Below are positions 1 to 64,000 of a stretch of DNA of 64,000 bases, piece by piece (positions within the stretch are counted from its first letter, which is position 1; each line of letters begins with the position of its first letter). The notes beneath the pieces are model-generated. The model made no database searches. It saw only the letters and a list, made by a program, of their open reading frames with translations, and was not told the DNA's origin. Location: NCBI GenBank assembly GCA_007693965.1, contig RECQ01000036.1, forward strand, positions 62,001 to 126,000, read 5' to 3'. The position numbers were made by a program, and so were the translations under genes. The DNA comes from Phycisphaeraceae bacterium (lineage in GTDB: Bacteria > Planctomycetota > Phycisphaerae > Phycisphaerales > UBA1924).

Positions 1-2995
1 GCGCCACTTCCAGGCTGTGCCAGTCCCGCTCGACGTGTCGCACATGCTCGCGCGATGAGTTCACGCGCTCGCCCAGGTTGTGGGCCCGCTCCGCCGCGGC
101 TCGCAGCTCGGCGCCCAGCGCTGTCAGCCGAGCGCCCGCCTCCGCCGCCTCGCGCTTCGATTCTTCAATCTGCGCCTCCGCCTCGGCGATGACGCGCTCA
201 TGCTCCGCGATGCGCCCTCGCCGGTGCTCGACCTGCTCAGCCAGGCGTCCGCGCTCATCCGCGATGGAATCGGCCTCGACCTCCAGCCGGCGCAGCTCGC
301 GCATGGCGCCCTGCAGCATCTCATTGCGCTGACCGACCTCGACCCGGGCCGCGGTGAGCCGTTCGCCCGCTGCATCGAGCTCGGTCTGTCGCGATTCGAG
401 CGCCTGCTCGGCCTCGCTCGCCGCCGCTTCCTGCTCCTCGTGCAGCCGTCCGAGGCTGGCGACCTTCTCCTGAAGCTCCGACTCCTCGCGCGCCAGCTTT
501 GAGCTGCGGTCGATGAGCGTCTGCAGCTCTTCTTCGATGCGGGGCAATTCGCGATCCAGCCGGGCTATGTCCGCCTCGGCCCGCTCGGCGCCGGCCTCGT
601 CCGCGACGAGCGCCCGCTGCTCCGACGCCAGCGCCTGGCGCCGCTCGGATCGCTCGCCATCAAGGTCGCACGCCCGCGCATCCGCCGCCGTCAGTTCCGC
701 CCGCGCTTCAGCCAATTCGCGTTCGACGCCTTCGAGCTGCGATTCGAGCTGCGCCATCTCCGTGCGCCGTTGCAGCATGCCGGCGCCGCTCTCGCTTCCG
801 GCGCCCGCCGCGCCCGCGATGATGCGCCCATCCGCCTCCAACGCCTCGCCGGCGCGCGTCACGAATCGGGCCCCGGTCACGTGCGCCATCGGCCCCGCCT
901 TCAGCATCGTGGCGGCGTCAAGATCATTCACCAGGTAGGTGGCGCCGAGCAATTGCTCCACAGCGCCGCGGGCCCGCTCATCCGCCCGCACCACATCCAG
1001 CAGCGACAGCACGTGCTCGCGCCCGAAGCCGGACGCCTCCGGCCTCCATCGGGCAGCTGCCGCAAGATCATCATTGTGGCCGTCGGCCGGCATGAAGGTG
1101 ATGCGCCCGGGAAGATCGCGCAGCGCGCCCGAGTCGATCAGGGCGCCGATCGAGGGCGCCAAGAGCGCCTGCAGGTTCGCCCCCAGCGCCGCTTCCACGG
1201 CCGCGGCGTGCTCCAGATCGGTGTCGATCAGCTCCGCCAACGGCGCGATTATCTGCGCGAAGGGGCCGTTCTCGCCCTCGGCGTCGCGCCGATCGAGCAC
1301 GGCCCGGGCCGCCTCGCCCAGACCTGCGCGCGATTCGATCATCTCCTGCAGCGCCGCGCGCCGGCTGTCCAGCGCCACCTGCCGCTGCTCCAGCCGGTTC
1401 AAACGATCCGCCAGCGAGCGCTGATCGGCGAAGACCGTCTCGGCCCGCGCATCCAGCCCCGCCAACGTCTGCTCAATTGTTTCGATGCCCCGCCGGCGCG
1501 CCGCCGCCCGCTCCGCGGCGTCGTCCCGGCGCCCCTCTGCCTCGCTGCGCTCGTCGCGAAGTCCCTCGGCCTGCGATCGCAGCCGTCCCGCTTCCTCGCC
1601 CATCGACCGGGCCCGGTGGCGATCCGATTCGATTCGGGCCAGCAGTGCGGCCCGCTCCCGATCGATGCTCGTCGCCGCAGCCCGGCGCTCGGCCAGCTTC
1701 GAGCGCAGATCCGCAATCTCCCCCTGGATTCGCGTGCGCGCCTCGCCCGCCTCACCCAGTGTGCGCTCGGCCTCGGCGAGGGCCTCGCGCACCGACTCGA
1801 TCTCCGATCGATGCGCCTGCATCGCCTCTTCAATGTCCGCAACGCGGCGCTCGATGTCCTGCAGGCGCGTCTCATCCTGCTCGATCTGCCGCGAGGATTC
1901 CTCCTCGGCCCGGCGCGTCATGTGCAGGCGTTGTTCAGCGGTCTGGGCGGCGTGCTCGGCGCCGGTGCGGGCATTTTCCTGCTCGCGCTCGGCGTTCATC
2001 AGGTCGTGCCGCTCAAGCTCCGCCTGCTGCTTTCTCTGCTCTAGGGCGGCCAGTTCTTCGGCGGCTTCGCGCCGGCGGTTCTCCAGATCGCGCAGGCGCG
2101 AGGTGAGGCCGTCCAGTCGCTGGAGCAGATCGTGGTGCTGGTCGAAGGCCAGGGCCATGCGCAGGCCGCGGTGGCGGATGTCCAGCTCCTTGAACTTCCG
2201 CGCCTTGGCCGCCTGCCCCTTGACGATGCGCAGGCGCCGCTCCGTCGACTGAAGCTGCTCGCGCACCGCGACCAGGTTTATCTCGGTCCGCTCCAGCTTG
2301 CGCTGCGCCTCGATGCGCCGGGCCTTGAACTTGGCGACGCCCGCGGCCTCCTCGAAGATCGTCCGCCGCTCCGTCGGCGACGCCAGCAGCATCGCATCCA
2401 CCTTGCCCTGTTCGATGATCGAGTACGCATCCGCCCCCACACCCGTGTCCATGAACAGCTCGCGGATGTCGCGCAGCCGGGCCTTGCGCCCGTTGATCAG
2501 GTACATGCTCGTGCCGTCGCGGTACAGCCGCCGCTCGACATCCACGGTCTCGGTGTCGATGGGCAGTGAGCGGCTGCGGACGCCGGAGCGATCGAGCAGC
2601 GCCGCGGCGCCGTCTTCCTCCGGCGCCTCGTCCGTCTCGATCTCCACGCGCGCTTCGACGCCGCTCAGCTCGGAGCCGGGCTCATGCGCAGCTGCGATGG
2701 CGCCGGATGGCGTTCGAGGCGCCGTTTCGAGGACGGGGTTGTCGAAGGTGAGCGTCACGCTCGCCATGCCGCCCGGCTTGCGCCCCGCGGAGCCTGCGAA
2801 GATGACATCCGCCATCTCCTTCGATCGCAGCGACTTGGCGGAGCGTTCGCCGAGCACCCACTTGATCGCATCCACCACGTTCGACTTGCCGCAGCCGTTG
2901 GGCCCGACCACGCCGGTGAGTGGGGAGTCGAAGGTGAACTCGGTGCGGTCGGCGAATGATTTGAAGCCGACGAGAGTGAGTTTGGCCAGTCGCAT
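1..2995 (-). CDS. smc: Chromosome segregation protein SMC, N-terminal part (cut by window edge)
   Basis: ATPase of the SMC condensin complex, which compacts and segregates the chromosome. The ATG at 2993-2995 gives MRLAKLTLVGFKSFADRTEF, the standard SMC opening. The Walker A motif GPNGCGKS is at residues 31-38, followed by the family pattern NVVDAIKWVLGE. A long charged coiled coil runs from about residue 180 to 500. A hinge-like segment follows (IDTDLEHAAAVEAALGANLQ), then the returning coiled coil. The frame stays open to base 1, so the C-terminal ABC head with signature and Walker B lies outside the window. It is the last gene of a minus-strand group behind the FlgI-like lipoprotein (189 nt gap). 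The call is firm. Confidence 0.96.
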   Translation of the reverse strand, partial: MRLAKLTLVGFKSFADRTEFTFDSPLTGVVGPNGCGKSNVVDAIKWVLGERSAKSLRSKEMADVIFAGSAGRKPGGMASVTLTFDNPVLETAPRTPSGAIAAAHEPGSELSGVEARVEIETDEAPEEDGAAALLDRSGVRSRSLPIDTETVDVERRLYRDGTSMYLINGRKARLRDIRELFMDTGVGADAYSIIEQGKVDAMLLASPTERRTIFEEAAGVAKFKARRIEAQRKLERTEINLVAVREQLQSTERRLRIVKGQAAKARKFKELDIRHRGLRMALAFDQHHDLLQRLDGLTSRLRDLENRRREAAEELAALEQRKQQAELERHDLMNAEREQENARTGAEHAAQTAEQRLHMTRRAEEESSRQIEQDETRLQDIERRVADIEEAMQAHRSEIESVREALAEAERTLGEAGEARTRIQGEIADLRSKLAERRAAATSIDRERAALLARIESDRHRARSMGEEAGRLRSQAEGLRDERSEAEGRRDDAAERAAARRRGIETIEQTLAGLDARAETVFADQRSLADRLNRLEQRQVALDSRRAALQEMIESRAGLGEAARAVLDRRDAEGENGPFAQIIAPLAELIDTDLEHAAAVEAALGANLQALLAPSIGALIDSGALRDLPGRITFMPADGHNDDLAAAARWRPEASGFGREHVLSLLDVVRADERARGAVEQLLGATYLVNDLDAATMLKAGPMAHVTGARFVTRAGEALEADGRIIAGAAGAGSESGAGMLQRRTEMAQLESQLEGVERELAEARAELTAADARACDLDGERSERRQALASEQRALVADEAGAERAEADIARLDRELPRIEEELQTLIDRSSKLAREESELQEKVASLGRLHEEQEAAASEAEQALESRQTELDAAGERLTAARVEVGQRNEMLQGAMRELRRLEVEADSIADERGRLAEQVEHRRGRIAEHERVIAEAEAQIEESKREAAEAGARLTALGAELRAAAERAHNLGERVNSSREHVRHVERDWHSLEVA

Positions 2996-3184
2996 CAGGG
3001 AGAAGACCTCCATGTCTTCCCGCGCGGCGCGGTGGTGCGCCGCCGGGCCCTCGATCGGTCGCCCGCCTCGCGCCCCCTCCATGGGGCGCGGTCTGCCTGA
3101 AGCGCCGGGTGATCACCGCAGCAGGCGGATCGAGCCAGTATGCACATCGCGGCGTCGGACGCCAGTCTTCGCGCGTTCTGTGTC

Positions 3185-5116
3185 TTACTTCGGCGAAGTG
3201 CCGCCCGGGACAGGAACATCGGAATCCTCCGGGCGATCATTGCTTCTGGGACGGGCCGCGCCGGGACGCGGGACGATCTGCCCCTGCCGCAGCGACGGCA
3301 GCGACGGCCGATTCGGATCCAGCGCGCCGCTCATCCGCTCGTCGTCCGCATCCTCAGGATCGCTGAACTCGGGCCGCTCCTCCAGCGCAGGATCCGTCGC
3401 CGATCGCAGCAACTCCGCGGCCAGCTTGTCCTGCTCGGCCACGAAGTCGGCGTTGATCGCGCCGTCCTTCCAGATTTCGTGCAAGGCGCCGACGACCTCG
3501 GAGTAGCTCAGGTCCAGCCCCGGCGCCGGGTTCTCCGGCGTCTGCCGGTGGGAGAGGAAGCGGATCAGATCCTTCACTTCCGGACCGATCGTGCCGCGCG
3601 TGCTCCGTCCACTGCGATGATCAAGGTAGTACACACGGATTTCATCTGATGGAGAGTCGGAGGCCAGCATCAGCCGGTCCGACCAGCCCGAGGCCAGCGT
3701 CGGACGCTTCACATCCAGCCCGGAGCCGAAGATCACGATCCGCGGCTCGCCCTGCTGGCTCACATACACCATCGGCTTGGCGGCGGGAATCGTGTCCAGT
3801 GTGAACTTGTTGCCCATCCGACGGCGATCCAGCAGCGGATCGCCACGCTTTGCCAGCGCCTCGTAGGCCGCGATCCGCACTTCGAGCTGATCCACCTCCA
3901 GCAGCTCTCGCAGGGCCAGATTCACCATCGGGTCCGGCCCCATGTCCCCCAGCAGCTCGATCGCGATCGCCCGCAAGAATGAAGGGCCGCCCGTGGCCAG
4001 GTCTTTCAGGTGCGGGGTGACCAGAGCGTCGCCCAGCCGCGCCCCGGCGCGCAGCGCCGCCAGCCTGGGCGCCACCTCGGGATAGTCGTACAGATCGCGG
4101 AGGAAGGGGACGGCCGGGCGCCCGATCGCCTGCAGCCGCCATGAAAGCTCCGTCGCCAGGTCCGGCTGGGATCGCATCTCCTGCGTGTATCGCCGGGCCC
4201 ACTCTTCGGGGAAGCTCGTGTCAACACGCGTCGACATGAGCAGCTCGAGAAACTCCTCGGTGTCGTCGCTGTACCGCGCGGGAACCGAGATCTCGATCTG
4301 CTCGCTGTTCAGGCCCCATGCGGTCTGCCCACGATCCACTGTGGAATCGCTCGGGAACTTGGTGTTGATCGCGGCGACCATCGAGCGGGCCCGCGCGTGC
4401 GAGGGATTGTCCAGCACGAGAATCAACTCGCGTGAACGCGTCACCTCGCCGCCGTTGAGCACGCGCCCGGAGCGACGATTGATGGCGTCCTCACCTGAGC
4501 TGGCCGGATCAGCGAAGGGGTTGATGAAGATGTCGCCCGAGGCCCGCGCCAGCGAGGGTGTGTCCGGACCGCCGGGAAGCGTGAGCCCGCCCCGCATGTC
4601 CGTGGTCCACAGGCGTCCGCCCTCAAGACTGGTGGTGGCCGTGCCCGGCAGCGCGGTGACGAGCACATCGAAGCGCGATCCCGCAGGAGCGCCGGGAGGA
4701 ACCACCGCCTGCACCAGCACCACCGCCGTGTTGGGATCGTCCAGCATCCGCGAGGGGCTGGTCCAGCCCATGCCCACCGATTCCCGTCCCACGCCGCGGC
4801 GGCTCATCTCGCGCTCCAGCACCGACCGGACCGAGGCCGGCACATCCGCCGAGCCCGTTCCGTTCAGCCCGACCACCACGCCGTAGCCGGTGATGAGGAG
4901 CGATTCGGTGCCGCGCAGAAACGACTCGGCCCCGATCGTGCCGCGCAGAATCGCCGGCATGTCCCGCACCACACGGTCGGGCATGCTCGCCCGCTCGCGC
5001 TGCTCAGGACGCTCGGCGCCGCTGCAGCCTCCGGCCGCGACGAACACCACAGTGGCGGCCATCAGCCCGAGCGCCGCCGCCCGGCGCCACACGCTCGATC
5101 TTTGCTGGTGGATCAT
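3185..5116 (-). CDS. FlgI-like (flagellar P-ring family) lipoprotein with a helical-repeat region
   Basis: 643 residues. A hydrophobic signal ends in a lipobox (VAAGGC, Cys31), so it is probably a lipoprotein. Residues about 60-290 resemble the flagellar P-ring protein FlgI: LLITGYGVVVGLNGTG at 73-88, AVVLVQAVVPPGAPAGSRFDV, then a LEGGRLWTTDMRG stretch. Normal FlgI is about 370 residues with a Sec signal. Here an Ala/Leu-rich stretch (about 310-440: WRLQAIGRPAVPFLRDL, AIAIELLGDMG, LEVRIAAYEALAKRG) looks like HEAT repeats. A beta-rich part and a Pro-rich tail follow. No other flagellar gene is in the window, so a role in a non-flagellar periplasmic ring is possible. It starts 18 nt behind the upstream HTH gene. 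Family likeness is fairly sure; function is not. Confidence 0.8.
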   Translation of the reverse strand: MIHQQRSSVWRRAAALGLMAATVVFVAAGGCSGAERPEQRERASMPDRVVRDMPAILRGTIGAESFLRGTESLLITGYGVVVGLNGTGSADVPASVRSVLEREMSRRGVGRESVGMGWTSPSRMLDDPNTAVVLVQAVVPPGAPAGSRFDVLVTALPGTATTSLEGGRLWTTDMRGGLTLPGGPDTPSLARASGDIFINPFADPASSGEDAINRRSGRVLNGGEVTRSRELILVLDNPSHARARSMVAAINTKFPSDSTVDRGQTAWGLNSEQIEISVPARYSDDTEEFLELLMSTRVDTSFPEEWARRYTQEMRSQPDLATELSWRLQAIGRPAVPFLRDLYDYPEVAPRLAALRAGARLGDALVTPHLKDLATGGPSFLRAIAIELLGDMGPDPMVNLALRELLEVDQLEVRIAAYEALAKRGDPLLDRRRMGNKFTLDTIPAAKPMVYVSQQGEPRIVIFGSGLDVKRPTLASGWSDRLMLASDSPSDEIRVYYLDHRSGRSTRGTIGPEVKDLIRFLSHRQTPENPAPGLDLSYSEVVGALHEIWKDGAINADFVAEQDKLAAELLRSATDPALEERPEFSDPEDADDERMSGALDPNRPSLPSLRQGQIVPRPGAARPRSNDRPEDSDVPVPGGTSPK

Positions 5117-5134
5117 GAGTATCTGCTTCGGGAA

Positions 5135-6076
5135 TCAGGAGCGGTTGCCGAGCACAAAGCCGACAGCCCCGACCACCAGTGTGACGCCCGCCAGGGCGCC
5201 GACGGTGATCCACAGGTTGTCAGCCACGGTCGTCGCGAGGCCGCCGAGGGCCCCCAGCATGGCGAGCAGGACGATGGTGACGCCAAGACCCAGCGCCGCG
5301 ACCGACCCGAAAGCCAGTCCGCCCACCAGGCCGCTGCCGGCGCCGTCGTAAGGCTCCGCCGCGATCATGCCGCCCATCGGAGAGGCGCCGGCCCCGGCGG
5401 GAATGGCCACATCGCCCTCATCCGAGCCGCCTTCGAAGAGACCCGACGGCGGACCGCCGGCGCTGGAGTCATCACCGGAGGACAGATCCTCCAGAAAGTC
5501 CACAGCGCCGAGAGAGGTGTCGTCGCTCTCGCGCGTCAGATCGAGCAGGCCCGAGCCCGATCCGACCGGTTCGAGGGACAGATCGTCCAGCCCGCCATCA
5601 CTCACCTGGGTGACGGCTGAGGGGTCGGCGTCGTCCAGCTCGTCGGCGTCGAAGATGCTGACGCCCGTCTTCTGCTTGGGGGATTCACCTTCGCTGATAT
5701 CGAAATCGCCGCCGCTGTCGCTGCCTCCTGGCCCGGCGCCGACGGAGTCGGCAAGGGGCAGCTCGGTGCCCGAACTCGAGGCCGAGCCGCCGATGTCGGA
5801 CTCGGACATGTCAAAATCCGTCATCGAGCCCGAGTCGGAGAGAGCGGGGTTGTCGCCGGGCGTGGAGTCGGCGAGGGGGATGACGCTGCTCAGATCAGAG
5901 GGGTCTTCACCCCCTTCATCGCCGGAGAGCAGGTCCACCTGGTCGACCTTGAACATCAGCTTGTCGCGGTCGCGAAACTCCTGGAGGCGGCCTTCTTTGG
6001 CCATTTCCCGGACTTCGTCCTGCGACTTGCCGAGCTTGTCGGCGGCCTCCTCCAGCGAATAGAACATCTTGGCCAT
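5135..6076 (-). CDS. Membrane protein with N-terminal MerR/excisionase-like HTH and acidic linker
   Basis: 313 residues. The first 50 (MFYSLEEAADKLGKSQDEVR, then EGRLQEFRDRDKLMFKVDQV) match the small winged-helix domain used by excisionases and MerR-like proteins. A low-complexity stretch of about 160 residues, very rich in Asp, Ser and Gly, follows. The C-terminus has two or three membrane segments (from about 235: LVGGLAFGSVAALGLGVTIV, then ITVGALAGVTLVVGAVGFVL). The ATG at 6074-6076 is preceded by GGAG at about -14. This is a membrane-tethered, DNA-binding-like architecture whose partner and target are unknown. It heads the group with the FlgI-like lipoprotein and SMC. Confidence 0.75.
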   Translation of the reverse strand: MAKMFYSLEEAADKLGKSQDEVREMAKEGRLQEFRDRDKLMFKVDQVDLLSGDEGGEDPSDLSSVIPLADSTPGDNPALSDSGSMTDFDMSESDIGGSASSSGTELPLADSVGAGPGGSDSGGDFDISEGESPKQKTGVSIFDADELDDADPSAVTQVSDGGLDDLSLEPVGSGSGLLDLTRESDDTSLGAVDFLEDLSSGDDSSAGGPPSGLFEGGSDEGDVAIPAGAGASPMGGMIAAEPYDGAGSGLVGGLAFGSVAALGLGVTIVLLAMLGALGGLATTVADNLWITVGALAGVTLVVGAVGFVLGNRS

Positions 6077-6307
6077 GGTGGTCGTTCTCCGGTTCCGTCG
6101 TGTCGAGGTCGCCTAGAAATTGAGGCGTCAGCGGTCCCCCGACCGCACTGGTCGCGCAGTTGGCGACACTACCTCCGCTTCAGGGCCCGGGCAAGTCCCG
6201 TGAGCCCCGCCTCAGCAGTGATTTACGCATTCATTGCGGGAGATGTTCCCGCTCGATCCTGCCCCGAATCTGGTCTTTCGGGCAGCCGCCCTGCGCCGAA
6301 AGGCAAA

Positions 6308-6338
6308 GCCGCCCGCGACTTTGCAGGTCGCGGGCGGC
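6308..6338 (-). terminator. Hairpin terminator behind the S9 peptidase
   Basis: A perfect 12-bp GC stem (GCCGCCCGCGAC paired with GTCGCGGGCGGC) has a 7-nt loop. On the minus strand it is followed by TTTGCCTTT. It lies 39 nt past the peptidase stop, as expected for an intrinsic terminator. The rest of 6077-6376 holds no gene that I can support. Confidence 0.75.
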
Positions 6339-6376
6339 GTGAAGAATCATTCTCTCAATCAACATTGCGGTGGAGC

Positions 6377-8470
6377 TCAGTTCCCCACTGCCTCGCGGAG
6401 GCCGGGGATCAAGTTCGCGCCCTCGGGAACAGCGATGCTCGAGCCCTCAAAGTCGTCACCGATCGGCTCGTAGCGGCCGCCCAGGTGCTGGGCCAGGAAG
6501 CCCTCGGCGACGGCGTAGAACGACAGACGATTCTCCGGGCGGGCGAAACCGTGGCCCTCATCGGGGTAGAGCACGTAGGTGACGGGGATCTCGTTCTTCT
6601 GCATCGCCTCGACGATCTGGTCGCTCTCGGCCTGCTTGACGCGCGGGTCGTTGGCGCCCTGACCGATGAGCAGCGGCCGCTTGATCTCGTCCACCAGTCG
6701 CAGCGGCGAGCGTTCCCACAGCAGCTCCCGGCCTTCCTCAGTGTTGAGGTCGCCGACGCGCTGGCGGAAGATCTCGGCGAAGCTGGTCCAGTATGGGGGG
6801 ATCGATTCGAGAAGCGTGATGAGGTTGCTGGGGCCGACGATGTCCACGCCGCAGGCGAAGACATCGGGCGTGAAGGTGAGTCCGACGAGCGTGGCGTAGC
6901 CGCCGTAGCTGCCGCCCATGATGCCGACCTGGTCGGGGTGGGCGATGCCGTGGTCGACGGCCCACTCGACGGCGTCGATGAGATCGTCGTGCATGGCGCC
7001 GGCCCATTCATGGGTGCTGGCGTTGATGAAGTCCTTGCCGAAGCCGGTGGAGCCGCGGAAGTTGACGCTCAGCACCGCGTAGCCTCGGTTGGCGAGCAAC
7101 TGGTGCAGCGGGTTGTAGCCCCAGTTGTCGCGGGCCCACGGGCCGCCGTGCACCAGCAGCACCATCGGCAGGGGCTCGTCCACCTCGCCGGTTCCGTCGG
7201 GGTCGGCCCACGTCGGCAGCGTGTAATAGGACACCAGATTCAGCCCGTCGCGCGCCGGGATGACGACATCGTGCATCTTCGCCAGCGGCAGGCCTTCGAG
7301 GTCGCGCCGGTTGGTGAACAGGAAGCGGGCCCGTCGCGTCTCGCGGTCATAGTGGTAGTAGCGAACCGGTCCATCGTCGAGGATGTACGCCACCAGCCAC
7401 TGCTTGTCATCGGTCGTGCGGCTGATGACCTGGATGTCGCCGTCAGCCACCGAGCGCAGGTACGCGAAATCGCCGCGGATCGAGCGGTCCAGGATCTGCC
7501 GCTCCAGGCGCGTGTAGGTGAACGTCACCGCCTGCACGTGCTTCTCGGTGGGATGGATCATCGCGCCGCTCAGGTCGGCCTTCTCGTTCTCGGCCAGGAC
7601 CGATGTTTCTCCGGACTCAATGTCCACCGCGAAGAGGGCCGCCGTGTTGCGGTCGCGGCTGTCGAGCATGTAGAGAATTTTTCCCGTCTTGTCGAAGCCG
7701 ACCGGGCTGGTCGTCAGCGAATCGGCGGCGTCGATGTTCTGGAACAGCTCCCACTCGCCGTCGGCCTCCGGCTTGAAGATGTCCGAGCCGCCATCGGTGC
7801 GGAACGTCTGCGCCAGACGAACGTTGTACTCATCATCGGTCAGGAACCCGGCCACGAAGCCTTCCCCGAGCATGCCTGGGTTCTGCAGCTTCAGTTCGAG
7901 CTCGTTGCTGCGCAGGTTGACGGTGTAGATGTCGTGAAAGCGCGGATCGCGGTTGTTGAGGCCGATCAGAATCTCATTGGGGCGTTTGTGGCTGACTTCC
8001 TGGATCTGCGCGGTGGGGCGGAGGGTCTTGCCGTCCGGGCCGACCATGGGCTCGCCATCGGGGCCGGGGATGTGGTCGAAGGGGGTGAGGTTGGTCGACT
8101 CGCCGGTGCGCAGATTGACATTGAAGAGCTGCCAGTCCTCATCGCCGCCGACATCCTGCAGGTAGAGGATATTCTGGTTGGTGTGGGCCCAGAAGTAGAT
8201 GCGGATGCCCCGCTCGTCGTCCTTGGTGACGGGGCGGGCCTGCTCGGGATCGGCCACGGGGCCGACCCACACGTTCATCACGCCGTCGACGGGTGCGAGA
8301 AACGCGATCTTCGTACCGTCCGGGCTGAGCTGCGGGCTCGACTTGTCCGGATTGCCGAAGAGCACATCGCGGGGAATCAGGGGCGTCTGCCCGTGGTTCT
8401 GGGCCAGCGCTGCCGAGGCGCCGAAGAAGGCGGCGCCGGAGAGCGCCGACAGTATCAGAAGCGTTTTCAT
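6377..8470 (-). CDS. Secreted S9 family prolyl oligopeptidase / dipeptidyl peptidase
   Basis: Serine peptidase acting on short peptides in the periplasm or outside the cell. An N-terminal seven-bladed propeller (about residues 40-420) precedes an alpha/beta hydrolase. The nucleophile motif GGSYGG is near residue 518, the Asp in GANDPRVKQ near 606 and the His in DEGHGFARPEN near 640. The ATG at 8468-8470 was chosen over an upstream TTG because it gives a clean signal peptide (MKTLLILSALSGAAFFGASA, then ALA-Q). It also has GGAGG 12 nt upstream. The mature protein is about 675 residues, normal for the family. It appears to be a single-gene unit ending in the hairpin at 6308-6338. Confidence 0.92.
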   Translation of the reverse strand: MKTLLILSALSGAAFFGASAALAQNHGQTPLIPRDVLFGNPDKSSPQLSPDGTKIAFLAPVDGVMNVWVGPVADPEQARPVTKDDERGIRIYFWAHTNQNILYLQDVGGDEDWQLFNVNLRTGESTNLTPFDHIPGPDGEPMVGPDGKTLRPTAQIQEVSHKRPNEILIGLNNRDPRFHDIYTVNLRSNELELKLQNPGMLGEGFVAGFLTDDEYNVRLAQTFRTDGGSDIFKPEADGEWELFQNIDAADSLTTSPVGFDKTGKILYMLDSRDRNTAALFAVDIESGETSVLAENEKADLSGAMIHPTEKHVQAVTFTYTRLERQILDRSIRGDFAYLRSVADGDIQVISRTTDDKQWLVAYILDDGPVRYYHYDRETRRARFLFTNRRDLEGLPLAKMHDVVIPARDGLNLVSYYTLPTWADPDGTGEVDEPLPMVLLVHGGPWARDNWGYNPLHQLLANRGYAVLSVNFRGSTGFGKDFINASTHEWAGAMHDDLIDAVEWAVDHGIAHPDQVGIMGGSYGGYATLVGLTFTPDVFACGVDIVGPSNLITLLESIPPYWTSFAEIFRQRVGDLNTEEGRELLWERSPLRLVDEIKRPLLIGQGANDPRVKQAESDQIVEAMQKNEIPVTYVLYPDEGHGFARPENRLSFYAVAEGFLAQHLGGRYEPIGDDFEGSSIAVPEGANLIPGLREAVGN

Positions 8471-8637
8471 GGTTGTCTTAAACCTCCATCCGCTTTCTTG
8501 GGAAAGCGATTCCGTTGTTTCTGCGTGCAATGTCGTGACTATACCGGCGCCCCGAAATCCGGTTGTCAAAAAGGCGACGCCATCCCGACCCCTCGGCTCC
8601 GGGGGGCCGGCCCGTTTCGATTCCTCGAAAGGGGATG

Positions 8638-8809
8638 AACGCGGAGTGATACGGAGTTTTTGAGGAAAACGGAGTCAGAGAAGAGAAGAGAAATTTGTGT
8701 GTCTCGGCGCCGAAGCCGCCGAGCAATTCGGCGCTGTCATTCCAAAACCCACACTTCTTCCCCCTGTCCCCACTCCGTCTTCCTCAAAAACTCCGTATCA
8801 CTCCGCGTT
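8638..8809. repeat. Inverted repeat with 38-nt arms
   Basis: Bases 8638-8675 are repeated in inverted orientation at 8772-8809 with one mismatch in 38. The arms are A-rich against the background (core CGGAGTGATACGGAG) and are separated by 96 nt. The element lies in the 450-nt gap between the S9 peptidase start and the VWA gene end. No gene is supportable in that gap. It could be a mobile palindromic element or a large RNA hairpin. Confidence 0.85.
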
Positions 8810-8847
8810 TCTCCCCCTCGTTCTGAGCCGGGGGACCTGCGGGCGCC

Positions 8848-8867
8848 GGGCGCGGCATGCCGCGCCC
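8848..8867. repeat. 20-nt palindrome GGGCGCGGC-AT-GCCGCGCCC
   Basis: A perfect 9-bp inverted repeat around AT. A sister copy with the same layout (GGGCACGGC-AC-GCCGTGCCC) is at 21957-21976, so this looks like a dispersed repetitive palindrome. Confidence 0.75.
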
Positions 8868-8872
8868 AAATC

Positions 8873-8914
8873 TCAGAACTCAGAACTCAGAACTCGGTAC
8901 TCAGAACTCGGTAC
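8873..8914. repeat. Six tandem 7-mers, TCAGAAC / TCGGTAC
   Basis: Units in order are TCAGAAC three times, then TCGGTAC, TCAGAAC and TCGGTAC, with no spacing. They stop 7 nt before the stop codon of the VWA gene (complement 8921). This is one of four 7-mer arrays in the window. Confidence 0.85.
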
Positions 8915-8920
8915 TCCAAC

Positions 8921-10087
8921 TCACCCCAGCGTCTTCCGCTGCCGCTTCCCCGACAGGTAGCTTTCGACGATGGCCGAGCCGAGGTCGCCTGCGGTGCAGT
9001 AGAAGGCCACGCCGCGGACCAGCCGCGTCATCTGGTCGACGAAGCCGACCCAGTCCATCGAGTGGTATTCCTCGATGAGCGCGAAGCTGCTGAAGCGCAC
9101 GCCCGACTGGGCCAGCGACAGCGCCTCGCGCAGGGTGGCGCTCATCGTCTCTTCGCCCGGTGGGTAATCGAGGTGCAGCGTTGTGCCGCCGGCGTGATCG
9201 CTCAGCCGCGCGGTGGGCTGGCCGTCGGTGATGATGAAGACCTGCTTGTTGGCGGCGCTGCGCTGCGCCAGCGTCCGCCGCGCCAGGCGCAGGCCGTGCT
9301 GCAGGTTGGTCAGGTGGGGGTGCGTCTCGTCTGCGCGCTCCAGCGGGATGCGAACGCGCACCTCCCAGTCGCGCGTCGTGATCGGCTTCGGCATCACCAG
9401 CGGCAGCTCATCTTCGCGCAGGCGCTCCGCGGTGGATGCGAAACCGATGAAGTCGATGGTGTCCGCAGGGAAGCGCTCGCGCACCAGCGCCTTGAGCCCC
9501 AGGGCGACCTTCTTCGCCGCCACGTGGCGCCCGTAGCGCCGCATGGACCCCGACAGATCGATCAGGACGCACAGGGCCGAATCGGTCTGCGACTCGACGT
9601 TGTGCAGCTCGAAATCGCTGTCGCGCAGTTGCAGGGGCAGCGTCGCCGGCGCGCCGGCAGTCTCGGCGCTGCGGCGGATTGCGTTGCGCATCGTTTCGTG
9701 CAGGGCCAGCTCCGAGACCGGGTCGCCGAACTGGTAGGGGCGCGTGCCGTCCGTCCGCTCGCCGCCGCGGCCGGGGTCGTGGACCGGATGCCCTTCCTTC
9801 ACGCCCGGCTTCATCTCGCGGAAGATTTCCAGCAGGGCCTGGTGCTGCATGCCCTTGAGCATCCGCGGCGTCATGCGCAGCTCGCCCCCTTCCCCCTCCT
9901 CCAGCAGCCCCGCCTCGATCAGCTCGCGCAGCATCTCCTGGATCTGCTCGTTCATCTGCGGCAGGGCGTCCAGCGCATCCTGCCCGTGCTCGATGATGAA
10001 CTCGATCAGCGCCGGGTGCGGAAACAGATCGTCCGGCGACAGGAACCGCCCGGAGGCGCCGTCAAACTCGCGGTAACTGAACTTCAC
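8921..10087 (-). CDS. VWA domain protein (CoxE/YehP-like)
   Basis: About 388 residues. The N-terminal half is helical and charged (YREFDGASGRFLSPDDLF, QEMLRELIEAGLLEEGEGG). The C-terminal half is a von Willebrand A domain with MIDAS motif DLSGSMRRYG and later VFIITDGQPTA. Soluble VWA proteins of this type usually work with a MoxR-like AAA ATPase, but none is adjacent. The GTG at 10085-10087 was chosen because homology-like sequence starts there (VKFSYREFDG). The longer frame upstream only translates the GGAATRT repeat and a Pro/Arg-rich stretch. No convincing Shine-Dalgarno was seen. It lies downstream of greA on the same strand. Confidence 0.8.
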   Translation of the reverse strand: MKFSYREFDGASGRFLSPDDLFPHPALIEFIIEHGQDALDALPQMNEQIQEMLRELIEAGLLEEGEGGELRMTPRMLKGMQHQALLEIFREMKPGVKEGHPVHDPGRGGERTDGTRPYQFGDPVSELALHETMRNAIRRSAETAGAPATLPLQLRDSDFELHNVESQTDSALCVLIDLSGSMRRYGRHVAAKKVALGLKALVRERFPADTIDFIGFASTAERLREDELPLVMPKPITTRDWEVRVRIPLERADETHPHLTNLQHGLRLARRTLAQRSAANKQVFIITDGQPTARLSDHAGGTTLHLDYPPGEETMSATLREALSLAQSGVRFSSFALIEEYHSMDWVGFVDQMTRLVRGVAFYCTAGDLGSAIVESYLSGKRQRKTLG

Positions 10088-10114
10088 GCGGAATGGTAGG
10101 AGGGACGGAGGAAG

Positions 10115-10201
10115 GAATGTGGAATATGGAATGTGGGGCTGTGGAATCGGCGCGGGTGAACGCCGCCGGCGCCTCGCGCACACATTCCATATTCCATATT
10201 C
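10115..10201. repeat. Inverted repeat built from GGAATRT 7-mers
   Basis: The left arm 10115-10135 and right arm 10181-10201 match in inverted orientation at 20 of 21 positions. The left side reads GGAATGT, GGAATAT, GGAATGT in tandem and the right side is the mirror image. The 45-nt loop is GC-rich. It fills the gap between the VWA gene start and the greA stop. Confidence 0.85.
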
Positions 10202-10216
10202 GACATTCTCGACCGG

Positions 10217-10681
10217 TTACAGAATCTCCACGATCTCGAAGCGCTTCACGCCTCTGGGCGTGTCGACGCGGATCGTTTCGCCCTGGCGGGCCTTCATCAG
10301 CGATTCGCCCATCGGGCTCGAGAGCGTGACCTCGTCCGCTTCGCCGCCGATGTCCCCGGTCGGCTCGCCCACAAGCTTCACCAGCTCCAGCTCGTCGGAG
10401 CCCACCTCGCGAATGCGCACCGTCGCCCCCAGAAAGACAATGTCGTCCGGCTGCGAGCCCTGGTCAACGACCTTGGCCTCGGAAAGGCGGCGCTCCAGGC
10501 GGGTGATCTCCGCCTCGTCCATGCCCTGCTCTTCGCGGGCGGCGTGGTAGTCGCCGTTTTCCTTCAGATCGCCGAGGGCCCGGGCGGCTGCGATGCGGTC
10601 GGAGACCTCCTTGCGCCGATTCAGCAGCTCCGACAGGCGACCCTGGAGCCGCTCCCGTTCCTCGTGCGTGATGAACTCCAT
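10217..10681 (-). CDS. greA: Transcription elongation factor GreA
   Basis: Rescues backtracked RNA polymerase by stimulating transcript cleavage. 154 residues, normal for GreA. The N-terminal coiled-coil hairpin (residues 1-75) carries the family motif ALGDLKENGDYHAAREEQ, whose acidic tip coordinates catalytic Mg. The C-terminal FKBP-like domain ends in SSPMGESLMKARQGETIRV. The ATG at 10679-10681 was chosen; the frame continues open upstream but that part is not GreA-like. It lies downstream of the ftsQ and membrane-protein genes on the same strand. Confidence 0.95.
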   Translation of the reverse strand: MEFITHEERERLQGRLSELLNRRKEVSDRIAAARALGDLKENGDYHAAREEQGMDEAEITRLERRLSEAKVVDQGSQPDDIVFLGATVRIREVGSDELELVKLVGEPTGDIGGEADEVTLSSPMGESLMKARQGETIRVDTPRGVKRFEIVEIL

Positions 10682-10749
10682 AACGCGTCCTTTCGTTGTC
10701 CCGGCCCACAGGCCGGACCACGTGGTGATCAATCCCAGAGCATAAGTCT

Positions 10750-11619
10750 TCAGCGGCCGCCCGTCCGAAGCAGCGCCGTACTCCCAAGCCACACCCACCA
10801 CACACCACCGATCAGCCCAGGGAAAATCGCCGCCGCCCAGTCCTGACGCTCCATCGCCGGCGACAGCCCGCTGGGCGCATCCGTCAGCGCGAAGGGGGCC
10901 GTGATGGGCGAGGCCAGCCAGCCCGCTTCCGGCGGCGACACGCTGAAAACCAGCGATGCCAGCATCATCACCGCCGGCGCCCCCGCCACCAGCGCCAGGC
11001 ATGCCAGCATCCACAGCGTACGCCCCAGCCCAGGCGCCCGCACTGTCCCCGTCGCCACGAGCGCCCCGATCAGAATCGACCACGTCGCCAGCATCAGCGC
11101 CACGCCCCCGGTCACCTCCCACGACCAGCTCGTCAGCAGCTTCGAGGGCCACACCACCGCCTGGGCCGGAATCGCGATGGCGAGTATGTCCGCCAGCCCC
11201 GCCGTCCGCGGTTTCCGCGGCGAGGCCTGGCTCAGCCGCGCCATCGGCCACAGCACACCGATCCCCACCGCCGTCAGCATGAACATCGACTGCATCGAGG
11301 GCCGGAACATCCCCGTGTCCGACATGCCGATGAATCGCACGCCGAAGACCGTCAGGATCGCGGCGATGAGCAGGTAGATCGACCAGAGCAGCGTGAAGAC
11401 GCGCGGCTCGCCCCGCCGGTGGGCCCAGCGGTCGCCGCGCCGCCGGCGCGCGTCGACCTCATCCGAAACGCTCAGCGGCGGAGCTTCGTCCCCCGGGCCG
11501 AGGTCCGGATGTTCTTCATCGCCCGGCGCCGACGCGGAGGCCAGTGGATCGGCCGCGGCGTCCGCGTCATGCGGATCGATTGGTTCGTCAGCGTTGTTCA
11601 CGAACGGCGGTCTCGTCAA
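10750..11619 (-). CDS. Unknown multi-pass membrane protein
   Basis: 289 residues. The Asp/Pro/Ala-rich cytoplasmic N-terminus runs to about residue 70, followed by a basic patch (RRRRGDRWAHRRGE) and six or seven hydrophobic helices (for example LLWSIYLLIAAILTVFGVRF and IFPGLIGGVWWVWLGS). I recognise no family. The frame opens with TTG at 11617-11619 and overlaps ftsQ by 32 nt. A GTG at 11599-11601 (VNNADEP) is an alternative that reduces the overlap. The overlap suggests translational coupling in the murC-murB-ddl-ftsQ unit. Confidence 0.65.
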   Translation of the reverse strand: MTRPPFVNNADEPIDPHDADAAADPLASASAPGDEEHPDLGPGDEAPPLSVSDEVDARRRRGDRWAHRRGEPRVFTLLWSIYLLIAAILTVFGVRFIGMSDTGMFRPSMQSMFMLTAVGIGVLWPMARLSQASPRKPRTAGLADILAIAIPAQAVVWPSKLLTSWSWEVTGGVALMLATWSILIGALVATGTVRAPGLGRTLWMLACLALVAGAPAVMMLASLVFSVSPPEAGWLASPITAPFALTDAPSGLSPAMERQDWAAAIFPGLIGGVWWVWLGSTALLRTGGR

Positions 11620-12529
11620 TCAGCACGTACGGCGTGTACAGATCCGCGTTCGGTCGTCCCGCGTTGATCCATGCGGGATCGTCGATGAGCGTGGTCAGAC
11701 GGGCGAGCTTGACATCGTCAGGTTGTTCGCCGGGCGCCGCCTCGCCGGGTGATGCGCCCCACACCAGGCGGGCGCCATCGCGCGTGATGATCGCGAGGCG
11801 GCCTCGGTTCAGATAGGCGGAGACGTCGACGCCGCTCACATGGGGCCAGGCGCTGGTGGCGCGAATCGTCTCCAGCAGCTTGATGGCCGCCTGCACATCG
11901 CCGCCCAGCCAGGTGGCGCCGTAGTCGAGCCCGCCGCGCTCCGACGGCGGCGGCCCCGCCCATGTGCCGGTGATGATGCGAAGCGAACCCGCCTCGCCGG
12001 GCGGATACGTCAATCGCAGCAGCCGCCCATCGCGCGAGACGAGCCGGTCAGCGCCCTCCCAGCGGACCACCGCCGCGGGCGTGCGCCACACGCCGCGGAC
12101 ATCGATCACGCCCCCGGGACGGCGCTGCAGTTCGAGTTCGTTGGCGAACCAACCCGTCGCCAGCAGCGTGGCCCGGGCCCGGTCCAGCGATTCCAGGTCA
12201 AAGGGATCCGGCGACACCGTGGCGCGCACTGCCTGCTCCAGGCGCCAGCGTTCACCCTCGGGCAGCCAGGTCGCCGGGGGGGATACGTCGCCCGCACGCT
12301 TGTGCCCCGCCAGTGGCGGCCATTCGAACTTCACCACCAGCGGATCGGCCCGCAGCGCTCCGACGCGCTCCTTCAGCGGCGCGTAGCCCAGTACGGCGCC
12401 GCCCAGGGCGCCGATCACCAGGGCCGCGGCGCCGATGGCGCCGGCGCGCCGGCCAACGCCGGACCACGTCCAGCTCCGCTCCTGCTTCTGCTTGTTCTTC
12501 ACGCTCTTGCGCTTGCTGTTTCTGGCCAC
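11588..12529 (-). CDS. ftsQ: FtsQ/DivIB-like cell-division protein
   Basis: About 313 residues: a basic cytoplasmic tail (SKRKSVKNKQKQ), one transmembrane helix (AGAIGAAALVIGALGGAVLG), then a periplasmic part with a POTRA-like stretch. That stretch (about 110-190: LDRARATLLATGWFANELEL, RTPAAVVRWEGADRLVSRDG) fits the FtsQ pattern. FtsQ recruits FtsB/FtsL and later divisome proteins. The GTG at 12527-12529 has AGGGAG upstream and overlaps ddl by 31 nt. Sequence likeness alone is moderate, but the gene order murC-murB-ddl-ftsQ is the classical dcw order and supports the call. No ftsA or ftsZ follows. Confidence 0.78.
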   Translation of the reverse strand: MARNSKRKSVKNKQKQERSWTWSGVGRRAGAIGAAALVIGALGGAVLGYAPLKERVGALRADPLVVKFEWPPLAGHKRAGDVSPPATWLPEGERWRLEQAVRATVSPDPFDLESLDRARATLLATGWFANELELQRRPGGVIDVRGVWRTPAAVVRWEGADRLVSRDGRLLRLTYPPGEAGSLRIITGTWAGPPPSERGGLDYGATWLGGDVQAAIKLLETIRATSAWPHVSGVDVSAYLNRGRLAIITRDGARLVWGASPGEAAPGEQPDDVKLARLTTLIDDPAWINAGRPNADLYTPYVLIDETAVREQR

Positions 12530-13467
12530 CGTGTCGCTCCCTGACTCGTGTCGTTGTGTTGCGCATCCTGCCGCGCCATCTCCACCAGCGCGGCGCACAG
12601 CGCCGGCATGTCCATCGGCGCGCCCGGGATCGCCGCCGCGGCCATGGGGACCAGCGAGTGGTCCGTGAAGCCCGGCATGGTGTTGATCTCCAGCAGCCAG
12701 TGACGCCCGGAAGCATCAAGTAGAAAATCGGCCCGGGCCACGTGGCGGCATCCCAGCGCCGCCCACAGCCGCGCCGCGTCGCTTGCGATGCGCTCCGCCA
12801 GCCCCGGCGCCAGATTCGGATTGGCGATGTAGCGCGTGTCGTTGCGCGTGTACTTGGCTTCGTAATCGTACAGCCCCTCGGCGGGGACGATCTCGATCAG
12901 CGGCAGCGCGATCCCACCCAGCAGGCCGACGGTGATCTCGCGCCCCGCGATGAAGGGCTCGATCATGCACGGGCGACCCAGCCCCGCCGCGAAGTTGTGC
13001 GCGGCCCGCCACTGGTCAACCGTGCGGCAGACGTGAAGGCCGATCGTCGATCCCTCGTGTATGGGCTTCACCACCACGGGCAGTTCGAGCGGGCAGACAT
13101 TGTCCTTCGGCTCCAGCACGCACGCCGGCGCTGTGGGGATTCCCATCGAGAGCGCGATCGCTTTTGTGGCGATCTTGTCCATCGCCAGCCGCGCCGAACG
13201 CGGCCCGCTGCCGACGAAGGGCCGGCCCAGCTCGACCAGCAGATCCTGCAACGGCCCGCCCTCGCCATAGCGCCCGTGCAGTGCGGGGAAGACGACTTCG
13301 CCCTCCATCGCCCGCAACTCATCGAGCGTCGGTGTGCCGATCGTCTGCATCCGGGCCGCGTAGCCTGCGGCCTGCAACGCCGACGTGATGGCGCCGGCGC
13401 TGGCGAGGCTCACCTCGCGCTCCGCATCCGGACCACCCGCCAGCACCAGCACGCTCGTTCCACTCAT
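12499..13467 (-). CDS. ddl: D-alanine--D-alanine ligase
   Basis: ATP-grasp enzyme joining two D-Ala for the peptidoglycan stem peptide. 322 residues, normal length. The N-terminal domain has VLAGGPDAEREVSL and FPALHGRYGEGG. The central ATP-grasp segment has VVVKPIHEGSTIGL. The C-terminal domain carries metal and substrate residues in RADFLLDASGRHWLLEINTM (the EIN motif), then PGFTDHSLVP. The ATG at 13465-13467 overlaps the murB stop by 4 nt. It sits in the murC-murB-ddl-ftsQ order, so it is probably cotranscribed. Confidence 0.95.
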   Translation of the reverse strand: MSGTSVLVLAGGPDAEREVSLASAGAITSALQAAGYAARMQTIGTPTLDELRAMEGEVVFPALHGRYGEGGPLQDLLVELGRPFVGSGPRSARLAMDKIATKAIALSMGIPTAPACVLEPKDNVCPLELPVVVKPIHEGSTIGLHVCRTVDQWRAAHNFAAGLGRPCMIEPFIAGREITVGLLGGIALPLIEIVPAEGLYDYEAKYTRNDTRYIANPNLAPGLAERIASDAARLWAALGCRHVARADFLLDASGRHWLLEINTMPGFTDHSLVPMAAAAIPGAPMDMPALCAALVEMARQDAQHNDTSQGATRWPETASARA

Positions 13468-14348
13468 TGCATGTCTCCCCGGCGCCAGATGGCGATCTCC
13501 GTCTCGAGTTCGACGCCCGCGCTTTTCAGCACGCGCTCGCGCACCGCGTCAATGAGTTTCAGAATGTCACGGGCCGTGCAGCCCTCGCGCGTGATGAAGA
13601 AGTTGGCGTGGCGGTCCGACACTTCGGCGCCGCCTTCGCGCAGCCCCTTGCATCCGGCCTCGTCGATGAGCTTGCCGGCGCTGGTGCGCTCGCCGTCGAC
13701 GAGCGGGTTGCGGAAGACGCAGCCCGCCGAGTTCTCCTTCATCGGCTGGCTTGTCTTCTTGTAGGCCATCACTTCCTTGAGCCGGTCGCGCAACTTGTCG
13801 GGGTCGCCCTCGGTGAGCCGCAGCTCGACCGCAGCGATGAGATGCCCGTCGAGGCCGCCGGTGCGATATCCGTATTTCAACTCGTCCTTGTAATAGCTGC
13901 GCTGGTTGCGATCAGGATCGAAGGTGTGGACGCGTTCGACCGTCTCGAAGATCTCGCCGAAGGCGCCGCCGGCGTTCATGAACGTGGCGCCGCCGATTGT
14001 CGCGGGGATGCCGCCGAGCCCTTCCAGTCCGCCGAACCCGCGGCGCACCGTCTCGATGATGAGCTTGGGCAGATCGGCGCCGGCCTCGACGCACAGCAGC
14101 CCGCCCTCTTCCAGCTCCAGCACATCGCAGATGTTCTCCAGCGAGATGACCAGGCCGTCGACGCCGCCGTCATCAACAAGAAGATTGGCGCCCTCGCCGA
14201 GGATGCGCACCGGCTCATCGCGCCCGAGCAGTGTGCGCAGCTCCTGGATCGACGCCGGCCGTGCCAGCATGTCGGCGCCGCCCCCGACGCCGAACCAGGT
14301 GAGGATCGGAACATCCGTCTCGATCACGATGGGCGTTGACGTCGTCAC
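13464..14348 (-). CDS. murB: UDP-N-acetylenolpyruvoylglucosamine reductase MurB
   Basis: FAD/NADPH enzyme making UDP-MurNAc in peptidoglycan synthesis. 294 residues, which fits the shorter type II MurB. FAD-binding motifs visible: LTWFGVGGGADML, ILGEGANLLVDDGGVDG and GLGGIPATIGGATFMNAG. The catalytic Ser lies in ENSAGCVFRNP and the C-terminal motif SDRHANFFI is typical. The GTG start at 14346-14348 overlaps the murC stop by 4 nt (GTGA), which indicates translational coupling. Confidence 0.95.
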   Translation of the reverse strand: MTTSTPIVIETDVPILTWFGVGGGADMLARPASIQELRTLLGRDEPVRILGEGANLLVDDGGVDGLVISLENICDVLELEEGGLLCVEAGADLPKLIIETVRRGFGGLEGLGGIPATIGGATFMNAGGAFGEIFETVERVHTFDPDRNQRSYYKDELKYGYRTGGLDGHLIAAVELRLTEGDPDKLRDRLKEVMAYKKTSQPMKENSAGCVFRNPLVDGERTSAGKLIDEAGCKGLREGGAEVSDRHANFFITREGCTARDILKLIDAVRERVLKSAGVELETEIAIWRRGDMQ

Positions 14349-15910
14349 GACCCGATGCCCGATGCCTGATGCCCGATGCCTGCTTCAAGAAAACCGCGCG
14401 CCACCTGCCACACCGGCCCGGCGCCCATCACCACCAGCAGGTCGCCGGGGCGGCAGATGTTCTCGAGCTGCTCGACGATGGCGCCGAAGGGGTAGAGGTG
14501 CATGGCGCGCACGCCGCGCTCGCGCAGACGGTCGACAAGGTCGCCGGCGCTCACCTTCGTCTTCTCGATCTCCGAGTCGCGCACGAAATAGATGTGCGGC
14601 ACGATCACAACGTCCGCCTGCGTGAACGACTGCGCGAATTCCTCCATCAAAAATCGCGTGCGGCTGTGCTGGTGGGGCTGGAAGACGCAGATCAGCCTTC
14701 CGCCCTTCTCCTGCGGCTTCTCGTACTGGCGCAGTGCACGCAGCGTGGCTTCGATCTCGGTGGGGTGGTGGCCGTAATCGTCGTAGACGCGCACCCCGCC
14801 CTTTTCGCCAAGCAACTGCACGCGCCGGTCCACGCCGCGGAAATCGCTGAGGGCCTCGCCGACACGCAGCGGATCGGCGCCGAGTGTGATCGCGAGAGCC
14901 GCGGCGAAGGCGCTGTTCATCGCGTTGTGCTCGCCGGGCTGGCGCATGGTCCACGCCCCAACCGTCTCCCCCGCGTGCTCCAGCTCGACGCGCATCGTCT
15001 CGGGGTCGAAGCTCACGACCCAGTCGGCGCCGGGGGCGAAGCCGATCGTCTCGACAGCGCACTCCAGACCGGCCGTCACCTCGCGCCGGTGGGCGCCCTC
15101 GTGGGAGATGAGCAGCCTGCCGCCGTCGCGCGCGGGCGGGATGAGCGCTGCAAACTCGTGGAACGATTGAATGACCGCATCGAGCGAGCCGTAGATGTCC
15201 AGGTGGTCCGCCTCAACCGCGCTGATCGCGCCCACCACGGGTCGCAGGTTGTGGAACGAGCGGTTGAATTCGCAGGCCTCGCCGATGAGCAGTCCCGGAC
15301 GGCCCTTGAGCGACCCCGCCGGGATCGTCTCGGCGCCGAGGCGGAAACCCGCTGGGGGTCCGGGCCGGCCTTCTGAGAGCTGGGTGCAGACGGCGCCGAC
15401 GATGACCGTCGGATCCAGCCCCGCCCGGGCCAGGGCGACGCCCAGCATGGCGGCGGTGGTCGATTTTCCATGCGTCCCCGCCAGAGCCACACCTGTGCGC
15501 CCCAGCATGCACCGCCCCAGGGCCTCGGCATACGTGAGCGTGGGCGTGCCCCGCGACTGGGCCGCGAGGAGCTGGGGATGATCCGGCTTGACCGCGGCGG
15601 AGGCGATGACGAGATCGCAATCGCGGGGCAGTCCGGCGTCCTCACCCCCCGGGGCGCCGCAGACGACGGGGATCCCCTCATCCGTGAGCCCGTCGGTGAC
15701 GTCGGATCGCTGCATGTCGGCCCCGGAGACGATGGCGCCGCGCCGCGCCAGCATCCGGGCCAGGCCCGACATGCCGCAGCCCCCGATTCCGATCAGGAAA
15801 CACTGCTTCCCGGCGACGTCGAAGCGCTCCCGATCGGGCGCGTCAGAGACACGTCCGGGCGAGGCGTCCGGGTGGGCCGGCGTTGTGGCGCGGGTGGGCG
15901 ACATGGTCAT
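14345..15910 (-). CDS. murC: UDP-N-acetylmuramate--L-alanine ligase MurC
   Basis: Adds L-Ala to UDP-MurNAc. About 521 residues. The Rossmann start has LIGIGGCGMSGLARML. The ATP-binding loop GTHGKSTT is at about 145-152. Central-domain motifs are EACEFNRSFHNL and VEADHLD. The C-terminal domain has DDYGHHPTEIEATL and FQPHQHSRT. The ATG at 15908-15910 (MTMSP) was preferred over a longer frame to 15979; a second ATG two codons on is also possible. The last residues (GIGHQASGIGS) are translated from a tandem 7-mer repeat. It is the first gene of the cell-wall unit. Confidence 0.95.
   Translation of the reverse strand: MTMSPTRATTPAHPDASPGRVSDAPDRERFDVAGKQCFLIGIGGCGMSGLARMLARRGAIVSGADMQRSDVTDGLTDEGIPVVCGAPGGEDAGLPRDCDLVIASAAVKPDHPQLLAAQSRGTPTLTYAEALGRCMLGRTGVALAGTHGKSTTAAMLGVALARAGLDPTVIVGAVCTQLSEGRPGPPAGFRLGAETIPAGSLKGRPGLLIGEACEFNRSFHNLRPVVGAISAVEADHLDIYGSLDAVIQSFHEFAALIPPARDGGRLLISHEGAHRREVTAGLECAVETIGFAPGADWVVSFDPETMRVELEHAGETVGAWTMRQPGEHNAMNSAFAAALAITLGADPLRVGEALSDFRGVDRRVQLLGEKGGVRVYDDYGHHPTEIEATLRALRQYEKPQEKGGRLICVFQPHQHSRTRFLMEEFAQSFTQADVVIVPHIYFVRDSEIEKTKVSAGDLVDRLRERGVRAMHLYPFGAIVEQLENICRPGDLLVVMGAGPVWQVARGFLEAGIGHQASGIGS
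14353..14380. repeat. Four tandem 7-mers CGATGCC / TGATGCC
   Basis: The units CGATGCC, CGATGCC, TGATGCC and CGATGCC lie back to back inside the last codons of murC, just before the murB start. The repeat therefore writes the MurC C-terminal tail. Confidence 0.85.
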
Positions 15911-15980
15911 CTCAGGGTATCGGCGCGACCGGCGGATGGGCGTGAGAGGGTGGAAGCGCGAGCGGGTGATTGTGTGCATC

Positions 15981-16269
15981 AGCGAGCCGGGGCGTCCCGC
16001 CCCGGTGCATTCGAGCAGATTGCACCCACTGTAGACGCCGAGGCTGAGGAGTCTTCGACGAAACCTCGGGAGAGGCGTTCGAACGGCGCATGGGGCGTCG
16101 CCTGATCACAGACACTTCAGTTCGCGCAGCGCGCAATTCGGATCGGGCGTCGCTCCCGAGGCTTCGAGGGCTCAGCCTCGGCGTCTCATCGAGAGCAGAG
16201 GGCTCGAATGCACATTGAGACCTGAGCGTCTGGAGTTGTTTGACTCGGGGCGGGACGCCCCGGCTCGCT
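15981..16269. repeat. Long nested inverted-repeat element of about 290 nt
   Basis: The outer arms 15981-16004 and 16246-16269 are identical over 24 nt in inverted orientation (core GAGCCGGGGCGTCCCGCCCC). Inner pairs follow in order: GTGCATTCGAG at 16005-16015 with CTCGAATGCAC near 16203-16213; GACGCCGAGGCTGA from 16034 with TCAGCCTCGGCGTC near 16172-16187; and CCTCGGGAG from 16064 with CTCCCGAGG near 16153-16163. It fills the gap between the divergent murC and Nudix genes (420 nt with no gene). The outer arm recurs at 35893-35966 and an inner part at 53628-53667. Confidence 0.88.
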
Positions 16270-16329
16270 GGGCCATGTACGTATGAGAAACACTCACCCA
16301 CGATCCGCTGATCCCCTATCGTGTCCGCC

Positions 16330-16827
16330 ATGGCCGATCGCCCCTTGCCCTACACCATCGCCGTGCTCTGCGACCTGCGCGATCGCGACGGTCGCGTGCT
16401 GCTCATCCGAAGGGCCAAGGAGCCCAACCTCGGCATGTGCTCGATGATCGGCGGCAAGCTCGACACCGCCGCTGGCGAGAGTCCGGCCCAGTGCGCCCGG
16501 CGCGAGATCATGGAAGAAGCGGACATCGACATCCCACTTGAACGGCTGCGGCTGGTGGGCATGGTCAGTGAGCAGGCCTACCTGGGCATCGGGCACTGGC
16601 TCATGTTCATCTACAGCGTGGACGGGCCCGTCGAGGTCCAGCCTCGCGTGATCCGCGAAGGTCGCCTGGAGTGGCACGCGCCCGAGGAGCTCGATTCGCT
16701 GCCCCAGCCTGAGACCGATCGAAAGGTGATCTGGCCCCTGCTCAGGGAGATGCAGGGCCGCTTCTTCTCGGTGCATATTGATTGCACAAATGAGGAGATG
16801 ACCTGGCGGGTCGAGCAGGCGGAATGA
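16330..16827 (+). CDS. Nudix hydrolase
   Basis: About 165 residues. Nudix enzymes cleave nucleoside diphosphates linked to another group, often for housecleaning. The Nudix box is GGKLDTAAGESPAQCARREI followed by MEEADI. The E-x7-REUxEE core is intact. The loop after GGK is two residues longer than usual and Asp replaces the usual Gly near the end. The exact substrate cannot be read from the sequence. The ATG at 16330 is used; a GTG at 16321 is in frame. It is a single gene ahead of the AraC regulator, with no overlap. Confidence 0.88.
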   Translation: MADRPLPYTIAVLCDLRDRDGRVLLIRRAKEPNLGMCSMIGGKLDTAAGESPAQCARREIMEEADIDIPLERLRLVGMVSEQAYLGIGHWLMFIYSVDGPVEVQPRVIREGRLEWHAPEELDSLPQPETDRKVIWPLLREMQGRFFSVHIDCTNEEMTWRVEQAE

Positions 16828-16920
16828 ATTTTCAGCAAGTACGTTCCAGCTCTTGCTTTCTTCAGGAGATATAGAACAATATCAGATGGCTTCGGGCCCC
16901 CTGATCGGAGGGGCGGGAAT

Positions 16921-18024
16921 ATGACTACGAACGAAACTGAAAAAGAGTCTGACCTCATCGGCCCCCCAACTCCATGGGATTCTTCTCCCGTGCGACTGGA
17001 GCAGTGGCTGACCAGAGAAGCCCCGCACGACGCTTTGCAACTCTGGATCCTCAAGCAGGATCAACCCCGGGCGGATGAGCTTCTTCTCTGCAATGGGTTC
17101 AGTGAAGAGACGGTCGCAAGCTGGCTCGCCGGCGCCCATCATTCCGACACGCTCTTCCAGCGCGCCGGCGCCGAGGGCGGCGTGCAGGGTTCGCTAACCG
17201 AGACCGGCATGCACAACGGGATGTTGCCGCCGGATGCGCGTGTGATGGCCCACATGCAGATGGAGTCGCTCGCCCATGGGCGGGCCTGGTACATCATCGC
17301 GGCGCGCACCGGCGAGCCGTTCACTTCGCGCGAGCAGGAGATCATGGCGTCCTCGCTGCGCCTGTGGCAGGCGTCGTTCAATCGTCCAGCCGAGCCCGGG
17401 ATGGCGCGGATGGTGGTGGGCAGCGATCATCGCCTGCTTCACGCCGACCCCGCCTGCCGGCTGCTGCTGCTGCACCACGGCGTGTCGTTCCAGCAGCTCA
17501 TCGGGTGGATTCATGAGATCCACGAGCAGCGCTGGCCCGGAGGGGCCGACGAGGCGCCGCACGATTTCGCCATCGAACTGGGCGATGAGGTGTACTGGAT
17601 CGTGATTCGCCGCGCGGCCTGCATCGGTCTGCCCGACTCGCACAACTGGCGGATCGAGCTGCGTCCGCTGGAGCCGAACGAGCTGGTTCCCGTGGGGCGC
17701 CTCGCGGACGAGCGCATCGCCCTCGCCCTCGCCTACATCCACGATCACTGCAACAAGTCGCCCAGCCTCACCAGCATCGCGCGGCACGTACACGTCAGCC
17801 CCTTCCACTTCCACCGGCTCTTCACCCGCCAGGTCGGCGTCTCGCCGAAGCAGTACCTCCAGATGAAGCAGCTCCAGGTGGCGCGGTGGCGCCTGCGTTC
17901 GCAGCGCGTCCCCATCGGGCGCATCGCGAAGGAGGCGGGCTTCCGCAGCCACGGGCACTTCACCGCGACCTTCCGGCGTGTGGTCGGTGTCTCGCCCACC
18001 TCCTATCGCAGCCGCTCAAGCTGA
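16921..18024 (+). CDS. AraC family transcriptional regulator
   Basis: 367 residues. The C-terminal 100 hold two helix-turn-helix units: LTSIARHVHVSPFHFHRLFT, then IGRIAKEAGFRSHGHFTATF with RRVVGVSPTSYR, the AraC signature. The N-terminal 250 residues form an unrecognised sensing region with a possible PAS-like middle (GMARMVVGSDHRLLHADPAC). GGAGGGG stands about 8-12 nt before the ATG. The ligand and the regulated genes are unknown; the Nudix gene lies upstream and the nfeD pair downstream. Confidence 0.9.
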   Translation: MTTNETEKESDLIGPPTPWDSSPVRLEQWLTREAPHDALQLWILKQDQPRADELLLCNGFSEETVASWLAGAHHSDTLFQRAGAEGGVQGSLTETGMHNGMLPPDARVMAHMQMESLAHGRAWYIIAARTGEPFTSREQEIMASSLRLWQASFNRPAEPGMARMVVGSDHRLLHADPACRLLLLHHGVSFQQLIGWIHEIHEQRWPGGADEAPHDFAIELGDEVYWIVIRRAACIGLPDSHNWRIELRPLEPNELVPVGRLADERIALALAYIHDHCNKSPSLTSIARHVHVSPFHFHRLFTRQVGVSPKQYLQMKQLQVARWRLRSQRVPIGRIAKEAGFRSHGHFTATFRRVVGVSPTSYRSRSS

Positions 18025-18186
18025 TTCGCCCCCACCTGGGATGGGTTTATCGCCCCCACAGACCCATATCGCCAACCCGACGCAACCGGGGAGGACGCAA
18101 CGCCGAAAGACGATGTTGACGACACCGGGCGCGTGGCTCGGGCGCGTGACGCGTCGGTGCGGCGGGCCGTTCTATACTTCCACACG

Positions 18187-20061
18187 ATGCTGCTCAGACT
18201 TTGCACATGGATGCGATCGATCGCGCTCGCCCCGAGCGCTGCGGGGTGGAGATCCTGCCTGCGCGTGGCCCGGATGACCGCCCTGGGCGTCGCCCTCCTC
18301 GGCGCCGCCCTGCAGGCGATGGCCACCGCCCAGCCCCCCGCAGGCGCCACGGCCTCTGCATCGGCGGTGCCCGGCGCCCGCCAGGCCTCCGAAATCGTCG
18401 TCATCACCATCCACGGGCCCATCGACAGGTGGACCGCCTTCAGCGTCCAGCGCCGTCTCGAACAGGCCGCCGAGGGTGGGGCGGGCGCCGTCGTCATCGA
18501 TCTCAACACCCCGGGCGGCGAGGTCGGGGCGGTCCTGGAGATCTGCTCTCTCATCAAGAATTCGCCCATCCCCAACACGGTGGCGTGGGTGAACCCCGAC
18601 GCCTACTCCGGCGGCGCCATCATCGCGCTCGCCTGCCGCGAGATCGTTGTGGCTCGCAACGCCTCGATGGGCGACGCCATTCCCATCCAGCCCATGGGCA
18701 TGGCCTTCGGCCAGAGCATGGCGGAGGAGGAGCGGCAGAAGATCCTGGCGCCGCTGCTGGCAGAGGTGGTCGACTCCGCCCGCAGCCGCGGCTGGGACGA
18801 AAAGCTCGTGCAGGGCTTTCTCGCCCTCGACGTCGAACTCTGGCTGGTGGAGGACAACCGCACCGGCGATCGCATCTTCATCAATGAGCGCGAGTATCGG
18901 ATGCTTTTCGACGAGGCCCCGCCACGCACCTCGCCGCGCATCGCCAGCGGCGTGATGTCGGAAGCGGAGCCGGACTCGCAACCCGCACCGCCCCGGCGTC
19001 GATCGGCGCCCGTAGATGAGAGCGCCGATGGTTTCCGCCCCGCAACGGAGGATGTCGAGCGCAGGCTTGGCCCCGACCTCGCCCGACAGATTGACGAACG
19101 CCTGAGCGATGCTCCCAGCCGCCGGCCGGTCCTGACAAGCGAAGATCGCGGCCAGTTCACACTCATTGAATACGCCACCGACGGGCGCACCGCGCTGGTC
19201 GTCAAGACAAGCGAAATGCTCGACTGGGGCTTCGCATCGGAAGTGATCACCAGCGATGAGCAGCTCAAGGAGTTCTTCGGCGCCCAGCGCATGGTGCGCC
19301 TGGACATGACCTGGTCGGAGAAGGCGGCGCGGTTCCTGAGCCTCTTCCCGGTGCAGGCGGTGCTGATCATCGTCTTCCTGGTGGCGCTCTTCGTCGAGAT
19401 GGCGGCGCCGGGGATCGGGATTCCCGGTGGTGTGGCGGCGCTGGCGCTGATCATGCTGATCGCCCCGCCGCTGATCGTCGGCGCCGCGGCGTGGTGGTGG
19501 GTCGGCGCGGTGCTGGTGGGCCTGCTGCTGGTCGGCGTGGAGATGTTCCTGCTGCCAGGCTTCGGCATACCCGGCGTCGCGGGGGTTGTGCTGCTCTTCG
19601 CCGGGCTGGTCGGGCTGGTGGTGGGCGCGGGGACGGGTTACGGCCCCGGCTCGTCGCAGGAGATTCTGTGGGCCATCGCGACGGTCTTCCTCGGCTTCTT
19701 CACCGCGGGGATCGCGCTGTATTTCGTGAGCAAGTATTACGGCGCCCTGCCCGTCTTCAGCCGCCTGGTGCTGACCGACGAGCCGCGCGACGCCGATCGT
19801 GACGAGAATTCGGGCATGCTCACCGCGATGGGCGCTGCGGACCAGGGCGTCGTCGAAGTGGGCGCCGCCGGCGTCGCGACCACGCCGCTGCGTCCTGCGG
19901 GCACGGTCGATTTCGACGGCGAGCTTGTCGACGTCGTCTCTGAATTCGGATTCGTCGAGAGGGGCCAGCGCGTGCGCGTCGTGCAGGTCACCAAGTATCG
20001 CGTGGCCGTGGCGCCGGAGGCCGTCGAGCCGCCGGAGCCGGCGGGGGAGGAGCCAGCGTGA
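18187..20061 (+). CDS. NfeD family membrane-bound serine protease (long form)
   Basis: About 624 residues. The N-terminal signal or anchor (MTALGVALLGAALQAMA) precedes a ClpP/crotonase-fold protease domain: IDLNTPGGEVGAV, then NPDAYSGGAIIALACREI with the probable nucleophile Ser141. A linker carries an acidic/Arg-rich insert. Four or five transmembrane helices follow (about 405-530), then a C-terminal NfeD OB-fold (TPLRPAGTVDFDGELVDVVS). This order is typical of long NfeD proteins, which work with stomatin/SPFH partners in membrane quality control. The start is uncertain: ATG at 18187 is used, and a GTG at 18133 is in frame. It overlaps the short NfeD gene by 4 nt. Confidence 0.88.
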   Translation: MLLRLCTWMRSIALAPSAAGWRSCLRVARMTALGVALLGAALQAMATAQPPAGATASASAVPGARQASEIVVITIHGPIDRWTAFSVQRRLEQAAEGGAGAVVIDLNTPGGEVGAVLEICSLIKNSPIPNTVAWVNPDAYSGGAIIALACREIVVARNASMGDAIPIQPMGMAFGQSMAEEERQKILAPLLAEVVDSARSRGWDEKLVQGFLALDVELWLVEDNRTGDRIFINEREYRMLFDEAPPRTSPRIASGVMSEAEPDSQPAPPRRRSAPVDESADGFRPATEDVERRLGPDLARQIDERLSDAPSRRPVLTSEDRGQFTLIEYATDGRTALVVKTSEMLDWGFASEVITSDEQLKEFFGAQRMVRLDMTWSEKAARFLSLFPVQAVLIIVFLVALFVEMAAPGIGIPGGVAALALIMLIAPPLIVGAAAWWWVGAVLVGLLLVGVEMFLLPGFGIPGVAGVVLLFAGLVGLVVGAGTGYGPGSSQEILWAIATVFLGFFTAGIALYFVSKYYGALPVFSRLVLTDEPRDADRDENSGMLTAMGAADQGVVEVGAAGVATTPLRPAGTVDFDGELVDVVSEFGFVERGQRVRVVQVTKYRVAVAPEAVEPPEPAGEEPA

Positions 20062-20561
20062 CAGAGCCGATGCTTCTGTGGGCGTTCGGACTGTTGGCCG
20101 CCGCGGTGTTGATCTTCGCGATCGAGCTGTTTGTTCCCAGCGGCGGGATCATCAGCATCGTCGGGCTGGTGGTGCTGGCGGCGTCGATCGTCTGCTTCTG
20201 GCGCGTGGACGTGTGGTGGGGAATGGCGAGTCTGCTCGCGGTGATCGTGCTGGGGCCGCTGGCGATCTCCTTTGCGTTCAAGATCTGGCCCCACACGCCG
20301 GTGGGGCAGAAGCTCATGCTCGCAGGGGATGAGGAGCGGGCCGCGGAGATGCGCGAAGAGCGTATGAAGCAGGAAACGATCCGCCAGACGCTCGTCGGCG
20401 TCGAGGGCGAGGCCGCCACGGACATGCACCCCATCGGCTCCGTCACGATCGAGGGCGAGCGGCTGGAGGCGCTGGCCGAGGGGGGCATGATCCCCCGCGG
20501 CGCCCGAGTCCGCGTGACGCACGTCGAGGGCAATCGCATCCGCGTCCGCCGGGTGGTGTGA
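20058..20561 (+). CDS. Short NfeD-like membrane protein
   Basis: 167 residues. Two or three hydrophobic helices at the N-terminus (LLWAFGLLAAAVLIFAIELF, ISIVGLVVLAASIVCFW) are followed by a charged linker (EERAAEMREERMKQE) and a C-terminal NfeD-type OB-fold (GVEGEAATDMHPIGSVTIEG ... GARVRVTHVEGNRIRVRRV). It has no protease domain. The GTG start overlaps the stop of the long NfeD gene (GTGA), so the two are almost certainly coupled. A stomatin-type partner is not in the window. Confidence 0.85.
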   Translation: MTEPMLLWAFGLLAAAVLIFAIELFVPSGGIISIVGLVVLAASIVCFWRVDVWWGMASLLAVIVLGPLAISFAFKIWPHTPVGQKLMLAGDEERAAEMREERMKQETIRQTLVGVEGEAATDMHPIGSVTIEGERLEALAEGGMIPRGARVRVTHVEGNRIRVRRVV

Positions 20562-20597
20562 CGCGTCGGTCCGCTCTCGAACCCTACCATCCTGCGA

Positions 20598-21956
20598 ATG
20601 AACGACCTCTGGAAAGCCCGGCGCGACCAGGCCCGGCAGGCGGCGGCGCCGCTGGCCGTGCGCATGCGCCCGCGCACACTCGAAGAATTCGCCGGCCAGG
20701 GGCACATCCTGGGCGAGGGGCGGCTGCTGCGCCGCATGCTCGCCGCCGACGCCCTCACCAGCGTGATCTTCCACGGCCCGCCCGGCACGGGGAAGACGAC
20801 GCTGGCCGAGGTGATCGCCAACCAGACGAAGAGCGCCTTCGTGCGCGAGAACGCCGCGGGCGTGGGTGTGAAGCGCATCCGCGAGGTCATGGACGAGGCG
20901 GGGCGCCGGCTGGAAGAGGGCGGGCGCCGGACGATCCTGTTCCTCGATGAGATCCACCGCTTCTCGCGGTCACAGCAGGATGTGCTGCTGGAGGATGTCG
21001 AGCGGGGCGTGATCATCCTCATCGGCGCGACGACGGAAAACCCGATGTTCAGCGTCAACTCGGCGCTGGTCAGCCGCAGCGCGCTGTTCAGATTCGAGCC
21101 GCTGGAGGAAGATGACATCGTGCGGCTGCTGCGGGCCGCGATCGCGGATAAGGAGCGCGGATATGGGAAGTTCGATCTACAGGTGAGCGACGAGGCGCTG
21201 CACCACTGGGCCACGATCAGCGACGGCGATGCGAGACGGGCGCTGAGCGCGCTGGAGATCGCGGTGAAGTCAAGCTCTTCCACCAAAGAAAGCGGCTCAA
21301 AGAGCCGCTCCACCATCGTCATCGACCTGGAGGCCGCGCAGGAGTCGATCCAGCGCAAGGCCCTCGTCTACGACGGCACGGGGGATGAGCATTACGACGC
21401 CATCAGCGCCATGATCAAATCGGTCCGCGGCAGCGACCCCGACGCCGCGGTCTACTGGATCGCCCGCATGCTCGAAGCCGGCGAAGACCCGCGCTTCATC
21501 GCGCGGCGCCTCGCCATCCTCGCCAGCGAGGACATCGGCAACGCCGACCCCCGCGGCGTCATGGTCGCCGACGCCACGTGGTCCCTCGTCGAACGCATCG
21601 GCATGCCCGAGGCACGCATCACACTCAGCCAGTGCGCGATCTATCTGGCGCTGGCGCCCAAGAGCAACGCCAGCTACCAGGCGATCGACGCGGCGATCGC
21701 GGACGTGCGCGAAGGCCGCACCGTCGCCGTGCCCATCTTCCTGCGCGACGGCCACAAGGTGAAGAGCGAAGGCAGCCCCGAAGAGGGAAAGGGCTACGAA
21801 TACAGCCACAGCGCCGATGTGAACACGTCCATCGGACCGGTGACCGGGCAGGACTATCTCGGCGTCGACAAGCGGTATTACGACCCGAAGGGGATCGGGG
21901 TGGAGAAGATGTTGAAGGAGCGGTTGGAGGAGGTGAGACGGGCGCGGCGAACGTAG
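20598..21956 (+). CDS. rarA: Replication-associated recombination protein A (RarA/MgsA AAA ATPase)
   Basis: AAA+ ATPase related to clamp loaders that acts at stalled replication forks. 452 residues, normal length. Walker A GPPGTGKT is at 60-67 and Walker B LFLDEIHRF at 114-122. The sensor region is IGATTENPMFSVNSALVSRS. The C-terminal tetramerisation domain carries KSVRGSDPDAAVYWIARMLE, ILASEDIGNADPRG and FLRDGHK. The ATG at 20598 lies 37 nt behind the short nfeD gene. A 20-nt palindrome begins directly after the TAG stop. Confidence 0.95.
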   Translation: MNDLWKARRDQARQAAAPLAVRMRPRTLEEFAGQGHILGEGRLLRRMLAADALTSVIFHGPPGTGKTTLAEVIANQTKSAFVRENAAGVGVKRIREVMDEAGRRLEEGGRRTILFLDEIHRFSRSQQDVLLEDVERGVIILIGATTENPMFSVNSALVSRSALFRFEPLEEDDIVRLLRAAIADKERGYGKFDLQVSDEALHHWATISDGDARRALSALEIAVKSSSSTKESGSKSRSTIVIDLEAAQESIQRKALVYDGTGDEHYDAISAMIKSVRGSDPDAAVYWIARMLEAGEDPRFIARRLAILASEDIGNADPRGVMVADATWSLVERIGMPEARITLSQCAIYLALAPKSNASYQAIDAAIADVREGRTVAVPIFLRDGHKVKSEGSPEEGKGYEYSHSADVNTSIGPVTGQDYLGVDKRYYDPKGIGVEKMLKERLEEVRRARRT

Positions 21957-21976
21957 GGGCACGGCACGCCGTGCCC
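21957..21976. repeat. 20-nt palindrome GGGCACGGC-AC-GCCGTGCCC
   Basis: The 9-bp arms are perfect and start at the first base after the rarA stop. It has the same layout as the palindrome at 8848-8867. It could act as a terminator stem but has no T tract. Confidence 0.75.
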
Positions 21977-22017
21977 AGGGTCGCGAGGGACGTGTATAAC
22001 ACTGCAAAAGAGACACA

Positions 22018-22674
22018 TTGCAAAAGCGCCTTCAGATAATCCGGGCCTACGCGCGGCGATTGGGATACCGGTCGGCGGGAAATCTGCGCGTGCTCGGGAA
22101 GGCGCTCATCCTGTCCTGCATCCTCTCCCCGGTCCTCGTCCTGGCGTTCATCGTGTATATGTACGCCAACTTCAACACCATTCCATTGTTCACACGCGAT
22201 GAAACAAGCGGTCGGATTCCTCTTCGGGAAGACGCGACCATACTCTTCATGTGCAGTTATATGTTTTTCCCGCTGACGTTTCCGCTCGTCGCATGGGTTC
22301 GACCATTCAAGATCCGTCGCGAGCGGCAGCCGCCGCACCTCTGCAGATATTGCCGCTACGACATGTCCGGCGTCGAATCCGGCGCCTGCCCTGAATGCGG
22401 CAAGCGGCACGATCTGGCGGCGAACGAGGCGCGAAACTGGCTCACAAGGCGCGCGTTCAGATTGTGGCGAATTCCGATTATTGCGTATGCGATACTCGGC
22501 TACGGCTTCGCGATTGTTTGGCATGTCACCTTCGAGCCAACTGTTCTCAATTATCGAACGCCGTTCGAACAAGGCTTGGAGCTGTTCACTCTGGCACTGC
22601 TTCCCGCCGTGCTGGTGTGGGCATATTGGATGCTCGAGGGCGCGATGATCAGATCTGACGAACTGGGGGATTGA
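22018..22674 (+). CDS. Membrane protein with zinc-ribbon motif CRYCRYDMSG...CPECG
   Basis: 218 residues. Two transmembrane helices (about 27-50 and 77-96) are followed by a four-Cys knuckle at about 110-131 (LCRYCRYDMSG, then CPECGKRHD) and two more helices. The C-x2-C-x-Y-D-x-x-G...CPECG pattern is familiar from many planctomycete membrane proteins of unknown role. The frame begins with TTG at 22018. No Shine-Dalgarno is obvious, so the start is uncertain. It is less GC-rich than its neighbours. Confidence 0.7.
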   Translation: MQKRLQIIRAYARRLGYRSAGNLRVLGKALILSCILSPVLVLAFIVYMYANFNTIPLFTRDETSGRIPLREDATILFMCSYMFFPLTFPLVAWVRPFKIRRERQPPHLCRYCRYDMSGVESGACPECGKRHDLAANEARNWLTRRAFRLWRIPIIAYAILGYGFAIVWHVTFEPTVLNYRTPFEQGLELFTLALLPAVLVWAYWMLEGAMIRSDELGD

Positions 22675-22826
22675 CGATTCACACGACCTCCTCGCTCCCC
22701 TACGATTCGTCGATGCACTGGTAAAGGAATCCGCCGCCGCACCCGGAACAGGACTCCGAGAGCCAACGCGGCCCATCGGTCCTCTCCGTCTCAAGGGTCC
22801 TATCCTCAGTCATCACCACAAACCCC

Positions 22827-23063
22827 ATGCGCTGGAAGAAGACCATCCTGATCGCCCTCGCCATCGGCGTCGCCGTCTTTCTCGCCGCGGCGGGGCTCGC
22901 GCGGGGGATGGGCGCCGGGTGGATTGATGCGGCGCTGGCGGGGGCGGTGGTGGCGATCGTGGTCGGGGGGGTGGGGCTCTTCGTGGCGGCGCTGATCACC
23001 TACCGGAAGCCGGCGTGGGGCGATGACCGGCGGGGGGCGCCGGGCCGGGAGGGCGCCGGATGA
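22827..23063 (+). CDS. Small two-helix membrane protein
   Basis: 78 residues. Two hydrophobic helices (ILIALAIGVAVFLAAAGLA and ALAGAVVAIVVGGVGLFVAA) are separated by a short loop; the tail is Gly/Arg-rich. No family is recognised. It overlaps the next gene by 4 nt (ATGA), which argues that both are real and cotranslated. Confidence 0.6.
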   Translation: MRWKKTILIALAIGVAVFLAAAGLARGMGAGWIDAALAGAVVAIVVGGVGLFVAALITYRKPAWGDDRRGAPGREGAG

Positions 23064-23434
23064 GCGGGCAGACTTCGCCAGACCGCCGCGGCGTGCGGCC
23101 GCATGTGGTGTGGGCCTTCATCACGCTGGTCTTCTTCATCGCCAGCGCGCTGGGGGTGGGCTACATCCATCACATGGTCTCAACGCGGGATCCGGAGCGG
23201 CCTGCCTCGCTGCAGACCTCGGCGCTGGTCGGCGCGGGGGTCGGGGGCATCGCCGCCCTCTCCGTCGGGGGGTTCGGCTTCGCCATCATCTTCGGGGCGA
23301 TCTACCGCGAGCCGCCGCGGCGGCCGGGGATGTTCCAGCCCGCCGTGACGCCGCCGGGAGAGCCGGGCGAGGGCGAGACAGACCCCGCAGACAGTCGGGA
23401 CACTCCCCCGCCGGCGCCGGATCAGCGGCCCTGA
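23060..23434 (+). CDS. Small two-helix membrane protein with Pro-rich tail
   Basis: 124 residues. Helices at about 17-38 (VVWAFITLVFFIASALGVGY) and 52-78 are followed by an acidic Pro-rich tail. Its layout matches the preceding 78-residue protein (helix, loop, Gly-rich helix), so the two may be old paralogues. The start ATG overlaps the upstream stop. Function unknown. Confidence 0.6.
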   Translation: MSGQTSPDRRGVRPHVVWAFITLVFFIASALGVGYIHHMVSTRDPERPASLQTSALVGAGVGGIAALSVGGFGFAIIFGAIYREPPRRPGMFQPAVTPPGEPGEGETDPADSRDTPPPAPDQRP

Positions 23435-23529
23435 GACGCGCAAGAACCGCGCGTTTCCGCCGTCCCATTCTCGCTAGACCGGAACAATTCCCGCAAGACT
23501 TGCATCCAGCGGCCTGATCCGGTAGAAGT

Positions 23530-23544
23530 TGAGACTGAGTCTCA
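23530..23544 (+). promoter_or_regulatory. Palindrome TGAGACT-G-AGTCTCA, operator candidate
   Basis: A perfect 7-1-7 inverted repeat ends 34 nt upstream of the ATG at 23579, ahead of a good ribosome site (AGAGGAG at 23564-23570). Its shape and the following ATTGTCA recall Fur-type sites, but this is only a resemblance. Confidence 0.4.
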
Positions 23545-23578
23545 TTGTCAGCCACCCATCTTCAGAGGAGAAGAACCC

Positions 23579-24253
23579 ATGAACTTGTCTCTCCGCATCG
23601 GCGCCGGCGCGTTTGCGTTCGCAATCGGCGCGTCTGCCTTCGCGCTCACTGTTCCTTTTACGGAGGACTTCGACACCGACGCCGCCAATTGGCGCGATGC
23701 GCCGGGCGCGAGCACGCTCGACTGGTTCGGCGCCGGCGGCGTCGACAACGGCCCCTACGCCTCGGGCGTCTTCAATTTCGTCAACACGCAGGACGAGGAC
23801 ACGCCGATCCTTCTGCGAGGCCAGGCCGGCTTCAACAGCAGCGGCGGCGCCTTCGTCGGCGACTGGATCGACGGCGGCGTGACCGAGCTGAGCTTTTTCC
23901 TCCGCCATGATGTGGGCGCGCCGATCGATCTGTTCGTGCGTCTCGCCACGCCCGGCAACTTCCCCGCCGCCCTCGCCTTCATCTTCACCCCGACGCCCTC
24001 GGACGAGTGGACGCAGATCTCGATCCCGATCGACCCATCAAACCCGCAGTTTGTGAGCTTCTCGGGGTCGAACTTCAACACCGTCTTCAGCAACATCGGC
24101 AACATTCAGATCGGCGCTATCGTCGATGGATCGCTGGCGGGGCTGGATCAGGAGTTCCGCTTCGACCTCGACCGCGTCTCGATCGTTCCCGGCCCCGGCG
24201 GCGTCGCCCTGCTGGCCCTGGCGGGTGTTGCGGGGATGCGTCGGCGTCGGTGA
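23579..24253 (+). CDS. Exosortase-type (PEP-CTERM-like) secreted protein
   Basis: 224 residues. The signal peptide (AGAFAFAIGASAFAL) precedes a beta-rich domain resembling carbohydrate-binding or lectin-like folds (FTEDFDTDAANWRDAPG ... FRFDLDRVSIV). It ends VPGPGGVALLALAGVAGMRR plus RR: a P-x-P-G core, a short hydrophobic helix and an Arg cluster. That is the tripartite sorting tail cut by exosortases. The ribosome site AGAGGAG at 23564-23570 is 8 nt from the ATG. A candidate operator palindrome is at 23530-23544. The likely processing enzyme is encoded at 58543-59508. Confidence 0.82.
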   Translation: MNLSLRIGAGAFAFAIGASAFALTVPFTEDFDTDAANWRDAPGASTLDWFGAGGVDNGPYASGVFNFVNTQDEDTPILLRGQAGFNSSGGAFVGDWIDGGVTELSFFLRHDVGAPIDLFVRLATPGNFPAALAFIFTPTPSDEWTQISIPIDPSNPQFVSFSGSNFNTVFSNIGNIQIGAIVDGSLAGLDQEFRFDLDRVSIVPGPGGVALLALAGVAGMRRRR

Positions 24254-24273
24254 TCGGGAGGGAGAGGGGGAAA

Positions 24274-24396
24274 ACCACATAGGCGCAGAGCCACGGTGAG
24301 AAGGACTGGGCTGAGAAAGTGTTCTGATGGAGAATTTGGCGCTTTGGCGCTTTGATGCTTTGCTGCTTTCCCTCCGTGCCTCTGTGTCTTTTGGTG
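24274..24396. repeat. Imperfect hairpin element of the CACAGAG type
   Basis: The left arm (24274-24300, ACCACATAGGCGCAGAGCC) pairs imperfectly with the right arm (24371-24395, CCTCTGTGTCTTTTGGTGA). The interior holds CTTTGGCG/CTTTGATG/CTTTGCTG octamers. It is related to the two hairpins around exbB (42389-42496 and 43266-43416). No gene lies in this gap. Confidence 0.7.
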
Positions 24397-24479
24397 ATCC
24401 CCACTGAAAGAAGGCGCCCGCCGGGCGAGGGGCTTACAATGGCCCTTCGCCCGTTCTTTCTCTCACGCCGGGAGCCTTC

Positions 24480-25520
24480 ATGCCTCAGGAGTCGATGTTT
24501 CAGGACAAAGCGATGGCCGACACGCCGCAGGAAACCCGCCGGTACATCCGCGACCTCGGGCCTTCCGAGCAGTTCGACGGTGCGTTCACCATCGGCAACG
24601 CCCAGCTCGGGACGACCCGCAACGGCAAGCCCTACCTGCGCTGCCTGCTGAGCGACCGCACCGGCGAGCTGCCGGGGCGGATGTGGAGCTGCCCGGAGGA
24701 GCTGTTCAACCGTTTGCCGACGGATGGCTTCGTCTACGTCCACGGCGAGACGCAGCCCTACCAGGGCGAACTGCAGCTCATCATCCATTCGATCGAGCCC
24801 ATCGAGCCCTCCGACGCCCAGCTCACCGAGCTGCTCCCCTCGTCCGAGCGGCCCGCGGCGGAGATGTTCGCCGAGCTGGTCGGCATGCTCGACAACGTCA
24901 AGCATCCGGCCATGAAGGCCCTCATCAAGGCGTATCTCGATGACGAGATGCTGATGGACCAGTTCCGCAAGGCGCCGGCGGCGAAGATGATGCACCACGC
25001 CTATCTCGGCGGGCTGCTCGAGCACACGCTCAACCTGCTCAAGCTGGCCGAGGTGGTGTGCCCGCTGTACCCGCAGATCAACCGCGAGCTGGTGCTGGTC
25101 GGGCTCTTCCTGCACGACCTGGGCAAGACGCGCGAGCTGCAGTGGGAGAAGGGGTTCGGCTACACCGACCGCGGCCAGCTCGTCGGGCACATCGTGGACG
25201 GGGCGATCATGCTCCACGACAAGGCCCAGCAGGCGATGCGCGAATCCGGCGTGCGGCCCCCGGCGCATGCGATCACGGTGCTGCAGCACATCATCCTCTC
25301 GCACCACACGCTGCCCGAGTACGGCGCCGCCAAGGTGCCCTCGACCCCCGAGGCGATCCTGGTGGCGATGCTGGACAACCTGGACGCCAAGACGACCATC
25401 GCGTTGATGGCGGCAAAGCGGGGGGATCGGCCTGCGTTCGATCTGGGCGGCAACTTCACGGACAAGCAGTGGGCCCTGGCGAACACGCGGCTGTTCCGGC
25501 CGGATCCGCTGGGGCCGTGA
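24480..25520 (+). CDS. YhaM-like 3'-5' exoribonuclease (OB fold plus HD domain)
   Basis: 346 residues. The N-terminal OB fold (about 30-110: FTIGNAQLGTTRNGKPYLRC, then LSDRTGELPGRMWS) binds nucleic acid. The HD phosphohydrolase domain has MMHHAYLGGLLEHTLNLLKL, FLHDLGKT (His212-Asp213) and LQHIILSHH. This order matches the YhaM/CBF1 family, which trims RNA or single-stranded DNA from the 3' end. The ATG at 24480 is used; ATGs at 24495 and 24510 are alternatives. It is flanked by exosortase substrates but shows no link with them. Confidence 0.88.
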   Translation: MPQESMFQDKAMADTPQETRRYIRDLGPSEQFDGAFTIGNAQLGTTRNGKPYLRCLLSDRTGELPGRMWSCPEELFNRLPTDGFVYVHGETQPYQGELQLIIHSIEPIEPSDAQLTELLPSSERPAAEMFAELVGMLDNVKHPAMKALIKAYLDDEMLMDQFRKAPAAKMMHHAYLGGLLEHTLNLLKLAEVVCPLYPQINRELVLVGLFLHDLGKTRELQWEKGFGYTDRGQLVGHIVDGAIMLHDKAQQAMRESGVRPPAHAITVLQHIILSHHTLPEYGAAKVPSTPEAILVAMLDNLDAKTTIALMAAKRGDRPAFDLGGNFTDKQWALANTRLFRPDPLGP

Positions 25521-25887
25521 GGGGCCGGACTGCGCCTTCACACAATCCTGGGCCTTTTCAAGACAAGAACTTGACGCCATCGTCGTCGAAAAGCAGCACG
25601 GCGCCGCAAGAACCTCTCCCTTGTGTTCAGGAGGCGCTAATACGGGCCTGCACTGCCGATGGAGCGACGTTTGGCCGTTGATGGCCGGGTCCGGCGGGAT
25701 TAGTGTTGCGTCTGATAGGAGGCGGAGCCGGACTGCTTCGGCGGTTCGGATCAGGGGATATTGGCAACGGGCGCACAATGCGGATACCTGCGCCCGGGGC
25801 CTCGCATACAAGCACGTCGGATGTTCCGGCGCAATCCCAGCCTCAACACGTCAAGCGGACATTGTCCGCTCAGGAGGATTTGGAATC
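25521..25887 (+). other. Leader region with hairpin at 25854-25870
   Basis: No gene is supportable here. A 7-bp hairpin (AGCGGAC-ATT-GTCCGCT) ends directly before the AGGAGG ribosome site (25872-25877) of the next gene and could affect its accessibility. No clear promoter was found. Confidence 0.4.
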
Positions 25888-26559
25888 ATGAGATCACTGA
25901 CAAGCATCGCGGCGATCGCCGCGGGCGTGAGCATTGCCTTCGCCGGCAGCGCCATGGCCACAGACCAGACTGGCAAGATCGCGTTCTGGGCTCAGAACGA
26001 CAACGCGCTTCCCGGCGGCGGCTTCGGCTTCGTCGAGGGTGACTTCCCGCAGGCCGCCGACAACGGCGATGGCAACGGCTTCCTCACCACCACCTTCCCC
26101 ATCAACAACATTCGGAGCTTCGCCGGCACCAACCTCGGATGGCCCAGCGAGGGCAAGGGCGATCCCACTTCCGGCGGCTCGATCGCCTTCGAGAACCAGG
26201 CCAACAACGGCCAGACCTTCACCCTCAACTTCGACGCTTCTCAGTACCTGAGCGTCAACCTGAGCTTCGCCGCCCAGCGCACATCCACCGGATTCAACAA
26301 CATCGACATTGTCGGCGGAGCTGACAGCTACCTCGGCAACACCTGGCCCTCCAGCTTTGCCGTGTTCAGCTTCGACTTCGATTCGCTTGCTGGCAACTCG
26401 AACGCCTCGATCACTTTCACACTCGACGGCGCCACCAGCTCCTCCGGCAACAACCGCTACGACAACATCCTGCTCACCGGCAAGGTCATCCCGACCCCCG
26501 GCGCCGTGGCCCTCTTCGGCCTCGCCGGCGTCGCCGGCCTCCGCCGCCGTCGCGCCTGA
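25888..26559 (+). CDS. Exosortase-type (PEP-CTERM-like) secreted protein
   Basis: 223 residues. The signal peptide is IAAIAAGVSIAFAGSAMA. The mature domain is Gly/Asn/Phe-rich (NIRSFAGTNLGWPSEGKG, LNFDASQYLSVNLSFAAQRT) and looks like a beta sandwich. The tail IPTPGAVALFGLAGVAG plus LRRRRA is the sorting signal. The start is set by AGGAGG at 25872-25877, 10 nt before the ATG. The tail and 3' flank closely match those of the gene at 27079, including the terminator, so the two share a duplicated 3' module. Function beyond surface location is unknown. Confidence 0.85.
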   Translation: MRSLTSIAAIAAGVSIAFAGSAMATDQTGKIAFWAQNDNALPGGGFGFVEGDFPQAADNGDGNGFLTTTFPINNIRSFAGTNLGWPSEGKGDPTSGGSIAFENQANNGQTFTLNFDASQYLSVNLSFAAQRTSTGFNNIDIVGGADSYLGNTWPSSFAVFSFDFDSLAGNSNASITFTLDGATSSSGNNRYDNILLTGKVIPTPGAVALFGLAGVAGLRRRRA

Positions 26560-26603
26560 TTCAGAATCGATCACACCTGATCGAGACATGACAGCGAATC
26601 CAT

Positions 26604-26643
26604 ACGGGCCCGTCGGTTGCGCGACGGGCCCGTTCTTTTTTTT
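26604..26643 (+). terminator. Intrinsic terminator of the substrate gene at 25888
   Basis: A 12-bp stem ACGGGCCCGTCG/CGACGGGCCCGT with a 6-nt loop GTTGCG is followed by TCTTTTTTTT. It is nearly identical to the terminator at 27920-27957. Confidence 0.92.
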
Positions 26644-27078
26644 GGAGGCAAGGAATCCCCCTCCGGGCTCTGCGATGTGGGCAGGACGTGCGTTTCGCGG
26701 GCCACCCGCGCCGCCATCGACGCGCCCCCATGCTGCTTCCTCTTGTTTCTGAAAAGTCCGTCTGCGCAATAGCTTAGGCCGTCGGTGAGGTCATACGGCG
26801 GCGCATCGTTTACAATATATTGACAGACCCATCCATTGCGCTCAGTTCCTGTTTGATCGGTGGATACTGCGTTGATTTTCGTTGCGACTCAACCCACAGG
26901 GAATTAGTATGGGCCCGAAAGCGGTTCGGAGGAGCACATTACGTCGTCTGGGTGGGGGAGCCTTGGATCTCAAATCGGGGTTTGTTCCCAGATCCGTGAT
27001 GAGCCGGTTGTACCGATGCTCGACACCCGCTTTCGTACACGTCATCGGGCTTACGCCCAAACAGGAGGAAACTGCATC
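26644..27078 (+). other. Leader and promoter region of the gene at 27079
   Basis: There is no supportable gene. AT-rich TACAATATATTGACA near 26811-26825 stands out from the GC-rich background and may contain a -10 element (TACAAT). If so, the transcript has an untranslated leader of about 250 nt. Short open frames here lack ribosome sites or family likeness. Confidence 0.35.
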
Positions 27079-27879
27079 ATGAAGCTTCAGTACATCGGTC
27101 TGTCTGTTATTGCGTTGATCGGCGTCTCGGGCGTCGCCAGCGCCGACTTCGGAACGAACACCCTCAGCACCTTCGCGGACAACGCCAACGGCGGCGACGG
27201 TCTTCCGATCGCCGACCAGACACTGGGTTCGGGCATCACGGCCCAGTTCCGCTCCGGAGGCATCGTCGCCCCCACCTCCGGCACGCGGTTCCTGAATGCG
27301 CAGAACACGGGCAGCAGCTTCGACTCATGGGCCGCGATTCGCTGGGATCTGAGCGATCTTTACGCAGCCATCAACGCCGAGGTCGCCGGCAAGCCGGGCG
27401 CCACCGGCGCGGTCATCAAGAGCGTCGAGCTTGGCCTCTACCAGAGCCCATTCAGCGCCTCCTCGCAGTCGACGTTCGGCATCCACTACATCGAGGACGA
27501 CTCGACCGATTTCGACCCGCAGAATGTCGCCGGCCAGTTCGGCGCCTTTGGTGGTCCGACCATCGACTTCAGCTTCTTCACCGGCGGCAATTCCTTCGTA
27601 ACCACCGGTTTCTTTGACAACGTCGGTCCCGTCGGCGCTCGCGACGCCTTTGACATCGGCTCATCCGATGTTATCGCCGACCTCAACGACTTCAGCGACA
27701 ACTTCCTGACACTCGCTCTCCAGGCCGCGTCCGGCAACGCTTCGTACGGTGGCTCTTCACCCTTCGGTGAGCGCTTTTCCCCTGAATTGAAGGTCACCTA
27801 CAACATCATTCCCACCCCCGGCGCCGCCGCTCTGTTCGGCCTCGCCGGCCTCGTCGGCCTCCGTCGCCGTCGCGCCTGA
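27079..27879 (+). CDS. Exosortase-type (PEP-CTERM-like) secreted protein with a DNRLRE/TGF-propeptide-like body
   Basis: 266 residues. The signal peptide is YIGLSVIALIGVSGVASA. The mature part (TFADNANGGDGLPIADQTLG, SWAAIRWDLSDLYAAINAEV, IKSVELGLYQ) resembles beta-sandwich domains seen in planctomycete surface proteins. The tail IPTPGAAALFGLAGLVG plus LRRRRA is almost the same as in the gene at 25888. The start is fixed by AGGAGG at 27063-27068, 10 nt before the ATG. A strong terminator follows at 27920. Likely exported and processed by the exosortase at 58.5 kb. Confidence 0.83.
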   Translation: MKLQYIGLSVIALIGVSGVASADFGTNTLSTFADNANGGDGLPIADQTLGSGITAQFRSGGIVAPTSGTRFLNAQNTGSSFDSWAAIRWDLSDLYAAINAEVAGKPGATGAVIKSVELGLYQSPFSASSQSTFGIHYIEDDSTDFDPQNVAGQFGAFGGPTIDFSFFTGGNSFVTTGFFDNVGPVGARDAFDIGSSDVIADLNDFSDNFLTLALQAASGNASYGGSSPFGERFSPELKVTYNIIPTPGAAALFGLAGLVGLRRRRA

Positions 27880-27919
27880 TCTGAATCGATCCCCGATCGA
27901 GACTTGACAGCGAATCCAC

Positions 27920-27957
27920 ACGGGCCCGTCGGTTGCGCGACGGGCCCGTTCTTTTTT
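27920..27957 (+). terminator. Intrinsic terminator of the substrate gene at 27079
   Basis: Same 12-bp stem and GTTGCG loop as at 26604, followed by TTCTTTTTT. The HD-GYP gene on the other strand stops 8 nt beyond it, so it also insulates the convergent pair. Confidence 0.92.
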
Positions 27958-27964
27958 GCGCCGC

Positions 27965-28648
27965 TCACAGCGTGCGGAGAGAGTCGGCCAGGCGCATTGC
28001 GTCGCTGTCGGCGCTGAAGGCGGGCAGGGCCTGCTCGTCGCTGAAGTGTTCGATGATCCAGTCGAAGCGTCCGGAGACCCGAAGGTCGCAGAACGCTTCG
28101 ACGGCCTGCGGCCAGTAGCGATCGCCGGCGCCGGTCTTCAGTTCGCGCATCGCCAACTCCCCGGCCTGCCCATCAATCCTCGTTCGATACGGTCGAGCAC
28201 TGGTCATTGCGTCGAAAGCGTCGATCACGGCGAAGTATCGCGGCCCCAGCGCGATCTGTTCACCTGCGAGGCCGTCGGGGTAGCCGAGGCCGTCCCAGCG
28301 CTCGTGATGGTGACGCACCAGATCCAGGACGATCTCGTCATCCACTCCGAGCTCCAGCAGGCGCCGGTGGCCGTTCGCGGGGTGCTCGCGAACAATGGCG
28401 AACTCCGCATCAGTCAGCGGGCCGGGCTTGCGGAGGATCTCGCCGGGGACATCAAGCTTGCCAATGTCATGCAGGGCGGCGCCGAGCGTGATGCGATCGA
28501 TGTCATTGCGTTCGAGCCCGGCGTCCTCGGCCATGACGCGGGCGTAGAGGGCCACACGCCAGGTGTGGGCGGCGGTGGTCATGTCCTTCCGCTCGATCTG
28601 CGAGATGATCGCCTGAATCCGCTCCGGCTCCACGACAGCTCCCTTCAC
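27965..28648 (-). CDS. HD-GYP domain protein (putative cyclic-di-GMP phosphodiesterase)
   Basis: 227 residues, a nearly bare HD-GYP domain. His60-Asp61 lies in GAALHDIGKLDVPGE and is followed by the ILRKPGPLTDAEF stretch. HHHERWDGLGYPDGL at 113-127 holds the GYP motif, and FDAMTSARPYR follows. All usual metal ligands appear present. Such domains hydrolyse cyclic-di-GMP, which controls surface growth and motility. There is no receiver or sensor domain, so input must come from elsewhere. The gene stands alone, convergent with the substrate gene. Confidence 0.9.
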   Translation of the reverse strand: MKGAVVEPERIQAIISQIERKDMTTAAHTWRVALYARVMAEDAGLERNDIDRITLGAALHDIGKLDVPGEILRKPGPLTDAEFAIVREHPANGHRRLLELGVDDEIVLDLVRHHHERWDGLGYPDGLAGEQIALGPRYFAVIDAFDAMTSARPYRTRIDGQAGELAMRELKTGAGDRYWPQAVEAFCDLRVSGRFDWIIEHFSDEQALPAFSADSDAMRLADSLRTL

Positions 28649-28716
28649 TGAACTCTACGCCGCAACAGGGCGGGCCTGAGCGCGAATTGCTTCAGAACGT
28701 GTTTCAGAAACAGTTC

Positions 28717-28745
28717 TTGACTTCACACATCCCTTTCGATAATTT
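28717..28745 (+). promoter_or_regulatory. Possible sigma-70 type promoter TTGACT-N17-TAATTT
   Basis: TTGACT at 28717-28722 and TAATTT at 28740-28745 are spaced by 17 nt in an AT-rich pocket. Transcription would start about at the ATGs at 28750/28754, so the gene at 28754 may be nearly leaderless. The -10 match is only 3 of 6. Confidence 0.35.
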
Positions 28746-28753
28746 GACGATGG

Positions 28754-29995
28754 ATGAAGAAACACGTGGCAAAAATTCACGAGGCTTCGGACTTGGAGTC
28801 CGAGGCCCGGGAGGCGCTGACCTCACTGCGCGCCGGGCTGGCCACCGTTCTGGACGCCGCCGGTTCGCGCGGGTCGCCGCCGGACATCGCGCGCAGCCTG
28901 CGAATCCACCGCAAGCTGGCGTGGCAGGTGTCCAAGGTGCTCTACGAGCCCGATCCGTTCCTTGCCGCCAGGCACGTCCCCAGCATGGGCAGCATGGAGA
29001 CCCTGCTCCGCGCCGCGGCGGACAAGGACGTCCCCGAGTCGCTGCTCGAAGAGATCCGGCGGAGCGTCGCTGCCTACGAGCGGCTGGGCGAGATCCACGC
29101 CGGCGATCGCGCATCGCTCGAAATGATGCTTTTGTCGATGGCGGCCCACCCAGACCCGCAGGCGCACGTCGCGATGCGCCGGTCGTCGTTTCTGGGCAAC
29201 AGCTTTCTCTGGGGAGTGCAGGCCAAGACCGAGCTGTGCGCCATCTTCCTGCACCCCTCCGAGATCGAAGGCCGCTTCGACTTCGTGCGCGTGAAGGGAC
29301 TCTACAACCTGCGTCGCAACCGCCCGAACATCCCCTGGGTCATCTCCCGCCTGAAGTACACCGACGATGAGTTCCGCAAGGTGGACCGGATCGTCAGCGA
29401 GCCGCTGGACGACGTCGTGACAGACGCCGGCGGCGTGCCGCTCATCCGCAAGTTCTGCTCCGATCCGCTGCCGCGCTTCCGCCGAACCCGTATCTCCTCG
29501 TCCGAGGCGGAGGATCAACTGACCGAGGGCCCCGCGGGCGACACCGCCGCGGTCACCATCGTCTCGGGCGAGGTGATCCGCAACGCCTTCCCCACCTACC
29601 GTGAGCACGCCAACGAGATCGCAGAGTTCGGCCTCATGGTCAGAACGCCCAGCGAAGTTCTGGTGTTCGACCTGTTCGTGCATCGCTCGCTGTTCCAGGA
29701 GGCACAGCGCCAACTCGCGGTCTACGGACTGATCGACGGCCTGGACACGCGATCGCCCTCGAAGCGGCTCGCCGTCTGTGAGCGAGTCGAACGGATCGGA
29801 CGCGGGCGCGACGTCGTTCATTCGCCCGAGGTTCCCCAGTACGAGCGGCTGGTCGGACACGTCTTAGACCGCCTCTCCTGGCGCGACTCCGAGTTCGACG
29901 TCTTCCGAGTGCGCATGCCGTATCCACCGATGCCCAGTGGTGTATTCATCTGGCACGAATTGTCGGAGAAGGAGCCGGTGCGCGACGCATCGTGA
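28754..29995 (+). CDS. Conserved-looking protein of unknown function (413 aa)
   Basis: I do not recognise the family. No signal peptide or membrane helix is visible, so it is cytoplasmic. Near the N-terminus, PPDIARSLRIHRKLAWQVSK could form a helix-turn-helix. The rest is mixed alpha/beta with well-spaced charged and aromatic residues and normal codon use, which supports a real gene. The C-terminal half has FGLMVRTPSEVLVFDLFVH and FRVRMPYPPMPSGVFIWHEL. No Shine-Dalgarno is seen before the ATG at 28754; a candidate promoter lies just upstream. Neighbours give no clue. Confidence 0.7.
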   Translation: MKKHVAKIHEASDLESEAREALTSLRAGLATVLDAAGSRGSPPDIARSLRIHRKLAWQVSKVLYEPDPFLAARHVPSMGSMETLLRAAADKDVPESLLEEIRRSVAAYERLGEIHAGDRASLEMMLLSMAAHPDPQAHVAMRRSSFLGNSFLWGVQAKTELCAIFLHPSEIEGRFDFVRVKGLYNLRRNRPNIPWVISRLKYTDDEFRKVDRIVSEPLDDVVTDAGGVPLIRKFCSDPLPRFRRTRISSSEAEDQLTEGPAGDTAAVTIVSGEVIRNAFPTYREHANEIAEFGLMVRTPSEVLVFDLFVHRSLFQEAQRQLAVYGLIDGLDTRSPSKRLAVCERVERIGRGRDVVHSPEVPQYERLVGHVLDRLSWRDSEFDVFRVRMPYPPMPSGVFIWHELSEKEPVRDAS

Positions 29996-30217
29996 ATCGG
30001 CGCGTCCATCGCTGCGCCGACTGAGAGGAGGGAAAGTATGGATCACCGATCGAGTCAGACAGGGTCGCATCCTGCCCCGGCGCGGTCGCGCGATCCTTGC
30101 TGATCTCAAACCCGTCCCCGTACCGCGGCCGGCGCCGGACCGAGTCGATCAGGGCGCGCGTTGCGTCCTGTCCGCCGCCAACGCGTTTCAAGTTCGTAAT
30201 GGAAAGGAAGAAACACA

Positions 30218-31330
30218 ATGAGAACACGTCACAGAAACTGGACCGTACCGGGCGCGGCCGCCGCGTTCCTGGTCTGCGCCGGCGCGAGCGCCGGCTTCCA
30301 GCCCGTCTACGAGATCCCCTCGCTCGGCGGGCTCAACACCGGCGCCTGGACCGTGAACAATGCGGGACAGGTCGGCGGGTGGACCCGCGACGGCTCTAAT
30401 GCGGCCTTCCCCGTCCTCTGGGAGGACGGCGTAATGACCGTCCTCGACATCCACCCCACACGTCAGGCCGTCATCGAAGACATCAACAACAACGGCGAAC
30501 TGGTCGGACGCCTTGTGGGCGGCGGCCAGCCGGAGCGGGGCTTCTATTACAGCGGCGGTGTCACGTCGCTCCTCGAGCCGGCCAGCGGCAACCCCAACCA
30601 CTGGACCACCGCCTCCGGCATCAACGACTTCGGACAAATCGTCGGCAGCGGCCAGGTTGACGGCCCAAACGAATTCCAGGCTTACATTTGGCAGGCGGGC
30701 ACAGGCTCGCCCACCGACTCAGTGCCGCAGATCTCCGACGTCGGCGCCGGGTTCTACGCCGGGCACAAGATCAACAACAGCGGCCAGATCACCGGCTTTC
30801 ATGACTCCAACATCGAACCGTGGATCCCCTGGCGCGGATTCACCTATGACGGCACGGAGTCCGTCAGCCTGCCCGTCCTCGGCGACGACGGCAGCTTCTC
30901 GGAAGCTTGGGGCATTAACGACGCCGGCAAGATCACCGGCTACTCCGACACCAACCTCTTCTTCGACACGCGCGCCTTCCTCTATGACGGCGACACGATG
31001 ATCAACCTCGGGACGCTCGGCGGCAACTTCAGCAGCGGATTCGCCGTGAATAACCTCGACTGGGTCGTCGGCGACTCGTCGAACGATGCCGGTGATCTCC
31101 GCGCGTTCCTCTGGCGCGACGGTGTGATGATGGACCTCAACGACTATGTCGATCCTGACTCTGGCTGGGTCCTCCAGCGCGCCCGCGACGTCAGCGACAC
31201 CGGCTGGGTCGTCGGCCTCGGCCAACTCAACGGCGAGCCGCGCGGCTTCGTTCTCTACATCCCCTCCCCGGGAACCGCGGCGATCTGCATGATCGGCCTG
31301 CTCGCCGGCGCCCGCAGGCGACGCGACTGA
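30218..31330 (+). CDS. Exosortase-type secreted protein with HAF repeats
   Basis: 370 residues. The signal peptide is AAAFLVCAGASAGF. The mature part consists of about six repeats of the HAF/extracellular-repeat kind, each with a pattern like L-G-x-L-G-G...A-x-x-I-N-x-x-G-x-I-x-G. Examples are SLGGLNTGAWTVNNAGQVGG, SGINDFGQIVGSGQ, WGINDAGKITGYSD and GTLGGNFSSGFAVNN. The repeats probably fold as a propeller. The tail IPSPGTAAICMIGLLAGA plus RRRRD is the sorting signal. Ribosome site AGGAAG is about 10 nt before the ATG. A strong terminator follows at 31349. Confidence 0.85.
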   Translation: MRTRHRNWTVPGAAAAFLVCAGASAGFQPVYEIPSLGGLNTGAWTVNNAGQVGGWTRDGSNAAFPVLWEDGVMTVLDIHPTRQAVIEDINNNGELVGRLVGGGQPERGFYYSGGVTSLLEPASGNPNHWTTASGINDFGQIVGSGQVDGPNEFQAYIWQAGTGSPTDSVPQISDVGAGFYAGHKINNSGQITGFHDSNIEPWIPWRGFTYDGTESVSLPVLGDDGSFSEAWGINDAGKITGYSDTNLFFDTRAFLYDGDTMINLGTLGGNFSSGFAVNNLDWVVGDSSNDAGDLRAFLWRDGVMMDLNDYVDPDSGWVLQRARDVSDTGWVVGLGQLNGEPRGFVLYIPSPGTAAICMIGLLAGARRRRD

Positions 31331-31348
31331 GCATCACCAGCTTTCCGC

Positions 31349-31385
31349 GCCGCGCGGGCCTTCCCGGGCCCGCGCGGCTTTTCTC
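31349..31385 (+). terminator. Intrinsic terminator of the HAF-repeat gene
   Basis: A 12-bp stem GCCGCGCGGGCC/GGCCCGCGCGGC, a 6-nt loop and then TTTTCTC. It separates this gene from the convergent PPK2 gene. Confidence 0.9.
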
Positions 31386-32193
31386 ATTCCACCTCGATCG
31401 TCGTAAAGTCGAACTTCGCCGGCGGGATCTGCGGGTCCATGGCTTCGAGCGTCTCACGCACGATCTGTGCGACGACGACGTTGCGGAGCCACTTGCGATC
31501 GGCGGGGATGATGCGCCACGGGGCGCAGGGCACGCCGCACTCGGTGATGGCGTCTTCGTAGGCGAGCTGGTAGTCCTTCCAGTGTTTGCGGTCGCGGAAG
31601 TCGTCGGGGGAGAGCTTCCAGTTCTTCTTCGGGTCTGTGAGGCGCGACTTGAGGCGTTTGAGCTGCTCCTCCTTGCTGATGTGCAGGAAGAGCTTGAGGA
31701 TCACGACGCCGTTGTCTGTGAGGTGGCGTTCGAACTCGCGGATCTCGGCGTAGCGGCGGCGCCACACGTCTTCGGGGACAAGATTGTGGACGCGGGCAAT
31801 CACAACATCCTCATAGTGCGAGCGGTTGAAGACGCCGATTTTTCCCCGGGGCGGGACCTCCTTGTGAATGCGCCAGAGAAAATCGTGCGAGAGCTCGAGC
31901 TCGGTGGGTATACCGAAGGCGACGACGCGCATGCCCATAGGGTTCATGCCGGAGAAGACATGGCGGATGACGCCGTCCTTGCCGCCGGTGTCCATCGCCT
32001 GAAGGACGACCAGAAGCGAGCGCCGGCCCTCGGCCCAGAGCCTGTGCTGCAGCTCGGCGATGCGCACGACCGACTCACGCATGTCGAGCTCGGCCTGCTG
32101 GCGGTCGGCCACCCCGAGCGCGTCTGATGGGTTGTGCGCAGACAGTGTGATGTGATGTCCGGGCGGCGCCAGTGTTTTCGAGGTGTCGATCAT
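31384..32193 (-). CDS. ppk2: Polyphosphate:nucleotide phosphotransferase, PPK2 family
   Basis: Transfers phosphate from polyphosphate to nucleotides. 269 residues, typical of single-domain PPK2. The Walker A-like loop is LQAMDTGGKDG (64-74), then IRHVFSGMNPMGMRVVAF. The lid/Walker B region is FNRSHYEDVVIARVHNLVP. The C-terminal substrate part has YQLAYEDAITEC and WRIIPADRKWLRN. The MDTxGKDG form of the loop suggests the class that phosphorylates AMP and ADP, but this is inferred from the motif alone. It lies downstream of the ClpP-like gene on the same strand. Confidence 0.92.
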   Translation of the reverse strand: MIDTSKTLAPPGHHITLSAHNPSDALGVADRQQAELDMRESVVRIAELQHRLWAEGRRSLLVVLQAMDTGGKDGVIRHVFSGMNPMGMRVVAFGIPTELELSHDFLWRIHKEVPPRGKIGVFNRSHYEDVVIARVHNLVPEDVWRRRYAEIREFERHLTDNGVVILKLFLHISKEEQLKRLKSRLTDPKKNWKLSPDDFRDRKHWKDYQLAYEDAITECGVPCAPWRIIPADRKWLRNVVVAQIVRETLEAMDPQIPPAKFDFTTIEVE

Positions 32194-32232
32194 GGCGATT
32201 CCGCGCGAGGCGGGTCGGCGCTCTCGGTCCGA

Positions 32233-33627
32233 TCAGCGTCCGGTCCGATTCCTGTTCTGCGCCAGCCTGTTGATGATGTCCTCGGTCTGGTAGGCGATGG
32301 AGCGGAGCGTGACAGTGTCATGGGGACGCTGGAGGTTGAGGCGCTCAGCCTCGCGCTCGAGGCGCTCGAGCCGGCGGAGGCCATCCTGCACCCGCCGCCA
32401 CGCGCCGATGGATTCGTCGGTGCGGCGCTGCCACTCGCGTCGGGAATCCGGAGTAAAATTCCCGCCTCGCGTCGAGTATCTGCCGTTGTTCGGATCCAGA
32501 GCCTGCGCTTCGGCGATGGTGCGGTTGATGAGTTCGATCAACTGGGGAATCCGTTCCAGCACATCCTCACGGCGCTCGATCTCAGCCCGATGGGCCTGGG
32601 CTGTGCGGCGCATGGCGGCGGCGCCGTAGTTGTTGACGAGTCGCCACTCGTCGATCCCGAGCGCCCGGCCAAGATCCTCGGGTCCCGTGCGCAGCTCGCG
32701 GCCGACGCCGTAGCGCACCGCCTCGGGCGCTGTGAGCGTCAGGACGGCGCGCTCGTTGACCAGCGTCTCATATTCCGATGTGTCGGCGCCGCGGGGCCGA
32801 TCGGTGGTGAAGTGATACGTCCCGTCCTGATTCTGGCGCACGTAGACCCCGGAGTCCACGAGCACCATGGCGCGGGCCAGCACGGGGTTGTGGCCCTTTT
32901 CTTCTGCCCGCGAAGCGAGCCGGGCGGCGAGAGCGGAATTGAACTTGGCGTCGACCTGGGCGTTGCCGGTGGTGCGGTTGCGCGAATAGGCGACTGCGGC
33001 CCCCATCGTGGCGCCGGGGAGAAAATGGATCTGGTCACATGAAAAAACGGTCCAGATCGCAGCGCTCACCGCGTTGCGCACCACGGCGTGGTAGGTGAAC
33101 TCGCCGGCGCGGCGATGCATCTCATCGGCGATCTCCTCGGCGGCCCAGATGTAGCCGCCGGGGGAATCGACATCGAAGACAATGTGCTCGACGCCGCGGC
33201 GGGCGGCGTAGTCAAGCGACTGACTCACGCCGTCGGGAAGCACATCGACACCGTACTGTCCGTGGATGGGGATGAGCAGGTATCGGGTGATGTCGGCGGC
33301 ATTGATCGGAGCGGGGCGGCCGAGGCCGGAGTCGGCCGGCGCCGGCGCGAGCGCGGGAAGCTCCTCTGTCGCCTCCATCACCGTGTCTGGCGCATCATCG
33401 GCAACGAGTTCGATTTCCTCAATGCTCGCGATGTGAACACGGCGCAGCGTGAGCTGTGTGGCGATGTTGGAGACCGTCGTCTCGATGGTGATCCGGGCGT
33501 TGCTCTCCTTGATGATGCGTCCCTCGAAGACGCGCCCGTCGTGCATCGTGACCACCACGCCGGCCCTGGCCGAGCAGCAGATGCAGAGAACGATCAGCGC
33601 TGCGCTGACAATCCATCGTTTCATCAC
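32233..33627 (-). CDS. Secreted ClpP/crotonase-fold protein (NfeD-protease-like)
   Basis: 464 residues. The signal peptide is WIVSAALIVLCICCSARA. A small beta domain follows (MHDGRVFEGRIIKESNARIT). The protease-like domain at about 115-330 has HIVFDVDSPGGYIWAAEEIA, VRNAVSAAIWTVFSCDQIHF and LPGATMGAAVAY. Ser in NAVSAAI aligns with the NfeD nucleophile. The C-terminal 130 residues are a charged helical region. It lacks the membrane helices and NfeD domain of the gene at 18187. Probably a periplasmic serine protease or an inactive relative; substrate unknown. Confidence 0.75.
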   Translation of the reverse strand: MMKRWIVSAALIVLCICCSARAGVVVTMHDGRVFEGRIIKESNARITIETTVSNIATQLTLRRVHIASIEEIELVADDAPDTVMEATEELPALAPAPADSGLGRPAPINAADITRYLLIPIHGQYGVDVLPDGVSQSLDYAARRGVEHIVFDVDSPGGYIWAAEEIADEMHRRAGEFTYHAVVRNAVSAAIWTVFSCDQIHFLPGATMGAAVAYSRNRTTGNAQVDAKFNSALAARLASRAEEKGHNPVLARAMVLVDSGVYVRQNQDGTYHFTTDRPRGADTSEYETLVNERAVLTLTAPEAVRYGVGRELRTGPEDLGRALGIDEWRLVNNYGAAAMRRTAQAHRAEIERREDVLERIPQLIELINRTIAEAQALDPNNGRYSTRGGNFTPDSRREWQRRTDESIGAWRRVQDGLRRLERLEREAERLNLQRPHDTVTLRSIAYQTEDIINRLAQNRNRTGR

Positions 33628-33685
33628 CGGTGCTCCTGCATTCGAAGGCGGGACCCACTCGCGCCTGAAGGGCCTGATTCTAATG

Positions 33686-34786
33686 TCAGACGGGGATCAG
33701 TGGAACGGAAAAATCGGATTTCCCGGCCATGCGAGCCGCGAGGTGCTCCATTGTTAGCGCCAGATTGACGTTCGATTCGATGTGGCGTTCAGCCGCCCGG
33801 ACCAGATCGATGGTGGCGAGGGCGCCGGCTGCATCGACACCCCGGGAGGCGTCATCGCGCAATTGGCGCCGGGCCCGCTCGGCCAGCAGGTGGAGCATGC
33901 GCCGGGCGCCGGCCTTGTTGGCGGCTTCCTTGCTGGCGTTTTTGTTCTTCTCGACCTGGGCTTTGGCCCATTCGTCGATGAATTTGGTCATTCGTTCGCC
34001 GAGCTCGGGGGAGAACTCGCCCGCGTCCGCCGCGGCCAGCATGGGCTCGAGCTGGACGGCCCAGTCATACAGGCGCCCCTCGATGGCGATCATCGCCAGC
34101 CCCGGCGAGCCCGCGGCGTAGTCGATCACCCACGCCGCCTCGTCGGATCCCAACTTCTCCCGTGTCTGCGATGGCGCCGAGCGCATCCAGGCCCGCATCT
34201 CTTCCGTGGAGAGCGGCTCGAAGGCGATGCGCTGGCAGCGGCTGCGGATGGTGGGCAGCAGCTTCTCCGGCGACGAGGTGACCAGAATGATCACCGTGCC
34301 CGGCGCCGGCTCCTCCAGCGTTTTCAGCATCGCGTTCTGCGTGGTGTCGTTCAACAGCTCCGCTTCGTCGACGATGAAGGCCTTGCCCACCACCGCGCCC
34401 GCCTGCACCCGCGGCGCCAGCGAGGCGGGCGCCAGCAGGTGCTGCTCGATCACCTCCTTCGGAATCGAGATCAGCTTGCGCTCCCGAATCGCCCTGTCGT
34501 CGGAATAGCGCGCCAACTCCTTGGTGATCAGATGCAGATCCGGGTGCATCCCGGATGCGATGAGCCGTTGCGTCTCGCTGTCGGGATCGGGGGCGATGAC
34601 GCCGGAGAGGTCGGGCCCGGTGGTCGGGTCGAGCAGGGCGCCGGCGAAGGCCTCGGCGGTGGTGCGCTTCCCCACACCGTGGGGGCCGTGGAAGATCCAG
34701 GCGTGGTGGACGCGCTGTGACTCCAGGGCCGCGCGGAGCACACGCAGCGCGTTGTGCTGGCCGAGGATGTCGCGGAGCGTGGGCAT
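33686..34786 (-). CDS. holB: DNA polymerase III delta' subunit (clamp loader)
   Basis: 366 residues. The N-terminal AAA+ fold opens with LRDILGQHNALRVLRAALES, then GPHGVGKRTTAEAFA as P-loop. Further on it has VVGKAFIVDEAELLNDTTQN, AMLKTLEEPAPGTVIILVTS and LPTIRSRCQRI with the SRC motif. The C-terminal collar domain is helical. The usual zinc-binding Cys cluster after the P-loop is absent, as in many delta' proteins. The ATG at 34784-34786 is followed by a clean family start. It sits on the minus strand between an epimerase and the ClpP-like gene. Confidence 0.92.
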   Translation of the reverse strand: MPTLRDILGQHNALRVLRAALESQRVHHAWIFHGPHGVGKRTTAEAFAGALLDPTTGPDLSGVIAPDPDSETQRLIASGMHPDLHLITKELARYSDDRAIRERKLISIPKEVIEQHLLAPASLAPRVQAGAVVGKAFIVDEAELLNDTTQNAMLKTLEEPAPGTVIILVTSSPEKLLPTIRSRCQRIAFEPLSTEEMRAWMRSAPSQTREKLGSDEAAWVIDYAAGSPGLAMIAIEGRLYDWAVQLEPMLAAADAGEFSPELGERMTKFIDEWAKAQVEKNKNASKEAANKAGARRMLHLLAERARRQLRDDASRGVDAAGALATIDLVRAAERHIESNVNLALTMEHLAARMAGKSDFSVPLIPV

Positions 34787-34828
34787 GGGGGACAGGATAG
34801 GAGATGCGTTGGAGGGCGGCCGGGCCGC

Positions 34829-35773
34829 TCAGCTTCGCTGGGCCTGCAGCCAGTCGATCGTGGCCCGAACGCCGGCGTCGTAGGGCGTGGTGCGGATCTT
34901 GCCGATGAGGTTCTTCAATCGGGCGCCATCGAACCAGACGGGGGCGGCGTAGATGGGGTAGAGCTCTTCGAACCTGCGGATCTCGGGCTTGATGAGTTTG
35001 CCCACGCGCATCATCCAAGGCTTGATGGGGCGGACCTTGAGGCGCCGGCCGCAATAGGCCGCGGCCTTCGCGAGCAGGTCGCTCACGGTGACCGGCCCGG
35101 CGCCGGGGACGATCCAGCGCTCTCCATACGCCTCGGGGCGCGTGGCCAGCTCGACGATCGGGGCGGCGGCGTCGGGCACGAAGATGAATTCACGGGGCGT
35201 GTCGGCGGAGCCGAACCAGCGAGCGCGTCGGCCTGCGAGGATGTCGCGCAGGACGTCGTTCAAAACGCCGGCGCCGGTGCGCGGGCCGTAGAAATCGGGC
35301 AGCTCGGCCACCGCGGCGCCGGCTTCGAGCGCGATGTCCTCCTGCTCCCTGCGGATGAGCCCCTTGTCAGATTCGGGCTGGCGCGGGCTGTCCTCGGTCA
35401 CCGGGTTTGCGCGCACCGGCGTGTACTGCCAGTAGCCGCCGATGACGACGCAGCGGGCGCCGGCGCTCTTGGTCGCGGTGAGCGTGTTACGCGTGAGGGC
35501 GATATGGTCGCGGAACTGATCGAGCGGCAGGCCGATGCAGTGGAAGACAACCGAGCAGCCGTCGGCAGCGCGGACCGCTTCTTCCGTGCGGTTCAGATCA
35601 GCGACGCGGATCTCGACATCCATGGCGCCGAAGTCGCGCTGGAGATTCTCTTCGGAGCGTGAGACGACGCGCGTGCGCACGCCTCGCCGGAGCAGCTCGG
35701 AGGCGATCACACGCCCGGTCGCGCCGGTCGCGCCGAAGATCGCCGCGTTGCCAAGCTCGACGCGTCCTGCCAT
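34829..35773 (-). CDS. NAD(P)-binding epimerase/dehydratase (atypical SDR)
   Basis: 314 residues. The Rossmann motif GATGATGRVIASELL is near the N-terminus, followed by RVVSRSEENLQRDFG. GCSVVFHCIGLPLDQF is the usual second motif. ELPDFYGPRTGAGVLNDV is reminiscent of sugar-epimerase relatives, and FVPDAAAPIVELA is the usual downstream motif. The canonical YxxxK is not clear, as in atypical SDRs of the NmrA or isoflavone-reductase type. The substrate cannot be assigned. It lies upstream of holB, 42 nt away. Confidence 0.8.
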   Translation of the reverse strand: MAGRVELGNAAIFGATGATGRVIASELLRRGVRTRVVSRSEENLQRDFGAMDVEIRVADLNRTEEAVRAADGCSVVFHCIGLPLDQFRDHIALTRNTLTATKSAGARCVVIGGYWQYTPVRANPVTEDSPRQPESDKGLIRREQEDIALEAGAAVAELPDFYGPRTGAGVLNDVLRDILAGRRARWFGSADTPREFIFVPDAAAPIVELATRPEAYGERWIVPGAGPVTVSDLLAKAAAYCGRRLKVRPIKPWMMRVGKLIKPEIRRFEELYPIYAAPVWFDGARLKNLIGKIRTTPYDAGVRATIDWLQAQRS

Positions 35774-35820
35774 AGGGGGAGAGGATACGGGAAATGCGTG
35801 GGGAGGCGGGGGAGGGATGG

Positions 35821-35875
35821 GTGAGCGGTGAAGGTGGGTAGTGAGCAGTGAGCGGTGAGCAGTGGGCGGTGAGCG
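35821..35875. repeat. Tandem 7-mers GTGAGCR
   Basis: Eight units, mostly GTGAGCG, GTGAGCA and GTGGGCG, with one 6-nt unit. They lie between the epimerase start and the inverted repeat at 35893. The sequence differs from the other 7-mer arrays but the unit length is the same. Confidence 0.85.
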
Positions 35876-35892
35876 GACGCGTTCCTGTCTAC

Positions 35893-35966
35893 GCGAGCCG
35901 GGGCGTCCCGCCCCGAGTAGGAATTTTCAAATATTCAAGTTCTCGGGGCGGGACGCCCCGGCTCGC
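35893..35966. repeat. Perfect inverted repeat with 25-nt arms
   Basis: The arms 35893-35917 and 35942-35966 are exact inverted copies (core GAGCCGGGGCGTCCCGCCCC). They are separated by a 24-nt AT-rich loop (GAATTTTCAAATATTCAAG). The arm is the same sequence as the outer arm of the large element at 15981-16269. It ends 4 nt before the aminotransferase stop codon, so it may double as that gene's terminator. Confidence 0.93.
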
Positions 35967-35970
35967 GGGT

Positions 35971-37200
35971 TTATGTCGTCGTCCGTTCGCCTTCGAGCGC
36001 CCGTTCGACGGCGGTCGCGAGGCGCTCGTACTCGGACGCCTCGTTGTAGAGCTGAGCGCTGATGCGCAGCAGGCGCTTCGGGGGCGCCGGCCAGGGAATC
36101 ACCGGGACCTCGATGCCGAACTCCTCCAGCAGCACATCCTGCATGGGGTCGAGGAAGAGCGCGGAGGGTTGCGGGGCGTCGGCGCCGTCCACGAGCGGGA
36201 TCGATGCGATCGAGCCGATCATCTCCTCCGGCGCCGGGATCGCGACGCCGAGCCGCTCGCACAGCACGCGCCGGCTCGCGAGGCACAGCTCGCGGTTGCG
36301 CCTTCGCACCTCGTCCCAACCGCCGGGAAGCAGGCTTCCCATGAAGCGGATGGCCTCGGGCGCCGCCAGCCAGGCGGTGGGGTCGTCGGTGCCCATCCAG
36401 TCGAACTCGACGCGGAAGCGCGAGCGGTCGGTGCGCGGCGAGTTGGCGCCGTGGCTGATGATCGCGGGGCGGATGCGCTCCTGCCGGTCGCGGCGGACGT
36501 GCAGAAACGCCGCGCCCTTCGGCGCGCACACCCACTTGTGCAGGTTTCCCGTGTAATACGCGGCGCCGAGGCGGTCGATGTCGACCTCGACCATGCCGGG
36601 CGAGTGGGCGCCGTCGACCAGCGTGTCCACGCCGCGGGCTTCGAGCTCGCGCACCAGCCGCTCGATGGGGAAGACCAGCCCCGTCTGGCTGGTGACGTGG
36701 TCGAGCAGGGCGATGCGCGTGCGATCGGTGACCATGCTCAGCACCGCCTCGACGACCTGGTCGGGTGAGGCGATCGGGAAGGGAATCTCGGCGACGACCG
36801 GCGTGGCGCCGCTGCGCTCCGCGATGTAGCGCAGCGCGTTGGCGCAGGCGTTGTATTCCTGGTTCGTGGTGAGCAGTTCATCGCCGGGCCCGAAGTCGAG
36901 CGAGCGCAGCACCGCGTTCACGCCGGTGGTGGCGTTGGAGATGAAGGCGAGGTCATCCGCATCGGCGCCGAGGAAGGCGCCCAGCTCGGCGCGGGCGCTG
37001 TCGAGCAATCCTTCCAGATCGCGCACGAAGAAACGCACCCCCTGCCGCTCCATGCGATCGCGCATCGTCTGCTGGAACTCGATCACATGCTTGGGCGTGG
37101 CGCCGAAGGAGCCGTGGTTGAGGTAGGAGACGGCGGGGTCGATCGTCCAGTGGGCGGCGAGGGCGGTCCCGGAGCGGGCGTTGTCGGCTGCAGTGCGCAT
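35971..37200 (-). CDS. Class V aminotransferase / isopenicillin-N-epimerase-like PLP enzyme
   Basis: 409 residues. The opening YLNHGSFGATPKHVIEFQQT is typical of the CefD-like group. NATTGVNAVLRSLDFGPGDE binds the PLP phosphate. VDGAHSPGMVEVDIDRLGA holds the Asp and His that contact PLP. YTGNLHKWVCAPKG contains the probable Schiff-base Lys. The ATG at 37198-37200 was chosen; the longer frame upstream codes Pro/Cys-rich sequence without family likeness. The real reaction (cysteine desulfurase, epimerase or lyase) cannot be decided. Confidence 0.88.
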   Translation of the reverse strand: MRTAADNARSGTALAAHWTIDPAVSYLNHGSFGATPKHVIEFQQTMRDRMERQGVRFFVRDLEGLLDSARAELGAFLGADADDLAFISNATTGVNAVLRSLDFGPGDELLTTNQEYNACANALRYIAERSGATPVVAEIPFPIASPDQVVEAVLSMVTDRTRIALLDHVTSQTGLVFPIERLVRELEARGVDTLVDGAHSPGMVEVDIDRLGAAYYTGNLHKWVCAPKGAAFLHVRRDRQERIRPAIISHGANSPRTDRSRFRVEFDWMGTDDPTAWLAAPEAIRFMGSLLPGGWDEVRRRNRELCLASRRVLCERLGVAIPAPEEMIGSIASIPLVDGADAPQPSALFLDPMQDVLLEEFGIEVPVIPWPAPPKRLLRISAQLYNEASEYERLATAVERALEGERTTT

Positions 37201-37282
37201 GGGCGCAGCATAGAGCGATGGGACGCATGGGACACATGCGGCCCATGCGTCTTCCGGCGAACCCGTGAGACCGACTCGTCGC

Positions 37283-39310
37283 TCAGCCGCCGCCACCCCA
37301 GTTGCCCAGCAGGATGCCGAGGTCCTGCGCGTTCACCACTCCGTCGCCGTTGATGTCGGCTGGGCACGACGCCGGAGGCTCCGGGCAGAAGCCCCAGCTT
37401 CCCAGCAGAATGCCGAGATCCTGCGCGTTCACGACGCCGTCGCCGTTCACATCGCCGGGCACGCCGTCCACCTCGCGCTCGTACGCGCCGATGTCGCACC
37501 CCATGCCCTGCGGCCGGGAGACGCCGCGCTGGTCCACATCAACTTCGCCGTCGGCGCAATCACCGGCGTCGATGGCGATGCTGCCCTTGAGGAGCGCGTG
37601 CGTCATGGTCGGGCCGCCGTTGTCGGCGAGGGGGCCGAGCATGGGGTCGCCGTCCATGCTGTCGAGGTGCGAGATGTTGAAGCCGTCGGCGAAGATGTTG
37701 TGCCCGCCGTCGGTGAAGGGGCCGGAGGCGTCGATGCCGCCGGTGCTTCCGGCGACGATCGAGTTGGTGATCGTGAGAACGCTGTTGAACGCGGCGAAGA
37801 GCCCGGCGCCGTTCTGCCCTCCGGAGTTGCCGACGATTGTGCAGTTGCGAAGCGTGACGCCCGCCTGGCTGGAAATGGCGACGCCGCCGCCGCTGGTCAT
37901 GGCGGTGTTGCCGCTGAAGGTGCAATTCGTCACGACGGCGCTGCCGGAGACGCCGTTGCTGTAGGCGCCGCCGGAAGCGGCGAAGTTGTTCGTGAATGTG
38001 CATCCGCTCATGGTGAGGGTCGCGTTGCTGAAGAGCCCGCCTCCGGGGAAGTCGGTGGAGACGTTGCCGTCGAATGTGGAGTCGATCAGCGTCAACTCGC
38101 CGGCGACTACGGGTCCGCTCAAGGATTGGATCCCGCCGCCGGAGGTGACTGCGGTGTTCTCGATGAACCGGCAGCGTTCGATGTGCGCTTGCCCGCCTTC
38201 CAAGAACACACCTCCGCCGGCGCCGCCGGAGTAGAGCCCGCTTTTGGATACGGTGGCGATCGCATGATTCTCGCGGATCTCGGTGTCGGTGATCGTGAGC
38301 TCGCCCCTGTTCCAGATCCCGCCCCCGGAGGCGCCGATGACGGCGTTGTCTGCGATGAGGCTGTTCTCGATGGTGAGCAAGCCGTCCGAGCTGAAGATCC
38401 CGCCGCCGGCGCTTTCGCCGGTGTTGCCGGTGATCTCGCTCTCGATGATCGTCATTGTTCCGCCGTTGTTGCGGATTCCGGCGCCGCTGCTGGGGGCGAA
38501 GTTGCCGCTGATGACGCACCCGGTCATGTTGAGGACGCCGCTGCTGAAGACGCCTCCGGCGAAGGCGGTGGACTCGTTGTACGAGATGACCGAATCGATG
38601 ATGTGCATGACGCCGTTGTCGCCGAGGTGGACGATCGCGCCGCCTGCAGAGCCGGTGTTCTGTATGAAGTCGCAATCCTCGATGGTGGCGGTGGAGTTGG
38701 AGTTGAAGACCGCGCCGCCGGTTCCCGTGTTGCCCGTGAATGAGCTCCCCGTGATCGCGGTGACGGCGTCGTTGCTCGCGTGGATCGCGCCGCCCGTGCC
38801 GGGCGCCGGATCGGCGGTGTTGTCCTCAAACACGCAGTCGTTCACCGAGAGCGCGCCGCCGTCGTTGCGGATGGCGCCGCCGACGGACTGCAGTCCGTTC
38901 ACGAGCGTCAGATCGTTCAGCGTGAGATCGCCGAGCGCGGTGATGAAGAAGAAGCGGAATTCAGGCGTTCCCATCGCACCGCTTCGCCGGATCTCGGCGC
39001 CGTTGCCGTTGATGGTCAGCGTGCTGTAGATCTGCGGCAGGCCGTTGGCGCCGGAGAACGTGTTGTCAACCTCGGTCAGCACGTACGCGCCATCCGGCGC
39101 GAGGTTGATCGTGTCCAGTTCAGCGTCGGAGAGCACGGTGTTGATCGCGGCGATCAGCCCGGCCGTGTCGCCGTTCGCGACATTGACGCTCCCCGCCCGC
39201 GCAACCCCGCTGAACAGCAACAGCGAGCAGGCGCACACACAGGAAGTCCGGAGGCTCGCTAGGCGCAAAACGCGAACCGCACGACGGTTGAGTTGAATCG
39301 ACTGGAACAA
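37283..39310 (-). CDS. Secreted beta-helix (polymorphic-repeat) protein with C-terminal GC-type dockerin
   Basis: About 675 residues. The start is set by GAGGAGG (complement of 39318-39324) 7 nt before a TTG at 39308-39310. An ATG at 39352 is in frame but lacks such a site. The signal is CVCACSLLLFSGVARA. The body has about 15 repeats like GGGIFSSDGLLTIENSLIAD and SGGGIWNRGELTITDTEI, which form a right-handed parallel beta-helix as in Chlamydia Pmp-type proteins. The end carries two calcium-binding repeats (DVNGDGVVNAQDLGILLGSW and DINGDGVVNAQDLGILLGN) separated by PEPPASCPA: a dockerin of the planctomycete GC type. No cohesin is in the window. Confidence 0.9.
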   Translation of the reverse strand: MFQSIQLNRRAVRVLRLASLRTSCVCACSLLLFSGVARAGSVNVANGDTAGLIAAINTVLSDAELDTINLAPDGAYVLTEVDNTFSGANGLPQIYSTLTINGNGAEIRRSGAMGTPEFRFFFITALGDLTLNDLTLVNGLQSVGGAIRNDGGALSVNDCVFEDNTADPAPGTGGAIHASNDAVTAITGSSFTGNTGTGGAVFNSNSTATIEDCDFIQNTGSAGGAIVHLGDNGVMHIIDSVISYNESTAFAGGVFSSGVLNMTGCVISGNFAPSSGAGIRNNGGTMTIIESEITGNTGESAGGGIFSSDGLLTIENSLIADNAVIGASGGGIWNRGELTITDTEIRENHAIATVSKSGLYSGGAGGGVFLEGGQAHIERCRFIENTAVTSGGGIQSLSGPVVAGELTLIDSTFDGNVSTDFPGGGLFSNATLTMSGCTFTNNFAASGGAYSNGVSGSAVVTNCTFSGNTAMTSGGGVAISSQAGVTLRNCTIVGNSGGQNGAGLFAAFNSVLTITNSIVAGSTGGIDASGPFTDGGHNIFADGFNISHLDSMDGDPMLGPLADNGGPTMTHALLKGSIAIDAGDCADGEVDVDQRGVSRPQGMGCDIGAYEREVDGVPGDVNGDGVVNAQDLGILLGSWGFCPEPPASCPADINGDGVVNAQDLGILLGNWGGGG

Positions 39311-39609
39311 CTGGAAGCCTCCTCGAATCACTGGTTCTCGAACATGCCGCATCGATGCGCGGCCCCCGGGAACGATCGACACGGCGCACTCGAAGAACAG
39401 GAGGCCCACACCACGCGCGGACCTGAACCGAGATGATACGAGAATGACATCGTGATGACAGAATTTTTCACAGACTCGGCGCAGATGACATTGCATTCTT
39501 CGGCGATGCATTGCCCAGATTCACACCCGTGCGCGCCGCGAAGCATGCGTCGTATTCTTTTCGGAACAACGCGAGGCGACCGTGCGTCCGATTCCGGATC
39601 GGCGAAGCA

Positions 39610-39948
39610 TCAGCCCGCGATGTCGAGCGAGCGCCCGAGCGCCAGCGCCGTCGCCGCGGCGTTGCGGTCGGCGGGATGGCGGTACATGGGCAGCGATGCC
39701 TCCGTCGGTCGGGGCTCCGGCGCTGTGAAATCGATGCCGCCGGGCACGACGGCGCCGACGAGCCGCTGGATGTTCGGCGGCGTCTCGGCGCGATTCACGC
39801 CTGTTGGTTGTTCAGTCTGTCGCACGGGGATGGAGTCACGGACCGACGACGCGGCGTCCGGCCGCTGCATGGGCTGCAGCGGCTGAATCTGACGCACGCC
39901 ATAAGCGCGGGCAATGTGGAACGGGTTGCTCGGTCCGTCGATCTGCAT
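39610..39948 (-). CDS. Small protein of unknown function
   Basis: About 112 residues from the ATG at 39946-39948. It is Pro/Ala-rich, with a more structured end (RLVGAVVPGGIDF ... LPMYRHPADRNAAATALALG). No signal peptide or membrane segment is seen. I recognise no family. Codon pattern and ending look gene-like, but support is modest. The 299-nt gap between it and the dockerin gene start (39311-39609) shows no further gene. Confidence 0.45.
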   Translation of the reverse strand: MQIDGPSNPFHIARAYGVRQIQPLQPMQRPDAASSVRDSIPVRQTEQPTGVNRAETPPNIQRLVGAVVPGGIDFTAPEPRPTEASLPMYRHPADRNAAATALALGRSLDIAG

Positions 39949-40053
39949 GGGCCTCCGTGCCCCAAATGTACACCGTATGAATCGGGCGGCCAACGGATTG
40001 CAAATGAATCTTCAAGAAGGTCCGGGAATAGACGAACAGGGAGGTGGAATGCC

Positions 40054-40085
40054 GGAGACAGGAAAACCAACCTCAACCTGTCTCC
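40054..40085 (-). repeat. 9-bp hairpin GGAGACAGG/CCTGTCTCC downstream of tRNA-Leu
   Basis: The arms at 40054-40062 and 40077-40085 flank a 14-nt loop. It lies 34 nt past the 3' end of the minus-strand tRNA and could end its transcript, though no T run follows. Confidence 0.5.
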
Positions 40086-40119
40086 CGCCTCCTGGCGTCC
40101 AGCTCCCATCTCCGACCAA

Positions 40120-40203
40120 TGCGGGCGAGAGGACTCGAACCTCCACGTCCTTTCGGACACGGGAACCTAAATCCCGCGCGTCTGCCAGTTCCGCCACGCC
40201 CGC
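40120..40203 (-). tRNA. tRNA-Leu, anticodon UAG
   Basis: 84 nt on the minus strand. The acceptor stem is GCGGGCG/CGCCCGC with A as discriminator. The anticodon stem CGGGA/TCCCG closes the loop TTTAGGT, giving anticodon TAG. A long variable arm (TGTCCGAAAGGACGT) marks a class II tRNA, and the T loop is TTCGAGT. The 3' CCA is not encoded and must be added by tRNA nucleotidyltransferase. Confidence 0.95.
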
Positions 40204-40361
40204 ATGCCGCCTCCGGCAGACTCGATTGTTGGGCGCCGGCCGCCCCCGTCAACCCCGGCGAGAGAAACCAGGCGCCGATTCCTCCTGCGGCGGGAGTGAG
40301 GTCGATAGGATTGTATGTGGCCAGAGGGTCGCTGAACCCATTACGCAGGGGCATGTTCCCA

Positions 40362-41306
40362 ATGATGATCCGTGACAAATTGGCGCTTTCCATCCCCCCG
40401 CTGCTGTTGCGGCTGGTTCTCGCCGCCACATTCATCTGGGCGGGGTATGGCAAGATCTTCTCGACGATCACCATCGATCCCGAGCAGGCGGCGATCCTGG
40501 CCAACATGGGCGTCTCGATCACGCCCCCGACCATCGACCCCCTGCCCGATGCGCCGGCCGATCCCGCGCCGACACCGGACACGCCCACAGAGCCCCTGCC
40601 GGAGGCCGATCCGCCACGCGATGCGGTGGATCGCGTGCTTGAGGACGCGGAGGATGATCGACGCCGGCATGAGCCACAGGACGCCGACGATCCGGCGAAC
40701 GACGAGGATGTGATCGATGATGAAGCGCCCGATGGCGGCGTCGGCGCCTTCGCGCACGGCGCGTTCCTCATGCTCGCGCAGGATGGCGATGGCGATGAGG
40801 CGACGGAGAAGATCTACACCAGCGCCGATTTCACCGGGCCGGTCGTGGTGCGCCAGGTGTACAGCGTCGCGTTGACGCTCCACCGGGCCGGTCATCCTGA
40901 GGCGGATGGCGCGCAGCCGCTGATTCCCGACTGGATGCTCGACGACTCGCGGCCGGCGCAGCTCGCCTGGGCCGCGGGGCTGACGGAGTTGATCTGCGGC
41001 GTGCTGGTGCTGATCGGCCTGCTCACACGACTTTCGGCGCTGGCGCTGGCCGGCACGATGGCCATGGCGCTGTGGGTGACATCGATCGGCCCGATCGTCT
41101 TTGGTCCGGCCGACACGGCGTCATTCCTCGGCGTGCTGCCGCCACTGGAGAATTTCTCGCCGCAGGCCTGGAACATGTGGCTCTGGCAGTTCGCTCTGTT
41201 GTTGAGCGCCCTGGCGCTGGTCTTCAGCCGCCCGGGGCTGCTGGCGCTGGATGGCCTGCTCTTCGGCGCCAGGCGACCGCACTCGAAGCCGGCGCCCGCG
41301 AAGTGA
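40362..41306 (+). CDS. DoxX-like membrane protein with long acidic insert
   Basis: About 314 residues. Helix 1 (LLLRLVLAATFIWAGYGKIF) fits the DoxX family start. Later helices (ELICGVLVLIGLLTRLSALA, LAGTMAMALWVTS, FALLLSALALVF) complete the four-helix DoxX fold. Between helices 1 and 2 is an unusual insert of about 140 residues, mostly Asp, Glu and Pro (for example DPAPTPDTPTEPLPEADPP), probably facing the periplasm. The ATG at 40362 has AGGGG about 10 nt upstream; ATGs at 40353 and 40365 are alternatives. It precedes the VWA-ExbB-ExbD operon by 37 nt and is probably its first gene. Confidence 0.8.
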   Translation: MMIRDKLALSIPPLLLRLVLAATFIWAGYGKIFSTITIDPEQAAILANMGVSITPPTIDPLPDAPADPAPTPDTPTEPLPEADPPRDAVDRVLEDAEDDRRRHEPQDADDPANDEDVIDDEAPDGGVGAFAHGAFLMLAQDGDGDEATEKIYTSADFTGPVVVRQVYSVALTLHRAGHPEADGAQPLIPDWMLDDSRPAQLAWAAGLTELICGVLVLIGLLTRLSALALAGTMAMALWVTSIGPIVFGPADTASFLGVLPPLENFSPQAWNMWLWQFALLLSALALVFSRPGLLALDGLLFGARRPHSKPAPAK

Positions 41307-41343
41307 TGACGACGGCGCCCGATGCAGCGGCGCGGATGAGGAC

Positions 41344-42354
41344 ATGATCGACCGGCGGGAAGAAGAACACGGCTTTGCGGCGTCGTCACGGCGTGAGCGT
41401 TTCGAGCGCGCCTGGCCCTGGGCGCTCTCGATCGCGCTGCACCTGGGACTGGTGGTGGTCGCGTTCTTCGTGGTGTGGTCAGCGATGACGCCGGAGGACC
41501 CCGGGCCGCCGGCGATGGTCAGCTTCGACGACCCTGATTTCGCGCCGCTGGCGGAGTCGAGCGAGGAGCAGGAACTCCCGGACGCGGCGCCGATGACCGC
41601 GCCGACACGGATTCCCGATGACGCGTCGCTGGAGCTTCCGCCCCTGGACGCCGGCGCCCCGGCGCCCGCAGCGCTCACAACGTCCGAGCCGGTCGAACCC
41701 CTCCGCTTCGAGCGGTCGCAGCCGCCGGAGGTGATGTTCTCCGGCGTCGGCGCCTCGAATGCGCGCGACATCGTGTACGTGGTGGACGCCTCGGGCTCGA
41801 TGATTCCGACCTTCCCCGAGGTGAAGACGGAGCTGCGCCGCTCGATCGAGCGTCTGCACCCGACGCAGCGGTTTCAGTTGATCCTGATCCGCAATTTCGA
41901 CGGCAAGACGCACCAGTGGCCCGAGATCGGGATGGCGGGCTCGCGCGGGCGTCCAGTGCTGCTAGACGCCACCGGCCGCAACAAGCGGGCGGTCTTCGAG
42001 TGGCTTGAGGGCGCCGAGGCGCGCGGGAGCTCCGATCCCACCGGCGCGCTGGAGGCGGCCCTGGCGTTGCGTCCCGATGCGGTCTTCATTCTCACCACAC
42101 GACTTTCGGGCCCTGAGATGAAGGGCGATGTCGACCCCGATCGTGTGCTGGCGTTGCTGGAGCGGCTGAACCCCGCCCACCCGGTCACCGGGAACCGCCC
42201 CGTGGCGATCAAGGCCATCGAGGTGATTGACCAGGATCCCTTCGGACTCATGCGGGCCATCGCAGAGACACACGGAGGCGAGGGCGGGTACAACTTCATC
42301 GATCGGGATGAATACAACCGAAGACGGGGACTCGGGAACGATCGCTCGCCATGA
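41344..42354 (+). CDS. Membrane-anchored VWA domain protein
   Basis: 336 residues. A short basic tail leads to one transmembrane helix (WALSIALHLGLVVVAFFVVW), then an acidic Pro-rich linker of about 90 residues and a VWA domain. The MIDAS motif is VYVVDASGSMIPTFPEV; the domain continues to about residue 310. The layout (N-in helix, Pro/Asp-rich linker, periplasmic domain) is that of TonB/TolA-type proteins, with VWA as the business end. It sits in the slot directly before exbB/tolQ. The start ATG at 41344 follows GAGGA. Its stop overlaps the next ATG by 4 nt. Confidence 0.85.
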   Translation: MIDRREEEHGFAASSRRERFERAWPWALSIALHLGLVVVAFFVVWSAMTPEDPGPPAMVSFDDPDFAPLAESSEEQELPDAAPMTAPTRIPDDASLELPPLDAGAPAPAALTTSEPVEPLRFERSQPPEVMFSGVGASNARDIVYVVDASGSMIPTFPEVKTELRRSIERLHPTQRFQLILIRNFDGKTHQWPEIGMAGSRGRPVLLDATGRNKRAVFEWLEGAEARGSSDPTGALEAALALRPDAVFILTTRLSGPEMKGDVDPDRVLALLERLNPAHPVTGNRPVAIKAIEVIDQDPFGLMRAIAETHGGEGGYNFIDRDEYNRRRGLGNDRSP

Positions 42355-43307
42355 CACGATTGAGAGCCATGCACGCAGAACGGATTGCACCACAAAGACA
42401 CAGAGACACAGAGGAGAAAATGGATGGCGAGCGCCTCCCGGCGCGATCTCCTTCACTTTCAATTCTCTGCGCCTCTGTGCCTCTGTGGTTTTCTTCACGA
42501 GGCGTGATATTCGCAACGGCCGTGATTCTTCTCCTACTGGCGGCGCCGGTGTCGCAGGGCGCCTCCGCTCCTCTGACCATGGCGCAGGCGGACGCCGAGC
42601 CCGTGCGCATCAGCATGGCGGAGGCGTTCTTCATCCAGCGCGATCCGCGCACGGGAGGGGTGGCGTGGATCGGCAGCCTGATCATCTGGTTCCTGCTGCT
42701 GCTCTCGATCGCCTCGCTGGGGCTGATCGGGGCGATGGCGTCGCTAAACCGGCGGGAGCGGATCCTGCCGCAGAAGTTGTCGAGCGATGTGGGCAAGATG
42801 CTGAGCCGGCAGGACGAGCACGGCGCGCTGCTGCGCGTGAAGCGGGATGAATCGTATTTCGCGCTGATCATGCGCGCGGCGCTGCTCGAATCCGCCCACG
42901 GGCACGACGCCATGGTCCGAGCCCTCGAACGCTCCAGCGAGGAGCACACCACCGCCCGCCTGCGCCGTGTCGAGACGCTGAACATCATCGGCGCCGTCTC
43001 GCCCATGATCGGCCTCTTCGGCACGGTGTACGGGATGATCCTGGCGTTCCAGGAGATCGTCGCGGCGGGCGGATCGCCGGAGCCGGTCGGGCTCGCCGCG
43101 GGCATCGGCACGGCGCTGACGACCACCTTCTGGGGGCTCGTGGTCGCCATCCCGGCGCTGGCGGGGTACGCCTTCGTGCGCAACATGATCGACGGCCTGA
43201 CGGCGGAGGCGTCGCTGGTCGCGGAGGATTTGGTCAATCATTTCCGTCCCTCGCCGGGGATCGCCACTGAGGCACAGAGACACGGAGAGGGAGAAGGGAT
43301 GTCGTGA
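42351..43307 (+). CDS. exbB: MotA/TolQ/ExbB proton channel family protein
   Basis: Stator subunit of a proton-driven motor. The body has three helices: IGSLIIWFLLLLSIASLGLI, IIGAVSPMIGLFGTVYGMIL and FWGLVVAIPALAGYAFVRNM. IGLFGTVYGM and GIGTALTTTFWGLVVAIPA are the family signatures. The ATG at 42351 overlaps the VWA stop (ATGA) like other junctions here. However, the first 50 residues are translated from a hairpin repeat (42389-42496) and a signal-like helix (FATAVILLLLAAPVSQGASA) comes only afterwards. A GTG at 42504 is therefore a serious alternative. The last dozen residues also come from a repeat (43266 on). Confidence 0.9.
   Translation: MTRLRAMHAERIAPQRHRDTEEKMDGERLPARSPSLSILCASVPLWFSSRGVIFATAVILLLLAAPVSQGASAPLTMAQADAEPVRISMAEAFFIQRDPRTGGVAWIGSLIIWFLLLLSIASLGLIGAMASLNRRERILPQKLSSDVGKMLSRQDEHGALLRVKRDESYFALIMRAALLESAHGHDAMVRALERSSEEHTTARLRRVETLNIIGAVSPMIGLFGTVYGMILAFQEIVAAGGSPEPVGLAAGIGTALTTTFWGLVVAIPALAGYAFVRNMIDGLTAEASLVAEDLVNHFRPSPGIATEAQRHGEGEGMS
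42389..42496. repeat. CACAGAG hairpin element at the VWA/exbB junction
   Basis: The left arm 42389-42420 (ACCACAAAGACACAGAGACA...) and right arm 42461-42496 (CTCTGTGCCTCTGTGGT core) form an imperfect inverted repeat built from 8-mers such as CACAGAGA and CTCTGTGC. It is translated in frame as the N-terminus of the longest ExbB frame. Confidence 0.85.
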
Positions 43308-43416
43308 TGGTGCGGCGCCAGTTTTCTCGCCGTCACATTCCATTGCACACAATCACCGCATCACCTCATCTCCTCATCACTTCCCCCCTCTGTGCCTTCG
43401 TGCCTCTCTTTGGTTC
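43266..43416. repeat. CACAGAG hairpin element at the exbB/exbD junction
   Basis: The left arm 43266-43296 (GAGGCACAGAGACACGGAGA) and right arm 43380-43416 (CTCTGTGCCTTCGTGCCTCT) form an imperfect inverted repeat. It begins inside the last exbB codons and ends 24 nt before the first exbD start. It accounts for the only wide gap inside the motor operon. Confidence 0.85.
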
Positions 43417-43439
43417 ATCCCCATCCGGAGCGTCTCTGA

Positions 43440-43925
43440 ATGTCCCGCGTGTATCGACGAGGTCCGGCGCGTATCGAGGCGAACCTGACGCCGTTGGTGG
43501 ACGTCGTCTTTCTGCTGATCATCTTCTTCGTGCTGGTGGCGCAGATCACCAAGGCGGAGCGGCTGCGGCTGACGCTGCCGTGGGTCGCCGACGCCCAGAC
43601 CGAACCGACGCCGCGCGACAGCCGTATCGTCATCAATGTGCTTCCGGAAGGGCACACCGAGGATGGGCGCACACTCACGGGCGGATTTCGCGTGGGCGTG
43701 CAGACCTTCGCGGCCGGCGAGGAAGGCGTGGCGGCGCTGACGGAGTTGCTGGCGCAGATGCGATCGCGCGATCCGAATCTTGAAGCGCTGGTGCGGGCGG
43801 ACCGCGTCGAGTCCTACGGGCGAGTCCATCCCGCCGTGCGCGCCTGCCGCGATGCGGGGATCGCCCGGATCAACCTCGTCACCGAGCCCGAACGAGGCGC
43901 GAACGGTGGAGGAGTTGCACGATGA
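43440..43925 (+). CDS. exbD: ExbD/TolR family protein, first copy
   Basis: 161 residues. The single N-terminal helix (ANLTPLVDVVFLLIIFFVLV) carries the family motif TPLVDVVF with the proton-path Asp. The periplasmic domain (SRIVINVLPEGH ... LEALVRADRVESYGRVHPAV) fits TolR/ExbD. GGAG stands about 11 nt before the ATG. Its stop overlaps the second copy by 4 nt. With ExbB it forms the stator that harvests the proton gradient. Confidence 0.92.
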   Translation: MSRVYRRGPARIEANLTPLVDVVFLLIIFFVLVAQITKAERLRLTLPWVADAQTEPTPRDSRIVINVLPEGHTEDGRTLTGGFRVGVQTFAAGEEGVAALTELLAQMRSRDPNLEALVRADRVESYGRVHPAVRACRDAGIARINLVTEPERGANGGGVAR

Positions 43926-44428
43926 GCGAAGCGGAGCGCGCACTGCGACGAACCTCCGCAGGGCGAACGCGCCGGGGCCGGCGCCGCTCGGGCCTGCGCT
44001 TCGGCGTTACGCTCACGCCCATGATCGATGTGGTCTTCCTGCTGATGATCTACTTCCTACTTGTTGGTGAATTCCGCCAGGATGAAGAGGTGTTCGCGCT
44101 GGACCTGCCGCGGGAGGCGGAGGTGGGGCGCGAGATCACCGATCCATTCGCGCTGCCGGAGCGGCCTATCCGCGTGCGCGTGCGCTCGCTGGGCGACGGA
44201 CCCGGCGACTACACCATCGCGACCGACTCGCACGTGATCGAGCGGGCTGCGAATTTCGAGGCGTTGCGGCTGGCGCTGGAGAACGCCTACGGCGGCGCGC
44301 TGCCAGAGGATCAGCGATTCATCGTGCGGCCCGATGCGGACGCGCGCTGGGAGCACACGCTGGGCGCGTTGGATGCAATCCGGCGGGCGGGATACACACG
44401 CATCCGCTTTGACGAGCCGGGATCATGA
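43922..44428 (+). CDS. exbD: ExbD/TolR family protein, second copy
   Basis: 168 residues. An Arg-rich cytoplasmic tail (RRTSAGRTRRGRRRSGLRFG) is followed by the helix VTLTPMIDVVFLLMIYFLLV with the conserved Asp. The periplasmic part ends FIVRPDADARWEHTLGALDA. It differs clearly from the first copy, so the two may form a mixed stator. The ATG overlaps the upstream stop (ATGA), and its own stop overlaps the next gene by 4 nt. Confidence 0.92.
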   Translation: MSEAERALRRTSAGRTRRGRRRSGLRFGVTLTPMIDVVFLLMIYFLLVGEFRQDEEVFALDLPREAEVGREITDPFALPERPIRVRVRSLGDGPGDYTIATDSHVIERAANFEALRLALENAYGGALPEDQRFIVRPDADARWEHTLGALDAIRRAGYTRIRFDEPGS

Positions 44429-46794
44429 CCAGTCGACGGAAGATCTCGCATCGGGTTCGCATTGCGGCCGCGCTGCTTGCCGTTGCGGGCGCCGCGGTGT
44501 GCATGGAGGGCGCGAGCGCTCAGCGGATTGACGCACGAAATGCGCACACAGATCGTTGGCAGTCGCGCCTGGATGAACTGCGGGCGCGCGAGCGAGCCCT
44601 CGAAGAACGGGCCGGCGCCGGCGAAGCGGCGCTCGAGCTGTCCGAGCGGCTGCTGGACCGCATCGCGGCCGACGGCGCCGATCTCGCGGCCCTGTACGGC
44701 GTGCCGACGCGCGAACAGGTGGAGCGGGCGCGCTCGCTCGCGATCGAGTCACAGGATGCAGCGCGGCGGGCGCGGGCGTTGATTGAAGCGGAGATCCGCG
44801 CTGTCGAATCGCATGCTGACTTTGCAGCCGATCGCGACATGCAGGATCAGCGCAGCCGTCTGGCGGTGGAGATGCTGGAGTTCCGCAGGCCCCTGGCCGA
44901 AGCGCGAGCGGCGCTGCTGCTGGCCGCATTGGAGGATTCGGCGTCGAGGCGGCGCGCTCTAGCGCAGTCCGTGGCGGCGCTGCTGCAGGCGCTGGATCTT
45001 CGCGAGCCGGCGTGGGAGGCAAGGCGATTGGTGATGCTTGGCGGCGCATCGCTGCTCAACGGCGATGGGGCGGAGGCGGCGCTGGACGCCTTCTCGGAGT
45101 GCCTGGAGTTGATCGGCCCTGAAGAGTCGCGCGTGTATGTCGAGGCGTCGCTGGGGCGGGGCATCGCGGCGATGCAGACGCAGGGCGCCGGGGCGGCGCG
45201 GGCGGCTGTGCGCGCTGCGATGGCGCGTCCACCCTTCACGCCGCGAGATTTGACGAGCGCCCCCTGGCGCGTGGCGGCGGCGGATACGCTCTTCCGCATC
45301 GGCGCCCGTGAGGCGGGTCGGGCGGCATCGCGACCTGCATGGCGCGATGCGATGACGCGGGCGTGCGAGGGATATGTCGAGCTGCTCACGCGCTCCGAGG
45401 AAGGCGTCGAGTCGATTCGCCCGGTGGTGTACGCGAAGCTGACCGAACTCGGTTGGCCCGATGACCCGGCGGAGCTGCCGACGGTGGCGGCCCTTGCGCT
45501 TTCCGACAGAGCCGTGCGAACCGGTGAGCCGGATCGAGCGATCGCGCTGCTCGATGATCTGAGCGCGCGGCCGGATGTGGCGTTGGGACCGCTGGCGGGC
45601 GAGGCGCTGTGGGAACACGCGCGCGTTCTGCTCGATGCGGCGATGTCGGGCACGGACGCCTCCATCGAGCGGCGGATGCGGGCCATGGGCTCGCTCGTGC
45701 GCATCGGCCGCGACCATGAAGAGTGGCGCGGGGCGGCGGATGCGGTTGAGACGGCGTGCCGGCTCGGGTTGTGGCTTTTGAACCGGGCGCCGGAGCGGCT
45801 GCACGGGCGCGTTGAAACATTGCTGATCGAAGCGCTGCAGGTTGCGACGCAACGCTACGAGGATCTTCCCTCGATCAACGACTGGCGACTGGAGCTTGGG
45901 CGGCTGGTGGATGATGCGATGGGTGAGCGGGCGCTCCGCGCGATCCCGGCTGCTGCGCCGGCGCAGTATGTCCAAGCGCAGTCCATCCTGATCGGACACA
46001 TGTTGGAGCGTATGGATGCGCAGGAAGGCGCAGCGCGGCGCGAGATCGCTCAGGCGATGCTGGAGCGTGTGCATAAAGTCCGCGTGTCGCTCCGCGATGT
46101 CGAGTCGCTGGAGGGGGAGGCCGGAAAGTGGCTGGCGGCCCTCGATCGGCCCGCCACGGTCGCGATGGTGGAGCTGGGCGAGCTGGAGCGGGCGACCAGG
46201 CTTGCGGCCTCGTCGCCGGATGCGGGTGTGGGCCGGGGGGTCTTTGTGCGACTGTGCCGCATGCTGGTTGAGGCGGAGCTGCGCGACGATCTGGACGAAG
46301 CGCGCCGGATTGCGGGGCATGTGGCGCCCATCGGCGCGATCGAGCTGGAGCGTGTGAGCGCGGCGGACGATATCGACGCGGCGACGGATCGCTGGATCAC
46401 GCTGCACCAGGCACGGGCGCTCACACTGACTGGCCGCGGCGCCGAGGCGGCGGCGCTGCTGGAAGCGCTGGAGGCGCGCGGCGTCGCGGATCGCTCGGTT
46501 CGTTTCTGGAGGGCGGATGCGATGCGCCAGGCCGGCGACGAGGCGGGCGCTTTCGCCATCTGGCGCGAGCTGGCTGGCGCGCTGGAGGCGGCGGAAGTGT
46601 ACGACGAGATCTTCTGGCGCTCATGGACGCGGATGCTCAGCGCGCTGGCGGATCGCAATCAGGACGGCGCCCGCACCGCGACGATCCGTCGCGAAGCGGG
46701 GCGACTGCGCGCACTGGATGACTCACTCGGGGGCCGGCCCCACCGCGGACGCATCGAGAACGTGATTCGACGCCTCGACGATCGCTCGAACTGA
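44425..46794 (+). CDS. Large secreted helical (TPR-like) protein of the ExbB/ExbD operon
   Basis: 789 residues. A signal peptide (AAALLAVAGAAVCMEGASAQ) is followed by an almost all-helical, Ala/Arg/Glu-rich chain. The first 120 residues are coiled-coil-like (RLDELRARERALEERAGAGE). The rest shows degenerate TPR-type helix pairs (TLTGRGAEAAALLEALEARG, MRQAGDEAGAFAIWRELAGA). I recognise no named family. The ATGA overlap with the second exbD and the position at the operon end suggest that it is the periplasmic partner of the motor. No obvious terminator follows. Confidence 0.75.
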   Translation: MTSRRKISHRVRIAAALLAVAGAAVCMEGASAQRIDARNAHTDRWQSRLDELRARERALEERAGAGEAALELSERLLDRIAADGADLAALYGVPTREQVERARSLAIESQDAARRARALIEAEIRAVESHADFAADRDMQDQRSRLAVEMLEFRRPLAEARAALLLAALEDSASRRRALAQSVAALLQALDLREPAWEARRLVMLGGASLLNGDGAEAALDAFSECLELIGPEESRVYVEASLGRGIAAMQTQGAGAARAAVRAAMARPPFTPRDLTSAPWRVAAADTLFRIGAREAGRAASRPAWRDAMTRACEGYVELLTRSEEGVESIRPVVYAKLTELGWPDDPAELPTVAALALSDRAVRTGEPDRAIALLDDLSARPDVALGPLAGEALWEHARVLLDAAMSGTDASIERRMRAMGSLVRIGRDHEEWRGAADAVETACRLGLWLLNRAPERLHGRVETLLIEALQVATQRYEDLPSINDWRLELGRLVDDAMGERALRAIPAAAPAQYVQAQSILIGHMLERMDAQEGAARREIAQAMLERVHKVRVSLRDVESLEGEAGKWLAALDRPATVAMVELGELERATRLAASSPDAGVGRGVFVRLCRMLVEAELRDDLDEARRIAGHVAPIGAIELERVSAADDIDAATDRWITLHQARALTLTGRGAEAAALLEALEARGVADRSVRFWRADAMRQAGDEAGAFAIWRELAGALEAAEVYDEIFWRSWTRMLSALADRNQDGARTATIRREAGRLRALDDSLGGRPHRGRIENVIRRLDDRSN

Positions 46795-46811
46795 CCGGGG
46801 CACAGATTCGG

Positions 46812-47312
46812 TCAATGACTCGAGGAATGCGAGTTGGCGGAGGCCGCGCCGACGCGCCCGACGGTGACTTCGGCCGACAGGTCCGGGGCGGCTCTGCCGT
46901 TGTGCTGCACATTGCGCAGCAGAGCGGTGAGGGCGCAGATGGCCTCGCGGACTTCGCGCTCATCGACCCGGTTGATCTTTCCGTCGGAGATTGCGGCGAT
47001 GGCCTCGGCGCACTCCTTGACGGCGTTGCAGGAGGCCTTGTCGAGATCGACTTCATCCTTGATGAAGTACCCGCCGGCTTCCTGACAGATGAAACTCAGC
47101 GTGTCATCTCCGATGTCGGGCTCGCTGCTCTGCAGACATCGAATGATTCGTTCGATCGGGTTGGGCTGTGCGCCCGAGAGCATGCGGTTGATCTGGCGCG
47201 TTGACAGATCCATTGCTGCGGCGAACCGCTTCACGCCCACGCTCGCGACCATTTTCCGAAAGTGATCGCCTGCTTCGGCGGTGAGTTCGTCGGTTTCAAG
47301 ATACGCATTCAC
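46812..47312 (-). CDS. Phage CII-like regulatory protein
   Basis: 166 residues. The N-terminal half (FRKMVASVGVKRFAAAMDLS, TRQINRMLSGAQPNPIERII) forms a helix-turn-helix of the type seen in phage CII-like regulators. The following part (DDTLSFICQEAGGYFIKDEV) also fits that family. The C-terminal half is helical and acidic, with a Ser/His tail. No phage genes lie nearby, so this is either a domesticated regulator or a remnant. It is convergent with the motor operon and lies downstream of the P-type ATPase, 299 nt away. Confidence 0.7.
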   Translation of the reverse strand: MNAYLETDELTAEAGDHFRKMVASVGVKRFAAAMDLSTRQINRMLSGAQPNPIERIIRCLQSSEPDIGDDTLSFICQEAGGYFIKDEVDLDKASCNAVKECAEAIAAISDGKINRVDEREVREAICALTALLRNVQHNGRAAPDLSAEVTVGRVGAASANSHSSSH

Positions 47313-47539
47313 GGTTCAGATGCCTCCCTCCCACGGCCGGCGATTGTCGCCGACACGTCGCAGGTGAGGCCGCCGAAGAGACAGATAGACACCATCGAAA
47401 ACATGGCGCCCACAGTCATGCCGCACAGCCGCCGGTCGGCCTCACCGACCCAGCATAAACGATTCAGGGCGGAAGAAGAAGATCCGATCGCGCAGTGTTC
47501 GCAACATTTTGCGCTGACAAGGTTTCCGGTCGTGGATGC

Positions 47540-47573
47540 AAAACCGCCCGCTCGCTGGACACGAGGCGGGCGA
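47540..47573 (-). terminator. Terminator-like hairpin behind the P-type ATPase
   Basis: On the minus strand CGCCCGCCTCG pairs with CGAGCGGGCG (one bulged base) around a 7-nt loop, then GGTTTTGC. It lies 39 nt beyond the ATPase stop. The remainder of 47313-47611 shows no gene. Confidence 0.65.
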
Positions 47574-47611
47574 ATGTGAAGACAGGGAAGATGTCGGGAC
47601 TTTGTCCGGGT

Positions 47612-49675
47612 TCAGGCGGAGGCCGGCGCCGCAGCCCGCAGGGGAGCCTGGGAGGGCTCTGGCGCAGGCGCGAAGACCGTCTTGGTGGTGCGATGTTCGG
47701 TGTCGGCGAACTCTTCGCCGTAGCGGATCAGGCGAAAACTGTTGCCGATCACGAACACATCGCCCACGAAGTGGTAGAACGCGGCGAGCCAGATGGTCAG
47801 CGAGCCGGTGGCGGCGAGCACAAGTCCGATCACCGCGATGATGATCGACGCCGTGATGTTCTGGGCCACCACGCCCTTGGTGCGCCGGGCCAGCTCGATA
47901 AGGAAGGGCACGCGGCTCAGGTCGTCGTTCATCAGGGCCACACCCGCCGAGTTGGTGGCGATGTCGGACCCGGAAAGACCCATCGCCACGCCCACATCCG
48001 CCGTCGCAAGGCAGGGACCGTCGTTGATGCCATCGCCGACGAAGAGCACGCGCCGGCCCTGGCCGACCATTTCCTTCAGACGGGCGTGCTTCTCCTCGGG
48101 CAGGCATTCGGCCTCGATGATGTCCACGCCGACGGCGGCGCCGACGCGGTGGGCCACCGGGGCGCGATCGCCGGTGAAGATGGCGATGCGACGGGCGCCC
48201 AGTTCACGCAGGCGCTCAACCACACCCCGGGCGTTGGGTCGGAGTTTGTCCTCAAGACCGACGGCGCCAAGGTAGCGGCCATCGCGCATCACGTGGACGC
48301 CGGTCATGCCCTCGATCTTCTGCTCGACGGCGGCGACCTGGTCGCGAATGTCCGGATTGAGCTCCATGAGCCAGTTGGCCCGGCCGGCGTTGATTTCGGA
48401 GCCGCCGACGTTCGCCTTCACACCGCGGCCGTGAATCTCTTCGTAGGCTTCGACCGAAGCGGTCTCGATGCGGGCCTGGCGGGCGGTGTGGATGATCGAC
48501 CGGGCCAGCGGGTGGTTGGATTGCTGCTCGCCCTCGGCGGCGGCCTGCAGGAGCTGAGCGCCGTCGACGCCCTCGGCGGGCGCCAGCTTGCTGACGGCGA
48601 AGACGCCGGTGGTAAGCGTGCCGGTCTTGTCGAGTGCGACAGTGTCGATGTTCGCCGCCGCTTCGAGGTAGGCGGTCTGCTTGATCATGATGCCCAACCG
48701 GGCGGCGGAGGCGAAGGCCGCGACCATCGCCGTGGGGCTGGAAAGCAGCAGGGCCGAGGGGCAGACGACGACCAGCACGGTGATGGCGGTCTCGACGTTG
48801 CGGGTGAAGAAGAGGACGAGGCCAGCGACGGTGATGGCGACGGGGACAAAATAGGCCGCCACCTGCTCGATGAGGAGCTGGCGGGGCGTGCGGGTGGATT
48901 CGGCCTCGCGGATGAGCTGGCTGACCTTGCCGATGGTGGTGTCCTCGCCGACGCTGCCGACGCGGAGCTCGATGGCGCCGGTGAGGTTGGTGGTGCCGGC
49001 GTAGACGGGCGTGCCGGGCTGGACCTCGACGGGGGCTGATTCGCCGGTGAGGCTGGCCTGATTGATCGAAGAGGCGCCTTGGGTGATGACGCCGTCCACC
49101 GGCAGATTTTCGCCGGGACGGACGCGGACGGTCATGCCCACGCGGACCTCGGACAGATCGACCTCGCGCTCCTGGCCACCTTCGACGATGCGGGCGATGT
49201 TGGGCGTGAGCTTGACGAGCTGCTCAATGGCCCGCTGGGCGCCCCAAGCAGTACGCCGCACGATCTGATCGGCCACGAGGAGGATGAAGGCGAGGAAGCC
49301 GGCGGTCTGGTAGTCGCCGATGGCGATGGCGGCGATGATGGCGAGCGCCGCCAGCGTCGAACTGGTGGGCCGGCCGCGCTGCAGCTCCTGCAGGGATGCG
49401 AGGAAGAGGGGCGCGCCGAGCATGATGGCGCCGATGAGGGCTGGAAGCATGGCCACATCGGGGTGGAGCCAGCCGAAGAGGCGGCTGAGGGTGGTGGTGA
49501 GGACCAGCACGCCGCCGATGAGATAGATGAGGATCCAGCGCTCGATCTTCACCTCGTGGTGGGAGCAGCAGAGATCTTCATGGGTGTGGGCGCCGGCTTC
49601 AGCCTTGACATCGGTCTTGTGATGCGGCTTGACCGGGTCGGTGAGTGATGTGGCGGGTGGCGGGTTCGTCGACAT
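47612..49675 (-). CDS. Heavy-metal P1B-type ATPase with CPS motif
   Basis: About 687 residues from the ATG at 49673-49675. There is no N-terminal HMA domain; instead a His/Cys-rich tail (PVKPHHK, AGAHTHEDLCCSHH). Actuator loop: NQASLTGESAPVEVQPGTP. The metal-site helix reads VVVCPSALLLSSPTAMVAA (Cys305), so CPC is replaced by CPS. The phosphorylated Asp349 lies in ALDKTGTLTTG. The nucleotide domain has SNHPLARSI, and the hinge reads GDGINDGPCLATADVGVAMG where GDGINDAPALA is usual. It exports or imports a metal; which one cannot be read from the motifs. A plausible terminator follows. Confidence 0.9.
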   Translation of the reverse strand: MSTNPPPATSLTDPVKPHHKTDVKAEAGAHTHEDLCCSHHEVKIERWILIYLIGGVLVLTTTLSRLFGWLHPDVAMLPALIGAIMLGAPLFLASLQELQRGRPTSSTLAALAIIAAIAIGDYQTAGFLAFILLVADQIVRRTAWGAQRAIEQLVKLTPNIARIVEGGQEREVDLSEVRVGMTVRVRPGENLPVDGVITQGASSINQASLTGESAPVEVQPGTPVYAGTTNLTGAIELRVGSVGEDTTIGKVSQLIREAESTRTPRQLLIEQVAAYFVPVAITVAGLVLFFTRNVETAITVLVVVCPSALLLSSPTAMVAAFASAARLGIMIKQTAYLEAAANIDTVALDKTGTLTTGVFAVSKLAPAEGVDGAQLLQAAAEGEQQSNHPLARSIIHTARQARIETASVEAYEEIHGRGVKANVGGSEINAGRANWLMELNPDIRDQVAAVEQKIEGMTGVHVMRDGRYLGAVGLEDKLRPNARGVVERLRELGARRIAIFTGDRAPVAHRVGAAVGVDIIEAECLPEEKHARLKEMVGQGRRVLFVGDGINDGPCLATADVGVAMGLSGSDIATNSAGVALMNDDLSRVPFLIELARRTKGVVAQNITASIIIAVIGLVLAATGSLTIWLAAFYHFVGDVFVIGNSFRLIRYGEEFADTEHRTTKTVFAPAPEPSQAPLRAAAPASA

Positions 49676-49787
49676 CGTCGCGTGGACTCCATATGCAGGA
49701 TGCGGGTGGCGAGTCGGCGGAGGCCGTGCGTCCGCATCATCTATCCCGAGTGCCGTTTTCCACCGTGCAGATCGGCAAGTGAAGGCC

Positions 49788-49921
49788 GGAAGCCGCAACG
49801 GAACCGCGGCGTGGCGCCGCGAAGGCGGCTGAGCGGGGCATGGTACGCCGGACGGGGCGGTTCGGCTCCCCGTTGCGGCTTCTGGGGATACGCGTCGGGG
49901 AGCGCCGGGGTTCTCCCCGAC
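49788..49921. repeat. Complex of inverted repeats between the ATPase and the next gene
   Basis: AGCCGCAACGG and GAACCGC at 49790-49807 are mirrored at 49857-49883. A second perfect 9-bp stem GTCGGGGAG/CTCCCCGAC at 49894-49921 has a 10-nt loop and may end transcription of the minus-strand gene at 49958. The whole 280-nt gap (49676-49957) contains no gene. Confidence 0.65.
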
Positions 49922-49957
49922 ACCGATTTGCGCGGGCTCCGCCCCACACTGGGGCGA

Positions 49958-50449
49958 TCATCCCGGCTCGGGCTTTGAAATCGGAGGAAGCGGGCGGAGG
50001 TCCGGCTCAAGGAAGCGGCGCCGGGCCTCGCGCGACATCAGCCGCGGCTCGGAATAGTGCTCGCGCAGGAGCGAGCGGTCGAGCAGGCGCGGGTGGCGGG
50101 CGGCGAAGGCGCTGAAACTCTCTCCGGCGCCGGGGTCCGGGGCGGGATCTGAACGCATCGCCGCAGCGATCAGGCGGAGAAACGCGACGGTGACGGTCTC
50201 GTGGTAGCCGTCGTCGGGCGTGTTGGCGACGCCGTGCGATTCGTTGAGGGCGATGATGCCGGTGCGGAGCCGATCGAGCGCGACCCCGAAAGGAGCCTCG
50301 CGCAGGTGAAGCCAGGCGACGCGGACGTGGGCGCGGTGGGTCCAGGCGGACTTGGGGAGGGATCGGTCGCGGAAGGCGACGAGGAAGGCGGCGTCGGCGG
50401 CGACTGCGAGCGACATGGCGTCGGGGGCTCGGGTCATTCGTCGTGGCAT
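49958..50449 (-). CDS. Conserved protein of unknown function
   Basis: 163 residues, soluble. The pattern LPKSAWTHRAHVRVAWLHLR, LRTGIIALNESHGVANTPDD and GYHETVTVAFLRLIAA belongs to a family of short hypothetical proteins I have seen in many bacteria, with conserved Trp-Thr-His and Gly-Tyr-His residues that could bind metal or substrate. No function is known to me. A start at the internal Met12 is possible. It precedes the P1B ATPase on the same strand but is separated by 280 nt. Confidence 0.7.
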   Translation of the reverse strand: MPRRMTRAPDAMSLAVAADAAFLVAFRDRSLPKSAWTHRAHVRVAWLHLREAPFGVALDRLRTGIIALNESHGVANTPDDGYHETVTVAFLRLIAAAMRSDPAPDPGAGESFSAFAARHPRLLDRSLLREHYSEPRLMSREARRRFLEPDLRPLPPISKPEPG

Positions 50450-50723
50450 GTCAGATCCGCCGGAGCCGGGCGAGCGGTTTCACCTACCCATCGTCATCTT
50501 CAGCACGCGCTCCTTCGCGGCGCCCCAGCCAATGTCGGGATTGTAGAAGACAAACTCCGCTCTGCCGCAGGCGGCGACTTCGGTGGCGTCGTCGCGCCTG
50601 TCCCTCCACTGGCGGAAGGTGTTGATGAATCACCGGGGCCTGGCATGTCGGAGACGCTATCGGCAACAGGGGCGGACACACGTTGGCGAACCGATTCAGG
50701 TTTGATGTCGCTATGGTCTGACG

Positions 50724-51578
50724 ATGCGTTTCATCTTCCTGGGCACGGGCACTTCGGCCGGCGTTCCCGCGATCGCGTGCGACTGCGAGGTGTGCACCTC
50801 GGAGGATCCGCGCGACCGGCGGACTCGGACCGGGGCGTGCGTGCAGTGGACCGATGCGGCGGGCCGGGAGCGGGTGGTGCTGATCGACACCACGCCCGAC
50901 TTGCGCGAGCAGGCCCTGCGGCATCGGCTGCGCCGCTGCGACGCCATCCTCTTCACGCACAACCATGTGGACCATGTCTTCGGGCTCGACGAGGTGCGCC
51001 GCTTCAATGCGGTGATGCAGGCGCCCATCGACATCTACGCCGAGAAGCACACGATGGACTCGCTGCGGCGTGTGTATCAGCATGTTTTCGACGCCGAGAA
51101 CAATGTGAACAAGAGCTTCGTGGCGACGCTGATTGCGCATGAGATCAAGCCTGATGTTCCGATCGATCTGTGGGGGCTGCGGTTCACGCCGCTGCGGTTG
51201 ATGCACGGGCGGTTGCCAATTCTGGGGTGGCGGATTGATGCGTTGGATGGTGGGTCCCTCGCTGGCGCTTCGGGCTCGTTGTCGGAGGGTGCGGTTGAGC
51301 GCGGGTGGCTGCCGCTGGCGTATTGCACGGATGTGAGCGCGTTTCCGCCGGATGCGTGGGGGAAGCTGACGGGGCTGCGGACGCTGGTGCTGGATGCGCT
51401 GCGGTGGCGGCATCATCCGACGCACCAGACGATCGACCAGGCGGTGCAGACGGCGCAGCAGATCGGGGCGGAGCAGACGTGGTTCGTGCATATGGCGCAT
51501 CAGGTGAAGCACTCAGACGCGCAGGAGCGGATGCCGGAGGGGGTGGGGCTGGCGTGGGACGGGTTGACGTTGGAGTGA
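50724..51578 (+). CDS. MBL-fold hydrolase, PhnP-like
   Basis: 284 residues. The opening FIFLGTGTSAGVPAIACDCE plus VC contains the CxCxxC-like zinc site found in PhnP, the phosphoribosyl cyclic phosphodiesterase. The metal motif is THNHVDHVFGLDEVRRFNAV. Further ligands are in RLMHGRLPILGWRIDA and YCTDVS, and the C-terminal FVHMAHQVKHSDAQE. PhnP itself serves phosphonate breakdown, but no phn genes are here, so the substrate is open. It is a single gene; 50450-50723 has nothing recognisable. Confidence 0.9.
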   Translation: MRFIFLGTGTSAGVPAIACDCEVCTSEDPRDRRTRTGACVQWTDAAGRERVVLIDTTPDLREQALRHRLRRCDAILFTHNHVDHVFGLDEVRRFNAVMQAPIDIYAEKHTMDSLRRVYQHVFDAENNVNKSFVATLIAHEIKPDVPIDLWGLRFTPLRLMHGRLPILGWRIDALDGGSLAGASGSLSEGAVERGWLPLAYCTDVSAFPPDAWGKLTGLRTLVLDALRWRHHPTHQTIDQAVQTAQQIGAEQTWFVHMAHQVKHSDAQERMPEGVGLAWDGLTLE

Positions 51579-52036
51579 GTGGGGCGCGTCCGACGCAATC
51601 GATGCTGCTGAGATGTAAGGGGATGCACTTATTGGAGCCGGAGGTCCGAACAGTGTGCGCTGACGATGCAGTACGCAATCAAGGGGCGTTCATCCGGATC
51701 GCGGGCGCACTACGTGTGATCGTTCGCAGTATTTTCTGACAGTTGTGATACAGGAAACCCACTAGCGCCCATGCTGTTGCGTGCTTCGCCATGTCGCATG
51801 TTCAGAAGACATGTGACATCCGAGTTTTCTTTGTGAGACTGCAACGCTTCCGGGTACATTGGTGTTGTTGTGGGTTCGGTTTCGTTCGTTGCGCAGTGAG
51901 GGAGGCTGGAGGGAGCGAACCGCGTATCGGTCTGTCGGCCGCGGCGCGAATTTCCGATGAAGCGGCCTGTATGACTGCTTCAGAACACGTCACTTTCCGC
52001 GGTGTTGGTTTAAATCCGCGGGAAGGGAGGGGAATC
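51579..52036 (+). other. Leader region with inverted repeat at 51791-51819
   Basis: A 458-nt gap with no supportable gene. At 51791-51819 an inverted repeat (ATGTCGCATGT-N7-ACATGTGACAT, one mismatch in 11) could be an operator or hairpin for the next gene. The stretch is less GC-rich than neighbouring genes. Confidence 0.45.
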
Positions 52037-52750
52037 ATGCGAATCGCTGTTGTTGTGGCGATTGCCGGCGCCTTCACAGGCACGGCAAACGCCGGTCTCA
52101 TTTCACAGACGGTGCCTCCGGCGTTCGAGGACACGGCCGGGCCGAATGTTTTCCTTGGCCCGATGACCATCGGGCCGCGCACGTACCAGTTGCTTGTCCA
52201 CGAATCGCTGCTGACCGATCTTGTCGGCCTTGACCTGACCGGCATTTCGTGGCGGCTTCCTACGAGCGCAACTGTCGACTGGCCTGCGCAGGACATTGCG
52301 TATGCGAACTATGACATTCGGCTGAGCGAGAGCGTCGCTCCCGCCGATCGGAGTCTGACGTTCGCGGACAATGTCGTCGGCGCCCAGTCGCTGGTGCGTT
52401 CGGGCGGGCTGGCGGTCAGTGCGGGCGCATTCACTTCGGGCGACAACCCGAACGCGTTCGCTCCGTCGATCGGCTTCGACTCGAACTATCTCTACTCGGG
52501 CGGCAATCTGCTGGTTGAAATCCGGCATGATGGCAACGGTTTCGGCACACGGAGCGTTGACGCGATCGGGACTTCACCGGCCACCGGGTATGGATCGCTC
52601 TTCAGCGCCGCGTGGTCCTCTTCGAATACAGAGACCAGCGGTTTGCAGGGGAACTTCACTATTTTCGAGTTCACCGCCATTCCCGCGCCCGGGGCCGCAG
52701 CGATCTTTGGATTCGCGGCGCTGTGCGCATGCCGGCGACGCAGGAGCTGA
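52037..52750 (+). CDS. Exosortase-type (PEP-CTERM-like) secreted protein
   Basis: 237 residues. The signal peptide is IAVVVAIAGAFTGTANA. The body is beta-rich (GPMTIGPRTYQLLVHESLLT, LTGISWRLPTSATVDWP, NLLVEIRHDGNGF). The tail IPAPGAAAIFGFAALCACRR plus RRS has the P-x-P-G core, a helix and an Arg cluster; the Cys pair in the helix is unusual. The ribosome site GGGAGG at 52025-52030 is 6 nt before the ATG at 52037. A strong terminator follows at 52786. It lies closest to the exosortase gene, about 6 kb away. Confidence 0.83.
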   Translation: MRIAVVVAIAGAFTGTANAGLISQTVPPAFEDTAGPNVFLGPMTIGPRTYQLLVHESLLTDLVGLDLTGISWRLPTSATVDWPAQDIAYANYDIRLSESVAPADRSLTFADNVVGAQSLVRSGGLAVSAGAFTSGDNPNAFAPSIGFDSNYLYSGGNLLVEIRHDGNGFGTRSVDAIGTSPATGYGSLFSAAWSSSNTETSGLQGNFTIFEFTAIPAPGAAAIFGFAALCACRRRRS

Positions 52751-52785
52751 CCCCTCGAACGCCTGCATTCCATGGCTGCAGATTG

Positions 52786-52818
52786 AACGGCGGAGCCTGT
52801 GGGGGCTCCGCCGTTTTT
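52786..52818 (+). terminator. Intrinsic terminator of the substrate gene at 52037
   Basis: A 12-bp stem AACGGCGGAGCC/GGCTCCGCCGTT with a 6-nt loop, then TTTTT. Confidence 0.92.
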
Positions 52819-52869
52819 CATCATGTAGTGTCGATGGCGTTGATCAGATTTTCTGTACAATCGACGCCG

Positions 52870-53586
52870 ATGAAACAACAAGCAACGCTGAACCATGCGC
52901 CTGATGGTGAACTGAAATCGCTTTTCGTCCGCGATCTCCGCCGCCGCTGGAAGCCGGTGAAGGAAGGCGAGGCGGCGGCGCCGGAGCATGAGGCCGTGCG
53001 CATCCGGCTGCACCGGTGCTTCAGCTGGATGCAGCGGATCGAGGATCTCGCCGCGGCGGGGCTGGATGCGGATGATGCGCGGCTGGTCTACGGCTGGATC
53101 GCGATGAACAGCCTGTACGGGCGATGGGATCAGGAGAGAAAGGAGCCGGTGACCGACCGCGAGTCGCTGGCGACGTTCCTGCACCGGCTCTTCAAGCACG
53201 ACCACGACGATGTGCTGGGCGCGACGGTCAAGGCGCATCGCAAGCTGGCGGAGTCGATCGTGGGCGATGAGTTTTTGAATAAACACTTCTGGCGCGAAGG
53301 GGATGAGAACTCGATCCGGTCGGTGCAGCGGGCGATGTACCGCCTGCGGAGCGAGATCGGGGACGGAAAGTGCCACAAGGCGCTGGCGAGCACGCTGGAT
53401 CGCGTGTACCTGGCGCGGTGCCAACTCGTGCACGGAGCGGCGACGTTCGAGGGGAAACTGAACCGCACCGCGGTGCGCCGCTGCGCGCGGTTCATGGAGA
53501 TCGCGCTGCCTGCGATCACCACGGTGATCATCGATCACGCGTGGGAGGAGGACTGGGGGAATCTGTGTTACCCGCCGAGTAGTTGA
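52870..53586 (+). CDS. HEPN-like protein of unknown function
   Basis: 238 residues, soluble and helical. The C-terminal part has LDRVYLARCQLVHGAATFEG, which contains R-x4-H (Arg183, His188), the signature of HEPN RNases and Apea-like HEPN domains. A helix typical for their end follows (FMEIALPAITTVIIDHAW). The N-terminal half (FSWMQRIEDLAAAGLDADDA, YGWIAMNSLYGRW) also fits, since Apea-type domains often carry a Trp-rich first helix. No MNT nucleotidyltransferase antitoxin is adjacent. The start ATG at 52870 lacks a clear ribosome site. Confidence 0.65.
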   Translation: MKQQATLNHAPDGELKSLFVRDLRRRWKPVKEGEAAAPEHEAVRIRLHRCFSWMQRIEDLAAAGLDADDARLVYGWIAMNSLYGRWDQERKEPVTDRESLATFLHRLFKHDHDDVLGATVKAHRKLAESIVGDEFLNKHFWREGDENSIRSVQRAMYRLRSEIGDGKCHKALASTLDRVYLARCQLVHGAATFEGKLNRTAVRRCARFMEIALPAITTVIIDHAWEEDWGNLCYPPSS

Positions 53587-53627
53587 TGGGGAGAAGTGAT
53601 TCGCGATGGATGCGCTGGCGGGCGCTG

Positions 53628-53667
53628 CTTCCGAGGCTTCGTCGAAGACTCCTCAGCCTCGGCGTCT
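53628..53667. repeat. Solo copy of the inner part of the 16-kb repeat element
   Basis: The 40 nt match the reverse complement of 16033-16072 at 38 of 40 positions (core CGAAGACTCCTCAGCCTCGG). This shows that pieces of the large element are dispersed. Confidence 0.88.
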
Positions 53668-53714
53668 GGCGAGGTCAGGATCCAGGATGTCTGTGACGGG
53701 GTGTCCGGAGCACG

Positions 53715-55181
53715 CTATACGCCAAGCCGTCGCTCCATGTCCGCTTGTGCTTGTGCGCCGGTCAGTATGAGGTACAGATCGATTGGCAATCTGCCTATAC
53801 CCGCGTGATCTTCCTCAGGAGCATGGAGCGCTGTTGAGGGGCTGACGAGATAGCAGCGGCCATTGAACTTTGGAAAACGCGACTGGAACGCCCTCAGGCC
53901 ATCGAGTCTGTGTCTCGCGCCCACAGAGATCTCGAACGCGAGGGGCTCCGTCGGGTGATCGTACACAAGATCTACTTCACGCACGACGCCTGAGACCCTG
54001 TCGCGCCAATGGAACACACGCACCCCGCTCTGCAACCCGAGCGAGTGAAGATGCGCTGCACATGCATTCTCGATGAGGTGGCCCATCTCGGACTGATCGC
54101 GCAGGGGCGCGATGCCCCGCTGGAGCGCAGCGTTTCGAACCGCGCCGTCCACGAAATAGATTTTCTTGCCCCGACGTTGAATCGTCTCCTCGCTTGCAGA
54201 GTAGTTCTGCAGGGAGAAGACGAGAAAGGCGCGCTCAAGATAATCAAGATACTGATACACGGTGGCCGCGGTGAGTGAAAGGTCGGATGCGAGGGATGTG
54301 GGCGAGAATATCTCTGCGATCTGGCCGCCGAGGATATAGAGCAGCCGCTCGAGTTTGATCGGCTCGTTGATGTTGAATGCCTGCGGTATGTCCATGCACA
54401 CGGCCCGCTGCACAGCGTCCGCCCTCAGCGTTTGCTGCGACCTGAGAATATCTGAGGCCTCATCGTCTGACGCCGGCGCCGCGATGAGTTCAGGAAAACC
54501 GCCGACAAGTAGAAATCGACGACGATGCGAGTCGAGTGAGGGCAGAGACACACTCTCGCTGACGGCGCATTCGATTGTCTGCGCGAGCGTCGCCTCGGTG
54601 CGGTTCTCAGGCAAGGCGTCATTGAGTGCAAGGTATTCGGAAAAAAGGTATGGCGATAGGAACTGCTCCTCCCAGCGCCCCACTCCGGATTCCGCGTGGC
54701 GGTTCCGCAGCGCCGCCGTCGAGCTTGAAGTCGCTGCGATGCGCACCGGATGACGCTCGTCATAGAAGGTCTTGAGCCACAGATCCCACGCGTCGGCGTA
54801 GTTCACTTCATCGAGAAAAACGATCGCGGGCTCGGCGGCGGTCGCTTTCGACACACGCACGATGTGGCTGATCCAGTCCCCCAGATTTCGCTCCATCAGC
54901 AGGGGGTGATCCAGCCGCAGCCACCAGAGGCGGTTCGGCGGCAGCCCCTGCGACAGCAGCTCGGCGACCGTCTGGTACATCACGGTGGTTTTGCCTACAC
55001 GCCGCGGCCCGAGGACGACCTGATGACGCGGGCGATCACTCCGAAGCCGACGCCAGAGACACTGCGCGAGCGGGCGACGCACCGGCTTGGCGAGCTCTGC
55101 CGGCACCCGCCCCAGTTCGCGCCACGGGTTCTGCGTCGCCAGGACGTCTGCATAGTCGTTCGCCGATGGTGTCCAAGCCAA
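53715..55181 (-). CDS. AAA ATPase with DUF4143-type C-terminal domain
   Basis: 488 residues. The P-loop is VVLGPRRVGKTTVMYQTVAE and Walker B is AIVFLDEVNYADAWDLWLKT. A winged-helix middle (SPTSLASDLSLTAATVYQYL, DYLERAFLVFSLQNY) follows. The end resembles a restriction-endonuclease-like fold (VREVDLVYDHPTEPLAFEIS), as in DUF4143 proteins, but with EIS where ExK is usual. The TTG at 55179-55181 has GGAGGG 8 nt upstream. The promoter at 55217-55245 is overlaid by a palindrome, suggesting autoregulation. Such proteins are common in accessory DNA, and their role is unclear. Confidence 0.88.
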   Translation of the reverse strand: MAWTPSANDYADVLATQNPWRELGRVPAELAKPVRRPLAQCLWRRLRSDRPRHQVVLGPRRVGKTTVMYQTVAELLSQGLPPNRLWWLRLDHPLLMERNLGDWISHIVRVSKATAAEPAIVFLDEVNYADAWDLWLKTFYDERHPVRIAATSSSTAALRNRHAESGVGRWEEQFLSPYLFSEYLALNDALPENRTEATLAQTIECAVSESVSLPSLDSHRRRFLLVGGFPELIAAPASDDEASDILRSQQTLRADAVQRAVCMDIPQAFNINEPIKLERLLYILGGQIAEIFSPTSLASDLSLTAATVYQYLDYLERAFLVFSLQNYSASEETIQRRGKKIYFVDGAVRNAALQRGIAPLRDQSEMGHLIENACAAHLHSLGLQSGVRVFHWRDRVSGVVREVDLVYDHPTEPLAFEISVGARHRLDGLRAFQSRFPKFNGRCYLVSPSTALHAPEEDHAGIGRLPIDLYLILTGAQAQADMERRLGV

Positions 55182-55210
55182 ACGCCAAGCCCTCCGATGA
55201 ATCTATTTAT

Positions 55211-55245
55211 CAAATAAGCATATCGTCAGAATGCTTATTTGGCAA
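55211..55245 (-). promoter_or_regulatory. Promoter overlapped by inverted repeat CAAATAAGCAT-N9-ATGCTTATTTG
   Basis: On the minus strand TTGCCA (55240-55245) and TATGCT (55217-55222) are 17 nt apart, a good sigma-70 promoter. The 11-bp arms 55211-55221 and 55231-55241 are perfect; one arm covers the -10 and the other touches the -35. A bound dimer would block transcription of the AAA gene. Confidence 0.6.
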
Positions 55246-55250
55246 ACAGT

Positions 55251-56369
55251 TCAATTGGAGGGCCGGGTGGTTTGCTTATTGACAAGGTCCGAGAACCGCT
55301 CAAACTGGGCTCGGTCGATCCCCGTCAGCTCGTCCGCCTGTTTGTCGGCGTGGTAGCTGGAGCGGACCATGGGGCCGCTCTCGACGACCTTGAAGCCTCT
55401 CGCCAGGCCCTGGTCGCGGTAGCGGTGGAACGTCTCGGGGGTGACGAAGCGGTCGATGGGGAGGTGGTTCGGCGTCGGCTGGAGGTACTGGCCGATGGTC
55501 AGGACGTCGGTGGCGGCGTGCTCGCGGACGTCGTCCATCAGCTCCAGCACTTCCTCATCCCGCTCGCCAATGCCGACCATGATGCCGCTCTTGGTGACCA
55601 GGCCCTGCTCCTTGCCGCGGCGGAGGAGCTCGAGGGAGCGGTCGAATTTCGCCTGGGGGCGGACGGCGGGGTACATGCGGCGGACCGTTTCGAGGTTGTG
55701 GTTGAGGATCTCGGGACGGGCGTCGATCACGGTCTGGAGGGCGTCCCAGTCGCCGAGGAAGTCGGGGATGAGGACCTCGATGGACATGCCGGGGCACTTT
55801 TCGCGGGTGCGGAGGACGGTTTCCGCCCAGATGGCGGCGCCGCCGTCGGGGAGCTCGTCGCGGTTGACGCTGGTGATGACGATGTGCTTGAGGCCGGCGC
55901 CCTCGTACATGAGGCGGAGGGAGTCGGCGACGCGGCGGGGCTCATCGGTGTCGAGGACGGGGGGTTTGCCGGTTTTGACGTTGCAGAAGCCGCAGGAGCG
56001 GGTGCAGGTGTCGCCGAGGATCATGATGGTGGCGACGCCGCGGGCCCAGCACTCGCCCATGTTGGGGCAGCCCGCCTCTTCGCAGACGGTGTGCAACTTG
56101 TGTTCTGACAGAATGTTGCGCAGACGGAGGTAGTCGGGGCCGCCGGGGAGTTTGGCGCGGAGCCAGGCGGGCTTGCGCTTGGGGGCCATGGTGGAGGGGC
56201 CGCCAGAATTGTTGATGACCTGGTCGGTGAGGCTGAAGAGGGGTTTGTCGAGTCGCCGGACGGGGTCGCCGCCGAGGGGGCGGGGGTGGCGCGTCAGGCC
56301 CTTGCGGCCGGGTGCGGCGCCGGCAGTTTCGGGGGCGGAGGGGGATGGATTGGGGTCTGAGAGGGGCAT
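55251..56369 (-). CDS. lipA: Lipoyl synthase LipA
   Basis: Radical SAM enzyme inserting two sulfurs into octanoyl groups of 2-oxoacid dehydrogenases. The auxiliary cluster ligands lie in CEEAGCPNMGEC and the SAM cluster CxxxCxxC in GDTCTRSCGFCNVKTG. Other family motifs are TSVNRDELPDGGA, NHNLETVRRMYP and TKSGIMVGIGE, with a C-terminal GPMVRSSYHADKQ where the Ser serves the auxiliary cluster. The frame opens 60 residues ahead of the family core (MAPKRKPAWLRAKLP); an ATG at 56187-56189 is the alternative start. No lipB lies nearby. Confidence 0.95.
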   Translation of the reverse strand: MPLSDPNPSPSAPETAGAAPGRKGLTRHPRPLGGDPVRRLDKPLFSLTDQVINNSGGPSTMAPKRKPAWLRAKLPGGPDYLRLRNILSEHKLHTVCEEAGCPNMGECWARGVATIMILGDTCTRSCGFCNVKTGKPPVLDTDEPRRVADSLRLMYEGAGLKHIVITSVNRDELPDGGAAIWAETVLRTREKCPGMSIEVLIPDFLGDWDALQTVIDARPEILNHNLETVRRMYPAVRPQAKFDRSLELLRRGKEQGLVTKSGIMVGIGERDEEVLELMDDVREHAATDVLTIGQYLQPTPNHLPIDRFVTPETFHRYRDQGLARGFKVVESGPMVRSSYHADKQADELTGIDRAQFERFSDLVNKQTTRPSN

Positions 56370-56603
56370 GGATTGAGAGTGTAGCCGGTGGCGCCGGCGT
56401 GGATGGCGTCGGATGCGGGCGGCGTGGCTTGTCTTTCCTGCGACCTTGTCGGAGAAGGGCTGCGTAGGGATGAGGATCGGCTGTCGAATGATCGGACGGA
56501 AAAATAGGAGGGCCGGGTGAACCGACCGGGGGGGTTGTGTCGATTGAACGGGCGTGAGTCGGGATCAGGATCCCGGCCCGGCGCGTAATCGGACGGTCGT
56601 TTT

Positions 56604-56631
56604 TTGACAGCGCGCCGGTCGCTGGTAGTTT
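56604..56631 (+). promoter_or_regulatory. Possible promoter of the exosortase locus, TTGACA-N16-TAGTTT
   Basis: TTGACA at 56604-56609 is a perfect -35; TAGTTT at 56626-56631 is a weak -10. It would give a leader of about 125 nt before the SLBB gene. The 394-nt gap 56370-56763 shows no gene. Confidence 0.5.
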
Positions 56632-56763
56632 GTAGGCCCTTTCGCCAGGGTGTCTTGGAGAGGCGGGGGTCTCGAGAGACGGAAGTTGGAGCGCGACCGG
56701 GGGCCGGGCCGCTCTGCGGAGCTTTGCGCCGTCAGGAACGCGTTTCGTGGCAAGGAGTCAGTC

Positions 56764-58323
56764 GTGATCGAGCGTGTCGCAACGATGTTCAGTGATCGTG
56801 GCAGGAGCGTCCTTCGCCGCAGCGCGGCGTTGCTCGCGCTGACCATCGGCGCGAGCGCCATGACAGGGTGCGAGACGGACAGCTGGCTGTATGACCCGAG
56901 CGTCGTGGGCCGTTGGGAGCACACACCGACGGTTGTCCCGATTCTGGAGCGCATTGATGTGATTGAGCGGGAGCGGCAGGATTCGCTCCAGACGACGTCC
57001 GTCATGCCGGAGGATCTGCTCCCCGAGATCCGCGAGTATGAAGTGGGCTCCGGCGACACGATGGTGATTGAGATCTGGGACTTCCTGGTGCCCAACGCGC
57101 CGACGCAGCTTCAGCCCACCGTGGACGCCCGCGGCTTTATCGATATTCCTCAGCTCGGCCGGCTCAATGTGCTGGGGCTGAACGCGTCCGAGATTCGCGA
57201 GTTGGTTCGCAACGAGCTGCGCGACCAGGGCATCATTGATGATGCGCTGGTGACGGTGCAGTTCGTGGGCCAGCGTCAGCAAACTTTTTCGGTGTTCGGA
57301 TCAATCACGGGCGTGGGGCGGTATTTCATCCCCACGCCCAACTATCGTCTGCTGGATGCGCTGACGGAGGCAGGCGGGGTTTCGCCGGCGATCCGCACGG
57401 TGTACGTGATTCGCCAGACGCCCTTGTCTGACGCGGTCCGCCGCGGCGAGGGAGTCGATCGTGCGACGCGCCCGGACGTGCGAGATGAACGACGCCCCAC
57501 GGACCAGGAGCGTGGACGCGAGCTGCGCGACCTGATCCGCGACCTCACCGAGCCCGATGGCGGCTCGCTGGGGATGTACGGCGCCGGCGTCGCCCCCTCG
57601 ATGCGCCAGAGCCGGAACAATGGAGACGACATGGCGCCGCCCATCGACCTGGTGGACGAGCCGACGCCGGTGCGTACGCCCGATCGGGGCGAGCGGTTTG
57701 ACGAGTCGGCCCGGTGGATGTTCCTCAATGGCGAGTGGGTGCGCGTGGCCCGCCAGGAGCGAGGCCGGGTCGAGGGGTTGCCCGAGGGCGCAGACCCGCT
57801 GGAGCGGCTGCGGGCCGAGGATCTGGTGACGCAGCGCATCATCGAGGTGCCGACCGAGCCGCTGTTGCAGGGTGTGGCCGAATACAACCTTGTGATCCGG
57901 CCCGGCGACATGATCCGGGTTCCTTCGCCGGAGCAGGGCTTCGTCTACATCGGAGGCCCGGGCATCGCGCGGGGCGGCACCTTCAGCCTGCCCTTCACGG
58001 GACGGCTGACATTGACCAAAGCGGTGATCTCGGCGGGCGGCCTGAGCCAGATTGCGGTGCCGTGGCGTGTCGATCTGACGCGGATGGTGGGCGAGGACCG
58101 GCAGGCGACGATCCGCCTGAACCTGGCGGCGATCTTCGAGGGCACACAGCCCGATATCTTCCTGAAGCCGGATGATGTGGTGAACATCGGCACATCTTTC
58201 TGGGCCACGCCGCTGGCGGTCATCCGCAACGGTTTCCGGATGAGCTACGGATTCGGTTTTCTGCTTGACCGGAACTTCGGCAACGATGTTTTCGGAGCGC
58301 CGCCGACCAACTTCCGGAACTGA
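56764..58323 (+). CDS. Polysaccharide export lipoprotein (Wza-like, SLBB domains)
   Basis: About 519 residues. The signal ends in a lipobox (ASAMTGC, Cys36), so it is an outer-membrane-type lipoprotein. The polysaccharide export domain begins YEVGSGDTMVIEIWDFLVPN. SLBB-type segments follow (FSVFGSITGVGRYFIPTPNY; VYIGGPGIARGGTFSLPFTG). A charged insert of about 170 residues lies between them. The GTG at 56764 is preceded by AAGGAG with 6 nt spacing. Such proteins are commonly the first gene of exosortase/exopolysaccharide loci, and here it precedes the exosortase by 219 nt. Confidence 0.9.
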   Translation: MIERVATMFSDRGRSVLRRSAALLALTIGASAMTGCETDSWLYDPSVVGRWEHTPTVVPILERIDVIERERQDSLQTTSVMPEDLLPEIREYEVGSGDTMVIEIWDFLVPNAPTQLQPTVDARGFIDIPQLGRLNVLGLNASEIRELVRNELRDQGIIDDALVTVQFVGQRQQTFSVFGSITGVGRYFIPTPNYRLLDALTEAGGVSPAIRTVYVIRQTPLSDAVRRGEGVDRATRPDVRDERRPTDQERGRELRDLIRDLTEPDGGSLGMYGAGVAPSMRQSRNNGDDMAPPIDLVDEPTPVRTPDRGERFDESARWMFLNGEWVRVARQERGRVEGLPEGADPLERLRAEDLVTQRIIEVPTEPLLQGVAEYNLVIRPGDMIRVPSPEQGFVYIGGPGIARGGTFSLPFTGRLTLTKAVISAGGLSQIAVPWRVDLTRMVGEDRQATIRLNLAAIFEGTQPDIFLKPDDVVNIGTSFWATPLAVIRNGFRMSYGFGFLLDRNFGNDVFGAPPTNFRN

Positions 58324-58542
58324 TTCGGTTTCTGGTCGGCATGTACAGGGTCCGGAGGGAACCGGACTCTTCAAGGACAGAAGGCAGGAGGCCGAACCTG
58401 AGTCGGCCGGTGGTCGTAGCACCTCCAAGTGGAGGAACGCTGCGGCATTTGTCTGTCCGTGGGCTGGCGAGAGCCGCGGATGTCCCTGGAGAGAGCACCC
58501 GGAGATCGGTATGGCCCCCACAACAGGTCGGGGAGCGAGCAG

Positions 58543-59508
58543 ATGAGCACAGTATCGGCTTTGGAGCCGAATCTGTCGCAATCGGACGGCGCCGACGTCC
58601 GGGGTGTCGCTGCGCTGCTGACGCCCGGAAACCTGGTGATGGCCGGGTTGCTGGCGGCGGCCTTCCTGCTGCTCTTCTTTCGGTGGTTCCTGGTCCAGCA
58701 CGCCTTTGCGATGAACAGCCCGGATGACTGGGGCCATGTGTACATCGTGCCCCTGATCAGCGGGTATATTTTATGGAAACGACGCGATGCGCTGCTTTCA
58801 ATGCGGAGTGAGGTCTTCTGGCCCGGGCTGCCGTTGATCCTGCTGGGCATCTCCTGTTACTTCTTGTTCGTCATCACGAATTACGCCAACCACATGTTCC
58901 AGGGGTTCGCGATCGTGCTGACACTGGCGGGCCTGGCGATTCTGCTTCTGGGGCCGCGGATGTTTCCGCTGCTGGCGTTTCCGATCGCCTATCTCGCGTT
59001 CGGGGTGACGGTCTCCGAGATGGTGATGTTGAAGGTGACGGCGCAACTGCAGTTGATGGCGTCGTGGGGATCGTGGGTGCTGCTGAATGTGATCGGGCTG
59101 GTGACGGAGCGGGCGGGGAATGTACTGGTGATCACGACGAGCGGGGGTGAGGAGATACCGCTGAATGTCGCGGAGGCGTGCTCGGGGATGCGGATGCTGG
59201 TCGCGTTCTACGCGCTCGGCGCCGCGGTGGCGTTCATCGCCTGCCGTCACTGGTGGCAGCGGATCGCGTTGCTGCTGCTAGCCGGACCTGTGGCGATTTT
59301 CGTGAATGTGCTGCGGGTCGCGTTCCTGGGGGTCGGGAGCCTGTGGAACCCGGAGCTGGCCAAGGGCGACGCCCACATGCTGATCGGCGTGCTGTGGCTG
59401 GTCCCGGCGTTTTTACTGTTCATGGGTGTGGTGTGGGCGCTGAACCGGATCGTTCGGGACGAGGCGCCGGGCGCACCTGACAAAAAGGGAGTTGAGGCGA
59501 AACCATGA
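58543..59508 (+). CDS. Exosortase (EpsH/Xrt family transpeptidase)
   Basis: Integral membrane cysteine protease/transpeptidase that processes C-terminal sorting tails. 321 residues with about eight helices. The catalytic Cys213 is in NVAEACSGMRML, Arg258 in IFVNVLRVAFLG and His278 in KGDAHMLIGVLW: all three active residues are present. The start at 58543 (ATGAGC) has GGGAG 8 nt upstream; the frame extends further but without family likeness. It overlaps the EpsI-like gene by 4 nt (ATGA). Its substrates are probably the five proteins with P-x-P-G tails. Confidence 0.94.
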   Translation: MSTVSALEPNLSQSDGADVRGVAALLTPGNLVMAGLLAAAFLLLFFRWFLVQHAFAMNSPDDWGHVYIVPLISGYILWKRRDALLSMRSEVFWPGLPLILLGISCYFLFVITNYANHMFQGFAIVLTLAGLAILLLGPRMFPLLAFPIAYLAFGVTVSEMVMLKVTAQLQLMASWGSWVLLNVIGLVTERAGNVLVITTSGGEEIPLNVAEACSGMRMLVAFYALGAAVAFIACRHWWQRIALLLLAGPVAIFVNVLRVAFLGVGSLWNPELAKGDAHMLIGVLWLVPAFLLFMGVVWALNRIVRDEAPGAPDKKGVEAKP

Positions 59509-60383
59509 AGTTCAAGGGACTCCTGAATCCTGCGTTCCTGGCGGCGCTGGCGGCTTTGGCGGCCGGCGGCGTCGGTCTGGGCGCGATGATCCGGTTCGCG
59601 GACATCCACCTGCAGAAGCTGCCCATCGAGCCGGCGAGCGGGCTGCGATTCCACACGCTTCCGACGGAGACGCAGAGCTGGCGTCGGGTGGGCCAGGACC
59701 AGGTGATGTCGGAGGAAGTGCTGCAGACGCTGGGGACTGAGAATTACGTTTCGAGGGTGTACCGCGAGCGGAATCCGGCGCCGGACGCCGATCGGATCGA
59801 GTTCGAGTTGCACTGCGCGTATTACACGGGCACGATCGACACCGTGCCGCACGTTCCGGAGCGCTGCTTCGTGGGCGGGGGCATGAGCATGGACGGCGGA
59901 AGCCGGATCGTGGAAGTGCCGCTGGAAATGGACCGTTTCCCGATCGATCACTACATCGATCAGGAGTTGCACGGCGGCGTAATCCGGACGGGTCGGACGA
60001 CGCCCGGGGTGTACGTTCACATGCCGCGGGACATCGAGACGCTGAAGATGAACGTGACGCGTTTCCGGGATCGCTCGGGGCGGCGTTTCTACGCGGGGTA
60101 CTTCTTCCTCGCCAACGGTGGACATGTGGCGACGGCCAACGGCGTGCGGAGCCTGGCGTTCAAGCTGAACGACAGCCACGCGTATTACGCGAAGGTGCAG
60201 TTCATGAGTTATCATGCGTCGTCCGCGGAGGAGCTCGCTCAGGTCGCCGCGGATTTCCTGAACGAGATGTTTCCTGACATCGTAGAACGGACACCGAACT
60301 GGGTGGACGTTGTCGAGGGTCGATACCCGGCGAAACGGATGGCGTCAGGCGGCGGAGGCGACGGCGGGGTGAGCGGATTGTGA
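59505..60383 (+). CDS. EpsI-like exosortase-associated protein
   Basis: 292 residues. One N-terminal membrane helix (FLAALAALAAGGVGLGAMIR) precedes a periplasmic domain with the EpsI pattern: YVSRVYRERNPA, FELHCAYYTG and VPHVPERCFVGGGM. The conserved Cys after the HVPER stretch is present. EpsI-type proteins are either separate genes behind, or fused to, exosortases and are thought to help in substrate transfer or glycan attachment. Start overlaps the exosortase stop (ATGA), which indicates translational coupling. Confidence 0.88.
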   Translation: MKFKGLLNPAFLAALAALAAGGVGLGAMIRFADIHLQKLPIEPASGLRFHTLPTETQSWRRVGQDQVMSEEVLQTLGTENYVSRVYRERNPAPDADRIEFELHCAYYTGTIDTVPHVPERCFVGGGMSMDGGSRIVEVPLEMDRFPIDHYIDQELHGGVIRTGRTTPGVYVHMPRDIETLKMNVTRFRDRSGRRFYAGYFFLANGGHVATANGVRSLAFKLNDSHAYYAKVQFMSYHASSAEELAQVAADFLNEMFPDIVERTPNWVDVVEGRYPAKRMASGGGGDGGVSGL

Positions 60384-60435
60384 TTCAGAGTGCGCGGCCT
60401 GTTGGCCGCAAGGCTTCATGAAGGGAACCTGATCC

Positions 60436-63400
60436 ATGGCTTCTCGTGTCAATGTGCGTTTCATCGTCATTCTGAGCGTCGGTCTCGCCGCGTTGTTCGG
60501 CGTCGTGACCGTGATGGGACTCCAGGCGCTGAAGACGTCGGGCGAAGAGCATATCGCTCGCGGCGACGAGGCGATGGAGGCGGGTGACTATGACGCCGCC
60601 GCCGACTCCTACTCGAAGGCGGTGAACAGGGATCGGACGCGGGTTGACTGGCTGGACAAGTGGCTGGACGCCCTCGTTCGCACCGTGCCTGAGACGGAGC
60701 TTGAGTATGAGCAGGATTACATGATGTACCTGCGCATTCTCGAGACGAAAGCCGCGATGCGCGATTACGACCCTGCAGCCCAACGTGAGTATTACGACAT
60801 GTTGCTGCGCCAGCATCGCATGCTGGGCGCCGGCTCTGAAACCTGGCAGCGTTTCGCCGACCGTGTGAACGAGCGGTACACGAGCATGTTTGAGCAGTCG
60901 CCGCAGGTCGAATCGCTGCGTCGCTATCGCGGGATCGCATACCTGAGGCTCATGCAGTTGCTTCCGGAGGCGCAGGATGTCCGTCAGCGCACGTTTGATG
61001 ATCTCAACGCGGCCGTTCGCGCGGCCGCCGAGATGGCGATGATGGAAGGCGAGGACATTCCGGAGTCGTGGAAAGAAGACGTCGAGGCGGAGCTCGGGAT
61101 GGTGCGATGGCACACGATGGAGTGGATCCGTCAGCGGCGCGAGCGCCGGCCCGAAATCGCCGAAACACATCTGAACACGATGCAGGAGATGCTCGCGGAC
61201 CTTGCGGAGCGTCATCCGAACGATCCTGAGGTCTCGCTGGCGAAGCTGTTCGTCGAGTTGGACATCGCGATGGCGACGCTGAGCACGCCGGAGGAGCGTG
61301 TGGAAGGTTTCCGCGAGCTTGCCGGCATCGAACAGGAGGTTGTGCAGACATTCCTTCGCGCTGATCCCTCGAAGATTGAATCTCACTCGATCGATCGGCT
61401 GCGAACGGCGCTTCGCATCCTGCAGCCGGAGGAAGCGCAGTCGACGACGCTGAGGCTGGTCGAGCGCGTGCTGGAGGCTCGCCCTGAGGATCCGCTGTTG
61501 CTGCGGATGCGCGGGTCGATGCTCGGCTCGATGGGCCGCCACAACGAGGCGATCGAGGTCTTCGAAGGCATCATGAAGATGCCGGATCCGCCAGTGAGCC
61601 TGCAGGGGCTGGTTCTGCGTCAGCTTCGGCGCGACGCCCACCTGCAGCAGGCTGAGAGCTTGCTCGCCCTCTGGAGCCGGGAGCAGGATCAGGAAGCGAG
61701 GAACCAGAAACTGGCTCGAGTGAAGGAACTTCGTGACAGCCTGGCCAACCTGCTGGCGGAAGGAAGCAGCGCTCGCCCCGTCATGTTGCTTGACGCGAAG
61801 ATCGCGATGGCGGAAGAGCGTGAGAACGTCGCCCTGTCGAGACTGACGGAGCTTGATTCGAGAACGCCCACCGGAGACCCGTCCAAGATCGAGATCGTCG
61901 CGCTGATGGCGCGGGCGCTGGAAGAGCTGCAGCAGCCCGGCGCCGCCAAGGCGCAGTACGAGCGGCTGATCAGCATGCAGCCGCAGAACCCCGATCACTA
62001 CATCCGCGCATCGCGCCTCGACCTCACGCTGGGTTTGCAGGAGGACGCCATCGAGCGTCTTGAGAGAGCCGCTGAAATTCACCCGACCAACGAGACGATC
62101 CGTTCGATGATGGACGGTCTACTCGCCTCCCGCGGCGAGGGCACCGAATCGACGGACCCGGTGATCCAAACAATCGCCCAGGTGATGTCGCTTCGCTCCG
62201 GCTCCGAATCCGACCTGGAGGCGGGCCGGGCGATCATCGCCGACGCGCTGCAGGAGCATCCCGACGATCCGCGACTGCTGAGCATGATGATCCAGATCGA
62301 GGCCAACCGCGCGGATCATGATGCGTTTCGCAAGGCGGTTGACGTCGCGTACAGCAAGCATCCGCGCAACCCGGCGTTCATCGAATTGAAGAACCGGGTG
62401 GATATCGAATCGAGCGAGGATCGGCTCGGAGCTGTGCTGGGAGTGATCGATCGCTCTGATCAGCCTCCCATCATGAAGCTGATGCAGAAGTTCAACGTGT
62501 ATCGAAACGCTCGGATGCCCGATGAAGCCGAGCGCATGCTCAAAGAAGCCGAGGTGATGAATCCCGATGACCCGATGGTCATCGACGCGCGGTTCGTAAA
62601 GGCGCTCGAAGCGGGGGATTTCAGGAGCGCCCGCTCGCTTTCGGAGCGGGCCGCCCGGGTCGACGCGGACAATGCGGGCGGTCTTCTGTACCAGGCCCGC
62701 ATCGAGCTGGCGCAGGACAACGCGGCCGCGGCGCTGTCATCGCTGGAGCAGGCTTCGGAGCGTCTGCCCTACAACGCGCTGGTGTGGCGCCTGCTCGGCC
62801 AGGTGCAGTTGAACCAGGGCCAGGTGGACCAGGCCATTCAATCGCTTGCGAAGGCGTACGAATTCCAGCCGCAGGATCTGCAGACGGCGCGGACGTATGT
62901 GCAGTCGCTGATTTCATTGCAGCGGCTGGGCGAGGCGCTGCGTGTCGCTCGCGAGAGCCTGCAGCGACATCCGCGCGACCGGAGCCTGAACGAGATGTGG
63001 ATTGCGCTCGAACAGGACGCCGGCGACCCGACGGTCGCGCTTGACATCCGCCGCAACCGATACGAATCCAATCCCGACGATCGCGCCAACACGATCACCT
63101 ATGGACGCCTGCTCATCCAGATGCGCCGGTGGGAGGACGCGGACCGTGTGCTGAGAGACTCCGAAGAGCGTTTCGGCGACGATCTTGAACTGGTGGACAT
63201 GCGAGCCCGCTGGCATGCGCTGCAGGGCGGTGAGGGCGCGATTGATCGGGGCCGCGATCATATTCGCTCCTACATCGGGCGTCTGCCGCAGGACGAGCTT
63301 GATGAGCAGCCCTATCTGGCTCTGGGACGATACCTGCTGAGCTTCGACCGTATGGAGCAGGGGCTGGCGGCGTATGAGCAGGCTGTGCGATTGCAGTCAC

Positions 63401-64000
63401 CGGAGACCATGCTCGCCGACCAGACGCTGTCTGAGCATCTCTTCAGCCTTGGTCAGTTCGAGGATGCGCTGGCGCCGTATCAACGGCTCATCGACGCAGG
63501 GATCGATCGCGAAGACAATATTTTCCGGCTGCGGCACATCGAGTCGCTGACGCGGCTTCAGCGATGGAATGAGGCGGAGAGAGCCCTGGTCGAGGCGGAA
63601 AAGAAGATACCCCGCGATGTGCGCCTGCTGCTCCTGCGCGCCGAGGTGGCCAGAGGACGCGACGACATGCGCCGGGCGCTGTCATACCTGAACGACGCTG
63701 TCGCAATGGCGCCGAACGATCCGCGTCCGTTCCTGAAGCGGGCGGAGTTCAACTTCACCAACGAGGAGAGAAGCCGCGACACGATGCGCGATCTGGAGCA
63801 GGCCATCAGCCTGTCGCCGACTTCGGTCGGCGCGCGGCAGATGCTGGCGCGACTGCACCTGCGGCTCGGAGATCCCGGCGCCGCGATCGTGTCGCTCCGT
63901 CGGGGTGTTGAGTCGAATCCGAACTCTCAGCCCATGCGACGTGAGTTGCTGGGATTGTTGATCTCGCTGGATCGTCAGGACGCGGCGGAAGTCGCGGTTG
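60436..64000 (+). CDS. Very long TPR protein of the exosortase locus (cut by window edge)
   Basis: At least 1188 residues, open to the last base. One N-terminal membrane helix (FIVILSVGLAALFGVVTVMG) is followed by a continuous array of TPR-like helix pairs (EEHIARGDEAMEAGDYDAAA, VLRMRGSMLG-type units, NEAIEVFEGIM, VWRLLGQVQLNQGQVDQAIQ, LRLGDPGAAIVSLRRGV). Exosortase loci often contain such a long TPR protein (PrsT-like). Here it is a membrane-anchored form rather than a lipoprotein. The ATG at 60436 lies 52 nt behind the EpsI-like gene. Likely a periplasmic scaffold for export or glycan assembly; partners unknown. Confidence 0.88.
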   Translation, partial: MASRVNVRFIVILSVGLAALFGVVTVMGLQALKTSGEEHIARGDEAMEAGDYDAAADSYSKAVNRDRTRVDWLDKWLDALVRTVPETELEYEQDYMMYLRILETKAAMRDYDPAAQREYYDMLLRQHRMLGAGSETWQRFADRVNERYTSMFEQSPQVESLRRYRGIAYLRLMQLLPEAQDVRQRTFDDLNAAVRAAAEMAMMEGEDIPESWKEDVEAELGMVRWHTMEWIRQRRERRPEIAETHLNTMQEMLADLAERHPNDPEVSLAKLFVELDIAMATLSTPEERVEGFRELAGIEQEVVQTFLRADPSKIESHSIDRLRTALRILQPEEAQSTTLRLVERVLEARPEDPLLLRMRGSMLGSMGRHNEAIEVFEGIMKMPDPPVSLQGLVLRQLRRDAHLQQAESLLALWSREQDQEARNQKLARVKELRDSLANLLAEGSSARPVMLLDAKIAMAEERENVALSRLTELDSRTPTGDPSKIEIVALMARALEELQQPGAAKAQYERLISMQPQNPDHYIRASRLDLTLGLQEDAIERLERAAEIHPTNETIRSMMDGLLASRGEGTESTDPVIQTIAQVMSLRSGSESDLEAGRAIIADALQEHPDDPRLLSMMIQIEANRADHDAFRKAVDVAYSKHPRNPAFIELKNRVDIESSEDRLGAVLGVIDRSDQPPIMKLMQKFNVYRNARMPDEAERMLKEAEVMNPDDPMVIDARFVKALEAGDFRSARSLSERAARVDADNAGGLLYQARIELAQDNAAAALSSLEQASERLPYNALVWRLLGQVQLNQGQVDQAIQSLAKAYEFQPQDLQTARTYVQSLISLQRLGEALRVARESLQRHPRDRSLNEMWIALEQDAGDPTVALDIRRNRYESNPDDRANTITYGRLLIQMRRWEDADRVLRDSEERFGDDLELVDMRARWHALQGGEGAIDRGRDHIRSYIGRLPQDELDEQPYLALGRYLLSFDRMEQGLAAYEQAVRLQSPETMLADQTLSEHLFSLGQFEDALAPYQRLIDAGIDREDNIFRLRHIESLTRLQRWNEAERALVEAEKKIPRDVRLLLLRAEVARGRDDMRRALSYLNDAVAMAPNDPRPFLKRAEFNFTNEERSRDTMRDLEQAISLSPTSVGARQMLARLHLRLGDPGAAIVSLRRGVESNPNSQPMRRELLGLLISLDRQDAAEVAV

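Follow-up and report, generated by a model that had tools for sequence, protein, structure and literature searches.

Why should the interval between two divergently transcribed genes, murC and a Nudix gene, hold almost 300 nucleotides of nested inverted repeats in a Phycisphaeraceae bacterium, and is the working form of such a structure a folded transcript or folded DNA? We studied this question in a stretch of 64,000 nucleotides (NCBI GenBank assembly GCA_007693965.1, contig RECQ01000036.1, positions 62,001 to 126,000), which is called the window hereafter, in the 3.48-Mb draft genome to which it belongs, and in genomes of relatives. REP/RAYT pairs clearly exemplify how a domesticated single-strand transposase can live together with its own non-autonomous elements. 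To our knowledge, the pairs studied at the bench are proteobacterial and GTAG-tagged. Our analysis adds two further REP/RAYT pairs with other heads, in Planctomycetota, and we are highly confident that positions 15980-16270 of the window represent a REPIN/BIME-type non-autonomous mosaic, with a pair of one hairpin (REP-B) inside a pair of another (REP-A), presumably spread by two RAYT-like single-strand transposases.

Architecture of the nested element

Both neighbours and their divergent orientation, as named in the first-pass annotation, were confirmed by matches to TIGR01082 and PF00293 (Table 1). Word comparison of 15980-16270 returned four exact inverted arm pairs, nested in order, of 25, 12, 16 and 9 nt, where 24, 11, 14 and 9 nt had been proposed. 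The outer two pairs are given in Table 1; the 16-nt pair comprises 16033-16048 and 16171-16186, and the 9-nt pair 16064-16072 and 16153-16161. The element has a length of 291 nt and reads A> B(long)> <B(short) <A, i.e. it is a mosaic of two dispersed palindromes. Its flanks had been described as diverging by small deletions; a divergence does exist, and it is seen as a stretch of 32 nt that separates the first two arms and as a loop difference of 6 nt.

The RNA fold of 15960-16290 reached -194.7 kcal/mol, compared to -140.9 +/- 4.6 for shuffled sequences (z = -11.67; 0 of 100 shuffles were as good). This very stable fold, together with the location in a divergent promoter interval, immediately in front of two genes, would suit a cis-regulatory RNA, attenuator or terminator that acts as a long transcribed hairpin in the leader of murC or Nudix. 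However, no Rfam match and no terminator-like or promoter-like site was found at the element; hence, the single long hairpin proposed earlier gains support as a fold but not as a folded transcript, a reading that the data do not require. Considering also the evidence from the other copies and from relatives presented below, we regard a regulatory RNA as very unlikely.

Table 1. Features of the murC/Nudix interval and related repeats in the window (strand "." denotes unstranded features).
Feature	Position	Strand	Remarks
murC, left neighbour	14345..15979	-	MurC TIGR01082, 346 bits; actual start possibly 24 codons into the ORF
REP-A, left outer arm	15980..16004	+	25-nt arm, pairs with 16246-16270; head GCGAGC at 15982, hairpin core 15988-16004
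12-nt arm between A and B	16005..16016	.	pairs with 16202-16213
REP-B, long-loop type	16033..16069	+	slightly decayed; GAAA for GAAG gives a C.A mismatch
REP-B, short-loop type	16156..16186	-	stem intact
12-nt arm	16202..16213	.	pairs with 16005-16016
REP-A, right outer arm	16246..16270	-	25-nt arm; hairpin core 16246-16262
Nudix gene, right neighbour	16321..16827	+	NUDIX PF00293, 65.6 bits
A-A' inverted pair (REPIN)	35892..35967	.	24-nt spacer, without B
Single REP-B, long-loop type	53631..53667	-

Two dispersed hairpin families in the genome

REP-A and REP-B are multi-copy, mostly intergenic hairpins with fixed 5' heads. REP-A consists of GCGAGC followed by CGGGGCG-TCC-CGCCCCG, and the head was present in all 36 distinct copies read. 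REP-B consists of AGACG followed by CCGAGGCT-GA...GA-AGCCTCGG; an A precedes the GACG head in 83/83 contexts read, among which 35 loops were long and 47 short. Copies were counted in the draft genome by pattern searches, and contexts were read from the stretches around the matches. The outer 17-mer of REP-A occurs 39 times at <=1 mismatch and the inner 15-mer of REP-B 122 times, each against a single match of the reversed-pattern control. Both modules are therefore multi-copy rather than unique, and the term "modular dispersed element" of the first-pass annotation is borne out. The two recurrences within the window are also real: the outer one, placed at 35893-35966, is an inverted pair of the outer arm, and the inner one, placed at 53628-53667, is a minus-strand copy (Table 1).

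The copies are arranged in several ways. Neighbouring B copies form 30 inverted and 9 tandem pairs, the inverted ones being long/short heterodimers in 23 of 29 cases (p = 0.0008) and the tandem ones mostly short/short. Of the 39 A copies, 17 have a B copy no more than 300 bp away (chance approximately 2%), and A-A', A-B-A and A-B-B'-A' units were all found. A-B-A units recur on contigs C12, C14, C24 and C59, and the B'-spacer-A' half can be aligned between six places. Hence, the nest belongs to a recurrent composite kind and is not a single accident. The perfect 25-nt inverted ends and the length of 291 nt also resemble a classical MITE moved by a double-strand (DDE) transposase, but a target duplication is not visible at the element ends, single (10 A, 28 B), tandem and mixed copies exist, and the same repeats flank Y1 genes, so that this explanation appears most improbable.

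According to a rough gene caller, 58 of 67 classified B copies and 17 of 19 classified A copies are situated outside called genes, with the remainder mostly near ORF starts; most B copies lie between co-directional or convergent genes, the window element being among the few in a divergent interval. The A and B modules adjoin many unrelated genes, which argues against a leader RNA specific for murC or Nudix.

Two side observations concern the arrangement of copies. Seven B copies, all oriented alike, follow one another in tandem with a period of exactly 57 nt on contig C25 (G000:C25:56122-56478, G000 being the genome of the window), whereas inverted pairs are the rule. A copies often have, on their outer side, an extra conserved module, TTCGTACA, which precedes tandem repeats of the GGTGAGCGGGTGAG type (loci L056:1456-1500, L064, L068, L079 and other A flanks).

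Partner Y1 transposase genes

We found five Y1-type transposase genes in the genome. The gene that we call RAYT-B (C3:23705-24268, 188 aa) is flanked by B copies at 23572, 23657, 24370 and 24539, and RAYT-A (C25:3563-4114, 184 aa) by A copies at 3537, 4146 and 4190; both genes are single-copy. Since each REP family flanks its own, different transposase gene, two REPtrons are present. The Y1 genes on C35, C19 and C65 were rejected as partners because no A or B copies occur in their flanks. The one on C65 (G000:C65:47932-48174, L034) is RAYT-like, with 92 bits to the NCBIfam family NF047646 of REP-associated tyrosine transposases.

RAYT-A matches Pfam Y1_Tnp (PF01797) with 26.7 bits, above the cut-off of 23, and RAYT-B with 20.6 bits, just under it; among the 16 aligned RAYT-B orthologues, 12 match Y1_Tnp at E<=0.1. 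Both proteins score below the cut-off of 80 bits of NF047646 (RAYT-B 12.8, RAYT-A 22.5). A search of PDB sequences with a RAYT-B profile gave weak matches (E 0.08-0.41), seven of eight to transposases and one of these to that of ISHp608, while the RAYT-A profile gave nothing meaningful. The two His of the HxH motif and the Tyr are invariant in both alignments. RAYT-B is characterized by the motifs THVH and YIxxH, RAYT-A by DHVH or NHVH and Y[IV]xxQ. The residue four positions after the tyrosine (Tyr+4), for which the motif table of PMC6006769 lists Gln for TnpA of IS200 and Asn for TnpA-REP, is thus Gln in RAYT-A, Q172 after Y168, and His in RAYT-B, H157 after Y153. This His is invariant in the 16 sequences of the family alignment, and in a second collection described below it was found at 54 of 69 readable loci, with Gln at 10.

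Conservation of hairpins and transposases across genomes

For A and for B, the association of hairpin and transposase is maintained from genus to genus. Each of the six close RAYT-A genes, among them that of the window's genome, is flanked by CGAGCCGGGnCG...CGnCCCG hairpins or a near variant, and compensated changes occur at the free position (GTC/GAC in relative G008, GCC/GGC in G079). A-type hairpins number 47 in the window's genome and 78, 32 and 14 in G142, G137 and G040, with controls near zero. By tblastn, the gene upstream of RAYT-A is shared by five of the six genera and the one downstream by four. Such shared neighbours suggest vertical inheritance of RAYT-A and not the behaviour of an active IS.

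In the family, 16 further genomes encode strong RAYT-B orthologues (40-59% identity). In 14 of these 16, as in the window's own genome, RAYT-B is bordered by hairpins built as (stem 8)-GA-S ... S'-GA-(stem 8'), the stem being particular to each species. Since this variation makes a plain family-wide count of the 15-mer too coarse, a structural pattern was used instead. At least five copies of this pattern were detected in 14 of 17 genomes with strong RAYT-B compared to 12 of 133 without (150 family genomes). The presence of B hairpins hence tracks RAYT-B (Fisher p = 3e-10, controls near zero, genomes being counted irrespective of kinship). Many B-type hairpins nevertheless exist in genomes without a strong RAYT-B match (156 in G008, 135 in G077, 60 in G142, 54 in G011), where orphan REPs after loss, a diverged enzyme or assembly gaps are possible.

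In a second collection, which overlaps in part with the family collection, a scan with one RAYT-B protein as query gave no matches, while an alignment-based scan gave 80 named relatives. Their labels name Planctomycetota lineages in all but four cases (two Vicinamibacteraceae, one Cyanobacteria, one "bacterium"), which are possibly mis-binned. G.A-marked hairpins lie beside the RAYT-B gene in 40 of the 80 relatives and were not found beside it in the other 40. Close to the gene their density is 2.24 per kb, compared to 0.074 per kb in the distal flanks of these loci, and GA/GA is the only enriched non-Watson-Crick inner dinucleotide pair, TC/TC being the same site on the other strand. For the analysis of covariation, hairpins were collected with anchors that leave five stem pairs free, in order to avoid selecting for pairing. 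Watson-Crick pairs occupied 120 of 135 free stem cells, compared to a mean of 60.6 and a maximum of 82 in 2000 permutations, with three or more pair types at each free position. B stems hence differ between species while pairing is kept around a conserved tandem G.A mismatch. The co-variation of arms anticipated in the first-pass annotation takes the form of compensatory stem changes at the level of species, not of copies within one genome. Moreover, the covariation is tied to the flanking transposase gene and not to any neighbour gene, which again speaks against a regulatory RNA.

These data also bear on the view that the REPs are relics, which spread long ago and are now kept mainly for a host role, such as at mRNA ends or in DNA topology, the RAYT genes being retained for some other function. 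This view would agree with the single-copy state of RAYT-A and its synteny in five of six genera, as expected of a domesticated gene, with the prevalence of REPs between co-directional or convergent genes, and with their persistence where RAYT-B was not found. Relics alone, however, leave the species-by-species match of REP stem and flanking RAYT unexplained. We therefore consider this view unlikely as the main explanation, albeit the least unlikely of the alternatives, and it is compatible with REPINs spread by RAYTs.

The murC/Nudix interval in relatives

Four relatives have the divergent murC/Nudix pair with approximately 100-190 nt between equivalent residues, compared to approximately 420 in the window, and A or B modules were not seen in their interval. 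This empty-site comparison is one between genera, not strains. Since the difference corresponds roughly to the length of the element and the modules are absent in the relatives, the element at 15980-16270 would most simply be an insertion. That relatives manage the same gene pair without it is a further point against a leader RNA, and any effect on the expression of murC or Nudix would be a by-product of the presence of the mosaic.

In a relative (G003, L139:415-1515), a different RAYT-like gene (HVH, YIHANP) lies between murC and Nudix, with palindromes of its own (GGGTGCCACGGGCGAGCTCGGTCGCCCGTGCC and others) on its flanks. The interval has thus received REP-type elements at least twice.

Relation to known systems

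The type of system is already known. Similar to REP/BIME and TnpA-REP of E. coli, the REPtron (PMC8266576, PMC6006769), we found a fixed 5' head, a mid-stem mismatch, intergenic copies, alternating long and short variants in inverted pairs, and a single Y1 gene flanked by its own REPs. TnpA-REP of E. coli cuts single-stranded REP using the 5' tetranucleotide and the mid-stem mismatches, and alternating REP variants are known from its BIMEs (PMC8266576). There are also differences. The heads are GACG (B) and GCGAGC (A) instead of GTAG, which places neither family in the GTAG REP superfamily with its 5' GTAG or GTGG tag; the mismatch of B is a tandem G.A, at a similar place in the stem as the AA/GC mismatch of E. 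coli; Tyr+4 is His or Gln instead of Asn; and two REP systems are nested in one element. TnpA of IS200/IS605 (IS608, ISDra2) shares the Y1/HUH core, but no multi-copy IS carrying the gene is present here and the flanks are dispersed REPs.

Atypical hairpins have been described for class 3 TnpA-Y1 in Planctomycetes, Acidobacteria and Proteobacteria (PMC6006769). Compared by motif alone, RAYT-A fits class 3 (Quentin 2018) in part and RAYT-B does not. RAYT-A resembles it in length (184 vs 178 aa), HVH, Tyr...Gln, a non-GTAG foot and the same phylum, and most RAYT-A orthologues have W-A where class 3 has W[TA]. The motifs of class 3 are NHVH, YV[VI][AENY]EQ and the foot CnGA, whereas RAYT-A has the motifs given above and the foot GCGAGC. 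RAYT-B is further away, and its tyrosine motif corresponds to none of those that Quentin et al. give for their twelve subclasses (PMC6006769). CGTC-tagged REPs (PMC3733652) seemed promising for B, which ends in CGTC on the other strand and forms predominantly inverted dimers. They are reported from several phyla, with a stem beginning with A-T pairs, loops of 4-5 nt and, it is said, without a flanking transposase (PMC3733652). B, in contrast, begins with CC/GG on the far side of the tag and has two loop classes, the G.A step and a flanking transposase; tag polarity, stem start, varying loops and the transposase thus rule out this identity.

Hence, both hairpin kinds and RAYT-B match no described class that we found in the open-access literature, where an earlier description elsewhere is possible. 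New are the non-GTAG heads, the G.A-marked REP family across Planctomycetota, the RAYT type with His at Tyr+4, and the chimaeric two-system units.

Proposed mechanism and implications

Because two REP families are each tied to a Y1 gene, folded single-stranded DNA is the likelier working form than a transcript. By analogy with TnpA-REP of E. coli, we infer that RAYT-A and RAYT-B would each bind their own hairpin as single-stranded DNA, with the 5' head read as a guide and, in the case of B, the tandem G.A mismatch as a mark. Cutting and rejoining beside the hairpin would then proceed via the transposase tyrosine, by which REP pairs could spread into intergenic DNA. The nest may have originated when B copies came to lie between A ends, and the resulting A-B-A units would subsequently have been copied as units, with B travelling along with the A ends.

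With less confidence, and only leaning to one side, we favour a more specific proposal: that RAYT-B represents a hitherto undescribed, phylum-wide Y1 subclass of Planctomycetota, in which the His at Tyr+4 likely serves as third metal ligand and which recognises the tandem G.A in a freely covarying stem, and that in this lineage two unrelated REP/RAYT systems have joined to form composite units, with B inside A pairs, which are propagated jointly. The recognition feature of B can be read from the covariation, as the stem sequence is free while pairing and the tandem G.A are kept, which yields a sharp biochemical prediction. Furthermore, judging from the nested A-B-A units, larger elements can apparently arise by combination of separate REP systems. 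A warning also follows, namely that a strong nested inverted repeat in front of a gene such as murC is not necessarily a regulatory RNA.

Other repeats in the window

An inverted repeat at 8631-8816, with 70-nt arms that are 79% complementary and 46 nt apart, is unrelated to A or B. At 26474-26641 and 27794-27957, two gene ends approximately 1.3 kb apart share a 3' coding end with 85% identity and a terminator-like palindrome with 95% identity.
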